From assembly GCA_958296065.1 (NCBI GenBank), contig CATQHX010000073.1, forward strand, positions 62,001-126,000: a stretch of DNA of 64,000 bases. Direction: 5' to 3'. Source of the DNA: Vicinamibacterales bacterium (GTDB taxonomy: Bacteria; Acidobacteriota; Vicinamibacteria; Vicinamibacterales; UBA8438). A model generated the notes under the pieces. That model did no database searches. It had not been told where the DNA came from and worked only from the letters and a program-made list of their open reading frames with translations. The translations under genes were made by a program, and so were the position numbers. Positions 1-64,000 of this stretch are shown here, piece by piece (the stretch's first letter is position 1; each line of letters begins with the position of its first letter).

Positions 1-818
1 CCCTCCAGGGCCGCCTCGCCCGCCTGTCTGCCCTGCCGCGCCAGCGCCACCGCGAGCAGGGCGTTACGCGCCGCGGCGCTCTCCCGCAGGCCGCGGCTCT
101 CGAGATTGCCGCCCGCCAGGTTGACGCAGAGGCCGATGGCGTTCGTCAGCTCGTCCTCGGTGAGGCGCATGACCTTCGCCGCCGCCACGACGGAGCCGAA
201 GATGCCGAAGACCGGGCCGGCGTGAAAGCCGCGCGCCATCATCGTCGGAATGAAGTCGGCGGCCATCCGCTCCATGACCTCGTACCCGGCGACCATCCCA
301 AGGAGGTAGTCGCGGCCGGAGGCCCCCTCCGCCTCCGCGGCCGCGAAGGCGGAGGGGACGATGCACGTGCCGGGATGCGTGAGCATGCGGAACGTGTCCC
401 ACTTGCCGCCGGCCAGCATCAGCTCGGCGTTGGCGAAGACGGCGCCCGCCTTCGTGGCCGTTGCGCCGTCCACCATGACGGTGACGCCGTTCGGCACACC
501 CGCCTCTTCTCGAGTAGTGAGCTCGATGGCGTCACGGCCCGCCGGGAGTTGCGAGCCGAGCAGCGCCGACGCGACGTTGTGAAGCGTCAGCCCCTTGGCG
601 CGGTCGACCACCGCGGGCGGGAGATCCTCGTACCCCAGTCCGACGACCCACCGCGCGAACTGCCGGCTGATCGATGCGGCCGGGTCGCTTCGTGAAGCGC
701 CGCCCGGTTGTGTCTGCCGCACGCTCAGCGGGAACGGCATTGCGGCGCCGCTTCCCAGAAAGCCGCCGGCAGCGAACGCGCTCTGCAACAGGTTCCGCCG
801 AGTCAGTCCAGCTCTCAT
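1..818 (-). CDS. MmgE/PrpD family protein, 3' end cut by window edge
   Basis: This gene runs off the left edge, so only about 272 codons are visible of a family that is usually around 450 residues. The protein starts with a twin-arginine-like export signal (TRRNLLQSAF near residue 6, then a hydrophobic Ala/Gly stretch). The MmgE/PrpD fold begins near residue 45 (ISRQFARWVVGL, then DRAKGLTLHNVASALLGS). The family includes 2-methylcitrate dehydratase and cis-aconitate decarboxylase, but exported members are of unknown substrate. The start is the ATG at 818, with no better upstream start visible. Family assignment is firm; the reaction is not. Confidence 0.82.
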   Translation of the reverse strand, partial: MRAGLTRRNLLQSAFAAGGFLGSGAAMPFPLSVRQTQPGGASRSDPAASISRQFARWVVGLGYEDLPPAVVDRAKGLTLHNVASALLGSQLPAGRDAIELTTREEAGVPNGVTVMVDGATATKAGAVFANAELMLAGGKWDTFRMLTHPGTCIVPSAFAAAEAEGASGRDYLLGMVAGYEVMERMAADFIPTMMARGFHAGPVFGIFGSVVAAAKVMRLTEDELTNAIGLCVNLAGGNLESRGLRESAAARNALLAVALARQGRQAGEAALE

Positions 819-877
819 GGTGGAGCGACGCTATCATCGGCGGATCCGGTAATCAAGATCGCCGTCGGATCCCGTGA

Positions 878-1273
878 TCAAGCCGATTCGGCATCGAACT
901 TCTCGATGAAGCCGAGGCGCTGCATCCGCCCGAAGTCGTTGTCCAGCGACCAGACGGGCAGTCCGCGGTCGACAGAGATCGCCGCGATCAGGAGATCGCC
1001 GACACCGAATCGCTGACCACGCTCGCCGGCCAGTCGAACCCAACCATCGATACGGTCCCAGGTCGAATCGGTCGGAAAGAGGACCGGCAAGCCGGACAGC
1101 GCGCGCCGCAGGCGAGGCTCCTGCGCGCGCGACACACCGCTCAGCAGTTCCACACGCACCGGGATCGGCAAGGCCACTTCGTCGCCGTCTAGAAGGCCGT
1201 CCAGACGGCGACCGGCGGCGGAATCGCGCGCACGCAGCGCAGCTATCCAGACCGAGGTATCGACGCAGATCAT
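878..1273 (-). CDS. vapC: VapC-type PIN domain toxin
   Basis: A 131-residue PIN domain ribonuclease. The expected acidic residues are present: Asp5 in ICVDTSVW, Glu42 in PVRVELLSG, Asp93 in GVGDLLIAA and Asp111/Asp113 near the end. These bind the metal used to cut RNA. Its start overlaps the stop of the upstream antitoxin gene by four bases (ATGA), the usual toxin-antitoxin coupling. Known members cut tRNA or rRNA when freed from the antitoxin; the target here is not visible in the sequence. Confidence 0.9.
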
Positions 1274-1470
1274 CGGCGCGGACGGCGGCGGGAGCGGGCG
1301 GTGTCGACGTCCAGGGTCACAGACCCCAGGAGAGCCCTGAGTTCGTCGATTCGCTTCCTGCGTATCAGCTCGCGTAGGGAGAGCACGACGGTATCGGTCT
1401 TCGACTTGAATCCGAGCAGCCGTTGCGCTTCGTCGAGCAGGCCCGCCGGAAGATCCAACGTGGTGCGCAT
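1270..1470 (-). CDS. vapB: VapB-type antitoxin
   Basis: A 66-residue protein with a ribbon-helix-helix-like start ([20 protein letters not shown]) and a basic helix, as in the VapB/DUF2191 antitoxins that pair with PIN toxins. The Arg-rich tail (SRRRPRR) is expected to contact the toxin. It precedes and overlaps the toxin gene, so the two are one operon, probably autorepressed by the complex. No strong ribosome site precedes the ATG; a TAGGAT hexamer lies six bases before it (complement 1477-1482), so the message may be leaderless. Confidence 0.85.
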
Positions 1471-1681
1471 ACGTTCATCCTACATCGCTATGCGCACGGA
1501 CGCATTATTCCTCGTCGCGATGCGTGCAGCCGCCCGCGTGGTGCCGTCTTCCCTCGTGACCGACGACAGCTTCGATCCTGCCCCCGGGATCGACCAGGGG
1601 CGGATTCCGGGCGGATTCCCCGCTGTCCGCCGGGGCAGACATGTAGACTACGGGAGTTCCGGCCAAACAGGGGGTGGCGAG

Positions 1682-3865
1682 ATGATCTCGATGAACGATT
1701 TCCTCCGACGTCTGGCGGCAACCACGGCGGCGGCAACGCTGGGCGTCGCTGTCGGCCTCACCGACCGGGTGGCTCTCGCCGCAGCGCAGCCGGCACAGGA
1801 CGGCATCCATTCCGCCGAACAGGCCGAAAACGGCCGCGCCGTCTACACGCGGAGCTGCGCCATCTGCCATCGAACGGATCTTCAGGGCAACTTCGAGTCT
1901 CCGCCGCTGGCCGGCCCCAACTTCCTGACCTTCTGGGGGGACCGCACCCCGCAGGAGCTGGTCGAGCGCATCCGGGTCACGATGCCCCCCGACCGGCCGG
2001 GCCGCCTCGGGGATGACACCTATCTCGACATCGTCGCGTATCTGCTGCAGGCGAACGGCGCGCCGGCCGGGGACGAGGCGCTGACTGCGAACACGGCCGT
2101 CACGATCGGCACGGTGGCGACTGGAGAAACGGGATCCGCGCCGACGATAACCGCAGCAGCCCAGGGCCGGGCGCGGAGGCCCGACACGCGCACGGCGGCG
2201 GCAGCCGTGGCGGGCGGCGTGACCGTCGCGGGCTCGGTCGAGAACTTCACGCCGGTCACCGACGAGCTGCTGCGCGATACCCCGCCGGGCGACTGGCTGA
2301 TGGTGCGGCGGAACTACCAGGCCTGGAGCCACAGCCCGCTCGCCTCGATTACGCGGGAAAACGTCGGCGAGCTCGAGCTGCAGTGGATGTGGGCGATGAA
2401 CGAGGGCGGACGTAACGCGCCCTCGCCGATCGCGCACGACGGGGTCCTCTATTTCGCCAACTTCGGCCCGGTGGTCCAGGCGCTCGACGCGGTCACCGGC
2501 GACCTGATCTGGGAGCACGAGGTGAGCGTCGAGGTGGGCCAGCTCGCCAGCTCGAGCCGCAACCTCGCCATCTATCAGGACAAGCTGTTCCTGGCCACGG
2601 CCGACGCGCGGCTGATCGCGCTCGACGCGCGCACCGGCGAGGAAGTCTGGACCACCCGCATCGCCGACGACGCCGAGGGCTTCCGCAACACCAGCGGACC
2701 GGTCATCGTCGGCGGCAAGATCGTGCAGGGACTCGGGGGCTGCGGCCAGTTCACCCGCGAGGGCTGCTTCATCAGCGCCTACGACGCCGCGAACGGCGAG
2801 CAGCTCTGGCGGTTCAACACAGTGGCCCGCTCGGACGAGCCCGGCGGCAACACCTGGGCCAATCTGCCGAACTTCCTGCGCGGGGGCGGCGAGACCTGGA
2901 TCACCGGCAGCTACGATCCCGACCTCGACCTGGTCTACTTCGGCGTGGCGCAGGCGAAGCCGTGGGTCGCAATCAGCCGGGGCATGACCGTGCACGACCC
3001 GGCGCTCTACACCAGCTCGACGGTCGCCCTGCGGCCGGAAGACGGCCTGCTCGCCTGGCACTTCCAGCACGTCCCCGGCGAGAGCCTCGATCTCGACGAG
3101 GTCTTCGAGCGGGTGCTGGTCGACCTCGAGGATCGCCGCGTGGTCTTCAGCGCCGGCAAGCACGGCATCCTCTGGAAGCTGGATCGCGAGACCGGCGAGT
3201 TCCTCGGCCACAAGGAGACCGTCTTCCAGAACGTCTTCGACCACATCGACCCGGCAACCGGCGCGGTCACCTACCGCCAGGACATCGCCGACGCGCAGTT
3301 CGAGCAACTGGTTCCCGCGTGTCCCAGCACCGCCGGCGGCAAGAACTGGCACCCGATGAGCTACCACCCCGGCTCGGGGCTGCTCATCCTCCCGCTCTCG
3401 CAGACCTGCATGGAGCTGGCGGCCCGCGAGGTCGCCTTCGAGATCGGCTCGGGCGGCGTGGGCTTGAGCGCGCGTCCCTTCTTCGAGATGCCCGATACCG
3501 AGGGCCGCCTCGGCAAGCTCGCCGCGTTCGACGCCGAGACCCTGGAAGAAGTCTGGAGCGTCGAGCAGCGGGCGCCGTTCCTGACCGGCGTGCTGTCGAC
3601 GGCCGGCGACCTCGCTTTCGCCGGCGACCTCGACCGGCGGTTCCGGGCGTTCGACGTGCGGACCGGCGAGGTGCTGTGGCAGGCCCGGCTGGGCACGTCG
3701 GTGCAGGGCTTTCCGATCTCGTTCGCCGTCGACGGCAGGCAGTACATCGCCGTGGCGACCGGCCTCGGAGGCGGCAGCCCGCGGGCGGCCCCGCGCGCCC
3801 TGGCGCCCGACGTGCACCACCCGCAGACCGGCAACGCGCTGTACGTGTTCGCGCTCCGGGACTGA
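1682..3865 (+). CDS. Cytochrome c-fused PQQ-type quinoprotein dehydrogenase
   Basis: A 727-residue exported quinoprotein. An N-terminal signal (residues 1-35) is followed by a cytochrome c domain with haem motif CAICH at 59-63 and a likely Met ligand at about 101 (VTMPPDR). A linker then leads to an eight-bladed propeller from about residue 185 ([18 protein letters not shown], then repeated W-motifs and a GGxTWANL segment). Such proteins oxidise alcohols or sugars in the periplasm and pass electrons from PQQ to haem. The frame is open upstream to 1301, but the ATG at 1682 has a GGTGG ribosome site and directly precedes the signal peptide. The substrate cannot be told. Confidence 0.88.
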
Positions 3866-3920
3866 GTGCCGGCGCAGCGCACCCGGAGTGATTCACTGAC
3901 CGCTGAACGCCGCTCGGCGG

Positions 3921-3926
3921 TATAGT
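3921..3926 (+). promoter_or_regulatory. Putative -10 box of a decayed gene
   Basis: TATAGT lies seven bases before a GTG start at 3934. This spacing would give a leaderless or nearly leaderless message. No clear -35 box is seen. It appears to be the surviving promoter of the truncated transporter start that follows. Confidence 0.4.
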
Positions 3927-3929
3927 CGA

Positions 3930-4392
3930 TCACGTGAGCCGGGAACAGTGGATCGCCTTCGGCGTGCTGGTGGCGACGATAGTCGGAAGGCACTCCAGCC
4001 AGAATCCGGCGGTGGCAACCTCGTAACTTTCCTCCGCGAAGACGACCGGGAAGAAACGAGACGCCAGCGCCGCATCCCGACGCACCTCGGCTGCGACGCG
4101 CAGAAGCAGGCTCGTCTTTCCGCTGCCACGCGGGCCGATCACGATTTGGTGCGGGCGTCCGCCGCGTTGTTGGCATCCTCAAGATCGACGAAGACCGTCT
4201 CGAAGCACCCCTCGACTCGCAGGCGGCGCAGCAGTTCCCGAACCAGGCTCGTCTTGCCCATCCGTCGTTGCGCGGTCAGCAACGTATGGGTTCGTTCCGC
4301 ACTCGCGCCCTGAGAACGTCAAGCTCGGCTTCCCGGTCGAAGAAGCGATCCCCATCGACCCAGTTCGACCCCGCCTTCTTCAATCCTGCCAT
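3930..4392 (-). pseudogene. Chimeric remnant of two P-loop ATPases
   Basis: Starting at the ATG at 4392 (MAGLKKAGSNWVDGDRFFDR, then EAELDVLRARVRNEP) the frame breaks at a TGA near 4277. The next frame reads TLLTAQRRMGKTSLVRELL and on to DLEDANNAADA. A third frame then reads QIVIGPRGSGKTSLLLRVAAE, a second Walker A motif. Two Walker A motifs about 50 codons apart, with no Walker B or sensor regions between, mean that parts of two AAA-type ATPases (AAA_16/AAA_22-like) have been fused by deletion. The 3' end reads into antisense of the permease remnant. No function is expected. Confidence 0.65.
3934..4026 (+). pseudogene. N-terminal remnant of an SLC13-like permease
   Basis: From the GTG at 3934 the frame reads MSREQWIAFGVLVATIVG and then leaves the pattern and stops at 4026. 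The first 17 or so residues resemble the start of SLC13/DASS-family anion permeases, which open with an EQW motif followed by a first membrane helix. The similarity ends near 3982, where sequence of the antisense ATPase remnant begins. This looks like a deletion junction that joined two unrelated broken genes. The identification rests on a short match and is tentative. Confidence 0.4.
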
Positions 4393-4425
4393 CACGACTC
4401 CCAACAAATGCGTTGCCATCAATAC

Positions 4426-4437
4426 TGTTTGCAAACA
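4426..4437. promoter_or_regulatory. 12-base perfect palindrome upstream of the ATPase remnant
   Basis: TGTTTGCAAACA is a perfect palindrome in a locally AT-rich stretch, about 35 bases before the start of the decayed ATPase gene. Its position and form fit an operator for a dimeric repressor. No regulator gene lies beside it, so this is only a suggestion. Confidence 0.3.
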
Positions 4438-4606
4438 ATTCTGTTTATCGGCAAGACAAGCTCCTGCATAGCGCGAACGCAACAAGTGCTGAAGCGGTAT
4501 CGTAGGAGCCTATACGGGCGTCTGGCAGACTCCTCCGGCCATGAGTAGTCGGTGCGCTCATTCTTGAAGGCGACCTGTTGTGATCCGTATTGTGACGGAG
4601 GCTCCG

Positions 4607-4807
4607 ATGACGAGGTGGGAGTACCTGATCGTCGATTCGAAGGATGTGGCCGGCGGGGGACTATTCAAGGAGAAGAAACGGTCGGACGTCGAAGCGTACC
4701 TGAACAACCTCGGCTACGAGGGGTGGGAGCTGGTCAACCTGGACTTTCGGGAGCTCGACAGTCGCTTCGAGTTCACGGGCCTCGCGAAGAGGGAACGCGT
4801 CGCGTAG
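4607..4807 (+). CDS. Small DUF4177-like protein
   Basis: A 66-residue protein beginning MTRWEYLIVDSK and containing YLNNLGYEGWELVNLDF, which matches the short DUF4177 pattern (a WEY start, then a GxxGWELV core). Family members are small soluble proteins of unknown role. The ATG at 4607 is preferred because GGAG ends six bases before it; an upstream in-frame start at 4580 lacks one. It is the only intact gene in a patch of decayed genes and has no evident partner. Confidence 0.72.
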   Translation: MTRWEYLIVDSKDVAGGGLFKEKKRSDVEAYLNNLGYEGWELVNLDFRELDSRFEFTGLAKRERVA

Positions 4808-4829
4808 CCGGCAACGACATTCCCCGCTC

Positions 4830-5155
4830 CTGCAGGAGGGCGGCCGTGATCGTTGGCTATACTGGTCGTAGTGCGCGAGGGAACGGACCGCCTGCTCGGG
4901 GGTCATGTCGGCCAGCTTCCGGATCTCCTCAGGTGTGCCGGAGAAGCCTGCGCGGCCCAGCAGATGCGCGGCGCGATCGGAGCTCCAGTCCGAGGCCGCG
5001 ATCGGGGTCAGGTCCCCCTTCCACTAGGCCGGTCCCGGTGACCAGCTCGTCGAGCTCGCCGAAGCCGCATGACCGGTCACGGCGAGCGCCAGAACCGCGC
5101 CGGCCAGGAGCCCGCGGTGAAACCCGGCGTGGCGCCGAAGGTGTCGAGCCGTCAT
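4830..5155 (-). pseudogene. N-terminal remnant of a DUF1800 protein
   Basis: The ATG at 5155 follows a strong ribosome site (GAGGAGGGG) and encodes a signal peptide ending HAASAS. The frame then stops after SWSPGPA. In another frame the sequence continues DLTPIAASDWSSDRAAHLLG and GRAGFSGTPEEIRKLADMTP, the typical first helices of DUF1800 proteins, then EQAVRSLAHYDQ before it loses the pattern. DUF1800 proteins are usually over 450 residues and secreted, so this is a broken 5' end with at least one frameshift and a lost 3' part. Confidence 0.65.
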
Positions 5156-5312
5156 GGGATGGTCCCCTCCTCATCCGGATCGGTCCCTCTGGCAAGCCCC
5201 CTCCGCTTCGCGCGGGAGCGCCGTTCCGGGAGCCCGGATCGGCACCCTTATACACCACGCGATTGGAGTACGCCTGCTCGCCGCTCCGTTGATTCCCGCA
5301 TGGCCCGTGCGG

Positions 5313-5318
5313 TAGCCT
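5313..5318 (+). promoter_or_regulatory. Putative -10 box, leaderless arrangement
   Basis: TAGCCT lies six bases before the ATG of the Uma2-family gene, with no ribosome site between. This spacing is what a leaderless message would need. No -35 match is clear, so support is modest. Confidence 0.3.
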
Positions 5319-5324
5319 TGGGTC

Positions 5325-5939
5325 ATGGCGGTCGCCGATCACAGGTCAGGTCCACCGGCCCTGAAGTTGCACATGCCACCGGCCATCGACATGAGCCGAG
5401 AGCAGTTCTTCGAGTTCTGCCAACTGCATCGCGACGCGCGGATCGAGCGCAACTCGGAAGGGAGCATCGCGGTGATGGCGCCCACCGGCGGAGAAACGGG
5501 GGCACGGGGCGTCTTCCTGTTGGCTGCCCTCTATCGTTGGGCCGAAGTAGATGGGACTGGCGTCGCCTTCGATTCCTCGACCGGCTTCGAGCTTCCCAAC
5601 GGTGCGGTGCGTTCGCCGGATGCGGCCTGGGTCCTCCGGACGCGCCTTGCCCAGCTTCCTGCCGAGGACAAGGCGGGATTCCTGCCGCTGTGTCCCGACT
5701 TCATCATCGAGCTGCTCTCGCCGTCGGATTCTCATTCGGCCCTCGAGCGAAAGATGGAGGAGTACCGGGCCAACGGCGCCCGCCTGGGCTGGCTGATCGA
5801 TCCGGAGCGGCGCCGGGTCACCATCTACCGTGCCGACGCCAGCCTCGAACAGCGCGCCAAACCGGATGTCGTCACCGGCGAAACGGTGCTGCCGGGGTTC
5901 TCGCTCGACCTTGCCGCCATCTGGACGCCTGCATTTTGA
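5325..5939 (+). CDS. Uma2 family (DUF820) endonuclease-like protein
   Basis: A 204-residue protein of the Uma2/DUF820 family, which has a PD-(D/E)XK nuclease-like fold. Visible family marks are IERNSEGSIAVMAPTG near 46, RSPDAAWV near 115 with the conserved Asp, PDFIIELLSPSDS with the conserved Glu, and EYRANGARLGWLIDPE with the conserved Leu-Asp pair. Such proteins are common in multicopy in cyanobacteria and some soil bacteria, often in accessory DNA, and their role is not established. It is a single gene here, beside decayed genes. Confidence 0.85.
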   Translation: MAVADHRSGPPALKLHMPPAIDMSREQFFEFCQLHRDARIERNSEGSIAVMAPTGGETGARGVFLLAALYRWAEVDGTGVAFDSSTGFELPNGAVRSPDAAWVLRTRLAQLPAEDKAGFLPLCPDFIIELLSPSDSHSALERKMEEYRANGARLGWLIDPERRRVTIYRADASLEQRAKPDVVTGETVLPGFSLDLAAIWTPAF

Positions 5940-5948
5940 GGCAGGCAC

Positions 5949-5964
5949 TCTGCGGCGCAGACTC
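5949..5964 (+). repeat. REP-like repeat, short copy
   Basis: TCTGCGGCGCAGACTC, just after the Uma2 stop codon, matches the right arm of the inverted repeat at 41164-41211. It can form a small hairpin (TCTGC/GCAGA). Related pieces lie at 29628-29644, 40993-41211 and, inverted, at 63108-63120. Confidence 0.5.
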
Positions 5965-5981
5965 ATAGCAGGAGGTCTCCC

Positions 5982-6950
5982 ATGGCGCTCGCATCCCGTC
6001 TCCGTGTCGCCGGGCCGCTTCTCGCGGCGGGCATCGTCATCGCGCTCCTGTTCGGCTCCGTCCCGTCGGCCCAGGAGCCCTACCTCCACCTGAACCCCGT
6101 GATCGAGAAGCTCGTGGAGGGCAGGCACGTGTTCGGCGTGAGCACGGCCGACCTGTCGCTGCAGAACGCGCGGTCGCTGGCGGGCGATCCGAACATCGAC
6201 TACGTGTACGTCGACATGGAGCACAACCCGCTGCGCTTCGAGCAGCTCGAGCAGTTCGTGGCGTATCTTGTCGCCGGCGACAAGGCCGGCATCGTCGAGC
6301 GCGGCAACGCGCAGATGCACCCGCCGGTGTTCGCGCGCTTTCCGCCCTACGGACGCGAGCAGACGCAGTGGATCGTCAAGCACGCGCTCGACATCGGCCT
6401 GATGGGTATCCTCATCAACAACATCGAGACCCCCGAGCAGGCGGAGAACATCGTGCGGACGATCCGTCCCCGCCAGCTCCGCTCGTCGGCCATTCCGAAT
6501 CCGCCGGGCGTGCGGGGCACCGTGCAATGCCCGTTCTGGGGCATCGGCCGGACCGAGTGCCGGCAACGCGCCGACCTCTGGCCCCTGAATCCTCGAGGCG
6601 ATCTGCTGTTCTGGGCGATGATCGAGACCCGGGAGGGCGTGGAGAACGCCGACGCCATCGCGCAGGTGCCCGGCGTCGGGGGCTTCTACCTCGGAGCGGG
6701 CGGCGACCTCAGCTCCTCCTACGGCGCGGAGAGCGCCGAGGACCCTGAGGTGGCGGCCGCCTTCGAGCACCTCCTTGAAGTGTGCCGGACGCGCGACCTC
6801 GCCTGCGGCGGCACAGTCACGCCGGCCAACGCCGCGCTGCGGATGGAGCAGGGGTACCGGATCTTCAACTTCGGCGGCGCGAACGGCGGCCTGACCGAGA
6901 CGAACGCGGCGGCGCGCAACGCCGTCATCGCCGCCGGGGCGCTGCGCTGA
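5982..6950 (+). CDS. Secreted HpcH/HpaI aldolase-like protein
   Basis: A 322-residue protein with a signal peptide (to about residue 30, VPSAQ) and an HpcH/HpaI aldolase/citrate lyase-type barrel. Visible marks are DYVYVDMEHNPL around 73-84, FARFPPYG near 118, the metal-ligand Glu at about 215 (AMIETREGVENA) and Asp at about 242 (GAGGDLSSSYG). Family members split 2-keto-3-deoxy acids or related compounds in the cytosol. An exported copy is less usual and its substrate is unknown. A clear ribosome site (GGAGG) precedes the ATG. Homologues with signal peptides may have lost aldolase activity, but the metal ligands are kept here. Confidence 0.83.
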   Translation: MALASRLRVAGPLLAAGIVIALLFGSVPSAQEPYLHLNPVIEKLVEGRHVFGVSTADLSLQNARSLAGDPNIDYVYVDMEHNPLRFEQLEQFVAYLVAGDKAGIVERGNAQMHPPVFARFPPYGREQTQWIVKHALDIGLMGILINNIETPEQAENIVRTIRPRQLRSSAIPNPPGVRGTVQCPFWGIGRTECRQRADLWPLNPRGDLLFWAMIETREGVENADAIAQVPGVGGFYLGAGGDLSSSYGAESAEDPEVAAAFEHLLEVCRTRDLACGGTVTPANAALRMEQGYRIFNFGGANGGLTETNAAARNAVIAAGALR

Positions 6951-7207
6951 CGGTCGAGAGCCCTGGCGAAGGCACCGGGTGAGACCGCGGCCGCCGGGAG
7001 TTCTGCGCACGGCGGCGCCCGTGCGGTGTGGCGTAACCGGAGTCGCCGATCAATCCGATCGCGACGTTCCAGGAGCTCGTGCCGCAGGAGATGCCACAGG
7101 CGACGGCGGTCGTCCGTTTCCGCTTCGACGCATACGCTGACCAGGAGTCCGGCGCCGTGCAAGAGGGTGCTGCACGCAGACGGCTTTCCGTGAGAAGGGA
7201 CCAGGAA

Positions 7208-8932
7208 ATGACCCGCGCAACACTCGCCTTGCTCGTTTTCACTCTACTTCCCTGGGTGTTCGCTCCCGCGGCCCGAGCTCAGGTGACGGACTTCGAGCCC
7301 GTCACGACCGAGGAGCTTCTGGCCCCGGACGACGGCGACTGGATCAACTGGCGGCGGACGCTGAACGGCCAGGGCTACAGCCCGCTCGACCAGATCGACC
7401 GGGACAACGTCGGCAACCTGCAGCTCGTCTGGTCCTGGGCGCTGCAGCCGGGCACCGACGAGGTGACCCCGCTGGTGCACGACGGCGTGATGTACGTGCC
7501 CAGCCGCAGCGGCGTGCAGGCGCTCGACGCAACCACCGGCGATCTCCTCTGGGAGCATTCGCGCCGGCAGGCGGTTCCGGCGGATGAGGACCTGCCGATC
7601 AATCGCCGCCCCGGGATGGCGCGGCGCAGCATCTCCATCTACGGCGACAAGATCTACGCCGGTACGAGCCGGGCGGAGTTGATTGCCCTCGACGCGCGAA
7701 CGGGTGAGCTGGTCTGGCAGCACCAGGTGGCCGACAGCAGCCTCGGCTACCGCTACACCAGCGGCCCGATCATCGTGCGGGGCAAGGTCGTGGCCGGGAT
7801 GACCGGGTGCGAGCGGTACAAGAACGACGTCTGCTTCATCTCCGCCCACGATCCGGAGACCGGCGCCGAGCTGTGGCGCACGTCGACCGTCGCGCGCCCC
7901 GGAGACCCGGGCGGCGATACCTGGGGCGACCTGCCCCTGACCTGGCGGGCGGGAGCCGACGCGTGGATCCCCGGAAGCTACGACCCCGGGACGAATCTCA
8001 TCTACTGGTCCACGGCCCAGGCCAAGCCGTGGGCCATCGTGCAGCGAGGCACCGAGGGCGCGGCGCTGTACACGAACTCGACGCTGGCCCTCGACCCCGA
8101 CACCGGCGAGATTCGCTGGTACTTCCAGCACATCCCCGCCGAGACCCACGACCTCGACGAGGTCTTCGAGATCGTCCTCGTCGACCGGGGAGATGGGCTA
8201 TCGCTGTTCAAGATGGGCAAGATCGGCGTCCTCTGGGAGCTCGACCCGCGCACCGGGGCGTTCCGCAACGCCTTCGACCTCGGCTACCAGAACATCGTGG
8301 AGATCGACCCGGTGAGCGGACAGGGCATCCTGGTCCGCGAGCGCATCCCGCAGATCGACGTGCCGGTGGACTACTGCCCCGGCCCCGGCGGCCTGAAGAA
8401 CCTGTGGGCCATGGCCTACCACCCCGAGACGGAGGCGTTCTACGTCCCGCTGACGCCGGGCTGCGCGCACTCGATCTTCGGTGCGATGCCCGAGCCCGAG
8501 CTGGGCGGCGGCGGGGTAGGCCCCAACGACCGCCGGTTCACGGTGCATCCCGACAGCCCCGGGCAGTTGGGCGACTTCGTGGCGATGGACAGCCGCACCG
8601 GCGAGCTCCTCTGGCGCCGGCGCAGCCACTGGCAGTACGGGACGGCCGTTCTGACCACCGGGGGCGGACTGGTCTTCGTCGGCGACATCGACCGCTACAT
8701 GTACGCCTTCGACGCACGCGACGGCACGGAGCTATGGCGGACCCGCACGCCGACGGCAACCGACGGCTTTCCGATCACCTACGCGGTCGACGGACGCCAG
8801 TACGTCGCGGTACCGTCCGGTCCGGGATGGAGCATCTCCTGGCGCAACGCGCGCATTGCGTTCCCGGAGACCATGCAGCGGCCGCCGGGCTCCGGCTCGG
8901 TGCTGCAGGTCTTCGCGCTGCCGGTGGAGTGA
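7208..8932 (+). CDS. PQQ-type quinoprotein dehydrogenase
   Basis: A 574-residue exported beta-propeller enzyme without a cytochrome domain. The signal peptide ends near residue 25 (PAARAQ). The propeller opens with DWINWRRTLNGQGYSPLDQI. It holds the cysteine pair segment GCERYKNDVCF, the PGDPGGDTWGDLP active-site region and AQAKPW, and repeats W-motifs such as GELVWQ and GAELWRT. The ATG at 7208 follows AGGA and opens the signal peptide; the open frame upstream to 7079 is not export-like. It is close to the other two quinoproteins of the window and probably gives electrons to a separate cytochrome such as the one at 17040-17432. Confidence 0.88.
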   Translation: MTRATLALLVFTLLPWVFAPAARAQVTDFEPVTTEELLAPDDGDWINWRRTLNGQGYSPLDQIDRDNVGNLQLVWSWALQPGTDEVTPLVHDGVMYVPSRSGVQALDATTGDLLWEHSRRQAVPADEDLPINRRPGMARRSISIYGDKIYAGTSRAELIALDARTGELVWQHQVADSSLGYRYTSGPIIVRGKVVAGMTGCERYKNDVCFISAHDPETGAELWRTSTVARPGDPGGDTWGDLPLTWRAGADAWIPGSYDPGTNLIYWSTAQAKPWAIVQRGTEGAALYTNSTLALDPDTGEIRWYFQHIPAETHDLDEVFEIVLVDRGDGLSLFKMGKIGVLWELDPRTGAFRNAFDLGYQNIVEIDPVSGQGILVRERIPQIDVPVDYCPGPGGLKNLWAMAYHPETEAFYVPLTPGCAHSIFGAMPEPELGGGGVGPNDRRFTVHPDSPGQLGDFVAMDSRTGELLWRRRSHWQYGTAVLTTGGGLVFVGDIDRYMYAFDARDGTELWRTRTPTATDGFPITYAVDGRQYVAVPSGPGWSISWRNARIAFPETMQRPPGSGSVLQVFALPVE

Positions 8933-8957
8933 CGCGGGAGCGGTGTCGGTGGGACAG

Positions 8958-8995
8958 GGCGACTGAGCGAACCGCCCGCGGTCCGCTCAGTCGCC
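8958..8995. terminator. Long hairpin between converging genes
   Basis: Arms of 12 perfectly paired bases (8958-8969 and 8984-8995) enclose a second 5-base stem (ACCGC/GCGGT), giving a hairpin of about 17 pairs. It lies between the stop of the quinoprotein and the 3' end of the facing gene, so it can stop transcription from both sides. There is no T-run, which is common in GC-rich genomes. Confidence 0.65.
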
Positions 8996-9048
8996 TCACA
9001 TCGGTGTGAAGCCCCAGCGATACGCCGGAGCCGTGTGATTTCTGTCCG

Positions 9049-10059
9049 CTACTGGCCCGCGGTGCGCCGCTCGACGGCGCGGGCGCCGGTCAGTGTGCCG
9101 TCCATGCCGTAGTTGCCCTCGTGGCAGGCGTACTCGAAAATCGGCAGGTCGCTCTGGCGCATCGGCAACTCGACGGTCCAAGGCGCGGTCCACGTGGTCG
9201 GATCCGTGACCGTGAAGGTGTAGATCAGCGTGTCCTCGTCCACCCGCCGGATGCGCTCGACCAGGTGCAGGTTCTTGCTGGAGTTGCGGAAGCTGGTCTC
9301 GCGCAGGTAGTTCTTCGTCTCGACGACCAGGGTGTCGCCGTCCCAGTGCCCGCGCGACACGCCGGTCCACATCCCCACCGTGCCGTGGTCGCTGCCGTCG
9401 AGCGGGATGATCCGCGCGTTGTGCACCATCTCGTTCAGCAGCACGACGTGGTCGGGCGTCTGGAAGATCTGCACGTTCATGTTGTAGGCAGCGGGCAGCA
9501 TCGGCGGGCCCGAGTTGAAGCCGGTGATGCAGCGCTCGCCCAGCGGTCGGTCCTCCGGACCCTCGGTCGGCCGCTGGTTGATCCGCAGCCGCTCGGCCGC
9601 GCGCTGTGCGCCCCCCTCGGTCAGCGCCGGGATCCGCCCGTTGGGCGGATCGATGACCAGCGACGTGCGCCGGGTCTCGACGACGTTATCCCCGCGGTCC
9701 CACCAGAAGTCGTTGTAGGCCAGGGCGAGGTCGCGGCTCTCGCGGGTGCCGTTCACGGTCCCGCGGTCGGTGGTCACCTGCTTCCGCTGCTCGCGGTCCC
9801 GGTCGGCGTTGTTGGCCAGCACCCGCTCGGCGGCGTACTCGGCGCTCTCCTCCTCGGAGAAGAACGCCTGATCGCCCAGCTCTTCCGGACGCTCGAGCGG
9901 GGTGACGGTACGGAAGTCCCAGATGCCGCTGATGTCCGGGTGACCGTGCGGGGTGCGCAACGGCGCCGTGTCACCGGCGGACTGCGCGGCGGCGGTGGCG
10001 GCCAGCAGCAGAACGAGCGCCACACTGCCGGCGATTCGGAGCATCGATCGGTTGTTCAT
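9049..10059 (-). CDS. Secreted protein of an unnamed family, paralogue 1 of 4
   Basis: A 336-residue protein with a signal peptide to about residue 26. It belongs to a family with four members in this window. Shared blocks are a PDISGIWDFRTVTPLERP start, RRTSLVIDPPNGR, RCITGFNSGPPMLPAAYN, QTPDHVVLLNEMVHNARIIP, GDTLVVETKNY, LVERIRRVDEDTLIYTFT and FEYACHEGNYGMDG near the C-terminus. I do not recognise a function. The single conserved Cys pair (RCI and YACHEGN) and conserved His may bind a ligand or metal. It faces the quinoprotein at 7208-8932 and sits among secreted oxidative enzymes. Confidence 0.8.
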   Translation of the reverse strand: MNNRSMLRIAGSVALVLLLAATAAAQSAGDTAPLRTPHGHPDISGIWDFRTVTPLERPEELGDQAFFSEEESAEYAAERVLANNADRDREQRKQVTTDRGTVNGTRESRDLALAYNDFWWDRGDNVVETRRTSLVIDPPNGRIPALTEGGAQRAAERLRINQRPTEGPEDRPLGERCITGFNSGPPMLPAAYNMNVQIFQTPDHVVLLNEMVHNARIIPLDGSDHGTVGMWTGVSRGHWDGDTLVVETKNYLRETSFRNSSKNLHLVERIRRVDEDTLIYTFTVTDPTTWTAPWTVELPMRQSDLPIFEYACHEGNYGMDGTLTGARAVERRTAGQ

Positions 10060-10263
10060 TTCTCTTCACCTCATCCTGAAATCACGGAAAGACGTCTGCG
10101 GAGCGAACCGACGACGACATGACAGTATGACGCCAAGGAGCCTGCGGCGAAAGCCCCCGGCGGATTGGACGGCATACGCCACGCCCGCGGGTCGGAAGCA
10201 CTTTCGCGGGTGGCGGTGAGCAGCAGGCAAGGGCTCGGGCAAGCGTCGACCCTCCGGGCCCGA

Positions 10264-11811
10264 TCAGGGAACGGCCTGCGCATCCGGCAGGCGGCAGCCA
10301 AAGCTCGCGGCCTCGTCCAGGTCGCCCACGCCGTCGTAACGTGCGACCTGCGGATACGGACAGACCGGCCGGGTCATCAGCACCTCGCCGTCCCGGGTCA
10401 CCCGCTCTCCCACCAGCCGGTCGGGTACCGCGCCGGTCTCCACCCACGCGACCAGATCGGGAAACGCGTCCACGCGGTTGATTCCACGCCCACCCGCGCA
10501 GTGGAACATGCCGGGCACCATGTAGAGCCGGTAGAAGTCGGCCGCGTCCGGGGTCTCCGCAAGCACGCCCTCGTAGTAGTTGACGGCCATCAGCGGGTTG
10601 AGCGCCGTATCCGACCAGCCGTGGTAGGTGATCATCTTCCCGCCCGCGTTCCGGAACCGGGTCAGATCGGGATCCGTCGCGTCGAGGATGCCGCGGATGG
10701 CGTCCATCCGGTACGGGTCCTCGTCGAAGTCGAACTGCTCGAGTCGCCAGTCGGGGTCGTCGCGCTCGAACGCCATGTAGCGCATGAAAGTGACGCCGAA
10801 CCGCTCGAGCAGCGGCGCGTCCGCGCCGGGGTCCACGAACCAACGGCCCCACCCGCTCGTCCGCGAGGCGGCTGATCCGAGTGGGTCGCCGAGTTCGGCG
10901 CCGAGCGGCTGGCCGGGGAAGTACGGCTCGCCGCGGCTGACCACGCCGCCGTAGATCTTCGCCAGCGCCGCGCTCTCCCCGTCGGTCAGGCAGTCGACGC
11001 GGTCCTCCGCCCCGCAGCGCGGATAGTCGGTCCGCGGGTCGAAGGCGCACTGCCGCGGATCGTCGATGAGGCCGTCCTCCAGCCCGTCCAGGTGATCGCA
11101 CGCCGCGTAGATCGCCTCACCCACGCGGGCGATCTTCTCCAGGCTGACGGGGTCCTCCCTCAGGGCCTGCGAGAACCACACGCCGCCGATCTGCGTGTTG
11201 GTGAAGTCGAGCACCGGCGCCCCGGCCACGATGCCGTCGAAGTCCTCCGGGAAGCGCTGGGCCGACATCAGACCCTGACGCCCGCCCGTGGAACAACCCA
11301 GCCAGTAGTCGTACGCCGCCGGCCGGCCGTAGTGCTCGACGATGAGCTCCTTGACCGCGACCGCGGTCAGGTGGACGGCGCGGTAGGCGTAGTCGATCTC
11401 GCCGTCGCGGTTGTTGTACGCGAAGCTCGCCAGCGGATAGCGGGCCGCGTCGTGACCGGTGTCCGTCGAGGCGGTGACGTAGCCTTGATCGCGAAGCGGA
11501 TCGTCGCGCCCCTTCACCGGTTGCTGGCCGGCATAGCCGCCCCCCCCGCGCATGACGAACCGGCCGTTCCAATCGGCCGGCAGGCTGGCACCGAAGCGGA
11601 TATTGGGCCGGATCATGGCGTCGACCCAGCAGTACTCGGTTGCCGTGCCGGCATTCATCAGCTCGGCGTCCATCACGCTGACATCGAAGTCGGTGCGCGA
11701 CAGGAAATCGATGCACGCGTGCGGCCCGGATGGCGTCGAAAGCGCTTGCCGCTCTTGACATCCGACACCGAGCGCTGCGAGAAAGAGTGCCAGACAGATT
11801 CGCGCCCGCAT
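10264..11811 (-). CDS. Tannase/feruloyl esterase family lipoprotein
   Basis: A 515-residue alpha/beta hydrolase of the tannase/feruloyl esterase family. The catalytic serine is Ser174 in GCSTGGRQG; the Asp lies in HGWSDTALNP and the His in PGMFHCAGGRG. The cysteines next to Ser and His give the CS-D-HC pattern typical of the family, where they form a disulfide. The N-terminus has a lipobox (LGVGC, Cys18), so the enzyme is probably anchored to a membrane facing outward. Such enzymes release gallate, ferulate or similar acids from esters. The substrate cannot be fixed from sequence. Confidence 0.9.
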   Translation of the reverse strand: MRARICLALFLAALGVGCQERQALSTPSGPHACIDFLSRTDFDVSVMDAELMNAGTATEYCWVDAMIRPNIRFGASLPADWNGRFVMRGGGGYAGQQPVKGRDDPLRDQGYVTASTDTGHDAARYPLASFAYNNRDGEIDYAYRAVHLTAVAVKELIVEHYGRPAAYDYWLGCSTGGRQGLMSAQRFPEDFDGIVAGAPVLDFTNTQIGGVWFSQALREDPVSLEKIARVGEAIYAACDHLDGLEDGLIDDPRQCAFDPRTDYPRCGAEDRVDCLTDGESAALAKIYGGVVSRGEPYFPGQPLGAELGDPLGSAASRTSGWGRWFVDPGADAPLLERFGVTFMRYMAFERDDPDWRLEQFDFDEDPYRMDAIRGILDATDPDLTRFRNAGGKMITYHGWSDTALNPLMAVNYYEGVLAETPDAADFYRLYMVPGMFHCAGGRGINRVDAFPDLVAWVETGAVPDRLVGERVTRDGEVLMTRPVCPYPQVARYDGVGDLDEAASFGCRLPDAQAVP

Positions 11812-11940
11812 GATGCGCCGATTATCGTCCCTCGTTCCGATGTGTCAAGCCGGCGCCGCCGGTTGCGGGCGGCCCCTCGTGCTGCAGAGCGAGCGCTGTG
11901 CTCGCAACCCCGCGGCACGACTGGCGCAACTCGGGTTCCC

Positions 11941-12162
11941 CGAGCGCGGCTTCGGCTTCGGCCTGCTGGTGGCTCACCTGCAGGAAACATCGCGGTAGGT
12001 TGGCGCCTGCCCAACGGAAGCTGGGGCTGGTTCGGCGGCTACGGGACGCAGGTCTGAATCAACCCGGACGGAGAGCTGGTCACGCTGCCGATGATCCAGA
12101 ATCTGACCTGCGAGGTGCAGCGCGGCTTCGAGAACGCGGTGGTGCAGGCGCTCATCGACTGA
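11941..12162 (+). pseudogene. 3' remnant of a beta-lactamase-family serine hydrolase
   Basis: The sequence reads GFGFGLLVAHLQ, hits a stop and a frame change, then reads WRLPNGSWGWFGGYGTQV, an in-frame TGA at 12055-12057, and INPDGELVTLPMIQNLTC to the natural stop at 12162. The GFGLG-like start, WGGxYGT core, NPDxEL and MTQxL pieces are the usual C-terminus of class C beta-lactamase-like serine hydrolases. The 5' part with the SxxK and YxN motifs is absent. At least one frameshift and two stops make this a dead fragment. Confidence 0.6.
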
Positions 12163-12192
12163 GCGCCTGCGTCTCCTGGATCCGACCGACCG

Positions 12193-13188
12193 CTACTGCT
12201 GCTGCGCCGCCGCCGCCCGCTCGTCGGCCCGGTGTCCCGACAGGATGCCTTCCATGGAGTAGTTGCCCTCGTGGCAGGCGTACTCGAACAGCGGCATGTC
12301 GGTCCGCTGCATCGGCATCGTGGCCGTCCAGTCGCTCGCCCACGTATCCGGGTCGGTCACCGTGAAGGTGTAGTCGAGCGTTTCGTCGTCGACGCGTGTG
12401 AAGCGCTCGACCAGCGTCATGTTCGCGGTCGACGTCACGCCGGAGCCTCCGGAGGTGAGCGGGATCCACTGCCGCTGCTCGTTGAAGTTCGCGGTCTCGA
12501 TCACGAGGGTGTTGCCCTCCCAACGCCCGCGGGAGTCGCCGGACCAGAGCCGGATACCTGGATCGAGCGCGGCGCGGTCGTCGAGCGGGACGATGCGCGG
12601 GGTATGCACCATCTCGGTGTAGATCACGACGTGGTCGGGGGTCTGGAAAAGCTGCATGTTCTGGTTGTAGGCCAGCGGCGTGATCGGCGGCCCGGCGTTG
12701 AACCCGACGATGCAGCGGTCGGATGAGTTGCGATCGGTGTATGAATCGGCCGGGTGCGCGGCCATGTAGGCGCGCCGCGCCTCGGCGCGCTCGGCGCCCA
12801 CTTCGGACAGCTCCGGGAACCGGCCGTTGGGCGGATAGGTGATCAACGACGTGCGCCGCGTAGGCCGCGTGCCCCGGTCCATCCAGAAGTTGTTGTAGGC
12901 GCCGACGTTGCCGCCGGCCTCGGTCCTCCGTGCCTCGGCCTCCCAGAGCTCGAGGTTGCGCTGGATCTCGGCCTGCTCGGCCGCCGCCGCCTCCTCCACC
13001 GTCAGGAACGCCTTGTCGCCCAGCTCCTCGGGCCGTTCCAGCGGCGTGATGGTGCGGAAGTCCCAGATACCCTGCAGGTCCGGCGTCCCCCACGGGGTCC
13101 GCGGCATGGTCTGGGCCGACGCCGGTGCCGCCGCCAGCATGACGACCGCGATCACGGTGCACACCGCCGCGAGATATCGATGGCTCAT
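12193..13188 (-). CDS. Secreted protein of an unnamed family, paralogue 2 of 4
   Basis: A 331-residue member of the family also found at 9049-10059, 13862-14887 and 39950-40960. A signal peptide ends near residue 25 (APASAQ). The blocks PDLQGIWDFRTITPLERPEE, RCIVGFNAGPPITPLAYN, FQTPDHVVIYTEMVHTPRIV, LVERFTRVDDETLDYTFT and FEYACHEGNYSMEGILSG are all kept. A GAGGAGGA ribosome site precedes the ATG. No function is known to me. It is most like paralogue 3, its neighbour, which suggests local duplication. Confidence 0.8.
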   Translation of the reverse strand: MSHRYLAAVCTVIAVVMLAAAPASAQTMPRTPWGTPDLQGIWDFRTITPLERPEELGDKAFLTVEEAAAAEQAEIQRNLELWEAEARRTEAGGNVGAYNNFWMDRGTRPTRRTSLITYPPNGRFPELSEVGAERAEARRAYMAAHPADSYTDRNSSDRCIVGFNAGPPITPLAYNQNMQLFQTPDHVVIYTEMVHTPRIVPLDDRAALDPGIRLWSGDSRGRWEGNTLVIETANFNEQRQWIPLTSGGSGVTSTANMTLVERFTRVDDETLDYTFTVTDPDTWASDWTATMPMQRTDMPLFEYACHEGNYSMEGILSGHRADERAAAAQQQ

Positions 13189-13342
13189 CTCATCCTCCTC
13201 GTGCCTTGCCGATCATCGTTCACGCCTGCCGATCATGGACCGGACGCGCATCGCGCGCAAGGGCGCACATGCACCGCCGCCCATGTAGAAGGCGCTGCGC
13301 CAGCGACATCGGGCGTTTGGGAGACGATGCGACGGGCGGAGC

Positions 13343-13729
13343 TCACCGATCCCGTTCCACGAGGGTGGCGACGGCTTCGGCAACCAGGCGGATGTCGTAC
13401 CGCAGACTCTCGGCGACCACGTCGAAGTGCGTCCGCATGCGCTGCTCCGATGCGGAGACTGCGTCGGCAACGTGCGCGCGCATGCGCTGTTCCGACTCGC
13501 CGATAGCGGCCCGCAATTCGGCCTTCGTCGCCAGCGGCGCAATGGCCGCGCGCAACTCGGCCTTCGTCGCCAGCGGCGCAATGGCCGCGCGCAACTCGGC
13601 CTTCGTCGCCAGCGGCGCAACGGCCGCCTTCAGATCATCTCCGGTCGCCAGAGTCGGCAGAATCTGCTCGATCCGATCGACCCGACGTTCCACGTTTCCG
13701 AGACGCTGTTCCATCTGCGCGGTGCCCAT
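13343..13729 (-). CDS. Small coiled-coil protein with 13-residue repeats
   Basis: A 128-residue soluble protein with no recognised domain. The first 27 residues form an amphipathic helix (EQRLGNVERRVDRIEQIL). Then three near-identical 13-residue units follow, built on ATKAELRAAIAPL, and a helical tail rich in SEQRMR pieces. The pattern predicts a long coiled coil. The ATG at 13729 has a GGAGGG ribosome site. The repeats vary between related proteins of this kind, which may act as scaffolds, but no role can be assigned. Confidence 0.65.
   Translation of the reverse strand: MGTAQMEQRLGNVERRVDRIEQILPTLATGDDLKAAVAPLATKAELRAAIAPLATKAELRAAIAPLATKAELRAAIGESEQRMRAHVADAVSASEQRMRTHFDVVAESLRYDIRLVAEAVATLVERDR
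13511..13627. repeat. Three tandem 39-base repeats inside a coding region
   Basis: Units at 13511-13549, 13550-13588 and 13589-13627 are nearly identical at the DNA level, each coding for 13 residues of the coiled-coil protein. Near-identity at silent positions points to recent expansion by slippage or recombination, keeping the frame. Confidence 0.85.
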
Positions 13730-13861
13730 GGTCGCCCTCCACCCACGAGGGCGGCGGATCGCGGACCGCTCGCGCGACCACCGCCATCGTAGCACCCTCT
13801 TGCGGAGCAAGAGCCGTGCCCGATGTCAGGACGCGCGCGAGCACCTTCCCGCGACCACTGG

Positions 13862-14887
13862 CTATCGTGATCTCGACGACCCGGCTTCCGCCGCGGCCCG
13901 CTCCTCGGCGCGAGCCCCGCCGAGAATGCCGTCCATGGCGTAGTTGCCTTCGTGGCAGGCGTACTCGAACATCGGTCCCGGCGTTCTCTTCATCGGCACC
14001 AAGGCCGTCCAGGGCCGCGTCCACGTTTCCGGATCCTCCAGGGTGAACTCGTAGCTGAGGCTGTCCGCACCGGCCAGTGTGAAGCGTTCCACCACGCTCA
14101 GGTTCGCGGTCGCTCCCCCCCGGAAGGCCACCAGGTCGCCGAAGCCGCGGGTCTCGACGACCAGCGTCGTGTCCTCCCAATGCGCGCGCGAGTCGCCGAC
14201 CCACTGGCGGACGGTTCCATGCGGGCGCCCGTCCAGGGGCACAATGCGCGCGTTGTGGACCATCTCGTTGAGAATCACCACGTGGTCCGGCGTCTGCAGC
14301 AGTTGCACATTGTTGTTGTACGCGGAGGGCACCATGGGCGGCCCGGCGTTGAAACCCACGATGCAGCGGTCTCCCAGACTCCGGTCGTGCCACGAATCGG
14401 CCGGATGGTCACGCAGATACGCGCTCCTCGCCGCGGTTCTCTCTGCCGCCTCGGCCGTCAACGGCGGGATTCTCCCGTCCGGCGGATCCACGATCAGCGA
14501 CGTGCGTCGGTCCTCGACGAGCGAGTTGCCCCGGTCGTACCAGAACTCGTTGTAGGGTACGACGCCGCCCTGCGACGCCGGGGGATAGATGGCCCCGCCC
14601 GTCTCCGGATCGACCAGATCGCGGTTGAGGCGCCGGTTCTCGCGGGCCTCGAAGTCCGCCGCCTCCTCCGCCGTCAGGATAGCCTTCCCGGCCAGCTCGG
14701 CGGGGCGTTCCATGGGCGTGATCGTGCGGAAGTCCCAGATGCCCTGCAGGTCGGGATCGCCCCAGGGCGTGGCGGGCGCGGTCCAGCCGTCCGACGCGGC
14801 CGACTGGTCCTGGCCCGCGACGGAGACCGGCATGAGCGCCACGATGGCCACTGCTGTCAACAGGAACGGAAGTCGTCGGCGCTTCAT
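13862..14887 (-). CDS. Secreted protein of an unnamed family, paralogue 3 of 4
   Basis: A 341-residue family member with a signal peptide to about residue 26 (VSVAGQ). It keeps PDLQGIWDFRTITPMERPAE, RRTSLIVDPPDGRIPPLT, RCIVGFNAGPPMVPSAYN, LLQTPDHVVILNEMVHNARI, TTLVVETRGFG and FEYACHEGNYAMDGILGG. The frame is open to 15436, but the ATG at 14887 with a GAGGAGGA ribosome site starts the signal peptide. No function is known. It lies between paralogue 2 and the haem-propeller gene on the same strand. Confidence 0.8.
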   Translation of the reverse strand: MKRRRLPFLLTAVAIVALMPVSVAGQDQSAASDGWTAPATPWGDPDLQGIWDFRTITPMERPAELAGKAILTAEEAADFEARENRRLNRDLVDPETGGAIYPPASQGGVVPYNEFWYDRGNSLVEDRRTSLIVDPPDGRIPPLTAEAAERTAARSAYLRDHPADSWHDRSLGDRCIVGFNAGPPMVPSAYNNNVQLLQTPDHVVILNEMVHNARIVPLDGRPHGTVRQWVGDSRAHWEDTTLVVETRGFGDLVAFRGGATANLSVVERFTLAGADSLSYEFTLEDPETWTRPWTALVPMKRTPGPMFEYACHEGNYAMDGILGGARAEERAAAEAGSSRSR

Positions 14888-15057
14888 CTGAATCCTCCTC
14901 GCTTGCCATGCAACACCAAGGCAACATCCGCGGCGGCGACTCTCACCGGGCGCTGCCGCTCTGCTCCTTGTGTTCCGAGCATCTCGCCGGCGAGCGGCAG
15001 GCCAGGAGACGCCCGCCGACCCGCGTGAGCCCGGAGTACCCCGGAATCGGTCCCCGG

Positions 15058-16929
15058 CTACTGGCCGCCGCCCGCGGCTGCCGGGACCGCGCTGGCTGCG
15101 CGCGCGGCCTGGAGCTGCGCCTCGGTCCGGAACTGGAGGCGCGCCGCGCGGCTCGCCTCCCGGTATACGACCCAGACATCCGGACCGCCGGCGTCGTCGA
15201 CCGCGATGTGGCGCAGCTCGGCCCCGAGGCTGGGAAGCCGGAAGATCGTGTATTCCTCGGTGTTCGGATCGAACCTGGCGACGGCGTCGTCCGACGACAG
15301 GTTCGTCCACACCATGTGGTTCCGGTCGACCACCGTTGCATAGGGATGCGCGTCGATCGGCAGCCGGTAGTACGTCGCCTCGAGCGTGTGGATGTCGATC
15401 TTCGCCAGGTTCGAGCCCCACCAGTTCGCGACCCACACGGTGTCGCCGTTGGGATCGGCCGCGAGCCGGCGCGGCGCCTGCCCGCCGGGGTTGTACACGC
15501 TCCCGGAGAATCGCATCGCCCCGATACGATGGAAGAAGTCGCGGTCTTCCGGCGTCAGCAACTGCTCGCGGTCAAGCGCGCCGGGCGGCCGCATCGGCAC
15601 CTCGTCGACCTCGCCGGTCGTGCCGTTCGCATGCCCGACGATGTCCATGTTGAATTGCGCCCACCAGCCGTTGCCGAGGCGGTCGGCGGCGGTGCCGTAG
15701 GTCTGGCCGTCGCCGATGGTCTTGTTCTGGAAGTACGTGAAGTCGCGGGTGTCGGGATCGAACTTGAGGGCGCCGTGACGGTTGCCGACCCAGATGTTGC
15801 CCTGGCCGTCCTCCTGGAGGCTCCCGCCGACGCGCAGCGGCCGCGGCGGCGTATAGAGCTCGAACGTCTCGGTGGCCGGGTCCAGCCGGCCGAGGCTGCC
15901 CGCCGTGTCGAACCACAGAATGCCGTTGCGCGCCTTGGTGATGCCGTGCGAGTTGCGCGCCCGCCGGCCGTTCGGCGCGGTCAGCTTGAAGCCGGTGACC
16001 TGTCCGGTCCGCGGATCGACCCTGGCGAGCGTCCGGAAGTCGTTCGGCACCGAGTCGGTGATCCAGACGTTGCCGTCGTCGTCCACGGCGGCATCGTGCA
16101 TGCCTCCCCCGCCGCGCATCCCGGACGGAATGCCTTCCGACCAATCGCTCCCGTTGATGGAGGTGAGCTCGGTCGGCAGCTCCGCGATGGGGATGTCGTA
16201 CTCGGTTACGACATGACGCGCGGCCTCGCCGGTCGGGCGCGGCTGCAGCTCGAACGACAAGGGTGGCGACTCGGGGCCCCGAGCCCGGGTGAGATACGCG
16301 GCCAGCTCGTCGCGGTAGTACTCGATCGTGATCGACGGCCGGGCGTTGCGGCCGCGCCAGCCGTGGTAGCTGACGTTCGCCATCAAGTCGATCATGGCGC
16401 GCCAGCCACGCTCGTCGAACCGGTTCTGCAGCACCAGGCCGGCCTGGTGACACTCCGTGCACGTGACGCGGAACACCTCTTTCAGCCGGCGATCCTCGCG
16501 CGTCCCGGCCGGCAGGGCGTTCAGCCACTCCACGCCCGACAACTGGTGCGTGAAGTCGGCGGCGGCGACCAGCGTGAAGTCCTGCCCCATCCGCCGCTCC
16601 GGATCGAGGGCCACGTGGGCGCTCGCGGACTCGTAGCCAACGGCCTGCGCCCAGACCCGGTAGCGTCCGCCTTCGAGCGGCGGCGCCAGCGGGGGAAAGT
16701 AGTACCGGCCGGCGTCGTCGGTGAAGACCGACGTCGTGATGGGCGTGCCCTCCTCCTTCGCGGACACGGCCACGCCCGGCATCGGCTCGCCGCCTGATGC
16801 GGTAACGGTCCCGGCAAGCGGCGTGGGACCCGGAAGCTGCGCCGCGGCGGGCGCCGTCGCCCCGGCCACCAGCAGCATGCAGACGCCGATGATTCCCGCC
16901 AGCACCACGGACGGTCGCGGTTCGAACAT
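15058..16929 (-). CDS. Haem-bearing Vgb-like propeller with carboxypeptidase-regulatory domain
   Basis: A 623-residue exported protein in three parts. After a signal peptide (to about 31) comes a carboxypeptidase-regulatory-like beta-sandwich (about 36-122, LAGTVTASGGEPMPGVAVS). A short segment with one haem motif CTECH at 157-161 follows, then a Vgb/virginiamycin-B-lyase-like propeller from about 225 (MHDAAVDDDGNVWITDS, NSHGITKARNGILWFDTAG, DGQGNIWVGNRHGALKFD). The haem makes an electron-transfer role more likely than a lyase role. It lies just downstream of the small cytochrome c gene on the same strand, 110 bases away. The ATG at 16929 has a GGAGGAGG site. Confidence 0.78.
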   Translation of the reverse strand: MFEPRPSVVLAGIIGVCMLLVAGATAPAAAQLPGPTPLAGTVTASGGEPMPGVAVSAKEEGTPITTSVFTDDAGRYYFPPLAPPLEGGRYRVWAQAVGYESASAHVALDPERRMGQDFTLVAAADFTHQLSGVEWLNALPAGTREDRRLKEVFRVTCTECHQAGLVLQNRFDERGWRAMIDLMANVSYHGWRGRNARPSITIEYYRDELAAYLTRARGPESPPLSFELQPRPTGEAARHVVTEYDIPIAELPTELTSINGSDWSEGIPSGMRGGGGMHDAAVDDDGNVWITDSVPNDFRTLARVDPRTGQVTGFKLTAPNGRRARNSHGITKARNGILWFDTAGSLGRLDPATETFELYTPPRPLRVGGSLQEDGQGNIWVGNRHGALKFDPDTRDFTYFQNKTIGDGQTYGTAADRLGNGWWAQFNMDIVGHANGTTGEVDEVPMRPPGALDREQLLTPEDRDFFHRIGAMRFSGSVYNPGGQAPRRLAADPNGDTVWVANWWGSNLAKIDIHTLEATYYRLPIDAHPYATVVDRNHMVWTNLSSDDAVARFDPNTEEYTIFRLPSLGAELRHIAVDDAGGPDVWVVYREASRAARLQFRTEAQLQAARAASAVPAAAGGGQ

Positions 16930-17039
16930 GTCGGCCTCCTCCGCGCATTGCCGCATGTCCTGCCTCGCGCGCCCGGCGGCGGGACATGCCTCGAATGCGC
17001 CGGCGTCGTTGTGCGTGTGGGTCCCGCTGTCTCTCCCGG

Positions 17040-17432
17040 CTACTCCCGCGTCACGGTGTTCAGGTAGGCGATGACCTGGCCGATCTGCTCCGGCGACAGC
17101 GTGTACTGCCAGCCGGGCATGCGCACGGAACCGACCATGATGATCTCGCGGACCGTCTCCGCACCCAGCTCGCGGACGTTCGTCTCGCTGAGCACGGGAC
17201 CGAGGCTCGCCGGAAACGAGGGCTGCCCGAGCGGGTCGTGGCAAATCGCGCACCGCTGCACGAACAGCTTCCAGCCCGCCAGCGCATCCTCGGAGAGCGC
17301 CGGCGGCGTAACGACCTCCGGCATGTCGTACACGGTCCGCACGACCTCCGGGGTGGATACCTGCGTCTCCCGCAACGGATCCTGCCCCGGCGCGCCGAAA
17401 GCGACCAACGCCAAGGACAGCAGAAGATGCAT
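17040..17432 (-). CDS. Small exported c-type cytochrome
   Basis: A 130-residue mono-haem cytochrome c. A short signal peptide (to about 16) is followed by haem motif CAICH at 61-65 and a likely Met ligand in SVRMPGWQYTLSPEQ, ending with the usual last helix (IGQVIAYLNTVT). It lies downstream of the quinoprotein at 17533-19341 on the same strand, about 100 bases away, so it is the likely electron acceptor of that enzyme. Probable location is the periplasm. Confidence 0.88.
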   Translation of the reverse strand: MHLLLSLALVAFGAPGQDPLRETQVSTPEVVRTVYDMPEVVTPPALSEDALAGWKLFVQRCAICHDPLGQPSFPASLGPVLSETNVRELGAETVREIIMVGSVRMPGWQYTLSPEQIGQVIAYLNTVTRE

Positions 17433-17532
17433 ATGAGTCGCTCACATCCTACTCGCGCGGGCACCTCGACACAACCGCTGATCATCGACCGCGCGAGCTC
17501 GGCGCCGGCCGCGAGCAAGAGCCGTACCCGCT

Positions 17533-19341
17533 TCAGGGAGCCGGCAGGGCGAACACGAAGAGGTTGTTCCCCGCACTCGGCCGCAGCTCCGGCGTCAGCC
17601 CGGTGAAGTGCGACGACGTCCCCCCGGAGCCCGTGCTCACCGCCACGAACTGGCGCCCGTCGACGGCGTAGGTGATCGGGAAGCCCGTTACGGCCGACCC
17701 CAGATTGATCTCCCACAGCACCTCGCCCGTCTCCTGGTCGAAGGCCCGGAACCGGCCGTTGACGTCGCCGCCGAAGACGAGCCCGCCGCCCGTGGCCACG
17801 AGCGACATCGTCGCCGCGCGCTGCTCGTGGAGCCACGTCGTGGTCCCGGTCTCGGCCGAGATCGCCCGCACTGTGCCGGCATTCTCCGTGCCGGGGGCGA
17901 GCTGGTGGCGGTAGGCGATGGCGTACAGCTCCGAGCGGCTCTCGTTGCGCTCGGCGGGCGGCGCATCCTCGGGGAACACCCGCGTCGCCAGCATGCGCGC
18001 GCAGGTGTTGCGCAGGGGCATGTACATCGTATTGGTCAGCGGGCTGTAGGCGCCGGCCTCCCAGTCCTTGCCGCCGTTCCAGGTCGGGCAGGCGAAGACC
18101 TGCTGCCCCACCGCGGTAAAGGTGACCTCGGCGTTCTCGGTCACCGCGCCGGTCGCCCCGTCGATGCCGCTGATGACGTTCTGGAGCACCGTCGGCGTGG
18201 CCCACAGGAACTCACCCGTCGCACGGTCGAGGGTGTAGACGACCCCGGTCTTGCCGGGGATGCCGGTGACGACCTGGCGCGTCTCGCCGGCCTGCAGCCG
18301 CGGGTTGATCCAGCTCACCTGCGAGGGGTCGGGGGCCACCGCGGTGTCGACGAGGATGCGCTCGAAAGGATGGTCGAGGTCCCAGTGGTCGTTGAGGTGC
18401 TGGTAGTACCACCGGATCTCGCCGGTGTCGCCGTCGAGGGCCAGCGTCGAGTTGTGGTAGAGGTGCTGGTTGTCGACCCCGCCGAGCATGAACTTGGGTG
18501 CGGGGGAGGTGACCGACGTCCCCACGTAGACCAGATTCAGCGCCGGGTCGTAGCTCGGAACCATCCATGCGCCGACGTGGGAGCGCTCCTCGAACGGCAC
18601 GCCGCCCCAGCTCTCGTCCCCCGGCTCGCCGGGACCCGGAATCAGCCGCCGCCGCCACACCTCGGCCCCCGTCAAGGCGTCGTGCGCGACGACCACGCAC
18701 GCCTCGGGCCCGCCCCGCGGCAGGCAACTGCGGCCGGAGATGGCCTTCCCGCCGGCAATGATGGGTCCCGCGCCCTGCATGGCCGCATTCTCGTGGTAGT
18801 CGAGGACCTGCGTTTCCCACACCATCTCGCCCGTCTCGGCGTCGAGAGCGAAGACGTGGGTGTCGACGCTCGTGTCGATGATGAGCCGGTCGTAGATGGC
18901 GATGTTGCGGTTGTTGGTGGTGAGCGAGCCCAGCAGGTACTCGCCGACGTCGTCCGGCACGTCGCGCCGGTGCTCCCAGATGAGGTCGCCAGTCACCGCG
19001 TCGATGGCCTGGATGACGTCGTTGGGGTTGGGCATGTAGAGCACCCCGCGGTAGGCGAGCGGCGTGCCCGACTGGAACCCCGAGGTGAGCCCCCGCGTCC
19101 AGACCATGCGCAGCTCGCCGACGTTGCCGCGGTCGATCTGATCGAGCGGGCTGTAGCCCCACCCGTCGGTCGTGCGGCGCCAGGTCAGCCAGTCGCCGTC
19201 AGCCGGCTGCTGGAGCATGGCGTCGGTGACCGGCGTGAATTCGGTCTCGGACTGCGCGTGGACCGGCGCCGCGCCGGACGCCAGCAACAGGACGGCAACC
19301 ACGACCAACCGGACGCGCTGCAATGCGGAACGGGCTCTCAT
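17533..19341 (-). CDS. PQQ-type quinoprotein dehydrogenase
   Basis: A 602-residue exported propeller enzyme without its own haem. The signal peptide ends near residue 30 (APVHAQ). The propeller starts at DWLTWRRTTDGWGYSPLDQI and holds GRSCLPRGGPEACVV, PGEPGDESWGGVP and repeated W-motifs (GEMVWET, GAEVWRR, GEVLWEI). The reading frame stays open far upstream into the next gene, but the ATG at 19341 follows AGGAG and begins the signal peptide. With the cytochrome gene downstream it forms a likely two-gene electron-transfer unit. The substrate is unknown. Confidence 0.87.
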   Translation of the reverse strand: MRARSALQRVRLVVVAVLLLASGAAPVHAQSETEFTPVTDAMLQQPADGDWLTWRRTTDGWGYSPLDQIDRGNVGELRMVWTRGLTSGFQSGTPLAYRGVLYMPNPNDVIQAIDAVTGDLIWEHRRDVPDDVGEYLLGSLTTNNRNIAIYDRLIIDTSVDTHVFALDAETGEMVWETQVLDYHENAAMQGAGPIIAGGKAISGRSCLPRGGPEACVVVAHDALTGAEVWRRRLIPGPGEPGDESWGGVPFEERSHVGAWMVPSYDPALNLVYVGTSVTSPAPKFMLGGVDNQHLYHNSTLALDGDTGEIRWYYQHLNDHWDLDHPFERILVDTAVAPDPSQVSWINPRLQAGETRQVVTGIPGKTGVVYTLDRATGEFLWATPTVLQNVISGIDGATGAVTENAEVTFTAVGQQVFACPTWNGGKDWEAGAYSPLTNTMYMPLRNTCARMLATRVFPEDAPPAERNESRSELYAIAYRHQLAPGTENAGTVRAISAETGTTTWLHEQRAATMSLVATGGGLVFGGDVNGRFRAFDQETGEVLWEINLGSAVTGFPITYAVDGRQFVAVSTGSGGTSSHFTGLTPELRPSAGNNLFVFALPAP

Positions 19342-19475
19342 CTGCGACTCCTGTTCTCTCAGTCCACGACTGTTGCGCCATGGACGACGCACGTCGCGCG
19401 TGACGATTCGATGCTCACCCCAAGGCTCACCGACGTCGAAGCTCCGAACGGCGTCGACCGCGGCGACCACGCCGA

Positions 19476-22037
19476 TCAGAGCGCCTCCAGAGCCCGCCGC
19501 TGCCGCTCCAGGCGCGACGCGCGCTCCCGGGCGAAGCGGGCGATGCCCCGGAAGATCGACTCCTCGTCGAGATTGGCCTCGGTGATGACGTCGGGCTCGG
19601 TGCCCCCGCTCCGCCAGCGGTCGTCGAAGTCGGCGTAGAGCGAGTACTCCTCCGTCAGGGCGCCGAGGTTCGGAATCGGCGGCACCCGCTTCGTCATCGT
19701 GCTGACCACCATGCAGTCGTACCGTGACGAGTCGGGCAACAGCCCGGCCCGGTACTCCTCCGGCTGCGCCGCGAACAGCTCGGTGCTGATCACGGACACG
19801 ATGCGCACGTTCAGCCCCTCGGCCTCCAGGCGCGGAATGACGTTGACCAGGTTCTTCGTGGAGCTCGATCCCTGCACGAAGACGGTGCCCATCGGCGGGA
19901 CACCGGCGTCGAACTCGCGGACCAGGTAGAGCCCCTTCGCCGCGGCCTTCAAGTCGCTGTCGGCGAAGGTCGACCGATCCGTCACCTCGAAGTCGGGCCG
20001 CGCGACGTGGATGACGATGATGCCGATCTCCTTGACCGCCAGCGCCCGCTGGACCGCCGCGAAGTAACCCGGGGCGACGTCGTTGTAGTCCCAGAAATAG
20101 AGGTTGACGACTTGCCCCCGGGGCAACAGCGTCCATACCTGCGGCGCGAAGATCCCGAAGTGGGTGCGCGCGTCGGCCGCCGTCTCGGGGCCGGAGTGCC
20201 CGGCCAGCACATGCAGCACCCCGAGCTCGAACGGACTGTCCTGGTTCATCTGCGAAAACACCCGGGCCGGGGTGTACATCAACGGCGTGAACGCGCCGTA
20301 GGTGCCCGAGATGCCCCAGACCCCCGCATAGCCGCCCGGAGCGGTAGAAGCGTTCTGGCTGACCAGCCCGATGATGGTCGACGCGTTGCCCGCCTCCTGG
20401 ATGGCCGCCTTGAGCCGCGTGCCGTACGGATTGTCGACCGGGTCGTAGTGACCGAGCAGGTTGGCCTTCTCGACGTTGATCGAACCGGACAGATCGGCCG
20501 CCATCGTCATGAAACGCCCGCCGGTGACGTAGTTCAGCCAGGCCCCGATCTCGCTGACGGCCCGCCGCGGCCCCTTCTTCTCGCCCGGCTCGAGGAAGAG
20601 GGCTATCCGCCGCTCGACGTCCTCGCCCGTGTGGGGGTTGTGCACCACCACGTCCCGCGGCTCGGTCGGCAGGTTCTCCACTCTGAGACGCTCGTCGACG
20701 AACGGGTTCGCGGTCGGGTCGATGCGCAGCGACACCGACCGGTCGAGCGTTCCCGCGATGTCGAGCACCCGCTCGGCGATCCACTCGCGCAGCCCCTCGC
20801 GCCGCTCCAATAGCGACATCACCGCGTCGACGTTGGTCTTGAACTGGATCAGGCGTTCGGGCTCGGTCGCCGGAACCCCGTCGCGAATGCCCTCGAACCG
20901 CACCCCGTAGGCCTGCTCGAACGACTCGGCCAGGCCGACGAAGTAGTCGCCATTCATCTTGAACGCGTAGGGATGCGACGGATAGCCGACGATCTGCTCG
21001 CGTCCGTTGATCCGCCCGTCGCGGGCCGCCGGCCACCAGCCCTTGACGGTGGGGCCGACGAGAATCATCGGCCGCCGGTCGTCGGCCGGCCATTCCTCCA
21101 TCGCCTTGAACGCGGCAAGGACCTGGTCCAGGTCGTTCCCGTTCTCGACGGTGAAGACGTTCCAGCCCCACGACACCCACTGCTGCGCGATGTCGTAGTC
21201 CTCGTAGCGCGGCTTGACCACGCCGCCGATCAGGCTGTCGTCGATCCCCGCGTTGTTCTGCGACAGCAGTACCCGGAGCCGCTTCCCCACCTGCTGGGCC
21301 AGGGCGATGTTCTTCAGCTCCTGCGCATGCCCCTCGGTCAGCGCAAACTCCCCTTCGAGGGCCATCACCTTCAGTCCCGGCGGCGCGCCGACATAGTCCC
21401 AGAACAGCGCCTTGCCCGCGGCCGTCGCTATGCCGATGCCGGAAGGACCGCCATTGACGTCGTTCGTCGCGTCGATCGACTCGGCATGCCCCGACAGGGC
21501 GCGGATGCCGCGGCCCTTCGCGTCGGCGAACAGGGGGTGATCGGCGAGGCCGTTCTCCTCCAGCAGCGTGGCCAGCGCACCGGCCCCGCGGCGGAACCCC
21601 AGCGCGTCTATCGGCAGCATCGCGACCCCGGGATCGCACGCGAAACGCGCATCGCCGGTCGCCTCGTGCTGCCGCCGCAGCGCCTCGTACAGGATGATCC
21701 AGAGCGCGTAGCAGGTCGGTATGCAGTGCCCGCCCGCGAGCATGAACTTGTCGGCGTAGGCGAACTTGGGCTCGCGCAGGTCGTAGCGCAGCCCGCCCAG
21801 CGCCGGGCCGGCCAGGTGGCAGGCGACGTTGTAGGGCGTGTACGCCAGCGGACCGCCAAAGTGCCCGGTCTGGGCATAGTTGCCCATCAGGCACAGGCTC
21901 ATCGCGGTCATGAAGGCCACGTCGTCGAACCGTTCCCGGTCGTAGTCGGGAAGCTCGACCGCGTGGGCCTCGCGCCGGTCCGCCGCCGAGACGGTGTGGA
22001 GCGTGACAGCTTGCGAAACGGGAACGTGTGTGGTCAT
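19476..22037 (-). CDS. Large transketolase-like enzyme
   Basis: An 853-residue thiamine-diphosphate enzyme with the three transketolase parts: a cofactor-binding N-terminal domain ([66 protein letters not shown]), a pyrimidine-binding middle domain from about 480 ([40 protein letters not shown]) and a C-terminal domain. Standard transketolases have about 660 residues and a GDGE cofactor motif; here it reads EGEF and the protein is longer, so it is a divergent branch whose substrates may differ from the pentose pathway. It is a single gene, upstream of the quinoprotein on the same strand. Confidence 0.8.
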
Positions 22038-22178
22038 GGGCGTGCGATCTCGGAACCGGCTTCGGATCGGCCGGGCAGGAATTGCATACTACACGCCGGC
22101 GGACGCGGTGTCAGCCCGCGGCGGGGCGGCGGCACTCCGCGACAAGGCCGCAGGAGCATGAACGGAGACAAACGAGTC

Positions 22179-22937
22179 ATGGACTTCAACGACAGAGCCG
22201 TGCTGGTTACCGGCGCATCGCGGGGCATCGGACGCGCAATCGCCCGCCAGTTCGCCGCTCGCGGCGCGCGGGTGGCGGTCCACTACCGGGAGGGTCGCGC
22301 GGCGGCCGAGGAGACGCTGGCGGCGCTGTCCGGAGGTCCGCACCTGGTCGTCCAGGCCGACGTCGCGGACGCCGACGCCGTCGAACGGATGGTCGATGCG
22401 GTGGTCGATGACCTGGGCCGCATCGACGTCCTGGTGAACAACGCCGGGATCTACGAGGCGCACCCGCCTGCCACCGCATCCTACGCGGCGTGGCAGGCGG
22501 GCTGGCGGCGGACCATCGAAACGAATCTGATCGGCGCCGCCAACGCCGCATACTGCGCCGCCCGCCATATGCTTCGTCTGGGGGGCGGGCGCATCGTCAA
22601 CGTCTCCTCCCGCGGCGCGTTCCGGGGCGAGCCCGACGCGCCCGCCTACGGCGCCAGCAAGGCGGGCATGAACGCGATGAGCCAGTCGCTGGCCCTGGCG
22701 CTCGCGCCCCACGGCATCTTCGTCGGCACGGTCGCACCCGGCTTCGTCACCACCGACCGGGTGGCATACCGGCTGGACGGCCCCGAGGGAGAGGGCATCC
22801 GGCGGCAGAGCCCGCTCGGCCGCGTGGCCACGCCGGACGAGGTGGCCTACGCGGTGGCCTTTCTGGCTTCCGAGGGAGCGGAGTTCACCACCGGAACGAT
22901 CATCGACGTCAACGGGGCGTCGTACCTGCGGTCGTGA
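22179..22937 (+). CDS. SDR family oxidoreductase
   Basis: A 252-residue classical short-chain dehydrogenase/reductase. The NAD(P) motif is [13 protein letters not shown] at the N-terminus. NNAGIYE follows near 85. The catalytic Ser is in [10 protein letters not shown] and the Tyr and Lys in AYGASKAG. The end holds the usual [20 protein letters not shown] segment. Closest in form to 3-oxoacyl-ACP reductase and similar enzymes; the substrate is not evident. An in-frame ATG at 22158 is possible, but its AGGAG is only one base away, so the ATG at 22179 with GGAG eleven bases before it is preferred. It diverges from the transketolase gene. Confidence 0.88.
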
Positions 22938-23018
22938 CGGAAGCAGGCTTCGGCACGTTGCCCGGAAGCGAACCCGGCCAGGACGCCGCACCGGAAGAAA
23001 TCCAGAAGCGCACGCCGG

Positions 23019-25163
23019 TCACGACCGCCGGCGCACGGTCACCGGCAAGCCGTTGAAAGCGGCGTTGCCGCTCAGCGTATCCAGGTGCCGCTCGCTCGTC
23101 ACGTCGTTCGCGCTGACGCCGGCGTGCAGCCGAGCGACGCGCAGTCGGACGCCGTCGCGGTCGTGTCCCCAGCCGTGCGGCAGGCTGACGACGCCGGGCC
23201 GAATCGCGCCAATCACCTCGACGGCGACGGTTACCGTGCCGGCCTCCGATTCGAGCACCGCGAGATCGCCGTCAAGGAGCTGGCGGGGCGCGGCGTCGTC
23301 GGGATGCACGAGCAGCACGCAGCGGTCGGCCCCCTTCACCAGGCGCGGGCTGTTGTGCATCCAGGAATTGTTGCTCCGCAACTGGCGTCTCCCGATCAGC
23401 ACCAGGCCGTCCGGTGCGCCGCGGTCCTCCTCGGCGCGGAGCTTGTCGCGCGCCTCGCGGAGGAAGTCCTCCGGGGCGATGTCGATCCTGCCGTCCGCCG
23501 TGGCGATGCTGGCGGCGACGCGGCCCGGCTGGAGTGGACCCAGGTCGACCCCGTGCGGCGCGGCGCGCAGCCGGGCAAGCGTCAAGCGATAGGGACCGAA
23601 CCGCAGCAGCAGGTCCAGGATCCGTTCCGGGCGCAACGCTGCCGCGGCCCGGATGACCAGCCACCGGAGCGGGCGCGGCGCGAGCGCACGCCCCCCCAGC
23701 TCCACCAGGATCTCCCAGTCGTGTCGCTGCTCGCCGGTCCGCGGGATGACGGCGTCCGCATACTTCGCCACGTTCCGCACCGCGAAGGAGCCCAGGGCCA
23801 GCGGGTAGTGCGGGCGCGCGAGCGGCGGGGCCGGCGGCAGCAGCACGTGGGCATGCCGCGTCGTCTCGTTGAGGTACGGGTCGATCGCCACCACGTGCTC
23901 GAGGGATCCGAGCGCCCGGTCGAGCCGGCGTCCGTTCGGGGCCGACAGCACCGGATTGCCGGCCACGGTGATCAGCGCCCGCACCGACCCGGGACCGGCG
24001 TGCTCAATCTCGTCCGCCAGGCCTGCGACCGGCAGCTCGCCGCTGAATTCCGGCAGGCGGCGAGCGGTGCTACGCCAGCGGTCGAAGGTGCCACGCCAGC
24101 CCAGTCGGCCGAGAATGCCCACGGCGTCCACGGCGGGCGTCGGCAGCAGCACGCCGCCGACCTCGTCGAGGCGTCCGGTCACGAGGTTGAGCGCCTGCAG
24201 CAGCCACGCGGCGAGCGTGCCGTAACGCTGCGTGCAGAGCCCTACGCGGCCGTAGCACGCCGCCCGCCGGGCATGCGCGAACGCGGCCGCGAGCCGGCGT
24301 ATGGCCTCCGGGGCGATTCCGGTGCGCCCGGCCACGCGTTCGGGCGGCAGGTCGCGGACGAACGCAGTCAGCGCGTCGAGGCGCTTCACGCGGCCGGCGA
24401 ACCGGCCGAGGCGCATCCATCCCTCGGTGGCGATCACGTGCAACATGCCCGCGAGCAGCAGCGCGTCGGCACCCGGCCGGATCGCGAGATGCTCGTCGGC
24501 GACCGCGGCCGTCTGTGTGCGGCGCGGATCGACCACGACCACCCGCCCGCCGCGCTGCCGGATGCCGCCCAGGCGCCGGCGCATGTCGGGGGCGCTCATC
24601 AGGCTCCCGTTGGACACGACCGGGTTCGCACCCATGATCAGAAAGAAGTCGGTCCGGTCGACGTCCGGCACCGGAATCAGGCCCAGGTGCCCGAACATGC
24701 GCAGGGCGGCGAGCATCTGCGGGAGCTGATCGGTCGAGCTCGCCGAGTAGACGTTGCGTGTCCCGAACGCCCGTCTGAAGGCGAGTCCGTGGGTCAGCAG
24801 TCCGAGGTTGTGGGCGACAGGATTGCCGTAGTAGAGCGCCACGGCGTCGCGGCCGTGTCGGCGGCGGACACGGTCCAGACCGGCGGCGGCACGTTCCAGC
24901 GCCTCGTCCCAGGAGGCTTCGCGCCACTCCGCCCCGGCCCGAATCAGCGGCGTTCGAATGCGATCCGGGTCGTCGTGCAGATCGGCCAGCGCAGCAGCTT
25001 TCGGGCAGATGTAGCCGCGGCTGAACGGGTCGTCGGGATCGCCCCGAACCTCCCGGATGCGCCGGCCGTCGACCTCGACCAGCACTCCGCACAGCGCCTC
25101 GCAGAGTGGACAGGTGGCGATGCGCTGCTCCCGCTGCTCGGTCCGGCAGGGCTCGGCGCGCAT
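23019..25163 (-). CDS. Molybdopterin-dependent oxidoreductase
   Basis: A 714-residue enzyme of the DMSO reductase superfamily. The N-terminal 4Fe-4S motif is CPLCEALC with a fourth Cys in GYICPK. Cofactor-binding marks follow: YYGNPVAHNLGLLTHG, GANPVVSNGSLMSAPDMRRR, VVVVDPRRTQTAAVAD and IRPGADALLLAGMLHVI. The C-terminal domain holds LRSNNSWMHNSPRLVKG and SLPHGWGHDRDGVRL. There is no signal peptide, so it is probably cytosolic. The residue near the metal (YSASSTDQLPQ) is not the Cys or Sec of formate dehydrogenases. No other subunit lies beside it. The stop of the upstream gene is 16 bases away, suggesting one transcript. Confidence 0.87.
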   Translation of the reverse strand: MRAEPCRTEQREQRIATCPLCEALCGVLVEVDGRRIREVRGDPDDPFSRGYICPKAAALADLHDDPDRIRTPLIRAGAEWREASWDEALERAAAGLDRVRRRHGRDAVALYYGNPVAHNLGLLTHGLAFRRAFGTRNVYSASSTDQLPQMLAALRMFGHLGLIPVPDVDRTDFFLIMGANPVVSNGSLMSAPDMRRRLGGIRQRGGRVVVVDPRRTQTAAVADEHLAIRPGADALLLAGMLHVIATEGWMRLGRFAGRVKRLDALTAFVRDLPPERVAGRTGIAPEAIRRLAAAFAHARRAACYGRVGLCTQRYGTLAAWLLQALNLVTGRLDEVGGVLLPTPAVDAVGILGRLGWRGTFDRWRSTARRLPEFSGELPVAGLADEIEHAGPGSVRALITVAGNPVLSAPNGRRLDRALGSLEHVVAIDPYLNETTRHAHVLLPPAPPLARPHYPLALGSFAVRNVAKYADAVIPRTGEQRHDWEILVELGGRALAPRPLRWLVIRAAAALRPERILDLLLRFGPYRLTLARLRAAPHGVDLGPLQPGRVAASIATADGRIDIAPEDFLREARDKLRAEEDRGAPDGLVLIGRRQLRSNNSWMHNSPRLVKGADRCVLLVHPDDAAPRQLLDGDLAVLESEAGTVTVAVEVIGAIRPGVVSLPHGWGHDRDGVRLRVARLHAGVSANDVTSERHLDTLSGNAAFNGLPVTVRRRS

Positions 25164-25179
25164 ACTGTCGCGAGAACGA

Positions 25180-25950
25180 TCAGGGACCGTCGTCGACCTC
25201 CGCCGCCGCCCTGAAGCTGACGTCGGGCAGGTACTGCACGAGCCACTGCTCGCTGCTCTGCACGACGCCGGAGAGCTTCCCCAGGACCTTTTGCGCGCCC
25301 TCGGCCCCGAGGGCGCGTGCCAGCGGCGAGCCCTGGTCGAGCGCCGCGAAATCGGGAACGTGGAAGAAGTGCACGTAGCCGCTCTCGCCGCCGAAGGTCA
25401 GGGCGCCGGAAGTATGGTGCATCTCCGCCTCCTCGAAGTGCGGCAGCACGTCCTCGGCCATGACCCGCAGGTAGTCCTGCTCGCGGCCCACCGCGACCGC
25501 GACCAGTTGCACGATCGTCAGGGATGGATCGACGCCGTCCGGGAGCGGGTTGTCGAGTCCCGGCGTGGTGCGGAGCGCGTAAGTCGTGCGACTGGTAATG
25601 ACACCCCGGATGCGGCTGACGATGGCGGCGCGTCCGACCTCCGCATCGGGAGCGCGATCGTAACGGGCGAAGTTCGCGAGCGGACTCGTGACCATGAACC
25701 GGTAGGTATCGCCGAAAACGGCGGTCCGGCTGACGCTGCGCCAGGGCAGGCCCGCCTCGCCGTCGAGGGCCGAGAGCTCGCGTTGCGCGGCCACGAACTC
25801 GTCGACGCGGCCGGGATCGACCCCGACGATGGTCATCTCGATCCAGGGCGACGCCTCCTGCGCCCACGCGGACGGTACGACACCCACGAGCATCAGCGCG
25901 AGGAGCAACCCACGGCCCCGCGCGTACCCTTGCACTCGTGAGTGCCCCAT
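25180..25950 (-). CDS. Exported protein of unknown function
   Basis: A protein of about 256 residues with a signal peptide (GLLLALMLVGVVPSAWAQ) when started at the ATG at 25950; the frame is open to 26079, but the extra codons are not export-like. The mature part begins IEMTIVGVDPGRVDEFVAAQ and repeats a similar ferredoxin-like pattern later (IVQLVAVAVGREQDYLRVMA, ending near FEEAEMHHTS). Two such halves suggest a dimeric alpha-beta barrel fold, as in small monooxygenase-like or haem-binding proteins. This is a guess from pattern. It is probably co-transcribed with the molybdopterin oxidoreductase 16 bases downstream. Confidence 0.6.
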   Translation of the reverse strand: MGHSRVQGYARGRGLLLALMLVGVVPSAWAQEASPWIEMTIVGVDPGRVDEFVAAQRELSALDGEAGLPWRSVSRTAVFGDTYRFMVTSPLANFARYDRAPDAEVGRAAIVSRIRGVITSRTTYALRTTPGLDNPLPDGVDPSLTIVQLVAVAVGREQDYLRVMAEDVLPHFEEAEMHHTSGALTFGGESGYVHFFHVPDFAALDQGSPLARALGAEGAQKVLGKLSGVVQSSEQWLVQYLPDVSFRAAAEVDDGP

Positions 25951-26180
25951 CCGGGCACATTTGAGACATCCGATCAAGGCCTTGATGACTTCCGCAATCA
26001 TGAGACACCCGTTCCGGTGGTCGAGAACCGCAAGTATCACACGAACCCCGTCCCGCCTGCCGCGATCGGCACAGCCCATCCCGAACGCCTGCGCGAGGGC
26101 CCGGAAGTCGCGGTGATCGTGCCGGACGCGGCCGGCGCCGCGATCGACCGACTGTGAGTCGGTTCAAGCGAGAGCGGGAC

Positions 26181-28049
26181 TCAGCACGTCACGCAGTTGT
26201 GGTTGTTCTTCGAGCCGAGGCTCTCCAGCAGCGCCACCGTCTCCGGTATCGGCGAGACGCGCTGGACCGGACCGTTGGCCATGTCGGCGGTGGTCTGGCC
26301 CCGCCGGCTGACGGCGGTGACGTCGCCGCCCTGCTCGACCAGATACAGGATGAGCTCGTCGTCGCCGCGCGCGGCGGCGTGGTGGATGGCGTTGTAGCCG
26401 TTGTGATCCCGCTGGTTGACGTCGGCGCCCAGCCCGACGAGGTACTCGATGGTCGCCAGCCAGGCATCCGGCGCGTGCCGGTGAGCGTTGCCGGCGAAGC
26501 CCTCGCCATAGCCCACCCCGGAGGCCGCGTGGATCGGGTACACCCCCGGGTCGCCTGCCTTGTACGGTGGAAGCCCGGAAGGATCCGGCCCCATCGTCGT
26601 CAGGTCGGTCGCCACCCAGAGGCCGGGGGCGGCCGGCAGTGCCGCGAACGGATCAGGCCCTTCGTCGTTCTGCGCGGTGGTGCCGCCCCGCGCACGGCGC
26701 GGCGGCGGGGCCTTGGTCGGGATGTGCGGATCGGCGCCGTGCTCGACCAGCAGCCGCATCGCCGGCAGATCCGTCGCATAGGCCGCGCGCCAGAAGGCGG
26801 TCGCCCCCTCGGTGTCGACGAGGCCGCAGTTCCGGTTGCCGCACCCACTGTAGACCATGTACCAGGGATGCCGCGTCAGGCGCGCGTCGGGGTCCGCCCC
26901 GGCCGCGAGCAGCGCCAGCATGACGTCCAGATACGTCGCCTGCTGGAAGCCGTGCTGCTGCGGTTGCGGGAACCGGGTGCGCGGCTGCCATTCAGCGTTG
27001 ACTGTCGCCCACAGCGGCGTCACCCCGTTGAGACTCGAGGCGAGGTCGGGATCCGCACCGCGTTCGATGAGCATCAGGGCCAGATCGAATTGCGCGTTGA
27101 TCGTGGCCATCAGCAGCGGACTCGTGCCGTCGCCCGCCGAAACCTGGTCGACGTCGGCCCCGCCGTCCAGCAGCGCCGCCGCCGCGTCCTGGTACCCCTG
27201 CCGCACCGCGTGCAGCAGCGCCGTCAGCCCGCCCTGGGTCTCGATGGCCGGCGGCCGCGCGTCGGAATCCTCCTCCGTTTCCGGGATTTCCCCGGAGAGG
27301 TAGCGCTCGCGACCCGCCAATACGGCGGCTTGAACCTGGGTGGGTGTCGCCCGAACGTCGCCCGCCTCGAAGGCCTCCAGCACGCTGCGTTGCCGCCGCT
27401 GGGCCTCGTCGGCGAGCCAGCGGTCGGCGACGAGGTCGACCGCCTTCGAGGTGACATCGGGATCTGCTCCGCGAGCGAGCAGCGTACGGATGGCGTCGAC
27501 GCGGTCGCGCGCTGCCGCGAACATGAGCGGCGTCTGGCTCCACGCTTTCTCTCGAACGTCGATCTCGGCCCCGTGGTCGAGCAAAGCGGCTATCGCCGTG
27601 ACGCTGCCGGACGCCGCGGCCAGGTGCAGCGGCGTCACGCCGCTGGTGCTCGTCGTCGCCATGACGTTCGCACCCGAGGCAACGAGCAGTTCGGCGACCG
27701 CGGCATGTCCCGCGCTGCTCGCCACGTGCAGCGGCATGTACTGACCGATGCGCGTCACCCCATCCACCCTGGCGCCAGCCTGAATCAGCGCTCCGGCCAT
27801 CGTCGCGTCGCCGCGCTCGGCGGCCCAGTGCAGCGCCGACATGCCGTCTCCGTGGGCGGCGTTGGCGTCCTCCCCTCGTGCGAGGAGGGACCGGACTGCA
27901 TCGATGTCGCCCGAGCGCGCGGCGTCGGCCACCGGTGTGGCCGTGGGTGCGGCCGAGAGCGCGGTACCGAGGACGAGACTCGCGGCAACCGCGACCAGCA
28001 GAGCGGCATCCGCGATGCCCGTGCGGCTCGATGTCGGTATCAGTTGCAC
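26181..28049 (-). CDS. Exported ankyrin-repeat protein
   Basis: A 622-residue protein of ankyrin repeats after a signal peptide (ALLVAVAASLVLGTALSAAP). Repeats run from about residue 38 (DIDAVRSLLARGEDANAAHG, ALHWAAERGDATMAGALI, TPLHLAAASGSVTAIAALL) to about 590 (NGYNAIHHAAARGDDELILY). The GTG at 28049 has a GGGAGGG site and fits the signal peptide; the frame is open to 28187 but would overlap the upstream gene. The protein ends with a short Cys tail (NHNCVTC). It is the third gene of an operon with the DUF1592 and DUF1552 genes and may hold that secreted complex together. Confidence 0.82.
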   Translation of the reverse strand: MQLIPTSSRTGIADAALLVAVAASLVLGTALSAAPTATPVADAARSGDIDAVRSLLARGEDANAAHGDGMSALHWAAERGDATMAGALIQAGARVDGVTRIGQYMPLHVASSAGHAAVAELLVASGANVMATTSTSGVTPLHLAAASGSVTAIAALLDHGAEIDVREKAWSQTPLMFAAARDRVDAIRTLLARGADPDVTSKAVDLVADRWLADEAQRRQRSVLEAFEAGDVRATPTQVQAAVLAGRERYLSGEIPETEEDSDARPPAIETQGGLTALLHAVRQGYQDAAAALLDGGADVDQVSAGDGTSPLLMATINAQFDLALMLIERGADPDLASSLNGVTPLWATVNAEWQPRTRFPQPQQHGFQQATYLDVMLALLAAGADPDARLTRHPWYMVYSGCGNRNCGLVDTEGATAFWRAAYATDLPAMRLLVEHGADPHIPTKAPPPRRARGGTTAQNDEGPDPFAALPAAPGLWVATDLTTMGPDPSGLPPYKAGDPGVYPIHAASGVGYGEGFAGNAHRHAPDAWLATIEYLVGLGADVNQRDHNGYNAIHHAAARGDDELILYLVEQGGDVTAVSRRGQTTADMANGPVQRVSPIPETVALLESLGSKNNHNCVTC

Positions 28050-28158
28050 CGTCCCTCCCCTTCCCCTGCCGCCTCTGGCCCGGCAACTGTCGCCTGCGGC
28101 TCCGGTTTGCCGGCGACCGACCCTCGCCGGGGGTAAGCCGCGTTCCACGGCGCAGATT

Positions 28159-29571
28159 CTAGATGGCGTCCGCCGCGACCGGCGCATCCAGCGCGAACGT
28201 GCCGCTGCTGTCGCCGAACTGGTCCATCTCCAGCCCCAGCGACTGCATGAGCGTGAGCATCGCGTTCGCCATCGGCGTCCCGTCCACCGCCTGCAGGTGA
28301 AGATTGCCGGTGAGGTGACCGTTCGCCTTGCCGAGCAGAACCAACGGGCAGCGACGGTGGTTGTGGATGTTGGCGTCGGCCATCGGCGAGCCCCAGATGA
28401 TCGCCGTCTTGTCGAGCAGCGACGCGTCCCCTTCCATCGTGTCCCGCATGCGCTCGAGAAAGTACGGAAGCTGACCCACGCGGTACTGGCAGATCGTGTT
28501 GAAGTCCATGATCCGCTCCTCGTTGTTCCCGTGGTGCGAGGCGGGGTGAAACGGTCGGTTGGTCCCGCTCTCCGGAAACACGCGGTTCTGGGCGTCGCGG
28601 CCAGTCTTGAACGAGATCACCCGCGTCATGTCGGTCTCCAGGGCCAGCACCTGGAGATCGAACATCAGTTGCATGTGCTCGGTGAACGAATCGGGCACGC
28701 CGCGCGGGGCGTCGGGCAGCTCGCGCGTCTCGCCGCCGTCGTTGCGACCCTCGACCATCTGGATGCGGCGCTCGACCTCGCGGACGTCGTCGAGATAGCG
28801 GTCCATGCGCCGCCGGTCCACCGTGCCCAACTCCTTGCGGACCTCGGCCACATCGTTGAGGATCCAGTCGAGGATGCTGCGCCGCGTCGCCCGCCGCTCG
28901 GCCCGCTCCTCCGGAGTCCCGCCGGCCCCGAACAGCATCTCGAACGCCACGCGCGGGTCGCGGATCATCGGCAGCGGCTCGCTCGGCGACGACCAACTGA
29001 CCGAGTCGGTATAGGCGCACGAGTAGTTGTAGGTGCAACCGCCCGCCTGGTCGAGGTTCTCGATGCACAACTGCATCGACGGCATCGGCGTCGACTGGCC
29101 GTACCGGCGCGCGTAGAGCTGGTCGAGCGACGTGCCGACCCACAGGTCCGAGCCCTGCGTCTGCTTCGGATGGGACTGGGTGAGGAACACGGCGGACGAC
29201 CGGAAATGGTCGCCGCCGATTTCCGGCGGGCTGAACGCCTCGGCCATGCGCACGTCCGTGTTGCTGACGATGGTCAGGTAGTCGCGGAACGGCTCGAGCG
29301 ACTTCAGCGCGTTGTCGGGCAGCAGCTCGAAGTCGGATCCCACCGTGGCCGGTGCGAACAGGTGACGGCTCGCACCCCACTCGTTGCAGCCGGGCAGGCC
29401 GTGGACCTCCTCGATGCAGACCAGGCGCGTGACGTCCGCGGTGGCTGCCGCGACCGTGCGGCCGAGCCGCCCCGCGGGAGCCATCGCGTCGAGGAACGGC
29501 AGCGCCACGGTGGCCCCCATTCCGCGCAGGAACGTCCGGCGAGGCAGGTGCTTTCCGGTGATGAACGACAT
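28159..29571 (-). CDS. DUF1552 secreted protein
   Basis: A 470-residue DUF1552 protein with a twin-arginine signal (PRRTFLRGMGATVALPFLDA). Visible family marks are HGLPGCNEWGA, PPEIGGDHFRSSAVFLTQ, SMQLCIENLDQAGGCTYNYS, YTDSVSWSSPSEPLP and PASHHGNNEERIMDF. The family is related to sulfatase-like hydrolase folds, but its activity is unknown. It is almost always found next to a DUF1592/DUF1588 cytochrome-like protein, as here, 72 bases downstream of that gene. The ATG at 29571 follows GAGGAG. Confidence 0.9.
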   Translation of the reverse strand: MSFITGKHLPRRTFLRGMGATVALPFLDAMAPAGRLGRTVAAATADVTRLVCIEEVHGLPGCNEWGASRHLFAPATVGSDFELLPDNALKSLEPFRDYLTIVSNTDVRMAEAFSPPEIGGDHFRSSAVFLTQSHPKQTQGSDLWVGTSLDQLYARRYGQSTPMPSMQLCIENLDQAGGCTYNYSCAYTDSVSWSSPSEPLPMIRDPRVAFEMLFGAGGTPEERAERRATRRSILDWILNDVAEVRKELGTVDRRRMDRYLDDVREVERRIQMVEGRNDGGETRELPDAPRGVPDSFTEHMQLMFDLQVLALETDMTRVISFKTGRDAQNRVFPESGTNRPFHPASHHGNNEERIMDFNTICQYRVGQLPYFLERMRDTMEGDASLLDKTAIIWGSPMADANIHNHRRCPLVLLGKANGHLTGNLHLQAVDGTPMANAMLTLMQSLGLEMDQFGDSSGTFALDAPVAADAI

Positions 29572-29627
29572 GGTGTCTCCTCTGCCCGATCCCAGGTCGG
29601 AATCGTCTGCATTCACGGTTGTCGCGT

Positions 29628-29644
29628 CGCAGACTCCTGGCGCT
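29628..29644. repeat. Dispersed repeat fragment
   Basis: CGCAGACTCCTGGCGCT matches the start of the repeat units at 40993 and 41097. It lies just beyond the stop codon of the DUF1592 gene, as other copies lie just beyond stop codons. Confidence 0.4.
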
Positions 29645-32049
29645 CAGTCGCCCCGCTTGCGCTGGAACGCATCGCTTCTCACGACGCCCATGACGAACGA
29701 TGCCATCCGGTAGTCGTCCGCCTCGGCCGCACGCGCGATGGCGCGGACGGTCGGCTGATCGAAGTGCTCGACCCGCCGGCCGGTGGCGAACGCCAGCAGG
29801 TTCTCGGTGAAGGTACGCACGAGCGGGATGGGCCGCGCCAGCAGCGCGTCGACCAGCTCGTTCGGCGACGTCACCGGGGTGCCGTCGTAGTAGTCGCCAC
29901 GCGTGTCCAGCGGAATCCCGTTCTCCCGCAGGCGCCACTTCGCTGTGACGTCGAAGTTGTCCAGGGCCAGCCCGATGGGGTCGATCAGCCGGTGGCACGA
30001 GCTGCAACTCGGGTTCGACCGGTGTGCCTCCATCCGCTCGCGGGTCGTCAGGCGCCGCCCGTCGCGGACCTCCGCGGTGTCCTCCAGCGCCGGAATGTCG
30101 GGCGGCGGAGGCGGCGGAGGGGTGCCCAACAGGACCTCCATCACCCACTTGCCGCGCAACACCGGCGAGGTGCGGTTGGCGAGCGAGGTGAGGACGAGCA
30201 TGCTGCCGTGGCCCAGGATCCCGCGGCGCGTGTCGTCCGGGTACTGGACGCGGCGGAAGTGGCGGCCGGCCACGCCGGGAATCCCGTAGTGGCGCGCGAG
30301 CCGTTCGTCGACGAACGTGTAGTCGGCCCGGTAGAGGTCGAGCAGGCTGCGATCCTCCCGCACCAGGTTGGCGAAGAACAGCTCCGTCTCGCGGCGCATC
30401 GCCCGCGCAAGGTTCTCGTCGTAGTTCGGGAAGAAGTTCGGATCCGGCCGGACCTTGTCCATGTCCTGCAGCCGGAACCACTGCGCGGCGAACCGGCGGC
30501 CGAGCGCCGCGGCGCGCGGGTCGGCGAGCATGCGCAGCGCCTGCCGGTCCAGCTCGTCCGACGTCAGGAGCCCCTCGTCGGCCAGCGTCTGCAGCTCGTC
30601 GTCGGGCGGCGTGCCCCACAGGAAGAAAGAGAGGCGCGACGCGAGATCGACGTCGGCCAGACGGTAGCCCCGTTCGGGAGCATCAACCGGCTCGCGCTCG
30701 AGCCGAAGCACGAAATGGGGGCTGGCCAGCAGCGCCTCGAGCCCCGTGCGCACGCCGCCCTCGAAACCGCCCGTCGCGGCGCCTTCGTCGAAGAAGCCGA
30801 GCAGGTCGTCCACCTCGCGGTCGCCCAGGGTCCGCCGATAGGCCTCGCGACCGAGCCGGGAGAGGATGCGGCGAGCGCAAGGCCGCGCTTCTTCCGGCGC
30901 AGTCGGACGACACATGAAGACGCGCCGCCGGCTCGGCGTCTCCGACAGGCCGGTCGCGTTGAAGGGGCCCGTGATGATGACGTCGCGCACGTGCGGCAGC
31001 GTCGTGATGCCCGCCCCGCCCGAGCCGCCCCCGGCGAAGGACCAGTCGTGCGGGCGGATCAGGTCCTCGTAGGGACCATCGTGCCGCCGGATGAAGGCAG
31101 CCGCGACACGGTGCGTCCCCGCCCGCACGAAAATCGGCGGCGTCGCGGTGCTCACCCCGCCCCGGCCGTCCGCGTCGACGCGCCGATCCGTGTTGTAGTG
31201 CAGCAGCGCCACCCGCTCCCCGTCGATCGAGACGTCGACGTCCTCGATGCGGGTGTTGGCCCCGGAGGTGAACGTCAATCCGAAGACGTACTCCGCATCG
31301 GCCGGGAACACATGGTCGACCACCAGACCGCCGCGCGTCCCGTAAGGCGCCCCCTCGACGTGGTCCCAGGGGTGCTGGGACACGTACTCCGAATTGGTGT
31401 AGGCGTGATCGAGAACCCGCCCGGTGCGTTCGCCCACCGCGAGCCGGCTGATGGCGCTCGCCGCGTTCAGATAAGCCTCGAGCAGCGTGGCCGACAGCGT
31501 CTGCGCGTCGGCGATGTTGTCGAAGTTGGCGCTGACCGGATCCAGCGGCAGCCAGTCGCCGGGGTCGACCTCCAGGTCCAGGAGGTCGCGGATGGCCTGC
31601 GCGTACTCCGCACGGTTGAGGCGCTGGAAGGGCCGGCTGCCCGGATCCGGAGCCAGCGCGGCCGCATCGTCCAGGCGACGCTCCAGCGTCTCGGCCAGGT
31701 TGAGCAGCGCGGCGGCGTCCGGACGGCGCGGACCGGGCGGGGGCATCATGCCGGCCCGCAGCTTGCGGACCATCCGCTCGGCGATATCGGCATGCTCGGC
31801 CGCGTCCCTGACATCGAAGCGCTCCAGGGACAGGTTGCCGCGCAGGGTCCGGTCGTTGTGGCACGTCCGGCATGTGCCCTGCACAACGCGGTTCGCCTCG
31901 GCGTCGGCCCGAGCGGACTGCGCTGCACTCAACGCCGCGGGAGCAGTTTCCGCAGTGGCGGCAGGGCTCGCTGCAATGACCGCCGATGCGGCGCCGACCA
32001 TTGCGAGCAGGACGCCAAGCCCGCCGGTGATGGCAGTTCGTGCCTTCAT
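29644..32049 (-). CDS. DUF1592/DUF1588 cytochrome-like secreted protein
   Basis: An 801-residue protein of the planctomycete-type multidomain family. After a signal peptide comes a haem motif CRTCH (near residue 45). DUF1587 (PFQRLNRAEYAQAIRDLLDL), DUF1595, DUF1592 (FFLWGTPPDDELQTLADEG, AQWFRLQDMDKVRPDPNFFP), DUF1588 (RGILGHGSMLVLTSLANRTS with SCSSCHRLIDPIGLALDNFD, a second haem site) and DUF1585 follow in the usual order. These proteins are thought to be secreted redox enzymes acting with a DUF1552 partner. It is the first gene of the three-gene operon. The ATG at 32049 follows GTGGAG. Confidence 0.9.
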   Translation of the reverse strand: MKARTAITGGLGVLLAMVGAASAVIAASPAATAETAPAALSAAQSARADAEANRVVQGTCRTCHNDRTLRGNLSLERFDVRDAAEHADIAERMVRKLRAGMMPPPGPRRPDAAALLNLAETLERRLDDAAALAPDPGSRPFQRLNRAEYAQAIRDLLDLEVDPGDWLPLDPVSANFDNIADAQTLSATLLEAYLNAASAISRLAVGERTGRVLDHAYTNSEYVSQHPWDHVEGAPYGTRGGLVVDHVFPADAEYVFGLTFTSGANTRIEDVDVSIDGERVALLHYNTDRRVDADGRGGVSTATPPIFVRAGTHRVAAAFIRRHDGPYEDLIRPHDWSFAGGGSGGAGITTLPHVRDVIITGPFNATGLSETPSRRRVFMCRPTAPEEARPCARRILSRLGREAYRRTLGDREVDDLLGFFDEGAATGGFEGGVRTGLEALLASPHFVLRLEREPVDAPERGYRLADVDLASRLSFFLWGTPPDDELQTLADEGLLTSDELDRQALRMLADPRAAALGRRFAAQWFRLQDMDKVRPDPNFFPNYDENLARAMRRETELFFANLVREDRSLLDLYRADYTFVDERLARHYGIPGVAGRHFRRVQYPDDTRRGILGHGSMLVLTSLANRTSPVLRGKWVMEVLLGTPPPPPPPDIPALEDTAEVRDGRRLTTRERMEAHRSNPSCSSCHRLIDPIGLALDNFDVTAKWRLRENGIPLDTRGDYYDGTPVTSPNELVDALLARPIPLVRTFTENLLAFATGRRVEHFDQPTVRAIARAAEADDYRMASFVMGVVRSDAFQRKRGD

Positions 32050-32192
32050 GGGCTCCACGCTCAGGGATACAGGCTCACCGTACACACGTACGACTCCGTA
32101 GTTTGACCTCTCCGGCCGCTCGATTCAAGGCTCGAAACGGCCCGGTCGTGGCTGCCGAAACGGCCATCCATCTCATATCTTCCTCCACGCAC

Positions 32193-33608
32193 TCAGAACC
32201 GCTGCAGCTCGACGAAGTTCGCGTGCTCGACTTCCATGTCCGAATGCACGCGGGCGATGACCACCGCGTCGCCGGCACGGACCATGCCCCGGCGGGCCAG
32301 CTCCGGCTTGAGCTGACCCACCACGAGACGCTCGGCCGGCACCACCAGGGGCGCCACGCTGCGGTAGAGCGCCAGCCGGCGGGCGACCGCTTCGTCCGCG
32401 GTGACGGCGTGGATCGGGATCGGCGGCCGCAGCGCGGCGAGGTGCCGCGCGGTCGCACCGCTCCCGGTGACCGCCACGATGGCCGTGGCGCCCGCGGCTG
32501 CGGCCAGGGTCACCGCCGCGTCGGACAGCGCGCGATCGTGCCGGTCTCCGATGTCGCCCGGGACCACCCGGTCGGGCTGCATCGATTCGGCGTCCCGCAG
32601 CACGGCGTCCAGAGTCTCCACCGCCAGCACCGGATACGCGCCGGACGCCGTCTCTCCGGCGAGCATGATGGCGTCGACCCCGTCGTCCACGGCGTTGGCC
32701 GCGTCGCTCACTTCCGCCCGCGTGGGCCGCGGCGCATGGCGCATGGTCTCGAGCACCTGCGTCGCCACGATGACCGGCACGCCGGCGTCCCGGGCGCGGC
32801 GGGTCAGGTCCTTCTGCACGCGCGGCACGCGCTCGAGCGGGATCTCCAGGCCGAGATCGCCGCGTGCCACCATCACCGCGTCGGAAGCGGCGAGAATGTC
32901 GTCGTAACACTCCAGGGCCTGCGGCCTCTCGATCTTCGCCACCAGACCGACGTCCTCTCCGCCGTGGCCGTACGCCACCGCCCGCGCCTTCCGTATGTCG
33001 TCACCGTTCTCGACGAAGCTGACCCCGATGAAGTCGACCCCCATCGCCACGCCGGCCCCGATCTCCTCCAGGTCGGCGTCCGTCACGGCGGCAAGCGGCA
33101 GCTCCACGCCGGGCACGTTGATTCCCTTGCGGGGACCGAGCACGCCCCCGTGCTCCACTTCGGCCACTATCTCGGCGCCGTCGCCGGAGACCACCCTCAG
33201 AACGATCTGACCGTCATCGAGCAGCACCTGGTCGCCGCCGCGGACCGCGACCGCAAGCGGCGCACAGGTGGTGGACACGCGCTCCGCATCGCCGGCGAAC
33301 GTCCCGAAGGCGATCCTGAGCCGGCCTCCCGTCTCGAGCTGCACGCCGTCGGGATCGACCAGCGGCCCGATGCGGATCTTCGGTCCCGCCAGGTCCTGCA
33401 GCACCGCCACGATGCGACCCGCCTCGGCGGCGCGGCTCCGCACCAGATCCACCATGCGCCGCCGGTCGTCGCGCGAGCCGTGGGAGGAGTTGATCCGGAA
33501 CACGTCGACGCCGGCGGCCAGCAAAGCGTCCACCCCGGCGGCGGTTGCGGAGGCCGGTCCGAGGGTAGCGATGATCTTGGTATGGCGCACACGTGACTCC
33601 AGTCGCAT
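32193..33608 (-). CDS. pyk: Pyruvate kinase
   Basis: A 471-residue pyruvate kinase, the last step of glycolysis, making ATP and pyruvate from phosphoenolpyruvate. Key sites are TKIIATLGPAS at the start, VFRINSSHGS, the catalytic-lysine segment VAKIERPQAL, the metal-binding MVARGDLGLEIPLERVP, TRAEVSDAANAVDDGVDAIM and LAGETASGAYP. The C-terminal domain (GATAIVAVTGSGATARHLAA) is present and complete. The frame is open further upstream, but the ATG at 33608 gives the normal N-terminus; an ATG two codons earlier at 33614 is also possible. It diverges from the cupin gene. Confidence 0.95.
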   Translation of the reverse strand: MRLESRVRHTKIIATLGPASATAAGVDALLAAGVDVFRINSSHGSRDDRRRMVDLVRSRAAEAGRIVAVLQDLAGPKIRIGPLVDPDGVQLETGGRLRIAFGTFAGDAERVSTTCAPLAVAVRGGDQVLLDDGQIVLRVVSGDGAEIVAEVEHGGVLGPRKGINVPGVELPLAAVTDADLEEIGAGVAMGVDFIGVSFVENGDDIRKARAVAYGHGGEDVGLVAKIERPQALECYDDILAASDAVMVARGDLGLEIPLERVPRVQKDLTRRARDAGVPVIVATQVLETMRHAPRPTRAEVSDAANAVDDGVDAIMLAGETASGAYPVLAVETLDAVLRDAESMQPDRVVPGDIGDRHDRALSDAAVTLAAAAGATAIVAVTGSGATARHLAALRPPIPIHAVTADEAVARRLALYRSVAPLVVPAERLVVGQLKPELARRGMVRAGDAVVIARVHSDMEVEHANFVELQRF

Positions 33609-33611
33609 AAT
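33606..33611 (+). promoter_or_regulatory. Putative -10 box of the cupin gene
   Basis: CATAAT lies six bases before the cupin ATG at 33618, with no ribosome site between, so the message is probably leaderless. The box overlaps the start of the divergent pyruvate kinase gene, so the two starts must compete for this short space. Confidence 0.4.
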
Positions 33612-33617
33612 CATGAC

Positions 33618-33947
33618 ATGCAACACCCCACCCCCATCGACCCGCGCGACCATGCCGTCTATGCGCCCGACAGGATGGGCAAGAGCACCCTCTTCCGATC
33701 CGATCGCGTGATGGTCGGCCTCAACGCCTTCGAGCCGGGCCAGGAGCACAGGCTGCACGCCCACGCCGGGATGGACAAGGTCTACCACGTAATCGAGGGT
33801 AAAGGGCTGTTCCTGCTGGAAGGCCAGGAGGCGCCCATGCGGGCCGGCACCCTGCTCGTCGCCCCCGAAGGCGCACCGCACGGGATTCGCAACACCGGTA
33901 CGAAACGGCTGCTGGTGCTTGTGATTCTGGCCCCCGCACCAGCGTGA
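33618..33947 (+). CDS. Cupin domain protein
   Basis: A 109-residue single cupin_2 domain. The first motif is EPGQEHRLHAHAGMDKVYHV with metal-ligand His residues, followed by IEGKGLFLLEGQE and the second motif APEGAPHGIRNTG with a His. Small cupins of this type bind a metal and act as isomerases, oxygenases or sensors; nothing here decides which. The start is almost back to back with pyruvate kinase, nine bases apart. Confidence 0.85.
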   Translation: MQHPTPIDPRDHAVYAPDRMGKSTLFRSDRVMVGLNAFEPGQEHRLHAHAGMDKVYHVIEGKGLFLLEGQEAPMRAGTLLVAPEGAPHGIRNTGTKRLLVLVILAPAPA

Positions 33948-34110
33948 CCCGGCCCTTGGATCGCGGTGCGCCTCGGGCTCGGCGCCACCCGCCGGCGCGT
34001 CTCCGGCATGGCGTTCCCCGGCATCCCTCCGGGGCAGCACTTGTCAATGACATCCCGGCACAGAGCGTGCATGCTGCGCAAGCCTGGTTACGACCCGGCG
34101 GAGTACAAGC

Positions 34111-36744
34111 ATGTGGACACGCACCCGTTTGTGGATCAGCGCCCTTATGCGACGGGACCGCTACGAGGGAGCGCTGGCCGAGGAGCTGGCATTCCACCTC
34201 CAGTCGCAGGCCGCCAGCCTGGAGCAGCGGGGACTGGCGCCCGCCGACGCCAGGCGGCAGGCGCGCCTGGAGTTCGGCAGCCCCGAGGCCATCAAGGCGA
34301 GGTTGCGCGACGTGAGACCGGGCGCGTGGTTCGAACAGCTTCGCCAGGATCTCGGCTACGGCCTCCGTGTCGCCTGCCGCGAACCGGCGCTCTCCTGCGG
34401 TATCGTGGCGATTCTGGCCGTGGCCCTGGGCGTCGCGACGGCGATCTGGAGCTTCGCCGACAAGTCGCTGCTTCGTCCGCTTCCTTTCGAGGAGGCCGGC
34501 CGGCTCGTCTGGGTCCGCGGCGGCGATACGCAGCGCGGGTTCGAGCGGCTGCCCATCTCCTATCAGGATTTCCTCGATTGGCAGGCACGCACCCGCAGCT
34601 TCGAAGACCTGGCCGCGTGGCGGAACACGACCCGTGTCCGCTCCGACGGCGCGTTTCCCGAGCGCGTTCGCGTCGCTACGGCCACCGGCAATCTCTATGC
34701 GCTGCTCGGAACGACCCCACTGCTCGGCAGTCTGCCCCGCTCGGATACCGATGTCGTTCTGAGCTACGGCTACTGGAACGGTCGATTCGGTTCCGACCCG
34801 GATATCGTCGGGTCCAGCCTGCGCCTCGACGATAGAACCCATACGATTGTCGGCGTCCTGCCCGAGCGCTTCGCGTTCCCCCCGTTCCCGGCCGAATACC
34901 GCCCCGAGGCGTGGCTCTCGCTCGAACAGGCTCTCGATGGCGCGGCTCGCGGCGACCGCGGCGCACGCAGCCTCTGGGCGGTCGGGCGCCTGGCCCGGAG
35001 TACCGATATCGACACGGCCCGGACCGAGATGGAAGCCATCGCACTCGATCTGGAGAGGGCGCATCCGGAGACCAATCGAGCCGCGGGAGTCAGCATGGGC
35101 CCCCTGCGCAACCTCTGGGGCGATCGACTGCAGAGAACCCTGCCGGCCGCGGTACTGGGAGTGGGCCTGGCGCTGCTCGTGGCCTGCAGCAACGTGCTCG
35201 GCCTGCTCGTCAGCCGCGCCGCGCGGCGGCGCCGGGAGTTCATCGTGCGCTCGGCGCTCGGGGCCGGGTCACTCCGTCTGGCCCGGCAACTCGCGACCGA
35301 GGTCGGCCTCCTCTTTCTGGCCGGCACCGGCGCCGGTCTGCTGCTGGCGCACGCCGCTCTCCCGCTGCTGGTCCGGTACTTCTCTCGGGACGGCTCATAC
35401 TTGAGCGCCCCCCCGCAGGTGGACATCCGCGTGTTTGCCGCCGTGGCCGGCATTGCCGGCGCTACCTGCCTGCTGACGTCGCTCGGCCTCATCGCCGGGG
35501 CAAGACCGGGTCGAGGCTCGTTGTCGCTTTCCGCCAGCCTCGGCAATGCACCACGGCGGTCGGGGCTGCGCCGGGGCCTGCTCATCGTCCAGGTGGGTGT
35601 CTCGATGGTGGTCGTCGTCGCGAGCGTGCTGTTGACCGGGAGCCTGCGGAACGCGGCCGCAGAGCCGGTCGGCTTCAACATGGCAAACCTGCTCGCCATG
35701 CGCGTGGAGATCCCGGTGGAGTTGCAGGGCGGATCCCAGCGCCAGGCTGTTCTTCTGCGACAGATCCGGGAGCTTGCAGGCACACCGGGCGACGCGTTGG
35801 CTCTGGCCTACTCCGGCCCCTTCGGCAGTCGCGGAGCTTCCCGTTTCTTCGAAGTTTCCGCGCAACCTGTCGCCGCCGGCACCCGACCCCCGCTGGTCGG
35901 TTATCGACTGGTCAGCCCCAACTACTTCGACGTGCTCGGAATCCCGCTGCTGCGGGGGCAGGGGCTACCCGCGCGATCGGGGGACGTCCTCCCGGTCGTC
36001 GTCAACCAGGCGTTCGTCGAGCGGTACTTCCGAGATGGAGACCCTGTCGGCGCGACGCTGCGGTTCTTCTCCGAGCTGCAGGAGCGGCTCGATCGTTCCC
36101 GGGGGACGGCCGCCGAGATCGTCGGCGTGGTCGCGGACGAGAAGTTCTGGCGGCTCGACAGCGAGCTCCCGCCGCAGGCGTACGTCAATGTCGAGGCCCA
36201 GCCTCCGAACGAGTTCGATCTCCTCCTGCGCGCGGCGGATCCGGAAGGCGCACGCGAACGCCTCCGCACCGAGCTCGCCCCGCTGCTGCCGGGAGTGCCG
36301 ATCGACGGCATGCGACGCATAGAGGACTCCGCGCGGGCCACCGTCAGAGGCCGCTGGCTGGGCGTGGTCGTCATGAACCTGCTTGCCGCCCTGGCCCTGG
36401 CGCTCGCGACGATCGGCATCCACGGCGTCCTGAGGAGCACGGTGGACGAGCGCCGCCAGGAGCTCGCGATCCGCGCGGCCCTGGGCGCCCTGCCATCGAC
36501 CCTTCTGCGCCTGGTCGTGCGGGACGGACTCCTGCTCGCCGCGGCGGGCGTCGCACTGGGCGTGCTCGGGTCGCTGGCAGCCGGCCGATTCCTCGCCAGC
36601 TACGTCTACTCGGTGTCGGCGACGGACTCGCTGACGATGGCCGGGACCGCCACGCTGCTGCTCCTGCTGGCCGGTGTGGCCGCCTGGTTTCCGGCGCGGA
36701 GGGCGGGCCGGACCCAGCCGGCAGCCGTGCTGCGGCAAGCCTAG
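34111..36744 (+). CDS. ADOP-type ABC transporter permease
   Basis: An 877-residue membrane protein of the acidobacterial duplicated orphan permease type. An N-terminal permease prefix (MRRDRYEGALAEELAFHL) precedes a first membrane helix near 100 (GIVAILAVALGVATAIWSF), a MacB-like periplasmic domain, FtsX helices near 350-430, a second helix (GLLIVQVGVSMVVVVASVL) and periplasmic domain, and a last FtsX block from about 750 (VVMNLLAALALALATIGIHG). Such permeases are MacB-related, but no ATPase gene is adjacent. A GGAG site precedes the ATG. This family is strongly tied to Acidobacteriota. Confidence 0.87.
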   Translation: MWTRTRLWISALMRRDRYEGALAEELAFHLQSQAASLEQRGLAPADARRQARLEFGSPEAIKARLRDVRPGAWFEQLRQDLGYGLRVACREPALSCGIVAILAVALGVATAIWSFADKSLLRPLPFEEAGRLVWVRGGDTQRGFERLPISYQDFLDWQARTRSFEDLAAWRNTTRVRSDGAFPERVRVATATGNLYALLGTTPLLGSLPRSDTDVVLSYGYWNGRFGSDPDIVGSSLRLDDRTHTIVGVLPERFAFPPFPAEYRPEAWLSLEQALDGAARGDRGARSLWAVGRLARSTDIDTARTEMEAIALDLERAHPETNRAAGVSMGPLRNLWGDRLQRTLPAAVLGVGLALLVACSNVLGLLVSRAARRRREFIVRSALGAGSLRLARQLATEVGLLFLAGTGAGLLLAHAALPLLVRYFSRDGSYLSAPPQVDIRVFAAVAGIAGATCLLTSLGLIAGARPGRGSLSLSASLGNAPRRSGLRRGLLIVQVGVSMVVVVASVLLTGSLRNAAAEPVGFNMANLLAMRVEIPVELQGGSQRQAVLLRQIRELAGTPGDALALAYSGPFGSRGASRFFEVSAQPVAAGTRPPLVGYRLVSPNYFDVLGIPLLRGQGLPARSGDVLPVVVNQAFVERYFRDGDPVGATLRFFSELQERLDRSRGTAAEIVGVVADEKFWRLDSELPPQAYVNVEAQPPNEFDLLLRAADPEGARERLRTELAPLLPGVPIDGMRRIEDSARATVRGRWLGVVVMNLLAALALALATIGIHGVLRSTVDERRQELAIRAALGALPSTLLRLVVRDGLLLAAAGVALGVLGSLAAGRFLASYVYSVSATDSLTMAGTATLLLLLAGVAAWFPARRAGRTQPAAVLRQA

Positions 36745-36791
36745 CGCTTGCGCCGCAGAACCCGGCGGACGGCGAAGCAGACAGGCGCGTG

Positions 36792-38384
36792 CTACTGCTT
36801 GCCGATAGCCGCCCGGCCCTGCCGCAGCACGTACTTCTGGATCTTGCCGGTCGCGGTCTTGGGCAACTGCTCGACGAAGCTGAAGCGGCGCGGCGCCTTG
36901 AAGTGCGCCATGTTGTCGCGGGCGTAAGCCGTCAGCTCCTCGGCGGTGGCCGAAGCCCCGTCGTTGAGCACCACGAAGGCGTGCGGGGTCTCGCCCCAGC
37001 GCTCGTCGGGGACGCCGACGACGGCAATCTCACAGATTGCCGGGTGTCGCATCATCATGCCCTCGACCTCGACCGAGGAGATGTTCTCGCCGCCGCTGAT
37101 GATGACGTCCTTGAACCGATCCCGAATCTCGACGTAGCCGTCCGGGTGGACGACGGCCGCGTCCCCGCTGTGGAACCAGCCGCCCCGCATCGCCGTGGCC
37201 GTCGCCTCCGGGTCGTTGTAGTAGCCGGCGGTGACGACGTTGCCGCGCACCACGATCTCGCCCAGGGTCTGCGCGTCGCGGGGAACCTCGTTGCCGTCGT
37301 CGTCGACGACTCGGAGCTCGCCCGAGGTGATGAGCTCGACCCCTTGCCGCGCCTTGACGGTGGCCCGCTCGTCCGCCGAAAGCTCGCGATGCTCCGGGCG
37401 AGGCTCGCAGACGGTGATGAACGGCGCGGTCTCGGTCAGTCCGTAGACCTGGATCAACTCCCACCCGAACTCGCCCTCGAGCCGCTGGATGGTTGCCGCG
37501 GCCGGAGGCGCCCCGGCGGTCATCACCTTGACCCCGCGCCGGACCTCGCCGCGGGCATCGCCGGATGCGTTGGCCAGCATGATCAGCACGGTCGGGGCAG
37601 CGCACATGTGCGTGACCGACTCGTCGCGCATCAAGAGGAACGCCAGCGCCGGCTCCACGGCTCGCAGGCAGACATGGGCGCCGCCGACCGCCGTCACCAC
37701 CCACGTGAACGTCCAGCCGTTGGCGTGGAACATCGGCAGCGTCCACAGGTACCGCGTCCCGCAGTTCATGGGCCAGTGGACGAGGGTGCCGACCACGTTC
37801 GTCCAGGCGTTGCGGTGGGTGATCATCACGCCCTTGGGGCGTGACGTCGTGCCGCTCGTGTAGTTGATCGTCAGCAGGTCGTTCTCGTCCGCCTCGGCCG
37901 CTTCGAAGACCGGATCCTCGGCTGCCAGCAGCGCCTCGTAGTCTAGCCATCCCTCTCGCGCGCCCTCGAGCGCCACGGCATGCTCGACGCCCGGACACTG
38001 CCCGCGGACGCTCTCGACCGACTCCAGGTAATCGGCGTGCGCGCAGACCACCTTCGCACCGCTGTGGCCGATGATGTAGGCGATCTCGTCCGGGGTCAGC
38101 CGGAAGTTGATGGGCACGAGGACGGCGCCGATCTGCGGCACGGCGTAGAACGATTCGAGCTGCGCGTGCGTGTTGGGCGCGACGTAAGCGACGCGATCGC
38201 CCTTGCGGACGCCCAGTCTCTGCAGGGCGGCCGACCAGCGGTCGCAGCGCTTGAAGAACTCGGCGTAGGTGAGCCGGAGCGAGCCGTCGATCACCGCCTC
38301 GCGATCCGCGTAGAGGCTGCGGGCGCGGCGCTGAAACTCCAGCGGCGTGAGCGGCGTTTCCACGATGGCCCCGGATGATACCAT
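36792..38384 (-). CDS. AMP-dependent acyl-CoA ligase
   Basis: A 530-residue adenylate-forming enzyme that joins a carboxylic acid to CoA through an acyl-AMP. The motifs are complete: the ATP loop YTSGTTSRPKGVMITHRNAW near 175, YGLTETAPF near 310, the GWFHSGDAAVVHPDGYVEIRD signature and the C-terminal catalytic lysine in KTATGKIQKYVLR. Its form fits medium- or long-chain fatty acyl-CoA ligases (DmdB or FadD-like subfamily). No signal peptide is present. It faces the permease gene. Confidence 0.92.
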   Translation of the reverse strand: MVSSGAIVETPLTPLEFQRRARSLYADREAVIDGSLRLTYAEFFKRCDRWSAALQRLGVRKGDRVAYVAPNTHAQLESFYAVPQIGAVLVPINFRLTPDEIAYIIGHSGAKVVCAHADYLESVESVRGQCPGVEHAVALEGAREGWLDYEALLAAEDPVFEAAEADENDLLTINYTSGTTSRPKGVMITHRNAWTNVVGTLVHWPMNCGTRYLWTLPMFHANGWTFTWVVTAVGGAHVCLRAVEPALAFLLMRDESVTHMCAAPTVLIMLANASGDARGEVRRGVKVMTAGAPPAAATIQRLEGEFGWELIQVYGLTETAPFITVCEPRPEHRELSADERATVKARQGVELITSGELRVVDDDGNEVPRDAQTLGEIVVRGNVVTAGYYNDPEATATAMRGGWFHSGDAAVVHPDGYVEIRDRFKDVIISGGENISSVEVEGMMMRHPAICEIAVVGVPDERWGETPHAFVVLNDGASATAEELTAYARDNMAHFKAPRRFSFVEQLPKTATGKIQKYVLRQGRAAIGKQ

Positions 38385-38496
38385 GCAGGGTTGAGCGCCA
38401 CGGCGGCCGTCGGGCAGGGCCGTTCACCGTCCGCGCGGAGTGAAGTCGAGAACGTTCCGGGCCGCGGCCCGCGGGGAACAGATTGCGGAGATTGAC

Positions 38497-39948
38497 ATGA
38501 CGTTCGTTTCATCGCTCGATCCGAAGCCGCTCTGGAGCCACTTCGACACCATCCTGACCATTCCGCGCGCCTCCAAGGACGAGGAGCGGATGCGGCAGCA
38601 CGTCATCGCCGCGGCGTCCGGCGCCGGCTGCGAGCACGCGGTCGACGCCGCCGGCAACGTCGTGGTGCGCAAGCCGGCCCGCGCCGGACATGCAGGGGCG
38701 CCGGTCACCATCCTGCAGTCGCACCTCGACATGGTGCAGGAGAAGAACGCCGACGTCGCCTTCGATTTCAGGACCGACGCCATCGTCCCGCGGCGCGAAG
38801 GCGAACATCTCTACGCCACCGGAACCACGCTGGGCTCGGACAACGGCATCGGCGTTGCGACCATGCTCGCCGTGATGGACTCGACCGACCTGGTCCACGG
38901 CCCGCTGGAGCTGCTGTTCACCATCGACGAGGAGACCGGGCTGACGGGGGCGGCGCAGTTGGACGCCAGCCTCCTGTCCGGACGCCGGCTGATCAACCTC
39001 GACTCCGAAGAGGAGGGCATCCTGTACGTCGGCTGCGCGGGCGGGGGCGACATGCGGCTCGCGCTCGGCGTGACGCCCGGCGCGGCCGGCAGCGGCGACC
39101 GCGCGGCGACGGTAGCCCTCACCGGGCTCAAGGGAGGCCATTCCGGCTGCGACATCCATCTGCAGCGCGGCAACGCGGTCTGCCTGCTGGCCCGCGCACT
39201 CTGGGCGGCGCATGCCCGAACGCCGTTCCGCCTCGCCCGTCTCGAAGGCGGCAGCGCCCACAACGCCATCCCGCGCGAGGCGTTCGCCACCATCGTCGCC
39301 GGAGCGGCCGACATCGACTCGATAGCCTCGGCTGTGCGCGCCGAGTTCGAGGCGTTCCGGGCGGAGTACCGGCCGGCGGACCCGGGCATGACGCTCGCCC
39401 TCGGCGATGCGACCGCCCCGGGTCACGCCTGGGATGCCGATACGACGACGACCGTGCTGCGGCTGATCTCCAGCCTCCCGCACGGCGTCGAGGCGATGAG
39501 CTACGACATCCCCGGCCTGGTGGAGACGAGCAACAACGTCGCCACGGTGAAGGGCGCCAACGGCTCGCTCGTGATCACCACCAGCTCGCGCTCCTCCGTG
39601 GACGCGGAGCTCGACGCGCTGCGCCGCCGCATCCGGGCGACCGGAGAGCTCGCCGGAGCGGACGTCGACGTACGCCCCGCCTACCCGGGCTGGAAGCCGA
39701 ACATGGAGTCGGAGGTGCTGGAGGTCGTCAAGCAGGTCCACGCGCGGGAGCTGGGCTCGGAGCCGGAGGTCGCCGCGATTCACGCGGGACTGGAATGCGG
39801 CATCATCGGCAAGAAGATCCCCGGTATGGACATGATCTCGTTCGGACCGGTGATCGAGGCTCCCCACTCGCCCGACGAGCGGGTCCACATCGGCTCGGTG
39901 GAACGCTTCTACCGGTTGCTGACCGCCACTCTCGCCGAGCTGGCGTAA
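38497..39948 (+). CDS. pepD: Aminoacyl-histidine dipeptidase
   Basis: A 483-residue M20-family peptidase like PepD (Xaa-His dipeptidase), which splits short peptides such as carnosine-like dipeptides in the cytosol. Metal and catalytic sites are seen in LQSHLDMVQEKN, TLGSDNGIGVATMLA, TIDEETGLTGAAQLD and LKGGHSGCDIHLQRGN. PepD proteins have about 485 residues, so it is full length. The ATG at 38497 has GGAG six bases before it and gives the normal N-terminus (SLDPKPLWSHFDTI); an upstream start at 38440 is less likely. Confidence 0.92.
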   Translation: MTFVSSLDPKPLWSHFDTILTIPRASKDEERMRQHVIAAASGAGCEHAVDAAGNVVVRKPARAGHAGAPVTILQSHLDMVQEKNADVAFDFRTDAIVPRREGEHLYATGTTLGSDNGIGVATMLAVMDSTDLVHGPLELLFTIDEETGLTGAAQLDASLLSGRRLINLDSEEEGILYVGCAGGGDMRLALGVTPGAAGSGDRAATVALTGLKGGHSGCDIHLQRGNAVCLLARALWAAHARTPFRLARLEGGSAHNAIPREAFATIVAGAADIDSIASAVRAEFEAFRAEYRPADPGMTLALGDATAPGHAWDADTTTTVLRLISSLPHGVEAMSYDIPGLVETSNNVATVKGANGSLVITTSSRSSVDAELDALRRRIRATGELAGADVDVRPAYPGWKPNMESEVLEVVKQVHARELGSEPEVAAIHAGLECGIIGKKIPGMDMISFGPVIEAPHSPDERVHIGSVERFYRLLTATLAELA

Positions 39949-39949
39949 C

Positions 39950-40960
39950 TCAGGGATTGACGGCTCGCTGCCGCTCGGCGTGGCGAGCCCCGCCGAGGAT
40001 GCCGGTCACGGCTCGGTTCCCTTCGTGGCAGGCGTACTCGTAGAGGTCGTAGCTCATGTCGCGCTTGAGCGGCAGCTCCAGCGTCCATGGCTGCGTGTAG
40101 ACGTTGGGATCCTCGACGCGGACCTCCCAGTCGAGGATGTTCTCGGCCACCCTCGTGAAACGCTCCACGAGCCGCAGGTCCGGGCTGACCGGGACCCCGT
40201 GCATCCGGCCGGAGTTCTGGTTCGGGGTGATCCAGCCCTTCTCGGTGAAGTTCCGGGTCTCGACGACCAGGGTCTCCCCCTCCCACCGCCCGCGCGCGTC
40301 GCCCATCCACTGGGCAATCTTCGAGTCGACGAAGGGCCGGTCGTCCAGCGGGATGATCCGCGGCTCGCGCACCATCTCGTACAGGATGACGACGTACCCC
40401 GGGGTCTGGAAGATGTGGTTGCCGGTGTTGTAGGTGTTGGGAATCATCGACCCCGGGACGCCGCGAGTGATGCAGCGGCTGTAGGGGCTCATGTTCTCGT
40501 GCGAGTCCGTGCGGTTGGCCACTAGCCACTCGGCCCGCGCCTCGGCCTCCGGCCGCGTCGGCACCCGTCCGGTGGGCGGGTCGGCGATCATCGACGTCCG
40601 CCGGGTGTAGACGACGGTCTCGCGGGGATCGCTCCAGAACCAGTTGTAACCGCGGTCCAGGTTCCCGGCCGAGGTGGTCCGCGTGCTGCCGGGCGCGTTG
40701 TCGCGCTCGCGCATCTCGCGGCTGCGACTCTCGATTGCGGCTGCCGCCTCCTCGGTGTAGAACTCCTGGTCGCCCAGCCGCGCCGGCCGTTCGAGCGGAG
40801 TCAGCGTGTCGTTGGTCCAGATACCGGAAATGTCCGGCTGGCCGTCCACGGTGCGCGGCGCGCGGTAGCCCGGATCGGGCGCGACATGCGTCTGTCCGGC
40901 TGCGTCATGCGCCGCCGTCACCGCCAGGAACGCCACCGCACCCGTCGCTGCAATCGTCAT
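39950..40960 (-). CDS. Secreted protein of an unnamed family, paralogue 4 of 4
   Basis: A 336-residue member of the same unnamed family as the three genes at 9-15 kb. A signal peptide ends near residue 22 (HDAAGQ). It has PDISGIWTNDTLTPLERPAR, RRTSMIADPPTGRVPTRP, RCITRGVPGSMIPNTYNT, GYVVILYEMVREPRIIPLDD, GETLVVETRNFTEKGW, LVERFTRVAENILDWEVR and YEYACHEGNRAVTGILGG. It is the most divergent of the four (GFNAGPP is replaced by RGVPGSM). A few in-frame codons upstream, including a GTG at 40969, could extend it. Its stop lies one base from that of pepD. Confidence 0.78.
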   Translation of the reverse strand: MTIAATGAVAFLAVTAAHDAAGQTHVAPDPGYRAPRTVDGQPDISGIWTNDTLTPLERPARLGDQEFYTEEAAAAIESRSREMRERDNAPGSTRTTSAGNLDRGYNWFWSDPRETVVYTRRTSMIADPPTGRVPTRPEAEARAEWLVANRTDSHENMSPYSRCITRGVPGSMIPNTYNTGNHIFQTPGYVVILYEMVREPRIIPLDDRPFVDSKIAQWMGDARGRWEGETLVVETRNFTEKGWITPNQNSGRMHGVPVSPDLRLVERFTRVAENILDWEVRVEDPNVYTQPWTLELPLKRDMSYDLYEYACHEGNRAVTGILGGARHAERQRAVNP

Positions 40961-40992
40961 CCGAATCACTCTCGACACTCCCCTTGCCGTCG

Positions 40993-41211
40993 CGCAAACT
41001 CCTGGCGCCCCAAGACGCCTCGCTGGCTCGGCGTTTCGGCCCATCCCCCGCCCCACGAGTCTGCGCCGCATAACTCACTCCGTTGCGTTTCTGCGGCGCA
41101 AACTCCTAGCGCCCCGAAACGCCTCGCGGGCTCGGCGTTGCGGCCCATCCCCCCCGCTCCAGAAGTCTGCGCCGCAGAACTTCACTTCGTTGCGTTTCTG
41201 CGGCGCAGACT
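40993..41211. repeat. Direct repeats of about 105 bases with a 16-base inverted repeat
   Basis: Two similar units start at 40993 and 41097, and a third begins at 41204 where it runs into the toxin gene end. Each has the order CGCA(A/G)ACTCCT, a GC-rich middle with GGCTCGGCGTT, and TCTGCGCCGCA. In the second unit, 41164-41179 and 41196-41211 are perfect 16-base inverted arms (AGTCTGCGCCGCAGAA) around a 16-base loop. This resembles REP/BIME-type intergenic elements. Related pieces occur at 5949, 29628 and 63108. Confidence 0.75.
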
Positions 41212-41212
41212 C

Positions 41213-41656
41213 CTAGCCGGATTCGTCGCCGGCCGCTCCCAGCACTACAGTGCCGGATTCACGCGCCACCACCGCCAACCGCACGTCGTACACCACGAAC
41301 GGCACTTCGTGCCCCAGCTTCTCCTGCAGATGGTAGCAACTGGCGAGCTGGATCGCGTCGGACGCACGCAACGCGCATGCGTTCAGCAGAGTGCGTGCGC
41401 GGGACGTCACTGCCGGCACGACTTCAACAACCAGGAACGACGCGAAGTCTCGATCCAGTGCCGCAAGCGCCGCATCGCGCTCCGAAGTCTCGCAGTCGCC
41501 GGCTCGCGCCCGGCGTGCAAGCGCGGACGCGACCTCCACTTGCGACAACCGGCTGACGGCCGCGGTACCCGACGCCAGCCAGCCTTCGACAGCGTCGCTC
41601 CAGGGCTCGCGTACGTACTGCTTCGCCAGGGCGCTGGCATCGAAGAACCGGATCAG
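41213..41656 (-). CDS. vapC: PIN domain toxin with a probable CTG start
   Basis: A 147-residue PIN toxin if started at CTG 41656. It reads IRFFDASALAKQYVREPWSD, with the first catalytic Asp in FFDASAL, then a Glu in SQVEVASAL, an Asp in ASDAIQLASC and VVYDVRL near the end. No ATG, GTG or TTG exists before the first Asp; the first standard start (TTG at 41548) would remove it. The CTG overlaps the antitoxin TGA as CTGA, the same geometry as the usual ATGA, and a GGGAGG lies seven bases before it. It should cut RNA when free of its antitoxin. Confidence 0.78.
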   Translation of the reverse strand: MIRFFDASALAKQYVREPWSDAVEGWLASGTAAVSRLSQVEVASALARRARAGDCETSERDAALAALDRDFASFLVVEVVPAVTSRARTLLNACALRASDAIQLASCYHLQEKLGHEVPFVVYDVRLAVVARESGTVVLGAAGDESG

Positions 41657-41946
41657 AATCGATCCTCCCGGTCCTCGATGATGGTCTCGGAGAGGGGACG
41701 CCCCCGCATCACAACGGGCTTGTGCACGCGTGACAGGGGCTTTCCGGTGCCGGTCACGACACCTTCCGCGCGCAAACGATCCAGACGCGCCTCGAGGGTC
41801 TGTCCGGCCATGTCGACCGGGGTGACCGTGGCGACCGGACGGCCCCGGTCCGTGATCGTCAGCGTCCGTCCCCGACGGACCTGCCGGAGATAGGTGCCGA
41901 GACGCGTCTTGAACTCCCGGGCGCCGACGGCGAGGGGCTCAGGCAT
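41653..41946 (-). CDS. Phd/YefM-type antitoxin
   Basis: A 97-residue antitoxin with the Phd/YefM DNA-binding start AVGAREFKTRLGTYLRQVRR and TITDRGRPVATVTPV, followed by a Arg-rich toxin-binding tail. It lies upstream of and overlaps the PIN toxin. The ATG at 41946 gives the typical N-terminus; a start at 41982 is possible. The complex probably represses this operon. Confidence 0.85.
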   Translation of the reverse strand: MPEPLAVGAREFKTRLGTYLRQVRRGRTLTITDRGRPVATVTPVDMAGQTLEARLDRLRAEGVVTGTGKPLSRVHKPVVMRGRPLSETIIEDREDRF

Positions 41947-42062
41947 GTGGTCATTGTGACTACATGAAGGCGGCGTCGTCAATTCGGCGGGTCATGATCG
42001 CCAGCCTCTCGCGTCGCCCCCGGGACGGGACCGGGGAATTCGACCGCACGACTTCCGGGGTG

Positions 42063-42647
42063 TCACTCCACCGGGTTGCCGCGGGGATCTCTCAGCGTCC
42101 GATACCCGTCCGCGCGGTCGCGAGCCACGTGAGCGTCCCGGTAGAAGCCGGCCGTGTCGAGGGTGATCGTCACCTCTTCGGAGCCGGCGTTCTCCCAGTA
42201 CCAGCCGTGCACGCCGGTGAAGGGGGCGACGTAGCTGCCGTGCGCCACGTCGTTCTCCTGCGCGTCGAAGCTCTCGGCGTAGCCGGGCGGGGCCCCGTCG
42301 GGCGCGCTGTGGAAGTTGTATTCGAGCGGTCCGGTGGCGGTCCAGGAATAGACCATCGTGCCGCCCTCCTGGATCCGGTACGTGTACTCCACCCACTCTC
42401 CGGGTCCCACCGGGAGCTCGTAGGCGTCGATCCGGTACTCGTCCTCCTCCGCCGTGATCGCGACGACCTGCGCGAGCGCGAGCAGGCCGAACAGCTCTCC
42501 GGTGCCGATCGGATCGACGCCGCGCTCGGCCGGCAGCACGGCCCCGACGAAGACCAGGGCCGCCACGAGCAGCGAAGCGAGGGCAGCGATGCCGAGCCTC
42601 TTGATCGAGGTCCGCGGGGCCGTCGGCGAGGGAACCGGTTCAGCCAT
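42063..42647 (-). CDS. Membrane-anchored protein downstream of hupE
   Basis: A 194-residue protein with one N-terminal membrane segment (about 20-40, LGIAALASLLVAALVFVGAV) and an outer domain rich in aromatic residues (GEWVEYTYRIQEGGTMVYSW, FHSAPDGAPPGYAESFDAQE, GVHGWYWENAGSEEVTITLD). The outer part looks like a small beta-sandwich. It starts where the HupE-like gene ends (TGATG overlap), so the two are co-translated and probably act together. This pairing with HupE-type proteins suggests a transport helper. No family name is known to me. Confidence 0.72.
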   Translation of the reverse strand: MAEPVPSPTAPRTSIKRLGIAALASLLVAALVFVGAVLPAERGVDPIGTGELFGLLALAQVVAITAEEDEYRIDAYELPVGPGEWVEYTYRIQEGGTMVYSWTATGPLEYNFHSAPDGAPPGYAESFDAQENDVAHGSYVAPFTGVHGWYWENAGSEEVTITLDTAGFYRDAHVARDRADGYRTLRDPRGNPVE

Positions 42648-43345
42648 CAGGGATAGAAGAAGTAGCCGAAGATCTGCTGCGCGGTCAGCAGGAACCCGCC
42701 GCCCATCAGGGCCGCGTTGGTCACGAACGCGTGGCGGAAGAAGCTCGGCCGCATCCGCCACACGGTGATGCCGATGAGCACGGCGCTGAGCGCCAGGACC
42801 TGTCCGATCTCGACGCCGACGTTGAAGCTGAGGATGTTGGCGACCAGTCCGTTGTCGGTGACGGTGAATTCCTGCAGCTTGGTGGCGAGTCCCAGCCCGT
42901 GAAAGAGCCCGAAAATCAGCACCGCGGCCTTCGTGTTCGGACGGACGTTGAACACGCGCTCGAAACCGCCCATGTTCTCGAACGCCTTGTAGCAGACCGA
43001 CAGGCCGATGATGGCGTCGATGAGGTAGGCGTTCACCTCGAGCCCGCCCAGCACGCCGAGCAGCAGCGTGATGCTGTGCCCCAGCGTGAACAGGCTGACG
43101 TAGAGGACCACGTCCCGCAGCCGGTAGAGAAAGAAGATGACGCCGACCAGGAACAGCAGGTGGTCGGAACCGGTGACCATGTGCTTCGCGCCGAGGTACA
43201 TGAACGGCGCGGGCGCCGGCCCGTCGACTCCCTGGACGAACGCGGCGTTCTGCGTGTCCATCGGGTGACCTGCGGCGGTCTCCGGCAGCAGGATCGGCGC
43301 CAGCAGGAGCACGGTGGCAACGGTGAGGCGCATGCAACGCGTCAT
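42647..43345 (-). CDS. HupE/UreJ-like membrane protein
   Basis: A 232-residue integral membrane protein with a signal-like start and about six helices. HupE/UreJ marks are MYLGAKHMVTGSDHLLFLVG, YVSLFTLGHSITLLLGVLGG, IDAIIGLSVCYKAFENMGGF and LIFGLFHGLGLATKLQ, with the conserved His in GSDHLLF and LFHGLG. Such proteins are nickel permeases in some bacteria, but many lie far from nickel enzymes, as here. An N-terminal His (AAGHPMD) follows the signal peptide and could bind metal. Confidence 0.85.
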   Translation of the reverse strand: MTRCMRLTVATVLLLAPILLPETAAGHPMDTQNAAFVQGVDGPAPAPFMYLGAKHMVTGSDHLLFLVGVIFFLYRLRDVVLYVSLFTLGHSITLLLGVLGGLEVNAYLIDAIIGLSVCYKAFENMGGFERVFNVRPNTKAAVLIFGLFHGLGLATKLQEFTVTDNGLVANILSFNVGVEIGQVLALSAVLIGITVWRMRPSFFRHAFVTNAALMGGGFLLTAQQIFGYFFYP

Positions 43346-43486
43346 GTCGTGAAGGATAAGGCCCGGGGCCGTACATGGCAACGGGTCGAGCGCCGGCGAT
43401 CGGCGCTCGACCCGTCCGGAAACCAACGTGATCGGTGACCGGCAGAAGGCGGCGCACACCGCCCCGCCGCGCCGGCCCCGATGCGG

Positions 43487-44344
43487 CTACTGCTCGTTCG
43501 TCGCCCGCCCGCCCTTCGGACCGATCGTGTTGCGCAGCACGCCGACGTTCTCGAGCTCGATCTCGACGACGTCGCCCGGCTGCATGGCCGAGGTCGCCCC
43601 CGGCGTGCCGGTGAAGATCATGTCGCCCGCCTCCAGCGTCACGTAGCGGCTGACGTAGCTCACCAGGTAGGAGGAATCGAACAGCAGGTCGCGCGTCCGC
43701 TGCGACTGCATGACCTCGCCGTTGACCCGCGTCTGGAGCAGCAGGTCGTTGTAGTCGACGCCGCGCGCCATGACCGGCCCGACCGGCCCGAACGTGTCGG
43801 CGCCCTTGGCGCGGAACCACTGCAGGTCGTTGCTCTGCCACACGCGCTCGCTGATGTCGTTGCCCGGCGCGACGGCGAATATGTGGTCGGGCGCGTTCTC
43901 CACCGAGACGTTGCGCGTCACCTTCCCGATGATCAGCACCATCTCGCCTTCGAAGTGCAGGTTGGTGGCGTCCTGGTAGTAGGTGATCTCCGCCTCGTGA
44001 CCGATCAGCGACGTGGCGTGCTTGTCGAACAGGCCGGGATACTCCGCCGGCGTGGCCCCGCCGAGGTGGCTGCGATAGTTCAGTCCGGCCGCCACGACCT
44101 TCTTCGGCTCGCTCGGCGGCAGCAGGGTGACGTCGCCCAGGGCCACGGTGGCGCCGGTCCGCTCGGGCGAATCGAAGACGCTGCCGCTGAGCTGGTGGAT
44201 CGTCTCCCCTTCGAGGACGCCGTACGAGGCCGCCCCGTCGTGCTCGTAGCGCACGTACCTGGTCACGTCCTGTGCGAACGCCGACGCACCGACGGCCAGC
44301 ACCGCCACGGTCACGACCGCCGACACGAAATGCATGCGCTTCAT
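43487..44344 (-). CDS. Exported fumarylacetoacetate hydrolase family protein
   Basis: A 285-residue FAH-family protein with a signal peptide (to about 25, ASAFAQ). The fold marks are VVAAGLNYRSHLGGATPAEY near 83, HFEGEMVLIIGKVTRNVS with metal-ligand acids, FAVAPGNDISERVWQ and GDMIFTGTPGATSAMQPGD. The family splits C-C bonds or hydrates in aromatic-ring breakdown, normally in the cytosol. An exported copy fits the secreted oxidative enzymes of this window. A GAGGAGGA site precedes the ATG. The substrate is unknown. Confidence 0.87.
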   Translation of the reverse strand: MKRMHFVSAVVTVAVLAVGASAFAQDVTRYVRYEHDGAASYGVLEGETIHQLSGSVFDSPERTGATVALGDVTLLPPSEPKKVVAAGLNYRSHLGGATPAEYPGLFDKHATSLIGHEAEITYYQDATNLHFEGEMVLIIGKVTRNVSVENAPDHIFAVAPGNDISERVWQSNDLQWFRAKGADTFGPVGPVMARGVDYNDLLLQTRVNGEVMQSQRTRDLLFDSSYLVSYVSRYVTLEAGDMIFTGTPGATSAMQPGDVVEIELENVGVLRNTIGPKGGRATNEQ

Positions 44345-44393
44345 TGCCCTTCCTCCTCTGGAACTCGCTGTGGAACGTCGTGACCGGGACCGG

Positions 44394-45020
44394 TCACGCG
44401 CCGGGAATATAACACCCCACGGCCCTCGTCTCCGAAAACGCGACCGTGTCTCCGGCGACGATTCGGCCGAGCCTGTCGTGCAGGTCGCGGATTCGAGGCG
44501 CCCGGCGCGCCACGCCGAAGGAAACGTACCGATCGTCGATCCGTCCGCGGTAGATCAAGCGCCGGTCGGCGTCGAACACCGCCACCTCCGGCGTTACGGT
44601 GGCTCCGGCCCGCGCCACCAGCGCGCCGTCCACGTCCCGCAGCGCCCCGAACGGATAGCCGAACGAGGATCGGTGCTCCCGCAACTCGTCCACGGGCCGC
44701 TCGGCGTCGACGTAGACCAGCCAGAATCGAACCATCCCGGCGAACTCATCGTGCAGCCGCCGAATCTCCGGCGCGTAGCGGTTGGATATCGGACAGTCGG
44801 TCATCACGAACAGCAGGACGGTTGCCGCCACGTCCTCGCCGGGGGCGAGCGGCGCGATCCGCGTGCCATCGAGTCCGGGCACGGTCACGCGGTCGGTGGG
44901 CACGACCGGACGCGGTTCGGCCCGGCTCGACGGGACCGCCGCAAGCCCGGCGACCGCCGCGCACGTCACCGCCGCGGCGAACGCGGCACGAACGGACTGC
45001 CGCAGGATTTCATGCGCCAT
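44394..45020 (-). CDS. Exported redoxin (thioredoxin-fold) protein
   Basis: A 208-residue protein with a signal peptide (to about 36) and a thioredoxin-like core. The core holds VLLFVMTDCPISNRYAPEIR with a CPxS redox site, FWLVYVDAERPVDELREHRS, TPEVAVFDADRRLIYRGRID and the tail ETRAVGCYIPG. The lone active-site Cys with a second Cys in GCYIP is typical of a branch found beside secreted cytochrome and quinoprotein genes. It probably acts in periplasmic thiol or metal handling. The next upstream gene, an aminotransferase, is divergent. Confidence 0.82.
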   Translation of the reverse strand: MAHEILRQSVRAAFAAAVTCAAVAGLAAVPSSRAEPRPVVPTDRVTVPGLDGTRIAPLAPGEDVAATVLLFVMTDCPISNRYAPEIRRLHDEFAGMVRFWLVYVDAERPVDELREHRSSFGYPFGALRDVDGALVARAGATVTPEVAVFDADRRLIYRGRIDDRYVSFGVARRAPRIRDLHDRLGRIVAGDTVAFSETRAVGCYIPGA

Positions 45021-45206
45021 ACCGATCCCGTAGCCTAGCACGGCCGCATGTTATCCTGCCCTGCCGGGGGCTCACCGGCGGCGACGCGGCGCGCGGTCCC
45101 GCGCCAGCCATGCGACGGGCGGGACGCCGGCCCCATGAGCGGCAGGTCCTCGCGGAACGGGCGTCGTCGCCCGCGGGAATCTCTCGCGGCGCGACTCGAG
45201 CAAACC

Positions 45207-46544
45207 ATGACTGCCACTGCCGACCTGCTGACGCGCGACATCGCGCACCTCATCCATCCGCTGCACGAAGAGCCTGTGCACCGCAACGCCCGGGTCTGGG
45301 TAAGGGGCGAGGGGGCGACCCTCACCGACGCGGACGGGCGCGAGTACATCGACGGCCTCGCGGGGCTCTGGAACGTCACGGCCGGGCACGGCCGGACGGA
45401 GCTGGCCGACGCGATGCGCGATCAGGCCGCCGAGCTCGCCTACGCGTCCGGCTACGCCGGCAGCTCCAACCCCCGCGCCATCGAGCTGGCCGAGCGCCTG
45501 TCGCAGCTGTGCTACCCGTCAATCAACCGTTTCTTCTTTACGAGCGGCGGCGGCGAGGCCACCGACAGCAGCATCAAGATGGCGCGCGCCTACTGGAAGC
45601 TGCGCGGCCGGCCGGACAAGACCAGGGTGATCTCCCGGATCAACGGTTACCACGGGGTGACGCTGGCCGCGATGAGCGCCACCGGGCTCAGCCGCTACTG
45701 GCCGCTGTTCGAGCCGCGCGTGCCGGGGTTCTCCCACATCCCCGCACCCGATCCGTACCGCTACGAGGCGCCGCCCGGCGAGAGCCAGGGGGTGGCCGCG
45801 GCCAACGAGCTCGAACGGGCCATCGTGCGCGAGGGACCGGACACGGTGGCGATGTTCATCGCCGAGCCGGTTCAGGGCGCCGGCGGCGTCATCGTCCCTC
45901 CGGACGACTACTTCCGGCGCATCCGCGAGATCTGCGACCGCTACGAGGTCCTGCTCGTCGCCGACGAGGTCATCACCGGCTTCGGCCGCACCGGCCGCCT
46001 CTTCGCGCTCGATCACTGGGGCATCGAGCCGGACATCATGCAGTTCGCCAAGGCGATCACGTCGGGGTACTTCCCCTTCGGCGGCATCGGCATCAGCGAC
46101 CGGGTGGCCGCGACGCTCGACGAGGCAGGCGAGCCGTGGATGCACGCCTACACCTACAGCGCGCACCCGGTAGGCTGCGCGGTGGCCCTGCGGACGTTGC
46201 GCATCATCGAGGACGAGCGATTCCCCGAGCAGGCGGCAGCCAAGGGCGACGAGCTGCTCGACCGGCTCCGCGCGGCGCTGTCCGATCACCCGCACGTGGG
46301 CGACATCCGCGGCAAGGGACTGATGTGCGCGGTGGAGCTGGTCGAGGACCGGGCCACCAAACGGTCGTTTCCGGCCGGCCACGGCATCGGCGCCGCGGTA
46401 CTCCGCGCGTCCATAGAGCGCGGCCTCGTCAGCCGCGTCAAGGCCGACACCTACGTGCTGGCCCCGCCGATCGTGACCACGAGCGCGCAGATCGAACGCA
46501 CCGTCGACATACTGGCGGACGCCATACGCGCGGTGCTCGACTGA
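45207..46544 (+). CDS. Class III aminotransferase
   Basis: A 445-residue PLP-dependent aminotransferase of class III. Marks are FFTSGGGEATDSSIKMARAY, NGYHGVTLAAMSATGLSRYW, the Asp in LLVADEVITGFGRTGRLF, the PLP lysine in QFAKAITSGYFPFGGI and the end YVLAPPIVTTSAQI. It is closest in form to omega-amino acid or polyamine:pyruvate aminotransferases. The substrate is not decided by the sequence. The ATG at 45207 gives the normal N-terminus (HLIHPLHEEP); earlier in-frame ATGs at 45135 and 45048 would add unlike sequence. Confidence 0.88.
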   Translation: MTATADLLTRDIAHLIHPLHEEPVHRNARVWVRGEGATLTDADGREYIDGLAGLWNVTAGHGRTELADAMRDQAAELAYASGYAGSSNPRAIELAERLSQLCYPSINRFFFTSGGGEATDSSIKMARAYWKLRGRPDKTRVISRINGYHGVTLAAMSATGLSRYWPLFEPRVPGFSHIPAPDPYRYEAPPGESQGVAAANELERAIVREGPDTVAMFIAEPVQGAGGVIVPPDDYFRRIREICDRYEVLLVADEVITGFGRTGRLFALDHWGIEPDIMQFAKAITSGYFPFGGIGISDRVAATLDEAGEPWMHAYTYSAHPVGCAVALRTLRIIEDERFPEQAAAKGDELLDRLRAALSDHPHVGDIRGKGLMCAVELVEDRATKRSFPAGHGIGAAVLRASIERGLVSRVKADTYVLAPPIVTTSAQIERTVDILADAIRAVLD

Positions 46545-46630
46545 CCCACAGCGCGCCGTCCGCTACCGCACCCTCGCCCACCTCGAACGGGAGCGGTCCG
46601 TGCAGAAACCGACTCACGTGCGGCCTGCGG

Positions 46631-46723
46631 GCTACGGCTCGGTCGACTCGGCACCCGTTCCGGCCGACGGAGACCGGCCAAGGGCTATGGCTCGGTCGAC
46701 TCCGCCCCGTGCCGGCCTACCGA
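46631..46723. repeat. Short duplication of the hydrolase 3' end
   Basis: About 40 bases at 46684-46723, which hold the last 13 codons and the stop of the hydrolase gene, recur in altered form at 46631-46670 (both hold GGCTCGGTCGACTC). The outer copy has a one-base frame change. It looks like an old local duplication. Confidence 0.45.
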
Positions 46724-47887
46724 GAAGCGCCCGTCGGCATGTCCCCGGAACGTCCCGTGCGCGAGCCACTCGCGGGACGCCTCGTGCATGAACCTGTACT
46801 GGGTCTCCTCCCAGACGGCGAAGTGGGTCGCGCAGGCCATCGTCACCAGCACGGTGCCGTCGGCGCCGGTGAGGTCCTCGTAGAGCTGCTCGTCCGGTCC
46901 GAGCAGGCGGTCCTGCTCGCCCACCAGAATCAGCGTCGGCGCCTGCACCTTCGCGGCGTACTCGCGATTCCAGCCCCAGGAACCGGCCGAGGTGCGGACC
47001 CGCATCACGCCGTGCGGCGGTCCCCAGACCGCGCCCCGCTGGTCGTAGGCCATGACGGTCTGCCAGATGACCCGCTGAATGCCCGGATCGATCTGATCCT
47101 CGCAGGCGACGGTGGAGCGCCAGCGTCCGTTCTCCAGCGCGTCGCGAGTCTGCAGGCGCATGGGCACCTCCCCGGCCGGGATCGCCTCCGGCGGATCGGA
47201 GGGCCGATCACGTCCGTAGCCGGGAGCGAACAGCACCAGCTTGTCGATCTTCTCGGGATGGCGCGCCGCGAAGCCGCCCGTGCGCGGGCCGCCCGCGGAC
47301 CACCCGACCAGACTGACCCTGTCGACGCCCCGCAGCTCGCGGATGTAGTCGACGACCCGGCCGATCTCGTCCCAATCGGACTGGCTCGTGGTCAGCCCGT
47401 GCCGGTAGCTCGGCTCGCAGTCCTCGTCCAGCGGGTTGGGGCTGACGACGGCCCGGTCGTCGGGCGCCATGTTGCACGGATCGTCCATCATCGGGCGCGG
47501 CGACAGCCCGTAGCCGGTCTGGTCCATCGAGAACGTGTCGAACCCGGCTGCCGCCAGATGCTCCATCCAGGAGTAGTCCTTGTAGGGCAGGTCGTAGTCC
47601 GGCACCGAGGGAATCGACCCGCCGTGCACGAACAGCACCACCCTCCCCTCCGGCCGCTCGCCCGCCGCGATGCGGTCGGCAAGGTCCCGGCTCAGCTTCT
47701 CGTGCAGAAAGAGGCCGACCCGCTCGCCCTCGTTGGCCGGAACCGTCGAGGTGTGCGGCACGAAGCGGTCGACGGTGACGAAGGCATCGTCCGCGGCTCC
47801 GAGTCCCGCTGCCGCAAGGCTCAGCGCGCCCGCGGCGGCCGCCGCCAGGGCGCTCGCCCTCCGTGTCGATGTCATGGTTCCGAACAT
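46685..47887 (-). CDS. Exported alpha/beta hydrolase
   Basis: A 400-residue alpha/beta hydrolase with a signal peptide (to about 33). The oxyanion region is VVLFVHGGSIPSVPDYDLP near 84 and the nucleophile elbow is LVGWSAGGPRTGG near 195. The acid is in LILVGEQDRLLGPDEQ and the catalytic His in MACATHFAVWEE. GGAG precedes the ATG. Such enzymes split esters or amides outside the cytosol; the substrate is unknown. Confidence 0.87.
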   Translation of the reverse strand: MFGTMTSTRRASALAAAAAGALSLAAAGLGAADDAFVTVDRFVPHTSTVPANEGERVGLFLHEKLSRDLADRIAAGERPEGRVVLFVHGGSIPSVPDYDLPYKDYSWMEHLAAAGFDTFSMDQTGYGLSPRPMMDDPCNMAPDDRAVVSPNPLDEDCEPSYRHGLTTSQSDWDEIGRVVDYIRELRGVDRVSLVGWSAGGPRTGGFAARHPEKIDKLVLFAPGYGRDRPSDPPEAIPAGEVPMRLQTRDALENGRWRSTVACEDQIDPGIQRVIWQTVMAYDQRGAVWGPPHGVMRVRTSAGSWGWNREYAAKVQAPTLILVGEQDRLLGPDEQLYEDLTGADGTVLVTMACATHFAVWEETQYRFMHEASREWLAHGTFRGHADGRFSVGRHGAESTEP

Positions 47888-47919
47888 GGCTCACTCCTGT
47901 CCCTGACGCCGGCTACTTC

Positions 47920-48028
47920 ATGACGCCGACGGCCCCGCCCGGACGACGTTCCATCGGCGTCTACGCGATGAAGCTCGCCCTGGGCGACGAATGACGCCGA
48001 CGGCCCCGCCCGGACGACGTTCCATCGG
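47920..48028. repeat. 38-base direct repeat, two copies
   Basis: The same 38 bases (starting ATGACGCCGACGGCC and ending TTCCATCGG) occur at 47920-47957 and 47991-48028, 71 bases apart, in the gap between the hydrolase and rhodanese genes. No gene is seen in this gap. Confidence 0.75.
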
Positions 48029-48100
48029 ACCCGTTGCGGCCATCGCGGCGACTCCGCACGAAACGTTGCCGCGCGCGGGACGTTGCCGCGTGCGACGGCC

Positions 48101-48529
48101 CTACCGTGTCGGCTGAATCGGTCCCTCGGCGGGACGAGCCGTGTCTCCGACCTCGTGTCCGCTCGCCTTCCAGTCGTTCAATGCACAGAATTCGCCGGCG
48201 CTGTAACCGTTGGATCTGAAGAGCTCCGCGGCCCGGGAGCTCCGCCCTCCGGCGTTTCAAAAGAAGACGAGCCGCACGTCCTTCGGAATGTCCGGCATGC
48301 GGGCCTCGAGCTCGCCGACCGGAATGTGGATCGAGCCGGGGATCGAGCCGCTCTCCACCTCGTAGTCCTCCCGGACATCGATCAGCAGCACCTCCGCACC
48401 GGCATCGAGCTGCGCCTTCAGCTCGTCGACATCCAGACGTTGGGTCTGCGCGGCCGCCGAAGCCGCCAGCACCAGCCCGAGCATCGCAAGCGTCGTGCCT
48501 GCGCGTGTCACCATCTGTCTCGCTCTCAT
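48101..48529 (-). CDS. Exported rhodanese with in-frame TGA at the catalytic Cys (candidate selenoprotein)
   Basis: Read straight through the TGA at 48257-48259, this is a 142-residue single-domain rhodanese. A signal peptide (residues 1-28, ASAAAQ) shows export. The first half holds EVLLIDVREDYEVESGSIPG and GSIHIPVGELEARMPDIPKD. Residue 91, where rhodaneses have the sulfur-carrying Cys, is TGA. It is followed at once by the active loop NAGGRS and then SRAAELFRSNGYS and DWKASGHEV, ending at a TAG at 48101-48103. No frameshift occurs in the 51 codons after TGA. If TGA stops translation, the protein is a 90-residue stub without its active site. The ATG at 48529 has GAGG seven bases before it; an ATG at 48514 is an alternative. 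Confidence 0.68.
48220..48243 (-). promoter_or_regulatory. SECIS-like hairpin after the rhodanese TGA
   Basis: In the mRNA sense, GGAGCTCC (48243-48236) pairs with GGAGCTCT (48227-48220), giving seven Watson-Crick pairs and one G-U pair around an 8-base loop CGGGCCGC. The loop begins 21 bases after the TGA and has a G in its first two positions. These values fit the general bacterial SECIS rule as I know it (loop 16-37 bases after TGA, a G early in the loop). A weaker competing fold nearer the TGA exists. GC-rich DNA makes chance hairpins common. Confidence 0.4.
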
Positions 48530-48723
48530 CGCGGTACCTCGCTCAACGGTGTCATCCGGCCGCCGAATCCCACGTCCACGGTCCAATCATGCCCCAAGCG
48601 GCGCCGCCGACACCAGCGGATCCCCCGTCTCCCTGCCGCCGAAGCCGACCGCCGCCGGGTGCAGACCCTCGATTCGGTACCGAAACGGCAAGATTGCGAG
48701 CAGCGTCTTCCAGGGCTGATACA

Positions 48724-51702
48724 ATGATCACCCGTCGCGTGACAGCAGGTCTGACCCGCCGCTTCGGCCTCGCGTCATTCGTCGCATCCCTCGCGATGGC
48801 TCCCGCGGTTTCGGCTCAGGCGCCGCGAACTCTCGCCATCACTCCATTTGCCAGCATCAGCGCCGAATCGGGCCGCGACTGGATCGGAATCGGCATTGCC
48901 GAGTCGATCGGCACGGACCTGGGCGGCGCGGACGGAATCGATGTCCTCGGCCGTGCGGCAGTCGAGGAAGCAACCGCCAGCCTGGGTGGCGCCGCACCCC
49001 GGCCGCCCACCGAGCGTGTGCTGATCGAGACGGTGCGGGAGCTCGGCGCGGACTACCTGCTGGCGGGAGCGTTCCAGCAGCTCGGCCAGCGGTTGCGACT
49101 GACCGCCCGGCTCATCGACGTCCAGAGCGAGACGGCGGTGGAGGCCTTCAAGGTCGACGGCCGCAGCGACGACCTGTTCGAGCTGCAGGACCGACTGGCC
49201 GACAGCGTTCGCGAGACCCTCGGGGCCCTCGCCGACCGGGGCGGCAGCGCCTATAGCGCCGGCGCCGGGATCCGGACGGGAAACGGCGGTGCGGAGAGCG
49301 CCGGGGTGAACGGCGGGGCCGGGGGCGCCGGGGTGCCGGCGGAAAACGGCGGGGCCGGGGGCGCCGTGCTCGGCGCCGGCAACGGCGGCAACGGAAGCAA
49401 CGCCCGATATGGCGGCAACGGCGGCAACGGCGGGAGCCTCGGACCGGATGCCTCGACGGCCGGGCGCGGACCGGCAACGGCCAGCAGCCGCGGCATCGCC
49501 GACGGCGACCTCCTGCTCGGCGCAACGCGCGCGCCGCGGTCGGCGCCCGCGGCCCAGACCGGGCCGACGGCAGGCTTCGCGATCGGTGGCCGCCGTAGCG
49601 TGCAGGCGCGTCGAACGACCGAGCCGCCGGCCATCGACGGTCGCCTCGACGACGCGGTCTGGCGCGAAGCCGTGCTCATCACCGACTTCACCCAGACGAA
49701 CCCCGTCGAGGGCGCGCCCCCGACGGAGCGGACGGAGGCCTGGATCGCCTACGACGCCGACCACCTCTACTTCGCCTTCCACGCGCACTACACGAACCCC
49801 GGAGAGCTGCGCGCCAACCGCGTCGACCGGGACCAGACGCGGCGCGACGACTGGATCGCCGTGATGTTCGATCCGTTCCTCGACCAGCAGCGCGCGTATC
49901 GCTTCTCCGTCAACGCCTACGGGATCCAGGGGGACGCCGTCATTCGAGGCGGTCGGAGCATGCGCGGTCCACCGGGGGGCGGCGGAGACACCTCCTGGGA
50001 CGCCCTGTTCGAGTCGGGAGGCGCCGTCGTCGCCGACGGTTGGACGGCCGAGATGGCGATCCCCTTCAAGAGCCTGCGCTATCCGTCTCGCGGCGACGGC
50101 GAGCACCGGTGGGGCTTCCAGATCACCCGCACGATGCAGTCCAAGGACGAAACGGTGGTCTGGGCGCCCATGACGAGAGCCGTGGCGGGCGTGCTCACCC
50201 AGATGGGCACACTGGGCGGATTGCGCGGCTTGTCGGCAAGCCGGAACCTGGAGCTTCTGCCGACCGCGACCGCCATTCAGCTCGGCCGGCTGACCGACAC
50301 CGGCTACGTCGAGGACGACACCCAACCCGACTTCGGATTCAACATGAAGTACGGCGTCACCTCGAATCTCACCGCCGACTTCACTCTCAATCCCGACTTC
50401 TCGCAGATCGAGGCGGATCGCCCGCAGATCGAGACCAACCAGCGGTACCCGCTCTTCTTCCCCGAGCTGCGCCCGTTCTTCCTCGAGGGACAGGAGATCT
50501 TCCGCACGCCGGGCCGCACGAACCTCGTCCACACCAAGACCATCGTCGACCCGCAGATCGGCGGCAAGCTCACCGGCAAGACCGGCAACACCACGCTCGG
50601 CCTTCTCGTGGCGAACGACGCGGCCCCCGGCAAGTTCGACGACCCGGGCGCGTACGGCTTCGGTGAAACGGCGAACTTCGTCATCGGACGGGCCCGCTAC
50701 GACCTCTACTCGCAGTCGTACCTCGGGGCAATCATGACCGACCGCGAGTTCCTCGACTCGTACAGCCGCGTGGCGGGAGTCGACGGTCGGTTCCGACTCG
50801 GCCAGACGCACAGGGCGCAGTTCCTGGCAGTCACCTCGTCACACCGCGACCTCGACGGCAACACCCTGAACGGGCCGATGTTCAACGCCGAGCTCCGGCG
50901 CGACGGCCGCCACCTCAGCTACAGCGTCGACTTCAACAGCATCGACCCGGACTTCCGCACCGACGCCGGCTTCGTCCGGCGCGTCGACATGCAGCAGTTC
51001 GACGCGGACATCGAGTACGAGTGGTGGCCCGAGAGCTGGCTGATCAGTTGGGGTCCGCAATTCAGATACCGGCGGAACGTCGATCACTCGGGCATTCTGC
51101 AGGACGAGGACTTCCGCGCGGACATGAGCATGCGATTCGCGCGCAACGTCTTCTTCCGCGCCGACGCGCAGCGCGAGATGGAGCGGTTCCAGGGCATCGA
51201 CTTCCACAAGACCCGCTTCTCGATGCGCAACGGCATCAACACGAGCAGGCGCTTCTCGCTGTTCTACGGCATCGACTGGGGCGAGCAGATCCGCTTCGTC
51301 GAGAACCCCTTCCTCGGCCGCATGCTCGACTACAACATCAGCCTGACGCTGCTGCCCACCTCGCGCCTGAACACGCAGTTCCGCCTCGACACCGCCCGCT
51401 TCAGCGACATGCACACCGGCGGGCTGGTGTTCGACGTGAAGATCCTGCGCTCGTTCACCACCTACCAGTTCACCGACCGGCTGATGGTCCGGAACATTCT
51501 GGAGCGCAACACCGGCAACGGGAAGGTGGGCATCAACCTCCTGTTCACCTACCGCGTCAACGCCGGCACGGCCTTCTACATCGGCTACGACGACCGGCTG
51601 CAGGAGGGCATCTACCTGGACAGGGAGCGGTTCTACAACCGCGACCTGCAGCGGCAGCAGCGGGCTTTCTTCACGAAGCTGCAGTACCTGTTCCGCTATT
51701 GA
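48724..51702 (+). CDS. DUF5916 outer-membrane protein with TolB/FlgO-like N-terminal domain
   Basis: A 992-residue protein in four parts. After a signal peptide (to about 34) comes a domain like FlgO/TolB-N/CsgG-type proteins (TLAITPFASISAESGRDWIG, ADYLLAGAFQQLGQRLRLTA, DLFELQDRLADSVRETLGAL). A Gly/Asn/Ala-rich linker (about 180-245) follows, then a CBM9-like domain (IDGRLDDAVWREAVLITDFT) and a DUF5916 beta-barrel (NLTADFTLNPDFSQIEADRP, FFPELRPFFLEGQEIFR) that ends in the aromatic YLFRY. The barrel sits in the outer membrane. An AGGG site precedes the ATG. The function of DUF5916 is unknown; this fusion with an N-terminal TolB-like domain is notable. Confidence 0.82.
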   Translation: MITRRVTAGLTRRFGLASFVASLAMAPAVSAQAPRTLAITPFASISAESGRDWIGIGIAESIGTDLGGADGIDVLGRAAVEEATASLGGAAPRPPTERVLIETVRELGADYLLAGAFQQLGQRLRLTARLIDVQSETAVEAFKVDGRSDDLFELQDRLADSVRETLGALADRGGSAYSAGAGIRTGNGGAESAGVNGGAGGAGVPAENGGAGGAVLGAGNGGNGSNARYGGNGGNGGSLGPDASTAGRGPATASSRGIADGDLLLGATRAPRSAPAAQTGPTAGFAIGGRRSVQARRTTEPPAIDGRLDDAVWREAVLITDFTQTNPVEGAPPTERTEAWIAYDADHLYFAFHAHYTNPGELRANRVDRDQTRRDDWIAVMFDPFLDQQRAYRFSVNAYGIQGDAVIRGGRSMRGPPGGGGDTSWDALFESGGAVVADGWTAEMAIPFKSLRYPSRGDGEHRWGFQITRTMQSKDETVVWAPMTRAVAGVLTQMGTLGGLRGLSASRNLELLPTATAIQLGRLTDTGYVEDDTQPDFGFNMKYGVTSNLTADFTLNPDFSQIEADRPQIETNQRYPLFFPELRPFFLEGQEIFRTPGRTNLVHTKTIVDPQIGGKLTGKTGNTTLGLLVANDAAPGKFDDPGAYGFGETANFVIGRARYDLYSQSYLGAIMTDREFLDSYSRVAGVDGRFRLGQTHRAQFLAVTSSHRDLDGNTLNGPMFNAELRRDGRHLSYSVDFNSIDPDFRTDAGFVRRVDMQQFDADIEYEWWPESWLISWGPQFRYRRNVDHSGILQDEDFRADMSMRFARNVFFRADAQREMERFQGIDFHKTRFSMRNGINTSRRFSLFYGIDWGEQIRFVENPFLGRMLDYNISLTLLPTSRLNTQFRLDTARFSDMHTGGLVFDVKILRSFTTYQFTDRLMVRNILERNTGNGKVGINLLFTYRVNAGTAFYIGYDDRLQEGIYLDRERFYNRDLQRQQRAFFTKLQYLFRY

Positions 51703-51727
51703 CGGCCCGCCCTCCACCGCATCGCAG

Positions 51728-51823
51728 AGCTCACGACCCTCGGCGTAGAGCTCGCGACCCTCGGCGCAAGCTCGCGAACCCTCGGCGCAAGCTCGCGACC
51801 CTCGGCGCAAGCTCGCGAACCCG
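51728..51823. repeat. Tandem repeat of 20-21 bases, about 4.6 copies
   Basis: Units AGCTCGCGACCCTCGGCGCA start at 51728, 51749, 51769, 51790 and, partly, 51810, with a few changes. The array lies between the DUF5916 gene and bioF. Alternate units differ by one base in length (CGACC or CGAACC), a higher-order pattern that suggests pairwise expansion. Confidence 0.8.
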
Positions 51824-51911
51824 CGGTCGCGCCGCCCCAGCCCGCTCCTCACGGCAAGGCGTGCATACGCGGCGGTGCACCCGCCGGTGCGTGATGTACG
51901 ATTGCCAACAC

Positions 51912-55178
<3,267 letters not shown>

Positions 55179-55179
<1 letters not shown>

Positions 55180-55196
55180 GGGGCGGTAGCGCCTCT
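55179..55196. terminator. Short hairpin between bioD and bioB
   Basis: AGGGGCG and CGCCTCT pair (with one G-T pair) around a GTAG loop at the end of bioD and just before the 3' end of bioB. It is short and lacks a T-run, so it may be a weak terminator. Confidence 0.35.
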
Positions 55197-55209
55197 GTCG
55201 CGCGGGCTG

Positions 55210-56169
55210 CTAGACGCGGGCCGCGGCGGCCGCTCCGCGCAGCCCGAGGCGCTCGAGAAACTCGGCGTCCGCGTCCGGCTCGGGGTTCGGCGTGGTCAGC
55301 AACCGGTCGCCGAGGAAGATGGAGTTCGCTCCCGCCAGGAAGCACAGCGCCTGCACCGCTTCGTCCATCCGCAGGCGGCCGGCGCTGAGCCGGACCTTCG
55401 ACGCAGGCATCAGGATGCGGGCGGTCGCGATGATCCTTACGACGTCGTCCCACGGAACCGCAGGCTCATCGGCGAGCGGCGTTCCCCGGACCGCGACCAG
55501 CGTGTTGATCGGCACGCTCTCGGGATGCGGGCGCTGCCTGGCCAGCTCGAGGAGCAGATCGATACGGTCTTCGTGGCTCTCGCCCATGCCGACGATGCCG
55601 CCGCAGCACACCTTGATCCCGGCATCGCGGACGCGGCGCAGGGTCTCGAGACGGTCGTCGTAGGTACGGGTAGTGATGATCGACTCGTAGAAGTCGCGAC
55701 CGGTATCGAGATTGTGGTTGTAGTAGTCGAGGCCGGCTTCGCGCAGCCGTGCGGCCTGGTCAGGGTCCAGCATGCCGAGGGTGGCGCAGCTCTCCAGCCC
55801 GAGCGCCTTGATCTCCCCGATCATCTCGAGCACCTGGTCGAACGCCGGACCGTCCGCCGCCTGCCGCCACGCCGCCCCGATGCAGAAGCGGTCGGCGCCG
55901 CCGGCCCGCGCCCTGGCCGCCGCTTCCGCGACGTCCTGCACGCTCATCAATCCGGTCGCTTCGACACCCGCCCGGTAGTGCGCGGATTGCGGGCAGTAGG
56001 CGCAATCCTCGGGACAGCCGCCGGTCTTGACGCTCAGCAGCGACGCGCACTGCACGGCCGCCGGATCGTGGTGGCGGCGGTGCACGCCGGCCGCCTCGTA
56101 CACCAGGTCGAGCAGACCGCGGCCGTAGAGGGCGGCGACCGAATCCCGAGTAAGCGAGTCTATTTCCAT
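55210..56169 (-). CDS. bioB: Biotin synthase
   Basis: A 319-residue radical SAM enzyme that inserts sulfur into dethiobiotin. The radical SAM motif is CPEDCAYC (Cys52, Cys56, Cys59). [43 protein letters not shown]-like ([12 protein letters not shown]) and [19 protein letters not shown] complete the family pattern. It converges on bioFAD, so it has its own promoter; a TATAAT box lies 17 bases before the ATG (complement 56187-56192). Confidence 0.95.
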
Positions 56170-56186
56170 GCCACGTGCAACGAGGG

Positions 56187-56192
56187 ATTATA
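56187..56192 (-). promoter_or_regulatory. Putative -10 box of bioB
   Basis: A perfect TATAAT on the minus strand, 17 bases before the bioB ATG. No good -35 box is found at the normal distance. It is one of several TATAAT-like boxes close to starts in this window. Confidence 0.45.
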
Positions 56193-56280
56193 GTGGCTCG
56201 CCGCATTGCCGACCGGGTCGGCGGCTCGGCCCGCTTGCGTCAGGCCAGTCAGGCCTCTCCGTGCCGCTCGCGGGTCACCC

Positions 56281-56286
56281 TATAAT
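56281..56286 (+). promoter_or_regulatory. Putative -10 box of the MocR-type aminotransferase
   Basis: A perfect TATAAT ends eight bases before the ATG at 56295. Transcription would begin at or near the start codon, giving a leaderless or very short leader. A GAAGG piece lies between, too close to the ATG for a normal ribosome site. Confidence 0.45.
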
Positions 56287-56294
56287 TGAAGGTC

Positions 56295-57587
56295 ATGTTC
56301 GACGGCCTCAATCACGAAACCCTGGCGGCGCGCGAGCGCGCGCTGTCCGCACAGTTCGAATCGCTCAAGAGCTCCGGGCTCGCCCTGGACCTGACCCGCG
56401 GCAAGCCGAGCGCCGAGCAGGTCGCGCTCTCGGATGGGCTGGAGGAGGCGCTCGCGGGCGACTACCGCCTGGGCGACGGCACGGACGTACGGAACTACGG
56501 CGGCCTGCTCGGCATCCCGGAGGCGCGGCGCCTGGGCGCCGAACTGCTCGGCGCCCGGCCGGAAGAGACGATCGCCGGCGGCAACGCCAGCCTCACGTTC
56601 ATGTACCAGTACCTGCTGCACGCCTGGCTGAACGGTCCACTCGGCCCGGAGACGGCGTGGCGGCACGAGCCGGGTCCGCTGAAGTTCCTGTGCGTCGTGC
56701 CCGGCTACGACCGGCACTTCACGATCACCGAGAGCCTCGGCCTCGAGCTGATCAACGTCCCGATCGGCGACGGCGGGCCGGACATGGATCGGGTGGAGGC
56801 CCTGGTGGCCGGCGATCCGCGCATCAAGGGCATCTGGTGCGTGCCGAAGTACTCGAACCCCACCGGGCACGTGTACTCGGACGAGGTCGTCGAGCGCTTC
56901 GCGCACCTGGCGCGGCAAGCGGGACCGAACTTCCGCATCATGTGGGACAACGCCTACGCGGTGCACGACTTCGACGACGATCCGCCGGTGCTCGCGAACC
57001 TGATGGACCGCTGCCGGGCGGCGGGCACCGAGGACAGCGCGGTGCTGTTCGGGTCCACCTCGAAGATCACCCGTGCGGGCGGCGGCGTGGCGTTCATGGC
57101 GGCTTCGCCGGCCAACCTCGCATCGTTCACGAAACACCTCGGCGTGCAGACCATCGGCCCGGACAAGGTGAACCAGTTCCGCCACGTCCGTTTCCTGCGG
57201 GACGGCGACGGCATCCGCGCCCACATGCGGCGGCAGGCGGCCCTCGTGCGGCCGAAGTTCGAGCGGGTTCTCCGCCACCTGGAAGAAGGACTCGCGGCCG
57301 ACGGCCTGGCCTCGTGGAGCCGCCCGCGGGGCGGGTACTTCCTATCGTTCGAAGCGCCGGACGGCCTGGCCGCCGAGATCGTCCGGCTGGCCGGCGAAGC
57401 GGGCGTGAAGCTGACCCCGGCCGGCGCGACGTTTCCGGGCGGCCAGGACCCGCGCGATTCGAATATCCGGCTCGCCCCGACCTATCCGTCGCTCGAAGAG
57501 ATCGATCGCGCCATGCCCGTCTTCGTCACCGCGGTGGCGCTGGCCGCGGCTCGCAAACAGCTCGGACGGGCCGCCGTCCACGCCTGA
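56295..57587 (+). CDS. MocR-type aminotransferase (aspartate/alanine-like)
   Basis: A 430-residue PLP enzyme of the Aminotran_MocR family (PF12897-like). Marks are LDLTRGKPSAEQVALSDGLE near the start, RNYGGLLGIPEARRLGAELL, CVPKYSNPTGHVYSDEVVER, IMWDNAYAVHDFDDDPP and the PLP lysine in FGSTSKITRAGGGVAFMAAS. The family includes aspartate aminotransferases of about 430 residues. No DNA-binding domain is fused to it. The ATG at 56295 is taken. Confidence 0.88.
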   Translation: MFDGLNHETLAARERALSAQFESLKSSGLALDLTRGKPSAEQVALSDGLEEALAGDYRLGDGTDVRNYGGLLGIPEARRLGAELLGARPEETIAGGNASLTFMYQYLLHAWLNGPLGPETAWRHEPGPLKFLCVVPGYDRHFTITESLGLELINVPIGDGGPDMDRVEALVAGDPRIKGIWCVPKYSNPTGHVYSDEVVERFAHLARQAGPNFRIMWDNAYAVHDFDDDPPVLANLMDRCRAAGTEDSAVLFGSTSKITRAGGGVAFMAASPANLASFTKHLGVQTIGPDKVNQFRHVRFLRDGDGIRAHMRRQAALVRPKFERVLRHLEEGLAADGLASWSRPRGGYFLSFEAPDGLAAEIVRLAGEAGVKLTPAGATFPGGQDPRDSNIRLAPTYPSLEEIDRAMPVFVTAVALAAARKQLGRAAVHA

Positions 57588-57611
57588 CAACCCGGTTCAC
57601 GCGGAGCACTC

Positions 57612-59795
57612 ATGAACGTCATCCGGAGCCGGGTCGTTGCGGTAGCGTCCGCGGTCGCCGTTCCGATTTTCTGGCTCGTTCCGGTGCCTGCCACAGGCCA
57701 GGCCGCGGTCACGTACGACGACGTGGCGCCCCTGTTGGCCGAGAACTGCGCCGGCTGCCACCGGCCCGGCGGCCTCGGCCCCTTCAGCCTGACCACCTAC
57801 GAGGAGGCGCGGGCGCGCGCCGACCGGATCGCGGAGATGGTCGCCGCCCGGCGGATGCCTCCCTGGCAACCGGTGCGGGGCTACGCCGGAAGCCCCCTCG
57901 CCGGGGAGCCGGACCTGACCGATGCGGATATCGAGACGCTGCGGCGCTGGGTCGCGGCCGGCACGCCCACCGGCAGCGCTCGTGGATTCGGGCCGCCGGC
58001 AGCCGGCGTCGAGTGGCCGCTCGGAGAGCCCGACCTGATCGTCTCGATGGCCGAGCCGTACTCCGTGTTGGCGGGTAGCGGCTTGGAGTATCGCAACTTC
58101 GCACTGCCGGTCGATATTCCCGCACCCCGCTGGGTACGCGCCGTCGACGTCCGACCGACCCCGACGGCGCAGGCAGCCCTCCAGCGGGTCCAGGTGACGC
58201 TGGACGACACCGGCGCCGGGCGCCGGCTGCAGGAGGAACAGGACACGCCGGGCTACCCGGGCATCGCACCGGACCACGGCCGCTTCCCGCCCGGGGACTT
58301 CCTCGTATGGAGCGGCGGCCGGCGCACGGCGTCGAGAACCGAGGACCTCGCCTGGCGGATCGATCCGGGCACCGACCTCCTGCTGCAGTTGGGGCTCCGC
58401 GCCCGCGAGCAACCCGTGGACGTGCAGGCGTCGGTCGGCCTGTACCTCACCGACCAGCCGCCGGCGACGCGGAGCATCGGCATCGTCCTCGACGCACCGG
58501 CACTGGACATCCCGGCCGGCGAGCCGGCCCACGTCGTGGAGGATCGCTATCTCATTCCGGTCCCTGTCGACGTGGCGGGGGTCTATGCGTACCTGCACCG
58601 CCTGGGCACCTCTGTCGAGGTGACGGCCGATACTCCCGACGGAGCGACGTTGGGCCTGCTGCGCATCGACGACTGGCGATTCGACTGGCAGGACGGCTAC
58701 CGCTATACGGAGCCGCTGCGCCTGCCGACCGGGACTCTGCTCCGGGCCCGCTTCAGCTTCGACAACTCGAGCGCGAATCCGGACAATCCGTCGAACCCGC
58801 CGGTTCGCGTCCGATACACCCCGGACGACACATCCGCGCGGGCCGAGGTGTTCCTGCAAGCGGTTCCGGTCAGCCCCGATGACGAGACGGCGCTCGTCAA
58901 CAACCTGTCGCTCAAGCAGGCCCGCAACGACATGCTCGGCCTGCAGGCGATGTTGCGGGTCGATCCGAACGACTATCGGAGCCACACCGATCTGGCCGCC
59001 CGCTACCTGACGCTGGGCCAGCGGACGCTCGCCCGGCAGCACCTGGACCAGGCTCTGTCGCTTGCGCCGGAACACGCTACGGCGCACTTCAACCTCGGCT
59101 CGCTGCTCGTGGCCGAAGGCGACACCGCCGCCGCCATCGACGCCTTCCGGGAGGCGATCTCGATCCGGCCCGAATACGCCGCCGCGCACAACAACCTGGG
59201 AGCGCTGCTCGCCGCCACCGGCTCACTCGGGGACGCGATCGTCTACTATCGGCTCGCCCTGCAGTTCGGCTCCCGAGACGCCAGCGCCCACTACAATCTG
59301 GCCAATGCGCTGCTCTCCACCGGAGGCGTAGAAGAGGCGATCACGCATTTTCGCGAGGCGCTGACCCTGACCCCCGACGATCCGGACGTGCACACGAACC
59401 TCGCACGGGCCCTGGTCGCCACGAACGATCTGGCCGGCGGCGTCACCCACTACCGGCGCGCGCTGGACGCGAATTCGCGGAATCCGCTCGCGCTGGTGGG
59501 ACTGGCGTGGCTGCGCGCGGCGGCACCCGACGACGCACTCCGCTCGTCGTCCGAGGCGCTCGCGCTGGCGCAGCAGGCCGTGGCGCTGATCGGGGCGGAG
59601 CACCCGGAGGTGCTCGACACGCTGGCGGCGGCGTACGCGGCCGTGGGCCGGTTCGACGACGCGCTGGCGACCGCACGGAGGGCCGCCGAGGCGGCGCGCG
59701 GCACCGTCTTCGAATCGCGCGTGCCCGCAATCGAGGGACGCGTCCGCCTCTATCTGACCTTCCGGCCCTACCGCATGCCGGTCCCGGATCCCTGA
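57612..59795 (+). CDS. Exported cytochrome c, copper-monooxygenase-like and TPR fusion
   Basis: A 727-residue exported protein. After a signal peptide (to about 30) there is a haem motif CAGCH at 46-50 in a segment (GLGPFSLTTYEEARARADRI, ARRMPPWQPVRGYAG) usual for the cytochrome part of PHM-like proteins. A beta-rich domain of the copper type II, ascorbate-dependent monooxygenase type follows (about 155-430, FDWQDGYRYTEPLRLPTGTL, FDNSSANPDNPSNPPVRV). TPR repeats run from about 440 to the end. The His pair normally in the first copper site is replaced (ALQRVQVTLDDTG) and the HxH of the second reads YLHRLG, so copper binding is probably lost. Confidence 0.75.
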   Translation: MNVIRSRVVAVASAVAVPIFWLVPVPATGQAAVTYDDVAPLLAENCAGCHRPGGLGPFSLTTYEEARARADRIAEMVAARRMPPWQPVRGYAGSPLAGEPDLTDADIETLRRWVAAGTPTGSARGFGPPAAGVEWPLGEPDLIVSMAEPYSVLAGSGLEYRNFALPVDIPAPRWVRAVDVRPTPTAQAALQRVQVTLDDTGAGRRLQEEQDTPGYPGIAPDHGRFPPGDFLVWSGGRRTASRTEDLAWRIDPGTDLLLQLGLRAREQPVDVQASVGLYLTDQPPATRSIGIVLDAPALDIPAGEPAHVVEDRYLIPVPVDVAGVYAYLHRLGTSVEVTADTPDGATLGLLRIDDWRFDWQDGYRYTEPLRLPTGTLLRARFSFDNSSANPDNPSNPPVRVRYTPDDTSARAEVFLQAVPVSPDDETALVNNLSLKQARNDMLGLQAMLRVDPNDYRSHTDLAARYLTLGQRTLARQHLDQALSLAPEHATAHFNLGSLLVAEGDTAAAIDAFREAISIRPEYAAAHNNLGALLAATGSLGDAIVYYRLALQFGSRDASAHYNLANALLSTGGVEEAITHFREALTLTPDDPDVHTNLARALVATNDLAGGVTHYRRALDANSRNPLALVGLAWLRAAAPDDALRSSSEALALAQQAVALIGAEHPEVLDTLAAAYAAVGRFDDALATARRAAEAARGTVFESRVPAIEGRVRLYLTFRPYRMPVPDP

Positions 59796-60343
59796 TCCCG
59801 GTCCGCACGCCGGCAGGCCGCGCGCACGAACCGCTCGACCGACGAGAACTCCGATTCGACCGGCACGGCGGCAGGCAAACCGGGCACTTCGTCCCGCGCG
59901 CCGAGCCACGCGACGCAGGGTCTGCCGTAGCGCACCGCCAGCCGGGCCTCGCTCGCCGTCCCCGCCGATCCCGGCAGGACGACCACCACGCTCGACGAGA
60001 GCACGTTGAGATGGTTGCGAGAGGCTGGGCCGGCGCCCTCCGGACCGACCTGGTCGAGGTGCGTGCGAACGGCGATCTCGACCCAGGGGTTCGGATATCC
60101 CGGCGGCGCGTCGCCCGGCCGGCCGCCGGCGGCAGCGGGCAGGATGCCGATGGCGAGACCGCGGCGTCCACTCACACGAACGAACGCCTCGGTGGCGGCG
60201 GCCATCACCCCCGCGCCACCACCGGTCAGCAGGTGATACCCGGTACGGGCGATCCACTCGCCGAGGCGCCGCGCGCGGTCCGCGTGCGGCTCGCTCCCCG
60301 AGCCCATGACGCCGACGACGGGCAGATGCGGCAGGGGCGGCAT
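59768..60343 (-). CDS. LOG/SLOG-type nucleotide-binding protein
   Basis: A 191-residue Rossmann-like protein of the SLOG superfamily, closest to the TIGR00725/molybdenum-cofactor-carrier-like branch. Marks are PVVGVMGSGSEPHADRARR at the start, YHLLTGGGAGVMAAATEAF near 40 and VVVVLPGSAGTASEARLAVR near 120. These bind a nucleotide or cofactor phosphate. The ATG at 60343 is preferred to a TTG at 60352. Its last 28 bases overlap the 3' end of the facing TPR gene, so the two messages are antisense there. Confidence 0.8.
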   Translation of the reverse strand: MPPLPHLPVVGVMGSGSEPHADRARRLGEWIARTGYHLLTGGGAGVMAAATEAFVRVSGRRGLAIGILPAAAGGRPGDAPPGYPNPWVEIAVRTHLDQVGPEGAGPASRNHLNVLSSSVVVVLPGSAGTASEARLAVRYGRPCVAWLGARDEVPGLPAAVPVESEFSSVERFVRAACRRADRDQGSGTGMR

Positions 60344-60351
60344 CGGCGCCA

Positions 60352-60359
60352 ACTATAAT
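60352..60359. promoter_or_regulatory. Shared divergent -10 box, leaderless on both sides
   Basis: The bases ACTATAAT read TATAAT (60354-60359) to the right, six bases before the lipoprotein ATG at 60366. They read TATAGT (60357-60352) to the left, eight bases before the LOG-like ATG at 60343. One overlapping box can thus serve two divergent leaderless messages. Confidence 0.5.
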
Positions 60360-60365
60360 GTTCCT

Positions 60366-60869
60366 ATGCATCGTCCGCGGTCACTCGGACCTGCGTTGCT
60401 CGCCATCCTGCTCGGACTGGGCTCGACCGCGGGATGCGGCGCGTCCGGCGGCCCCGCTTCGGATCCGGCATCGGGCACGGAAACGGTACAGCTCGACATC
60501 GAGCACCGCTCCGAGTGGCGGCAGCTCTGGATCGAGGGCTCGACCGACCTGCCCGACGGCGCGTTCGTCGACTATCAGGTGGCGCACGAGATGGGCGACA
60601 CGACGCCGGCCGCAGAGTGGCCGGCCACGAACCTCCTCGAGTCGGGACGAGCAACGGTCACCGAGGGCCAGTTCTGGACGCGCATCAACACCTTCAACTG
60701 GCCCCGGGGCAGCGTCCGTGTAGTGGTGCAGTTTCCCGTGCCGCCGCAGCCGCCCGAGATCGACACGCGCTACGGCGCCTTCGGCGAACGCCTGACGGGC
60801 GACAACGTCGTCTCCCTGGCCGGGGCGAAGGTCGTCGAAGTGGAGCACGCGTTCGATCACCGCCGGTAG
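60366..60869 (+). CDS. Lipoprotein of unknown function
   Basis: A 167-residue lipoprotein with a lipobox (GSTAGC, Cys24) and a short Ser/Gly/Ala linker. The mature part (VQLDIEHRSEWRQLWIEGST, TRINTFNWPRGSVRVVVQFP, LTGDNVVSLAGAKVVEVEHA) looks like a small beta-sandwich with no domain I recognise. No ribosome site lies before the ATG; the TATAAT six bases upstream suggests a leaderless message. Confidence 0.72.
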   Translation: MHRPRSLGPALLAILLGLGSTAGCGASGGPASDPASGTETVQLDIEHRSEWRQLWIEGSTDLPDGAFVDYQVAHEMGDTTPAAEWPATNLLESGRATVTEGQFWTRINTFNWPRGSVRVVVQFPVPPQPPEIDTRYGAFGERLTGDNVVSLAGAKVVEVEHAFDHRR

Positions 60870-60980
60870 CCGGACGATGAGCGAGCGAGGCGTGACGGGG
60901 CGTTAGCGGGTTCCGTCCACCCGCCGACCGGGGAAGAGATGTGGTAGCTTGTCTGACGGTGTCCTGGCGATGCCAACCGG

Positions 60981-61057
60981 CGGGGCGTGGCGCAGTCCGG
61001 TAGCGCGCCTGCTTTGGGAGCAGGAGGTCCCGAGTTCGAACCTCGGCGCCCCGACCA
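60981..61057 (+). tRNA. tRNA-Pro (TGG anticodon)
   Basis: A 77-base tRNA with acceptor stem CGGGGCG/CGCCCCG, an A discriminator and an encoded CCA (61055-61057). The anticodon arm is CCTGC-TTTGGGA-GCAGG, giving anticodon TGG (Pro). The TTCGAAC T-loop and the GTGGCGCAGTCCGGTAGCGC D-arm are normal. It stands alone between the lipoprotein and the isomerase gene. Confidence 0.97.
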
Positions 61058-61126
61058 TCCATCTCGACCGCGCGGATTCCAGCCTGATTCGAGTCCCATG
61101 GCGAACCCAATCGACGGCACGCGCCG

Positions 61127-61975
61127 ATGACGCAGACCTCAAGCAGGTCGCCGCTGCTCTTGTTTCTCATGCTGGGGATCGGCTTGGTCGCCGTCGAGCG
61201 TTGGCTGGCGACCGGGAGCGACGGCCGGCGGGTCGTCCCGGTGACCCATGAGCAGGTCGAAGCGCTCCGCGCCCGGTGGAACGCGCAGTGGGGACGTGAA
61301 CCCACCGACCGGGAGCTGCAGGGTCTGATCGACGAGTCGGTGCGCGAGGGAATCCTCTATCGCGAGGCGCTGCGGCTGAACCTGGATCGCAACGACCCGA
61401 TCGTGCGCCGGCGGCTCGCTCGGAAGATGACATTCATGCTGGAGGACAACTCGGCCGCGTCCGAGCCTGCACGCCGTGAATTGGCGGAGTACTTCGCCGC
61501 GCACGTGGAGCGCTACCGGGAAGCCGTTCGCATGACCTTCCAACACGTGTTCCTGAGTGGCGTCCGACGGGAGAATCCGCAACGGGACTCGGCAGGGCTC
61601 CTGCAGGAATTGCGTAACGGCCCGGAAGGAAGCTGGAGAGCTGCCGGTGACGCCTTCGCACTGCTCAGGGAATACTCGGATCGGACGGAGAGGGAGATCT
61701 CGGAGCTGTTCGGTGCGGCGTTCGCGAGCGCGCTCGGCGACCTCCACCCGAGCGATTGGCACGGCCCCGTCAGCTCCGAGTACGGCACGCATCTGGTCCG
61801 GGTGCTGAGGCGGAGCTCGCCGCCTCAGCCCGAGCTCGAGGACGTCCGCGAGCGGGTCGTCCGGGATCTGCTCGCGGCGCGGCGTCGCGAGCGGAACACC
61901 GCCGCGCTGCAGGCCTTGCGGGAACGGTACGACGTGCGGCTGCCCGTCGTCTCGGGCCCCGAGGAGCGTCCGTAG
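61127..61975 (+). CDS. PpiC/SurA-type peptidyl-prolyl isomerase
   Basis: A 282-residue protein with one N-terminal membrane anchor (about 9-26, LLLFLMLGIGLVAVERWL), an all-helix SurA-N-like part (THEQVEALRARWNAQWGREP, LIDESVREGILYREALRLNL) and a parvulin-like part (RMTFQHVFLSGVRRENP, SSEYGTHLVRVLRRSSP). The parvulin domain is short and its active site is weakly conserved, so activity may be reduced. It lies seven bases before the HupE-like gene, so they probably form an operon and this protein may help fold its partner. Confidence 0.83.
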   Translation: MTQTSSRSPLLLFLMLGIGLVAVERWLATGSDGRRVVPVTHEQVEALRARWNAQWGREPTDRELQGLIDESVREGILYREALRLNLDRNDPIVRRRLARKMTFMLEDNSAASEPARRELAEYFAAHVERYREAVRMTFQHVFLSGVRRENPQRDSAGLLQELRNGPEGSWRAAGDAFALLREYSDRTEREISELFGAAFASALGDLHPSDWHGPVSSEYGTHLVRVLRRSSPPQPELEDVRERVVRDLLAARRRERNTAALQALRERYDVRLPVVSGPEERP

Positions 61976-61982
61976 GAAACCT

Positions 61983-63110
61983 ATGGCAGCCACCCGGACG
62001 GCCGCAACCACAACGGCAGGCGGGCACCGGGCGCGGCCCGTCACGGGCCGCCGGAACGAAGCCCCCGCACCGTGGCGGGAGCACCGCTCGCGACGTTGGG
62101 CCACGCCCGCGCTCCTGGGAGTGCTGCTGCTCCCTTCGACCGCTGCCGCCCATGAGGTCCGGCCCGCCTACCTGCAGGTGACCGAGGCGTCCGGCGGGCA
62201 TTTCGAGGTGCTCTGGAAACAGCCGATCCTGCCCGATGCGGACCCGGGCCTCGTCCGACGGTTGCCGATCGCACCCAGATTTCCCGCGCACTGCCGGGAG
62301 ACCGACCGGCAGCTCCCGGACCTGACCGCGTCGGCTCTCATCGAGCGCTGGACGCTGAGCTGCGGCGACGCAGGTCTCACCGGGGCGGAGGTATCCATCG
62401 ACGGCCTGCCGCGCACCCTGACCGACGTCCTGCTCCGGGTGCGCCTGGTCGACGGGACCGCCGCCGATCACCTCCTCCGCTCGGAAGCGCCGCGCGTGGT
62501 CCTGTCTCCGGAGTCGGGCAGAGGGGCGGCCGTTCCGACCTACCTGGTACTCGGCATCGAGCACCTGCTGTTCGGATTCGACCACATCCTGTTCGTGGTC
62601 GGCCTGCTCTTCTTCGTGCATCGTCCCCTGCAGCTCGTGCAGGTGGTAACCGCGTTCACCGTGGCGCACAGCATTACCCTGGCGCTGTCGACCCTCGGCC
62701 TGGTGACGCTCTCGCAGCGGCCGGTGGAGGCGGTGATCGCCCTGAGCATCCTGTTCCTGGCGGTCGAGCTGTCCCGGGATGCCGGAAGCGGGCAGTCGGC
62801 GATGGCTCGCTCGCCATGGGCGATCGCGTTCGGCTTCGGCCTGCTGCACGGTTTCGGCTTCGCGGGAGCGCTCGCCGAAATCGGGTTGCCCGAGTCAGCG
62901 CGGGCCATGGCGCTGCTGCTCTTCAACCTCGGGGTCGAGATAGGGCAGCTCGCGATCGTCGGCATCCTGCTCGCCCTGCTTCAAGTCGTTAGAATCTCGC
63001 GGGTGCCGGTGCCCGCGTTCGCCGCTCGAATGCCGGTCTGGGTCATGGGCACGGTTTCCGCCTACTGGTTCGTCGAACGCGTGCTGTCGATGGCACCGGC
63101 CGCACGTTAG
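61983..63110 (+). CDS. Large HupE/UreJ-like membrane protein with periplasmic domain
   Basis: A 375-residue protein. After a leader (to about 58, TAAAHE) comes a periplasmic domain of about 120 residues (HEVRPAYLQVTEASGGHFEV, the usual start of this family), then six helices with HupE marks: LGIEHLLFGFDHILFVVGLL, VTAFTVAHSITLALSTLGLV, VEAVIALSILFLAVELSR and IAFGFGLLHGFGFAGALAEI. It is longer than the HupE-like protein at 42647-43345. The His residues in FDHILF and LLHGFG suggest metal binding. It follows the isomerase gene after seven bases. Confidence 0.87.
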   Translation: MAATRTAATTTAGGHRARPVTGRRNEAPAPWREHRSRRWATPALLGVLLLPSTAAAHEVRPAYLQVTEASGGHFEVLWKQPILPDADPGLVRRLPIAPRFPAHCRETDRQLPDLTASALIERWTLSCGDAGLTGAEVSIDGLPRTLTDVLLRVRLVDGTAADHLLRSEAPRVVLSPESGRGAAVPTYLVLGIEHLLFGFDHILFVVGLLFFVHRPLQLVQVVTAFTVAHSITLALSTLGLVTLSQRPVEAVIALSILFLAVELSRDAGSGQSAMARSPWAIAFGFGLLHGFGFAGALAEIGLPESARAMALLLFNLGVEIGQLAIVGILLALLQVVRISRVPVPAFAARMPVWVMGTVSAYWFVERVLSMAPAAR

Positions 63111-63120
63111 GAGTCTGCGC
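63108..63120. repeat. Dispersed repeat fragment, inverted
   Basis: TAGGAGTCTGCGC begins at the stop codon of the HupE-like gene and matches the reverse complement of GCGCAGACTCCTA in the repeat at 41204. Other copies also begin at stop codons. Confidence 0.4.
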
Positions 63121-63228
63121 GTACGACGGAGTCGGCTCCCGGACAGGGTTGGTCGGGTGGAGAGCGGAACCGCCAGGGCGACGACTTCCGGGGAAGCCGC
63201 GGGACCACGGAGCGCGTTTGGAGGTGTC

Positions 63229-64000
63229 ATGCCACGTTACCACCGTCGATCGGGAGACCCTCGCCTGTGCGGCTCGAAGGTCGCCGCAGGGCTCGGTATC
63301 GTATCCCTCATAGCCCTGTCTCTCGCCGGCTGCACCGGCGACGGCGGTCGCATCGCCGCCGCGGTATCGCAGGTGGCCACCGAGTCGGGCAGCGCGGCTG
63401 CGCCGGCGCCCAATCCGCTTCGCAACGTCTACTTCGGCGACCTCCACACGCATACCAACTTCTCGTACGACGCGTTTCTCAACGGCACCCGGGCCACCCC
63501 CGACGACGCCTACCGCTACGCGCAGGGCGAACCGTTGACCCACGCGGCCGGCTTCGAGATCCAGCTCGACCGGCCGCTGGACTTCTTCGCGGTCACCGAC
63601 CACGCCAGCTTCCTGGGCATGCTCCCGGCGATGCTGGATCCCGAGCAGGAGGCCTCGCGCCATCCCGACGCCGAGCTGGCGCGGCGCATTGCGGCGGGTG
63701 AGTTGACCGGCGCGGAGCGGGGAGCGGCGTACGCCGACATCCGGGCTCACACCCTCGGCACCCGGGAGGGCCTGCTCGACCTGAACGTGGTGCGCTCCGC
63801 GTGGCGGGACACCATCGCCGCGGCCGAACGCCACAACGATCCGGGGCGCTTCACCACCTTCATCGCCTACGAGTTCACCGGGAGCCCCGAGAACCAGAAC
63901 CTGCACCGCAACGTGATCTTCCGCGGCAGCGCGGCGCCCGAGGTGCCGTTCAGCCGGCTCGACTCGTTCAACCCGGAGGAGCTGTGGGCGTGGATGGACC
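63229..64000 (+). CDS. DUF3604 lipoprotein, 3' end cut by window edge
   Basis: The first 257 codons of a DUF3604 protein; the family usually has 600 or more residues. A lipobox (LSLAGC, Cys35) shows a lipoprotein. The domain starts with NVYFGDLHTHTNFSYDAFLN near 67, a PHP-like metal-binding start, and continues DFFAVTDHASFLGMLPAMLD and TTFIAYEFTGSPENQNLHRN. The DUF3604 family resembles PHP phosphoesterases and is often secreted. GGAGG precedes the ATG at 63229. Confidence 0.88.
   Translation, partial: MPRYHRRSGDPRLCGSKVAAGLGIVSLIALSLAGCTGDGGRIAAAVSQVATESGSAAAPAPNPLRNVYFGDLHTHTNFSYDAFLNGTRATPDDAYRYAQGEPLTHAAGFEIQLDRPLDFFAVTDHASFLGMLPAMLDPEQEASRHPDAELARRIAAGELTGAERGAAYADIRAHTLGTREGLLDLNVVRSAWRDTIAAAERHNDPGRFTTFIAYEFTGSPENQNLHRNVIFRGSAAPEVPFSRLDSFNPEELWAWMD

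Follow-up and report, generated by a model that had tools for sequence, protein, structure and literature searches.

Rhodanese selenoproteins have been predicted since 2005. A 2026 review distinguishes five rhodanese-like selenoprotein forms, two of which, forms 2 and 4 (MBM9537886.1; MCY3690685.1), carry a ‘UxxG’ motif (PMC13188914). According to the same review, selenoproteins known so far almost always have homologues with Cys, and such Cys/Sec pairs are what many detection methods rely on. The gene considered here lies in a stretch of 64,000 nucleotides (the window) from a Vicinamibacterales bacterium of the phylum Acidobacteriota. A preceding interpretation of the DNA letters, referred to below as the sequence-only reading, took its product for an exported rhodanese selenoprotein of an unusual kind. 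The selenoprotein part of that interpretation is supported; one correction is that rhodanese selenoproteins are an already known kind of protein, and another concerns the role of a conserved second Cys, described below.

The coding sequence occupies positions 48104..48529 on the minus strand and comprises 142 residues including U91, from an ATG at 48529-48527 to a TAG stop at 48103-48101. Codon 91 (48257..48259, minus) is an in-frame TGA at the position of the rhodanese catalytic Cys. It is followed directly by N-A-G-G-R-S, and the frame stays open for 51 further codons. Codons 91-96 (48242..48259, minus) specify the six-residue active loop U-N-A-G-G-R, with a conserved Arg at its end. The coordinates, the codon number, the NAGGRS context and the 51-codon continuation to TAG had all been given exactly in the sequence-only reading, from which the strand had been omitted. 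The protein matches the Pfam Rhodanese model (PF00581) with E = 8.6e-15 (55.5 bits, cut-off 22.2). An AlphaFold2 model based on 15 family sequences has a mean pLDDT of 81.5, the N-terminal export segment being the least confident part. Its fold agrees with solved rhodaneses in the PDB, with TM-scores of up to 0.90 by target length. In the same model, the part encoded 3′ of the TGA is predicted to contain helices 95-105 and 117-122 and strand 111-114. Neither a promoter nor a terminator was found when the locus was scanned for them.

Comparison across genomes bears directly on the status of codon 91. When about 85,000 species genomes were scanned, six close relatives emerged, all from acidobacterial assemblies and 61-90% identical, and all six have TGA at this codon. 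Of 193 genomes of the class, 17 gave a match at E <= 1e-25; each of these orthologues has a single in-frame TGA, always at this position. A second class search found TGA in every match down to 8.9e-29; below that level, most matches were long frames containing an ordinary Cys rhodanese domain, and tandem paralogues also occurred. With the wider phylum and class searches, orthologue sequences were read from a total of 38 acidobacterial genomes belonging to many families, and TGA is present in 38/38. No Cys orthologue was found among these 38 genomes or in the searches of the class and phylum. Samples of two other phyla (395 and 398 genomes), which are thin, contained no family member at the thresholds used, only Cys rhodaneses; this distribution suggests that the family is restricted to Acidobacteriota. 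One weak match with two TGA codons (L205; G665 C18) came from the Desulfobacterales-centred phylum search. It is a rhodanese with a C-T-U (CxU) active loop resembling that of the known CxU selenoprotein form, and has Cys at the position equivalent to Sec91.

The downstream part of the gene is under purifying selection: dN/dS over the 45 codons after the TGA is 0.09-0.28 in eight pairs and, except in one near-identical pair, is similar to that of the 60 codons before it. Conservation of the TGA together with this selection indicates a real gene and not a broken one. A recent Cys-to-stop mutation or a sequencing error in a pseudogene would be easy to produce, TGA being one base away from TGC or TGT, but the same TGA recurs in 38 genomes from separate assemblies and several families of the phylum, and the codons beyond it are selectively maintained. 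These two lines of evidence refute that explanation, which retains next to no probability. One outcome that the sequence-only reading had named as fatal to its proposal, Cys codons in place of TGA in all close relatives together with decay elsewhere in the gene, is thus contrary to what is found: the relatives carry TGA and none has Cys, and dN/dS gives no sign of decay.

Two further explanations concern how the UGA is read. At UGA codons of this type, termination competes with Sec insertion, so codon 91 could in principle be a regulated stop, with the truncated product of 90 residues as the functional protein. The sequence after the TGA is, however, conserved and under purifying selection, and it holds the two predicted helices (95-105, 117-122) and strand 111-114; a regulated stop is therefore very improbable. 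Alternatively, UGA might be reassigned throughout the genome, be read by near-cognate suppression, or direct insertion of Cys by a selC*-type tRNA-Cys. UCA-anticodon tRNAs of the selC* type do exist in some bacteria (PMC7609411). Several of the orthologues, however, terminate in TGA; UGA has thus kept its meaning as a stop codon at other sites, and reassignment is rejected on this ground. Against selC* tRNA-Cys, which has U73, the UCA tRNA of congeneric genomes has G73, and selA and selD are present. Taken together, this second group of explanations deserves very little credence. UGA 91 is almost certainly read as Sec.

The machinery for Sec insertion is largely visible in the genome from which the window derives (6.47 Mb in 83 contigs, 94.9% complete). 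Its selB is a 667-aa frame scoring 321.6 bits against a curated cut-off of 242; selD scores 298.8 bits (curated cut-off 125) and selA 538.8 bits (curated cut-off 268). No selC was found in this 94.9% complete assembly, where the Rfam matches are tRNAs that ARAGORN reads as Ser, Leu and Tyr, plus a CUA tRNA; nor is there a tRNA at the selA, selB or selD loci. Genomes of the same genus do encode a tRNA-Sec with UCA anticodon and G73 (3/3 congeners). The block that flanks selC in these congeners has its counterpart in the first 1.6 kb of one contig (C56) of the window's genome, as alignment shows, and the spacing in the congeners would put selC about 60-190 bp past the end of this contig, whose first 778 bases do not align to the congeners. 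A plausible account, short of proof, is that selC lies beyond the contig end. A genome devoid of sel genes, which would have spoken against the proposal, is thus not what is found, with selA, selB and selD present and selC in all three congeners.

Two other features of these genomes may be recorded here. The CUA-anticodon tRNA, which reads UAG (G000 C4:50819-50908; L094 1503-1592), has a long arm, G73 and an encoded CCA. ARAGORN calls it Pyl; judged by G73 and the D stem of 3 bp, it resembles a serine-type amber suppressor. The stop codon of the Sec-rhodanese gene is TAG, the codon read by this tRNA of the same genome. In addition, the window's genome (G000) contains more than 40 copies of a dispersed repeat, about 105 bp long and apparently forming two hairpins. 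Most copies are at 83-92% identity, and two of them lie in tandem at 41005-41207 of the window; the repeat was also noted at L128 1564-1668. A copy directly adjoins selC in a relative (G184). The repeat looks like a REP/BIME-type element and has no Rfam match.

Bacterial SECIS elements are described by a model (bSECIS) with a loop of 3-9 nt in which one of the first two nucleotides is G and the next is mostly G or U, and a stem of 4-16 bp, located 16-37 nt after the UGA and with a minimum free energy of at most -7.5 kcal/mol (PMC13188914). The candidate hairpin in the window (48221..48242, minus) conforms to this description. Its 7-bp stem pairs the GGAGCUCC-side arm at 48242-48236 with 48227-48221, and the 8-nt loop CGGGCCGC (48235-48228) has G in second position and then another G; the hairpin lies 21 nt after the UGA and has a predicted energy of -20.7 kcal/mol. 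Folding of the single sequence gives a stability no better than that of shuffles (z = -0.87), and the argument for a SECIS element therefore rests on comparison.

Two kinds of comparison are available. Firstly, codons +7 (TCC), +10 (GCG), +11 (GAG) and +12 (CTC) after the TGA are invariant in 17/17 close orthologues, and all four Ala codons are used at loop codon +9. Restricted to well-conserved four- and six-fold residues, invariant codons number 3/5 in +7 to +12 vs 0/25 elsewhere, a synonymous constraint with a Fisher p of about 0.0025 by hand arithmetic from the codon table. Secondly, 13 sequences from more distant relatives, in which the loop has 5 nt, show covariation of the hairpin pairs at the third positions of codons, with three pairs changed on both sides and 10 double-changed cells. 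The covariation score is 0.326, vs 0.101 +/- 0.038 in shuffles (0/500), and slid controls reach at most 0.070; the number of double-changed pairs is not above that in shuffles (151/500). The tool warns that kinship inflates these covariation figures, and the slid controls answer part of that concern. A single fixed column structure for all groups was rejected: the loop has 8 nt in the f1 group and 5 nt in others, and L140-L145 fit neither well. Codon constraint, covariation and agreement with the published bacterial model all favour a SECIS hairpin, for which the sequence-only reading had suggested a search, and its description of the gene as a rhodanese selenoprotein likewise gains from the TGA conservation, the sel genes, the hairpin and the purifying selection.

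At its N-terminus, the protein has a predicted Sec-pathway signal peptide spanning approximately residues 1-27 (48449..48529, minus; ...LAMLGLVLAASAAA) and typical of its kind; this is a by-eye reading with an approximate cleavage point. The relatives likewise have signal peptides or, as in GWGCGGG, lipoboxes, also read by eye. Export, which had been claimed for the window protein before, is thereby supported across the family, and a periplasmic location is predicted, with lipoproteins in some relatives.

From the loop region onward, the residues invariant across the family alignment are U91, G94, R96, A100, A101, G108 and C115. The last of these (48185..48187, minus) lies in the motif F-C-A-L-N-D-W, just after predicted strand beta-5, and is a candidate resolving Cys. 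Its surroundings follow a pattern of [FY]C, with L or I two residues on and then the usual D-W/Y, 24 residues after Sec, and C115 is kept in every complete exported family member. All the ordinary Cys rhodaneses read lack this second Cys (FCxLxDW) and mostly have an N-L-x-G-G (‘GG’) loop there. In the AlphaFold2 model, strands are predicted at 86-90 and 111-114, so that U91 and C115 each directly follow a strand. In the rhodanese fold, the strands that precede these two sites are neighbours in the parallel sheet; U91 and C115 should therefore be close. Conservation and predicted placement point to a redox pair of C115 and Sec91.

Given the conserved second Cys, plain sulfur transfer is no more likely than a selenol-thiol redox role. 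The leading account, and a probable one, is that of a rhodanese-fold redox enzyme that is exported and works with a Sec-Cys pair. UGA 91 would be recoded by SelB, Sec-tRNA and the hairpin just downstream. Following export, the Sec91 selenolate in the active loop would attack sulfane sulfur, a disulfide or another oxidant; Cys115 would then resolve the Se-S or selenenic intermediate to give a Sec-Cys bridge, which a periplasmic thioredoxin-like reductant would open. What has been observed is the gene, its fold, the conserved TGA and Cys, the sel genes and the constraint on the RNA; insertion of Sec in the cell, its pairing with Cys, the reductant and the substrate are inferred. A broader proposal is more tentative and falls a little short of being probable, namely that of a Sec-only family of exported rhodanese-fold selenol-thiol oxidoreductases across Acidobacteriota, in which the resolving Cys replaces the ‘GG’ loop.

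A true selenoprotein could also be a classical sulfurtransferase, with Sec91 carrying sulfur (as Se-S) from thiosulfate or polysulfide to cyanide or a thiol acceptor, and Cys115 structural or secondary. The rhodanese fold itself is in keeping with this. A published rule for thiosulfate/polysulfide sulfurtransferases requires a six-residue loop with the catalytic residue first and Arg, Thr or Ser last, and in yeast RDL2, with the loop CAKGVR, it is the loop-end Arg on which decomposition of thiosulfate depends (PMC8533005). At the level of the loop motif only, U-N-A-G-G-R agrees with the rule, with Sec for Cys and an invariant Arg, and conservation of this Arg leaves sulfur transfer possible. 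Sulfur transfer as the main role is nevertheless rather unlikely, as a second Cys beside Sec, in no ordinary rhodanese read, speaks for a redox pair, and no sulfur-pathway gene is seen as a conserved neighbour. More generally, neighbours are constant on both sides only within the genus (a downstream alpha/beta-hydrolase-like gene and an upstream divergent large gene). No operon partner common to the family was found beyond the genus, in an analysis limited by overlapping frames in GC-rich DNA; without a shared neighbour, the surroundings indicate neither partner nor substrate.

Genomes of one family (f18; L182-L187) contain two Sec-rhodanese genes in tandem, both with an in-frame TGA. The second copy is without an evident signal peptide, and in L183-L187 Ser replaces the second Cys (FSGLKQY). 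This paralogue, with Sec and without the second Cys, is a point in favour of sulfur transfer. Since Sec is kept where the pair is lost, the redox-pair reading is limited to the exported copy, and the Ser-for-Cys exchange implies that some family members can do without the Sec-Cys pair.

If the leading account of an exported Sec-Cys enzyme is true, a poorly cultured phylum possesses exported Sec-Cys selenoproteins, which would point to selenium-dependent periplasmic sulfur/redox chemistry. Under the broader proposal, a periplasmic redox enzyme would have been built on a sulfurtransferase fold, with no earlier description as such. The positions of U91 and C115 provide a direct handle on the mechanism. 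The closest relatives found all have Sec, and the only Cys proteins are ordinary rhodaneses at a greater distance; annotation can therefore easily reduce such genes to truncations of 90 residues. The literature searched, which excludes most subscription journals, yielded no report of a Sec-rhodanese that has a resolving Cys or of an exported acidobacterial form.

Single-domain Cys rhodaneses (PspE, GlpE, yeast RDL2 and the rhodanese domain of 3tp9) share the fold and, in many cases, the loop-end Arg; they have Cys for Sec, and the second Cys (FCxLxDW motif) is missing from all those read. The Sec-rhodanese from the Sargasso Sea was placed in another rhodanese group, COG2897. Among the NCBIfam selenoprotein models, the best match is NF041203, the rhodanese-related (seleno)protein of the LYCAU type (form 3), at 40.9 bits against a cut-off of 115; its motif is CxU, whereas the window protein is without CxU and has Sec at the catalytic Cys position. 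The rhodanese/DsbD fusion TsoB (NF045694; form 5; 16.6 bits, cut-off 805) has a rhodanese domain with Sec in common with the window protein, but it combines two Sec residues with a DsbD-like fusion, as opposed to one Sec in a single domain. Forms 2 and 4 are alike in having a Pfam Rhodanese domain and the Sec motif UxxG (here UNAG), a likeness established by description only; export, a second Cys and an acidobacterial distribution are not among the features given for them (PMC13188914). Form 2 is listed under COG0607, and at the level of motif comparison the window protein is possibly identical with it. The Sec-rhodanese of the window is accordingly regarded as a variant, or possibly a member, of the already known Sec-rhodaneses.
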